5,487 nucleotides of DNA from the NCBI GenBank assembly GCA_021786915.1, contig JAJYMP010000604.1, positions 1-5,487 of the forward strand, in the 5' to 3' direction. The stretch comes from Chloroflexota bacterium. GTDB lineage: Bacteria > Chloroflexota > Limnocylindria > Limnocylindrales > CSP1-4. Below, piece after piece: positions 1 through 5,487 of the stretch. A program made the translations under genes and the position numbers. Position 1 is the stretch's first letter; every line of letters begins with the position of its first letter. The notes beneath the pieces were generated by a model, which ran no database searches, had not been told where the DNA came from, and was given only the letters and a program-made list of their open reading frames with translations.

Positions 1-443
1 AGCCCGAGGCGGTTCATCTTGTAATAGAGGGTGCTGCGCGGTATATTCAGCAGCCTGGCCGCAATGGTCCTGTTCCCTCCAGCTTCCCGCAGGGCCCGGA
101 AAATGGCCTCCCGCTCGGCCCGCTCGATCCAGGCCAGGAGGACCGGCCGCCAGCGGCGCCCATGGAGGGTCTTCTCGAGGTGCGCCGCCGGGCAGAGCAC
201 GACGAGGTTGTCGGCCGTGCTCCGGCTGCGTCGGCCGAGCGCGCCGGAGGCCCGCACGTGGTCCAGCTCGAGCCGGCCGAAGCAGTCGTGCGGGATCGCC
301 AAGCGCCCGAAGACGCAGCCTCCGTCGCGCGCGCGCACGTGGTCGCGCACGCTCGGCGGGATCGGATCCGGAGGGAGGGCGCCTCGCCGGTCCGGAGGGA
401 GGGCGCCTCGCCGGCGTCGAGGCGACCGATAGCGGCGCAGCAC
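1..443 (-). CDS. HNH endonuclease running into a Fis-type helix-turn-helix (3' end outside window)
   Basis: Partial gene, open to the window edge. Numbering from the GTG at 443-441, residues 28-106 match the phage HNH nuclease family: the core reads LELDHVRASGALG, then DNLVVLCPAAHLEKT. The HNH residues would be H62, N79 and H88, with C43, C54 and C84 as likely zinc or structural cysteines. Such enzymes nick or cut DNA and are often encoded near phage terminases, where they can assist packaging. Residues about 107-147 instead match the DNA-binding domain of Fis/NtrC regulators (AGGNRTIAARLLNIPRSTLY). This pairing is unusual, and the second part uses AT-richer codons (ATA, AAT, TAT, ATT) than the first, so it may be a true fusion or a recombination junction. 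The GTG start is 16 bases after the upstream nuclease stop with no clear ribosome binding site, so the start is uncertain. The N-terminus is arginine-rich and carries a duplicated octapeptide. The HNH assignment is firm; the fusion is less certain. Confidence 0.8.
   Translation of the reverse strand, partial: MLRRYRSPRRRRGALPPDRRGALPPDPIPPSVRDHVRARDGGCVFGRLAIPHDCFGRLELDHVRASGALGRRSRSTADNLVVLCPAAHLEKTLHGRRWRPVLLAWIERAEREAIFRALREAGGNRTIAARLLNIPRSTLYYKMNRLG
367..414. repeat. Exact 24-bp tandem duplication (two copies)
   Basis: Positions 367-390 and 391-414 are identical base for base. The unit is a multiple of three, so on the minus strand it duplicates the octapeptide RRGALPPD (residues 11-18 and 19-26 of the HNH protein) without breaking the frame. 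It lies before the conserved HNH domain, in what is probably a flexible N-terminal tail. The lack of any divergence suggests a recent slippage event. Confidence 0.95.
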
Positions 444-459
444 GGCCCGGGACGGCCGT

Positions 460-1380
460 TCAGGCAGCCGCGATCGTCGGGCCCGGGGCGAGGGGCGCCC
501 CGATCACCGACTTGGCGGGCCCCTGATCCCAGGCGAACAGGCGACGCGCGTCCAGGAAGGCCGCGACCGCGGCACGGTCGACCACGACCGGATGGAGCCG
601 GGCGCCCTCGGGCCGCACGTGCAGGATCCCGAACCGGGTCGCGGGCGGCACGGGATACTGGCGGGGATCGCCGGGCCGGCCGATGAACTGCGCCCGGGCG
701 AGGCCCGCCAGCTGCAGCGCGCTCTCCGGATACACGCCCGCGCCGGTCTTGTAATCGAGGAGCCAGACCTCGCCGTCGATCTCGACGAAGGCGTCCGCGG
801 TGCCGCCGTACTCGTAACGCTCCGAGCACACCATCGCCTCGACCGCCAGAAACCGCGGGCGGAAGGGCTCGAGGAAGTCGCGCCGGTAGGCCTCGAGGTA
901 GGGGCGCACCGCCGCGTCGACGGCCACCGGATCGCCGCGGCCCAGCCCCTCGGCCACCGCATGGACCCGCGAGCCCAGGTCGGCCGCCTCGTCGCGCCGG
1001 TAGTCGGGGATCCGCTTCAGCCAGTCGATCGCCGCCTGCGGACCGCCCGACGCCACCATGCGCGCGAGGACGTCGACGTTGCGCACCGCGCAGGCGGCCG
1101 TCTCCCGCTTCGCCCAGCCCACCAGCCCCGGCTTGTCCTTGATGGCGAGGATGGTCGTGACCGACGGGAACCACGGCCCGCCGTTCCAGCGGTAGCGGTG
1201 GTGGGCGTCCCGGACGAGGCCGACGCCGTCAAGGGGCGCGGCCGTGGTGGACCGTGAGGCCTCCGTGCTGCTGACGCTGTCGCTGACAACTGCACGGTGC
1301 AAGGCGAGTTCGCTTGGTCCAGTACCTGCGTGTGGTGTGTCGCTGCGGTCCAGCTGTGCCGCACCGATCCTCGTGGTCAT
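460..1380 (-). CDS. PD-(D/E)XK nuclease, RecB/Cas4-like exonuclease family
   Basis: A 306-residue protein with the ordered motifs of the RecB-type PD-(D/E)XK superfamily. These are GSRVHAVAEGL (G136, H140), a glutamate at E181, YGGTADAFVEID (D196), VWLLDYKTG (D209 and K211) and ALQLA (Q223). An N-terminal segment (WNGGPWFPSVTTIL, then DKPGLVGWA, residues 65-90) is typical of phage-encoded members, which process DNA ends in recombination or replication. The tyrosine that often follows the motif glutamine (QxxxY) is L227 here. The first 50 or so residues are serine/threonine-rich, less biased in codon third positions and probably not conserved. ATG at 1380-1378 is used because it is the only in-frame ATG near a good promoter and fits a leaderless message; there is no Shine-Dalgarno sequence. 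It is divergent from the XRE gene and followed at 16 bases by the HNH gene, suggesting a nuclease operon under XRE control. The family call is firm; the biological role is inferred. Confidence 0.85.
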   Translation of the reverse strand: MTTRIGAAQLDRSDTPHAGTGPSELALHRAVVSDSVSSTEASRSTTAAPLDGVGLVRDAHHRYRWNGGPWFPSVTTILAIKDKPGLVGWAKRETAACAVRNVDVLARMVASGGPQAAIDWLKRIPDYRRDEAADLGSRVHAVAEGLGRGDPVAVDAAVRPYLEAYRRDFLEPFRPRFLAVEAMVCSERYEYGGTADAFVEIDGEVWLLDYKTGAGVYPESALQLAGLARAQFIGRPGDPRQYPVPPATRFGILHVRPEGARLHPVVVDRAAVAAFLDARRLFAWDQGPAKSVIGAPLAPGPTIAAA

Positions 1381-1385
1381 GATAC

Positions 1386-1398
1386 GTCAGAGTCTGAC
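1386..1398. promoter_or_regulatory. Operator-like palindrome O1
   Basis: GTCAGAGTCTGAC: two perfect 6-base inverted arms around one central base. It lies between the divergent XRE and nuclease genes and overlaps the predicted -10 of the nuclease promoter. Its near-copy O2 is 42 bp away, about four helical turns. It is the most likely binding site of the adjacent XRE repressor. Confidence 0.6.
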
Positions 1399-1419
1399 AT
1401 ATCGGCCCACGTGTGTCAA
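1391..1419 (-). promoter_or_regulatory. Predicted promoter of the PD-(D/E)XK/HNH operon
   Basis: On the minus strand, a perfect -35 hexamer TTGACA (1419-1414) is followed after 17 bases by CAGACT (1396-1391), which keeps the key A2 and T6 of a -10 box. The predicted transcription start, around 1384-1380, falls at the ATG of the nuclease gene, so the message would be leaderless or nearly so. The -10 lies inside the left operator palindrome, so a bound repressor would block it. Confidence 0.55.
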
Positions 1420-1427
1420 CCGAGATG

Positions 1428-1440
1428 ATCAGAGGCTGAC
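1428..1440. promoter_or_regulatory. Operator-like palindrome O2
   Basis: ATCAGAGGCTGAC matches O1 at 11 of 13 positions and keeps the inverted TCAG/CTGA core. It ends 11 bases before the XRE start codon, directly after a possible -10 (GATGAT, 1424-1429) for that gene, which suggests autorepression. The same face of the helix as O1 would allow cooperative binding. Confidence 0.55.
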
Positions 1441-1451
1441 GCGCTGGTAGC

Positions 1452-1907
1452 ATGTCCGCGATGAGCGAGACCGCGGCCGCCTGGTTCCGGCGGGCCCGAC
1501 TCCGGGCCGGCTTCCGCAGTCAGGCGCAGCTCGCCCGCACGCTCGGGCTTGCCCGGGCCGCGATCGCGAACTGGGAGTCGGAGTCGGTGCGGGGGCGACC
1601 GTCACGCTCGATCGTTCCCCGTCTGGCCCAGCTCCTCGGCGTGTCTCCCGCTGAGCTCGCGGCGCGCTTTGGGATCGACCTCGAGCGCCCGCTCGCGACA
1701 TCCGCGGATGCCCAACCTGCGCTGCTCGAGGCCATTGAGGACGCCGTCGCGCGCGGGGTCGCACGTGGCCTGCGGGAGGTCTTCGGCGCGCCAGGGGAGG
1801 CAGGGGAGTTGAAGCCCGCGCGGGTCGGTGCTGCGGTGCTGCCTGCATCCGATACCGGTGAGGACGAGTCCGGTCCGTTCGAGGAGCCCGACCGTCCCAG
1901 GGAGTAG
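1452..1907 (+). CDS. XRE-family helix-turn-helix transcriptional regulator (likely repressor)
   Basis: A 151-residue protein. Residues 10-74 form a lambda-repressor/Cro-type five-helix DNA-binding domain: the helix-turn-helix is SQAQLARTLGL (23-33) followed by the recognition helix ARAAIANWESE (34-44), and LLGVSPAELAARFGI closes the domain. Residues 90-111 (LLEAIEDAVARGVARGLREV) look like an amphipathic helix, perhaps for dimerisation. The tail is acidic and disordered, and there is no peptidase-type cleavage domain as in large CI repressors. The gene is divergent from the nuclease operon, and paired palindromes lie between them, the standard layout of a phage control switch. Two starts are possible, ATG 1452 or ATG 1461; neither has a well-spaced ribosome binding site (AGAGG at 1431-1435 is 16 bases away). 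It is convergent with the terminase operon. Family firm; role as element repressor inferred from position. Confidence 0.85.
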   Translation: MSAMSETAAAWFRRARLRAGFRSQAQLARTLGLARAAIANWESESVRGRPSRSIVPRLAQLLGVSPAELAARFGIDLERPLATSADAQPALLEAIEDAVARGVARGLREVFGAPGEAGELKPARVGAAVLPASDTGEDESGPFEEPDRPRE

Positions 1908-2175
1908 GCGCCAGCAGCTCGCAGGGATCTCGCAGCGTCACGGGCGGTATCCAGCGGGGGCTCGTCATGGGCGGCCCGGCGAGCTGGAACGCAGGCGACT
2001 CCTCCCTGAGCCGGGGCCAGAGCCGGTCGGCCACGCGATCGTGGAGCATCGACTCGGGCCACGTGGCGCCGCACCTCGCATGCATCGGGCGCGACGGCGG
2101 CGGCTCCTCGGCGATGGTGCCAGCCGCAGGCCGGGAAGCGGCACGGATGGGTGGAGCGGGCTGGTCCTCGTGGAG
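1908..2175 (-). other. Gap with coding-like minus-strand composition; possible remnant or unknown small gene
   Basis: No recognised gene lies between the convergent XRE and terminase stops. In the minus frame directly in phase with the terminase, no stop occurs after its TGA for the whole interval, and codon third positions are overwhelmingly G or C while second positions are mixed, as in real genes of this genome. The peptide includes MLHDRVADRLWPRLREES (from ATG 2049; another ATG at 2085), which does not look like random shadow. There is no well-spaced ribosome binding site, and the frame runs on through the antisense of the XRE gene, so no natural end is defined. It could be a gene remnant, a lost terminase tail or chance. 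I recognise no function. I saw no convincing terminator hairpin with a T-run here. Confidence 0.3.
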
Positions 2176-4008
2176 TCAGTCTCCCGCGTGCTCCCGCGGC
2201 TCCGGTCCGGGGTCCTCGAACGACTCGGGCGACTTGGTGCCGCACTTTGGGCAGCGGCGCCCGCGCTCCCACATGAACAGGTTGGCGCACTTCTCGCAGG
2301 TCCACATGCCCCACGGGTTGAGGCCGCTCGACGGCGGTGGCTCCATGACGGCGCTGAGCGCTTGCCCCGCCGATCCGGGGGCGTTGTAGGACGGCTCCAT
2401 CGACATGTGGCCGCCGTAGGACGCCAGTTCGGGGTTCTCGAACGTGTCCGGCGCCCGGGTGCCGCACTGCGGGCAGGGGCGGCCTTTCTCCCACGAGAAC
2501 ATCCGGCCGCACTTGGTGCAGGTCCACATGTTGTACTGCCAGCTGATGGACTCGGTTGACGCACCGGCCAGCTTCACCGCGCCTCCCAGTGCGTCGATCT
2601 GGTCGTCATGCGCTCCGGCCGGGAAGTACAGCGCCTCGGCGGCGAAGTCGATCCACCACGGGGCATCCATCGGCCGGAGCACCTTGCCGCCCGCGGCACG
2701 CGCTTCGAGCAGGCGGCCCCGGGCGACCTTGTCCCGGTCGCCGCGACCGATCTTGTCGGGCACGATCGGCAGCATCGTGCGGCGCAGCGCCTCCTGCACC
2801 GCGGCGGCCTGATAGGCCACCTCCTCGATGCCCACCGCCTGCAGCCCGGCCGCCGACCACGCGGTGCCCATCGACTCGATCTCGGCCAGCGTGCGGTTGA
2901 AGTTCCAGTGGCCCTTGCGACGCTCCAGCAGGTAGACGTTGTTGCCGCCGTCCACCCCGATCGTCCAGCCCACCGTGTAGTCCGCCGAGGCGCGCTCGCT
3001 GATGGCGAGATCCCAGTACTGGAAGATCGACAGGCCCCATGGCGCCTTACCGAAGGTCGGCCAGCGATCGGGGAAGAACATCTGCGTCGCCGCCGGGCGC
3101 GGCTCGTTCAGGAACTCCTGCGGCCAGCCGAGCAGGTCGGTCTCGTCCATCTGTGCCTTGCGCGCGGCCAGCGCTTCGAGCGACCACATCTCGGGCCAGA
3201 TCGGCGAGCCATCCGGGCGGAAGACGGACTTCACGACGTCCACCACGTGCCAGCCCGAGTCGGGTCGGAGCCAGTACGAGTAGACATCGTCGAAATGCTT
3301 TCTGGTCCCGGTTCCAATGAGTTGGCCACCCGGCGCCAGCACCGGCTCGACCTCGCGGGCCCACCACTCGCGGGTGCCCTGCCGCACGGTGTCGGAGTCG
3401 GTCGCCTCCTTCGTCTCCAAGTCGTCCACGACCAGCAGATCGCAGTGGTAGCCGGTGATCTGCCCGCCCCGCCCGACGCTGAACACGCTCACGTCCTTGC
3501 CGCTGATCCCGTGCTCACCTTCTCGCGCGTCGGAGAGGACGATCTGGTGCTCGGTCCACGTGTCGCCGCGGAACGGGAGGATCGCTTTCGTCTCCGGGTC
3601 GGTCGGGGCGTACCGGTCGATCAGCTTCGCGTTGGACTCCAGCTCGTACTTGATCTCGCCCAGAAAGTGCTTGGCCAGCGCGTCGGTCTGGCTGATGATG
3701 CCGACCCGCAGGTGGTGGTCCTCACAGATGCGGCGCAGCACGTAGGTCAGTACGCACGACGTCTTGGCGTGCTGGCGCGGGCCCATGATGAAGATCCGCT
3801 TCAGGCCCGAGTCCATGGCCTCGTACCAGACGCGGTGGAACCACGGGGTGGGCAGACGGAAGCGGCGGAACTGCTCGGCGAACTCGGCCGTGGTCGCCGG
3901 GCGCAGCACCGCCGGTCGGCGGACACGGTCGAGCCGGGCCGCCCGCGCCGAGCGCGCCCGCGCGACCCGCGCCTCCAGTCGCGCCAGCCGGCTCCGGAGT
4001 CGCGACAC
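2176..4008 (-). CDS. terL: Phage terminase large subunit (TerL) with two C-terminal zinc ribbons
   Basis: The 610-residue DNA-packaging motor. The N-terminal ATPase has a Walker A GPRQHAKTS (76-84), Walker B DLLVVDDLE (190-198; D195, D196 and catalytic E198) and coupling motif GTGT (232-235). The C-terminal RNase H-like nuclease has D333 (QYWDLAISE), E395/E396 (GIEEVAYQ) and HDDQIDA (467-473), completing the acidic triad. The canonical protein would end near residue 485. About 125 further residues carry two near-identical zinc ribbons, C497/C500/C512/C515 and C571/C574/C586/C589, each CxxC-x11-CxxC, joined by a proline/serine-rich linker. This extension is not usual for TerL. The first 30 residues are arginine-rich and coil-like (SRLRSRLARLEARVARAR). 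The GTG start directly follows the TerS TAG with no gap and no strong ribosome binding site, implying translational coupling; the two genes are in the same frame. No portal gene follows. The enzyme appears intact; ribbon function is unknown. Confidence 0.95.
   Translation of the reverse strand: MSRLRSRLARLEARVARARSARAARLDRVRRPAVLRPATTAEFAEQFRRFRLPTPWFHRVWYEAMDSGLKRIFIMGPRQHAKTSCVLTYVLRRICEDHHLRVGIISQTDALAKHFLGEIKYELESNAKLIDRYAPTDPETKAILPFRGDTWTEHQIVLSDAREGEHGISGKDVSVFSVGRGGQITGYHCDLLVVDDLETKEATDSDTVRQGTREWWAREVEPVLAPGGQLIGTGTRKHFDDVYSYWLRPDSGWHVVDVVKSVFRPDGSPIWPEMWSLEALAARKAQMDETDLLGWPQEFLNEPRPAATQMFFPDRWPTFGKAPWGLSIFQYWDLAISERASADYTVGWTIGVDGGNNVYLLERRKGHWNFNRTLAEIESMGTAWSAAGLQAVGIEEVAYQAAAVQEALRRTMLPIVPDKIGRGDRDKVARGRLLEARAAGGKVLRPMDAPWWIDFAAEALYFPAGAHDDQIDALGGAVKLAGASTESISWQYNMWTCTKCGRMFSWEKGRPCPQCGTRAPDTFENPELASYGGHMSMEPSYNAPGSAGQALSAVMEPPPSSGLNPWGMWTCEKCANLFMWERGRRCPKCGTKSPESFEDPGPEPREHAGD
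2209..2307 (-). repeat. Zinc-ribbon repeat unit 2 in TerL
   Basis: It encodes TerL residues 568-600, beginning MWTCEKC and ending PKCGTKSPESFEDP. It shares the framework MWTC-KC---F-WE-GR-CP-CGT--P--FE-P with unit 1, starting 222 bp (74 codons) from it. By hand alignment 2237-2308 matches 2459-2530 at about 55 of 72 bases, so the units arose by internal duplication and then diverged. Confidence 0.85.
2431..2529 (-). repeat. Zinc-ribbon repeat unit 1 in TerL
   Basis: It encodes TerL residues 494-526, beginning MWTCTKC and ending PQCGTRAPDTFENP. The four cysteines (C497, C500, C512, C515) have exactly the spacing of unit 2. It follows immediately after the end of the nuclease domain. Confidence 0.85.
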
Positions 4009-4389
4009 CTAACGCTCGGGTTGGAGCTCGGCGACGGCCTGCTCCAGGGCCGCGAGCCGCTCCTCGAGCTCGACTTCGAGGCGCCACTTCCCTGCCAGCT
4101 CGAAGATCGTCCGCGCCGCTCCAAGCCGGACAGCGGGCGGCGCTACGCGCATGAGCTCCAGGAGGTGGGCGGTCGCCTCGGTGGTGGTGCCCACCAACAC
4201 CCGCGCGATCCCTGCCACGTGCTCGGTTTGCGCCGCCTTGAGCCGGGCTCGGAACGTCGGATCGGCCAGGCGACGCCGGACGGTCCGCTCGCTGACTCCG
4301 GCGCGGAGCGCCGCGTGCGAGATGGTGGCACCGCTCATCAACGCCGCGACAATCAGCGCATCGGAACGCTGCCGCCCGCTACCGGCCAC
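4009..4389 (-). CDS. terS: Phage terminase small subunit (TerS), helix-turn-helix type
   Basis: A 126-residue protein from the GTG at 4389-4387. Residues 5-47 form a homeodomain-like helix-turn-helix (RQRSDALIVAALMSGATI, then AGVSERTVRRRLADPTFR) that would recognise the viral DNA. The middle is helical (EATAHLLELMRV, then AARTIFELAGKWR) and the end is a coiled coil (LEVELEERLAALEQAVAELQ, 104-123) suited to oligomerisation. Length and architecture match small terminase subunits. A longer reading to 4572 is possible, but its first 60 residues are proline/serine-rich and uncoding-like, whereas GTG 4389 has GGAGA seven bases upstream. The stop TAG abuts the terL GTG, so the two are coupled. The start overlaps the end of a small upstream ORF by 11 bases. 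The assignment rests on fold and position, because TerS sequences are poorly conserved. Confidence 0.8.
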   Translation of the reverse strand: MAGSGRQRSDALIVAALMSGATISHAALRAGVSERTVRRRLADPTFRARLKAAQTEHVAGIARVLVGTTTEATAHLLELMRVAPPAVRLGAARTIFELAGKWRLEVELEERLAALEQAVAELQPER

Positions 4390-4591
4390 GAGGCGTTCTC
4401 CGGGCCTGCACGGCGGCGCAGCGGCCGGAGGTCCGGGCGGTGGAAACAGCCCGCCCCGCGATGCCGGCGCCGACGGCCTCGAAGACGAAAAACGCCGCCC
4501 CGGCGGACCCGACGGCCCAGCGCTGGACGGCAGCCACATGAACGCCAACAACCCGCTCGGCAGCGGGATCACTCGTCAGGGATGGTCGCAC
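4379..4591 (-). CDS. Possible small protein upstream of and overlapping terS
   Basis: Unrecognised 70-residue ORF starting at GTG 4591-4589 and ending with TAG at 4381-4379, inside the terS start region. A perfect Shine-Dalgarno core AGGAGG (4600-4595) precedes it, though only three bases away, shorter than ideal. The peptide has an alanine/valine/glycine-rich, mildly hydrophobic middle (WAVGSAGAAFFVFEAVGAGI), possibly a weak membrane segment, and a basic arginine-rich end. Third codon positions are mostly G or C. The 11-base overlap with terS would allow translational coupling, so it could act as a leader peptide or be a real phage small protein. A longer start at 4666 exists but ignores the AGGAGG. 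No family recognised. Confidence 0.35.
   Translation of the reverse strand: MRPSLTSDPAAERVVGVHVAAVQRWAVGSAGAAFFVFEAVGAGIAGRAVSTARTSGRCAAVQARRTPRGR
4397..4401 (-). promoter_or_regulatory. Ribosome binding site that sets the TerS start
   Basis: GGAGA on the minus strand, seven bases before GTG 4389. It favours the shorter TerS of 126 residues over the long reading from 4572, which has no such site. Confidence 0.6.
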
Positions 4592-4594
4592 TAA

Positions 4595-4600
4595 CCTCCT
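4595..4600 (-). promoter_or_regulatory. Strong Shine-Dalgarno core upstream of the terminase operon
   Basis: AGGAGG on the minus strand, the best match to the 16S tail in this interval. It is three bases from GTG 4591 of the small ORF. No start codon in the TerS frame lies at a suitable distance. Confidence 0.5.
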
Positions 4601-4679
4601 GGGATGGGGCGCTGGGCGCGTCCCTCTTCTCGGCAAATCGTACTCGCCCCGCTCGTGGCCTGGCAAGGCCCTCCGGGCG

Positions 4680-4869
4680 TCAGACGACGAGTTCCTTCCC
4701 GGCTTGCCAACGAGCGCGCCGGCGCCGCTGGTCTACTGTGGCCGGGCCGGGCCCCCGCCGCGTCGCCAGCGCCAGGTCGGCCGCGTCGTGCGCGCTCAGC
4801 TCGAGCGCCCCGGGCGCGTTCGCTCCCCTCGCCCAGGGCCGCGTCGAGGGGCAGGCCCCCGACCTGCAC
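4680..4869 (-). pseudogene. Frameshifted small gene (62 codons if repaired), function unknown
   Basis: AGGAG (4881-4877) lies exactly seven bases before GTG 4869-4867, an ideal start. The peptide begins MQVGGLPLDAALGEG, then the coding signal (nearly every third codon base G or C) moves to another frame reading ANAPGALELSAHDAADLALA and ending KELVV before TGA at 4682-4680. Removing one base from the G run on the minus strand at 4825-4828 joins the two parts into one 62-residue protein. Unrepaired, the first frame continues into an arginine/alanine-rich tail to 4591. The single-base shift in a homopolymer could be mutation, sequencing error or, less likely, programmed slippage. It is 89 bases downstream of the AbiEii-like ORF on the same strand, so it may be an accessory partner of it. 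No family recognised. Confidence 0.45.
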
Positions 4870-4876
4870 CGGCAAG

Positions 4877-4881
4877 CTCCT
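4877..4881 (-). promoter_or_regulatory. Ribosome binding site of the frameshifted small gene
   Basis: AGGAG on the minus strand, seven bases before GTG 4869. Its ideal spacing is the main argument that a real gene once started here. Confidence 0.5.
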
Positions 4882-4958
4882 GAGTGGTCACGGCACCGGC
4901 GTCCGGTCGGCCAGATCGCGGGCGTTCCCCGAGCTTCGCGCCGATGGCTGCATGGGCC

Positions 4959-5348
4959 CTACGGCAGGATCGATCCCGCGTACGGCTCGACGGTCGGAAT
5001 ACTCCCGTGTGCAGTTTCGGTCACGGCGGCCTCGAGCTCGCGCCGCATGGCGTCGGGGACCTCGGGTGCCGTCCCCTCCTCGAAGTAGACGAGGGCGCGC
5101 AGGAACGCGGCGGCCGGGAACTCGAAGAGCGGCTCGAAGATCGTGGTCGCGTACCCGATGATGTCGGGGAGCCGGTGCTCCTTCCGCAGCAGAGTCGCGA
5201 TGTCGACGTAGTCCCGCCACTCCGACCCATCGAGCACCGCCTTCGCCTTGGTGCCGGCGAGATCGAAGATCAGAAAGGAGGTCCGTGCCGCCACGGGAGG
5301 CCCCGAAACCGCCCACTCCACGCCACGGAGAGTTCGGGTACCCTCCAC
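4959..5348 (-). CDS. AbiEii/AbiGii-like nucleotidyltransferase, C-terminal part only (probable 5'-truncated remnant)
   Basis: A 129-residue ORF from GTG 5348-5346. Residues 25-108 resemble the C-terminal half of AbiEii/AbiGii nucleotidyltransferase toxins: FLIFDLAGTKAKAVLD (K34), EWRDYVDIATLL (D47, D49), a helical stretch and the FLRALVYFEE element, then PDAMRRELEAAV. In this family the N-terminal half holds the nucleotidyltransferase active site (GxS and two aspartates), and full proteins are usually about twice this length. That half is missing, because the divergent zinc-ribbon gene begins just 24 bases upstream of the ORF start. The protein is therefore probably inactive unless it works as a stand-alone domain. 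The first 24 residues are not recognisable and the start has no ribosome binding site. No AbiEi-like antitoxin is visible. Family call moderate, truncation inferred from length and the lost motif. Confidence 0.5.
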   Translation of the reverse strand: MEGTRTLRGVEWAVSGPPVAARTSFLIFDLAGTKAKAVLDGSEWRDYVDIATLLRKEHRLPDIIGYATTIFEPLFEFPAAAFLRALVYFEEGTAPEVPDAMRRELEAAVTETAHGSIPTVEPYAGSILP

Positions 5349-5356
5349 GCACGCAT

Positions 5357-5366
5357 AAGGATGAGG
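5357..5366 (+). promoter_or_regulatory. Ribosome binding site of the zinc-ribbon gene
   Basis: Purine-rich AAGGATGAGG ending six bases before GTG 5373. It supports that GTG, giving a protein starting MICSNCGTEN, over the in-frame ATG at 5361, which sits inside this site and has only a touching AAGG upstream. Confidence 0.45.
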
Positions 5367-5372
5367 CGGGCG

Positions 5373-5487
5373 GTGATCTGTTCGAACTGCGGCACGGAGA
5401 ACCCGGTCGGCGCGAAGTTCTGCACCGAGTGCGCGTCCCGGCTCGCCCAGGTCTGCCCCGCCTGCGGCACCCCCAATCCGGCGTCGG
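5373..5487 (+). CDS. Double zinc-ribbon protein, N-terminus only (probably a cyclase/ATPase-type signalling protein)
   Basis: The gene runs off the right edge; 38 codons are visible. They encode ICSNCGTENPVGAKFCTECA, a first CxxC...CxxC zinc ribbon, followed by the start of a second one (CPACGTPNP). This tandem ribbon opens many large high-GC soil bacterial proteins in which a class III adenylate/guanylate cyclase domain, an ATPase domain and TPR repeats follow. Ribbons alone also occur in membrane and regulatory proteins, so the downstream domains are an inference. GTG 5373 is preferred for its ribosome binding site and because family members usually start directly at the first cysteine motif; ATG 5361 would add four residues. 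It is divergent from the AbiEii-like fragment and is probably a chromosomal gene rather than part of the phage module. Confidence 0.7.
   Translation, partial: MICSNCGTENPVGAKFCTECASRLAQVCPACGTPNPAS

Follow-up and report, generated by a model that had tools for sequence, protein, structure and literature searches.

The C-terminal zinc ribbon that we describe here on the large subunit of phage terminases (TerL) follows the portal and not the TerL that carries it. The ribbon is present twice on the TerL encoded in the window, by which we mean the whole stretch of 5487 bp that was analysed. As the module lies in the position of the docking segment of lambda TerL and follows one portal family, docking explains the observations best. 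In this reading, to which we give a slightly better than even chance, the ribbon at the TerL C-terminus serves as a transferable adaptor, by which the packaging ATPase docks to one portal type.

The window TerL (610 aa) is encoded at 2176..4008 on the minus strand. It matches the PHROG family phrog_38 (terminase large subunit, a profile without curated cut-off) over residues 8–490 with an E-value of 3e-83. It is also a member of TIGR01630 (44.4 bits, above the cut-off of 41.65), and it lies outside the equivalog NF033889 of T7-type TerLs (68.2 bits against a cut-off of 150). An ATPase and an RNase H-like nuclease fill residues 1–489 (2542..4008, minus strand), with the motif HDDQID at residues 467–472. 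Since the phrog_38 match ends at residue 490, the remainder is a tail beyond an apparently complete ATPase and nuclease, as the initial annotation had described it. By sequence profile, the nearest solved relatives are T7-type TerLs (8dgc, 4bij), where the significant match covers only the ATPase. A Foldseek search with the model of the window TerL returned the TerLs of PhiV-1, HK97 and T4 as best matches (E 2e-19 to 2e-12), which we take as the fold of the solved TerLs at TM-scores of only 0.29–0.36.

The tail consists of two ribbon modules and a linker. Ribbon 1 comprises residues 490–526 (2431..2541, minus strand; WQYNMWTCTKC...CPQC...FENP) and is the homologue of the one ribbon that is usual in the family. 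It is followed by a linker of 39 residues (2314..2430, minus strand) and by ribbon 2 at residues 566–600 (2209..2313, minus strand; WGMWTCEKC...CPKC...FEDP), which is a tandem copy of ribbon 1. The cysteines at residues 497/500/512/515 and 571/574/586/589 form two CxxC-x11-CxxC motifs that are 74 codons apart. Over the 33 codons that start at MWTC, 75 of 99 bases (76%) and 20 of 33 residues are identical between the copies. This confirms the two ribbons, their spacing and the DNA identity of about three quarters that had been read from the sequence, and the interval given for them, 2209–2529, indeed corresponds to residues 494–600. Chance likeness of the two copies is ruled out, as none of 200 codon-shuffled versions of the gene contained a codon-aligned 99-base pair with at least 75 matches (highest: 59).

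In the AlphaFold2 model, the blocks of ribbon 1 (residues 491–520) have a mean pLDDT of 85–95, with strands at 494–496 and 503–505. Two CxxC knuckles with strands in a confident model place ribbon 1 in the zinc ribbon fold class. The blocks of ribbon 2 (571–590) reach a pLDDT of 46–54 and the linker is mostly below 50 (residues 531–572), in a region where the alignment depth is almost nil. The best Pfam matches of the ribbon are PF17032 (Zn_ribbon_15, E 1e-5) and PF23458 (DUF7130, E 5e-4); both are under their curated cut-offs, with PF17032 at 26.6 bits against a gathering score of 28.9. Judging from the sequence, the ribbon cysteines would bind zinc.

TerL is preceded by a gene for a probable terminase small subunit (TerS; 187 aa, 4009..4572, minus strand; phrog_2538, E 1.5e-5). 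Further genes in the window include an ORF at 3–443 (minus strand) with a stretch that looks HNH-like by eye and then a Fis-type HTH (PF02954, E 2e-13), a phage-type exonuclease at 460–1380 (minus strand; phrog_298, E 2e-37) and, beside TerL on the opposite strand, an HTH regulator at 1452–1907 (plus strand). On the other side, 4959–5348 (minus strand) has a weak AbiEii-like match (E 0.003), and at the edge, 5361–5487 (plus strand), an ORF starts that has several CxxC motifs and resembles a double zinc ribbon by eye. No portal gene is present within the 5487 bp. We predict that the portal of the window phage belongs to the phrog_2662 subgroup, extrapolating from the viral records G693 and G694 described below.

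We then asked how common the ribbon is among the relatives of the window TerL. We found 84 relatives among 5.8 billion proteins, and a second search with their alignment extended the set to 90. The clade tree was inferred from 68 TerL cores that were cut before the tail, leaving out 22 of the 90 sequences (8 intein-bearing, 14 short or partial); it is rooted at the midpoint, and some long branches are uncertain. All TerLs with ribbon fall into a single supported group (99/96); of its 53 rows, 51 have the ribbon, compared to 0 of 15 rows outside the group. The 51 include two variants, P0022, where Asp replaces the second Cys, and P0060, which has CxC; the two rows without ribbon are P0063 and P0041. 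Among 16 further distant TerL tails from fetched loci, where L018 and L019 represent the same tail, no ribbon was found. In 54 of 58 first ribbons, the distance from the first residue of the HDD motif to the first Cys is exactly 30 residues. In the clade alignment of 47 rows, each of the four Cys and Arg510 is conserved in 90% or more of the rows; the cysteine counts over all 61 ribbons follow from the pattern used in the search and say nothing on conservation.

A single ribbon is thus the rule in the TerL clade of the window. The initial annotation had named TerLs with one or two ribbons, forming a clade, as support, and such a clade exists. A recent fusion with a neighbouring gene, which it had considered, is rejected, since the close homologues have the tail and the single ribbon is found clade-wide. 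The doubling is a local event, whereas a single ribbon is standard in this family. The sister TerLs of the window (P0002 and P0004) have a single ribbon. Both window copies have a Met three residues before the first Cys, which is found in no other of the 61 ribbons. As this Met is shared by both copies and absent from the other ribbons, the second ribbon is most simply explained by a tandem duplication within the window's lineage. Two ribbons are also found in P0061, a distant clade member, and second modules also occur in GRG-type TerLs.

Some members of the clade have additional features. After the single ribbon, a further small domain of two kinds is present, one apparently helical and one alpha/beta-looking by eye; one set of carriers comprises P0018, P0019, P0022, P0026, P0033, P0036 and P0042, the other P0044, P0045, P0049, P0050, P0051 and P0059. 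Three examples of these domains gave no significant match in Pfam. Domains that we take to be intein or homing-endonuclease domains, going by the names of their Pfam accessions, are found in P0006, P0037, P0045, P0046, P0053, P0065, P0073 and P0085. The ribbonless P0041 (L002:947-2900, MAG G002) has a lone in-frame TGA at the junction of nuclease and ribbon, at a position where the family has Trp. The frame beyond the TGA contains an intact-looking ribbon, and the truncated protein is known from 5 contigs; the TGA may represent a truncation or readthrough. In a Dormibacterota MAG, host-type genes come directly after TerL (L001:4248-6390 and L001:6413-11899), namely mannose-phosphate isomerase, a phosphomannomutase-like gene, MreC and a PBP dimerisation gene; this MAG gave no match to the G694 portal.

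Further searches for the window's TerL type added little. A viral scan with the window TerL alone found nothing, and searches of 301, 400 and 291 genomes with a TerL profile detected, beyond the known loci, distant TerLs only. A DNA pattern of HDD and ribbon at fixed spacing matched 4 stretches with one TerL, which is the known L005 record. In the same scan, we observed small viral proteins that consist mostly of CxxC repeats (L062:8264-9055, plus strand; L063, minus strand).

Next, we considered the portal. A large phrog_2662 portal is common to the viral records G693 and G694 and to the MAG G003. For the window's own TerL type, TerL and portal are present in the same record only in G693 and G694, and in G003 they lie on separate contigs. 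Scanning viral contigs with the two portals of G693 and G694 resulted in 20 records with several TerL types: the window's TerL (type i), TerLs with a GRG P-loop (type ii), TerLs with GPHGLGK (type iii) and two others with PPRHGKS (G710) and GGAAGGGKS (G711). The best PHROG of the scanned TerLs is phrog_38, phrog_979 or phrog_2. C-terminal four-Cys ribbons sit on five TerL types over three PHROG families. In this first portal scan, TerL was identified in 12 distinct phages, and 11 of these have the ribbon; the ribbon of G710 is a CxC variant, and the ribbonless case is G709, whose portal is 35% identical. No TerL was found in 6 of the 20 records (G697, G698, G699, G701, G704 and G712). As this set was partly found by a profile that included the ribbon, we ran less biased tests.

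The portals share a core, whereas their C-terminal parts vary, with open frames from 635 to 1552 aa (leaving aside the cut L093). The giant portals of the G693/G694 pair (L058:3013-6843, plus strand, 1276 aa; L059:1518-5195, minus strand, 1225 aa) carry extra domains, including a ParB-like segment and a four-Cys motif. Their C-terminal domains presumably resemble phage effectors, and the next gene in G694 presumably an ADP-ribosyltransferase. A segment at about residues 920–950 of the G694 portal (RDDxGxW-like) recurs in other large ORFs of G694, G693 and G003. The portal's own four-Cys motif was considered as a conserved partner of the ribbon and rejected, as it is present in only 2 of 20 portal loci. 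An AlphaFold2 model of the portal core had a mean pLDDT of only 62 and was not used. PHROG and Pfam left most of the scanned neighbouring genes unexplained. Among the scanned portals, phrog_2662 was assigned in 4 of 4 ribbon phages and phrog_113 in 5 of 5 ribbonless phages. A search of 400 genomes of one phylum gave two distant portal matches only. With tblastn, three portals gave 9 to 11 matches each against 50 697 records of a phage collection, at no more than 35% identity. Studies of the isolates in this collection are thus unlikely to have come across the ribbon.

To sample loci starting from TerL, we searched viral contigs with ribbon-free TerL cores and used 33 type-ii loci and the best 80 of 358 type-iii loci. 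The loci were scored by a portal profile and the tail pattern, whole records were searched for 26, and portals above 300 bits (lowest: 345.5), which represent one subgroup of phrog_2662, were called close. The resulting 113 loci, which include near-duplicates, comprise 51 with and 62 without ribbon; L204, L205 and L226 have Cys-rich tails with a different motif and place and were scored as ribbonless, and two of these are sisters of L210. A close portal was detected in 35 of the 113 loci (with type iii limited to the best 80 of 358), and all 35 have the ribbon. Within the stretch covered, none of the 62 ribbonless loci has a close portal and 8 have distant ones; as many of these loci are fragments, a portal beyond them could be missed. 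When 20 ribbonless records were checked over their whole length, 17 had no portal of the family and 3 a distant one only. The 51 ribbon loci include 16 that lack a close portal; no portal was seen in 12 of these, which are mostly short fragments, and a distant or cut one in 4. Furthermore, L177 and L178 have a ribbon-like tail yet an intermediate portal (171–238 bits).

The type-iii tree includes 61 cores from the best 80 of 358 loci, 21 with and 40 without ribbon. On this tree, the ribbon needs 5 changes, of which at least 4 are forced by well-supported branches, and it is present in 15 of 15 rows with a close portal. The ribbon has thus changed about five times within type iii, tracking the phrog_2662 portal subgroup. 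For instance, L210, which has the ribbon and a portal of 750 bits, groups as sister (support 100/99) with four TerLs that lack the module; among these sisters, L204, L218 and L221 have distant portals, and L204 and L226 have a different Cys-rich stretch.

The second sample started from the portal. Seven portal cores gave 167 loci, of which the best 80 were used, and TerL was searched with ribbon-free queries. A TerL was found in 44 of these 80 loci and the ribbon pattern in 41 of the 44 (32 of 35 after deduplication); 7 of the 44 were already in the earlier sets (L277, L287, L296, L318, L336, L341 and L186). The exceptions are L331, which has a CxC variant, and L328 and L333, which have no Cys; by eye, the W..VY motifs are kept in L328, L333 and G709. 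We also compared 12 cultured TerLs that are related to types ii, iii, G710 and G711, with identities of up to 53–56% (phiAsp2, TurkishDelight). The CxxC-CxxC ribbon is absent from all 12, and none of their records is among the matches listed for the three portal searches. The cultured SilentRX TerL ends with CxxH...CxxC, and its record is not among the portal-search matches listed. Five cultured phages with distant portals (23–33% identity) have no ribbon either. From these samples, we conclude that ribbon presence follows the portal, not TerL.

We also compared the similarity of the module to that of the portal. A partial Mantel test of module and portal given the TerL core resulted in an r of 0.52 (n=47 deduplicated phages), 0.48 within type iii (n=22) and 0.46 within type ii (n=24). 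For all three, none of 2000 permutations reached r, where the significance is overstated when rows are related. The reverse partial correlations, of module and TerL core, are 0.17 for all phages, 0.17 within type iii and 0.67 within type ii; within type ii, the module thus tracks the TerL core more strongly than the portal. Overall, module similarity follows portal similarity when corrected for TerL similarity.

When a profile of the window-clade ribbon was run on 4691 ORFs, TerLs ranked at the top: G693 (which is in the training clade), G696 (E 7e-6), G700 (E 0.001) and G706 (E 0.008), with G713 (E 0.036) after two small ORFs. At E-values up to 1, the TerLs of G710 and G711 and of the type-ii loci L087 and L088 were not among the matches of the profile. 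We thus regard homology of the module as supported only for types i, iii and part of type ii, which look like one homologous module with the motif W..[AV]YG[VI]..C..C...CP.C.

Besides the portal gene, the ribbon is tracked by at least one other gene. In 49 type-iii loci, a small ORF family between TerL and portal was present in 13 of the 19 loci with ribbon and in none of the 30 without, and each of the 13 members has at least one CxxC (for example L186:3845-4381, L190:4196-4567 and L193:11748-12107, all on the plus strand). The one member that was scanned, from L198, had no match in PHROG. Upstream of TerL, the commonest family at the TerS position is found in 12 ribbon and 14 ribbonless loci of the same 49; its PHROG label is RNase E, so its identity as TerS rests on position. 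One other upstream family is found only in ribbonless type-iii loci (7). TerS as the main partner of the ribbon is thus not favoured, as the commonest upstream family is common to loci with and without ribbon.

If the ribbon is a docking adaptor, each TerL of the motor ring would present it from a place beside the nuclease to the portal's exposed end, in the way of the C-terminus of lambda TerL. In the window phage, each subunit would make a second contact through ribbon 2 on its 39-residue linker. A docking tail of the lambda kind is expected to be present where its portal family is, and this is what we observe across TerL types, with the small ORF as a second gene that tracks too. Of the docking module proposed in the initial annotation, protein docking is retained and narrowed by co-occurrence to the portal or a co-inherited head gene, whereas TerS is not favoured. 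Instead of the portal itself, the ribbon might dock another head component that is inherited with the portal, such as the product of the small intervening ORF, which it might also contact besides the portal, a domain of the large portal extension, a scaffold or protease, or TerS. We consider this unlikely, if less so than the other alternatives. The small CxxC ORF, the extra domains of the 1276-aa and 1225-aa portals and the upstream family confined to 7 ribbonless loci fit with such a component; however, the small ORF was not seen in 6 of the 19 ribbon loci, the C-terminal parts of the portals vary greatly while the core is shared, and the commonest family at the TerS position does not distinguish the loci. 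It is also possible, but rather improbable, that the ribbon is a passenger without portal contact, which marks exchanges where the 3' end of TerL was swapped together with downstream head genes. TerL and portal belong to one gene block and the intervening gene co-varies with the ribbon too. Some of the pattern could stem from head genes that were transferred jointly with the end of TerL. In 30 loci, the gap between TerL and portal ranges from 187 to 7890 bp with a median of about 3.2 kb, and it is at least 1.4 kb in 24 of them. This distance and the conservation of the cysteines in the window clade, together with that of Arg510, argue against a passive passenger, as does the recurrence of the module on several TerL types with little erosion.

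Two further alternatives leave the pairing with the portal family unaccounted for. Zinc ribbons often bind nucleic acid, and the ribbon could grip DNA beside the nuclease or regulate cleavage. The fixed spacing of 30 residues between HDD and the first Cys suggests that the ribbon probably packs on the nuclease, which would fit with such a role; however, the mean net charge over the 61 ribbons is only +1.6, and pairing with a portal family is not predicted, so that we regard this explanation as improbable. Lastly, the ribbon might shield or alter a TerL surface that is recognised by bacterial Avs defence proteins, as the best structural match of the model is the PhiV-1 TerL bound by Avs3 (8dgc). 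This would not explain the pairing with one portal family, and we consider it very improbable.

To our knowledge, lambda TerL (gpA) has no zinc ribbon, and we know of no movement of its C-terminal segment between unrelated TerLs together with a portal family. Within the TIGR01630 family (psiM2_ORF9; phrog_38), to which the window TerL belongs, the ribbon is absent from the cultured psiM100 TerL and from the TerLs of the outgroup. According to the accessible part of PMC4856287, lambda TerL touches the portal vertex with its C-terminus, and Aam42, where the last 5 residues are missing, cannot dock. The window ribbon and the lambda segment are thus both C-terminal and come after the nuclease, and the lambda segment docks the terminase on the portal vertex; a zinc ribbon of gpA is not mentioned in that part of the paper. 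In herpesviruses, the TerS counterpart pUL28/pUL56 carries zinc fingers in the packaging terminase complex (PMC9611059, in part); these zinc motifs are in the TerS-like subunit, whereas the window ribbons are at the end of TerL. A zinc ribbon of TerL is not described in the accessible parts of the literature searched, which include PMC7824862, PMC9611059, PMC9030533, PMC4856287 and PMC9410871 and mostly exclude subscription journals. As far as this literature goes, the tail is thus not a known standard of a described TerL family, in agreement with the initial annotation. While a protein-docking TerL tail is known from lambda, the zinc ribbon that tracks the portal is the new result here.

The docking adaptor reading can be stated more fully, in a form to which we give a little less than an even chance: in tailed phages, a W..[AV]YG and zinc-ribbon module on the TerL end fits one portal family, is gained with that portal, is absent with others and is sometimes doubled, so that the specificity between motor and portal would lie in a small detachable domain and not in the TerL body. 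We know of no general code for motor–portal recognition, which is a long-standing question of packaging. With a small module that comes and goes with the portal while the rest of TerL is shared, there is an interface that can be tested directly, and the ribbon could help to pair TerL and portal genes in metagenomes. If true, this reading would explain how the lineages of TerL and portal are reshuffled.
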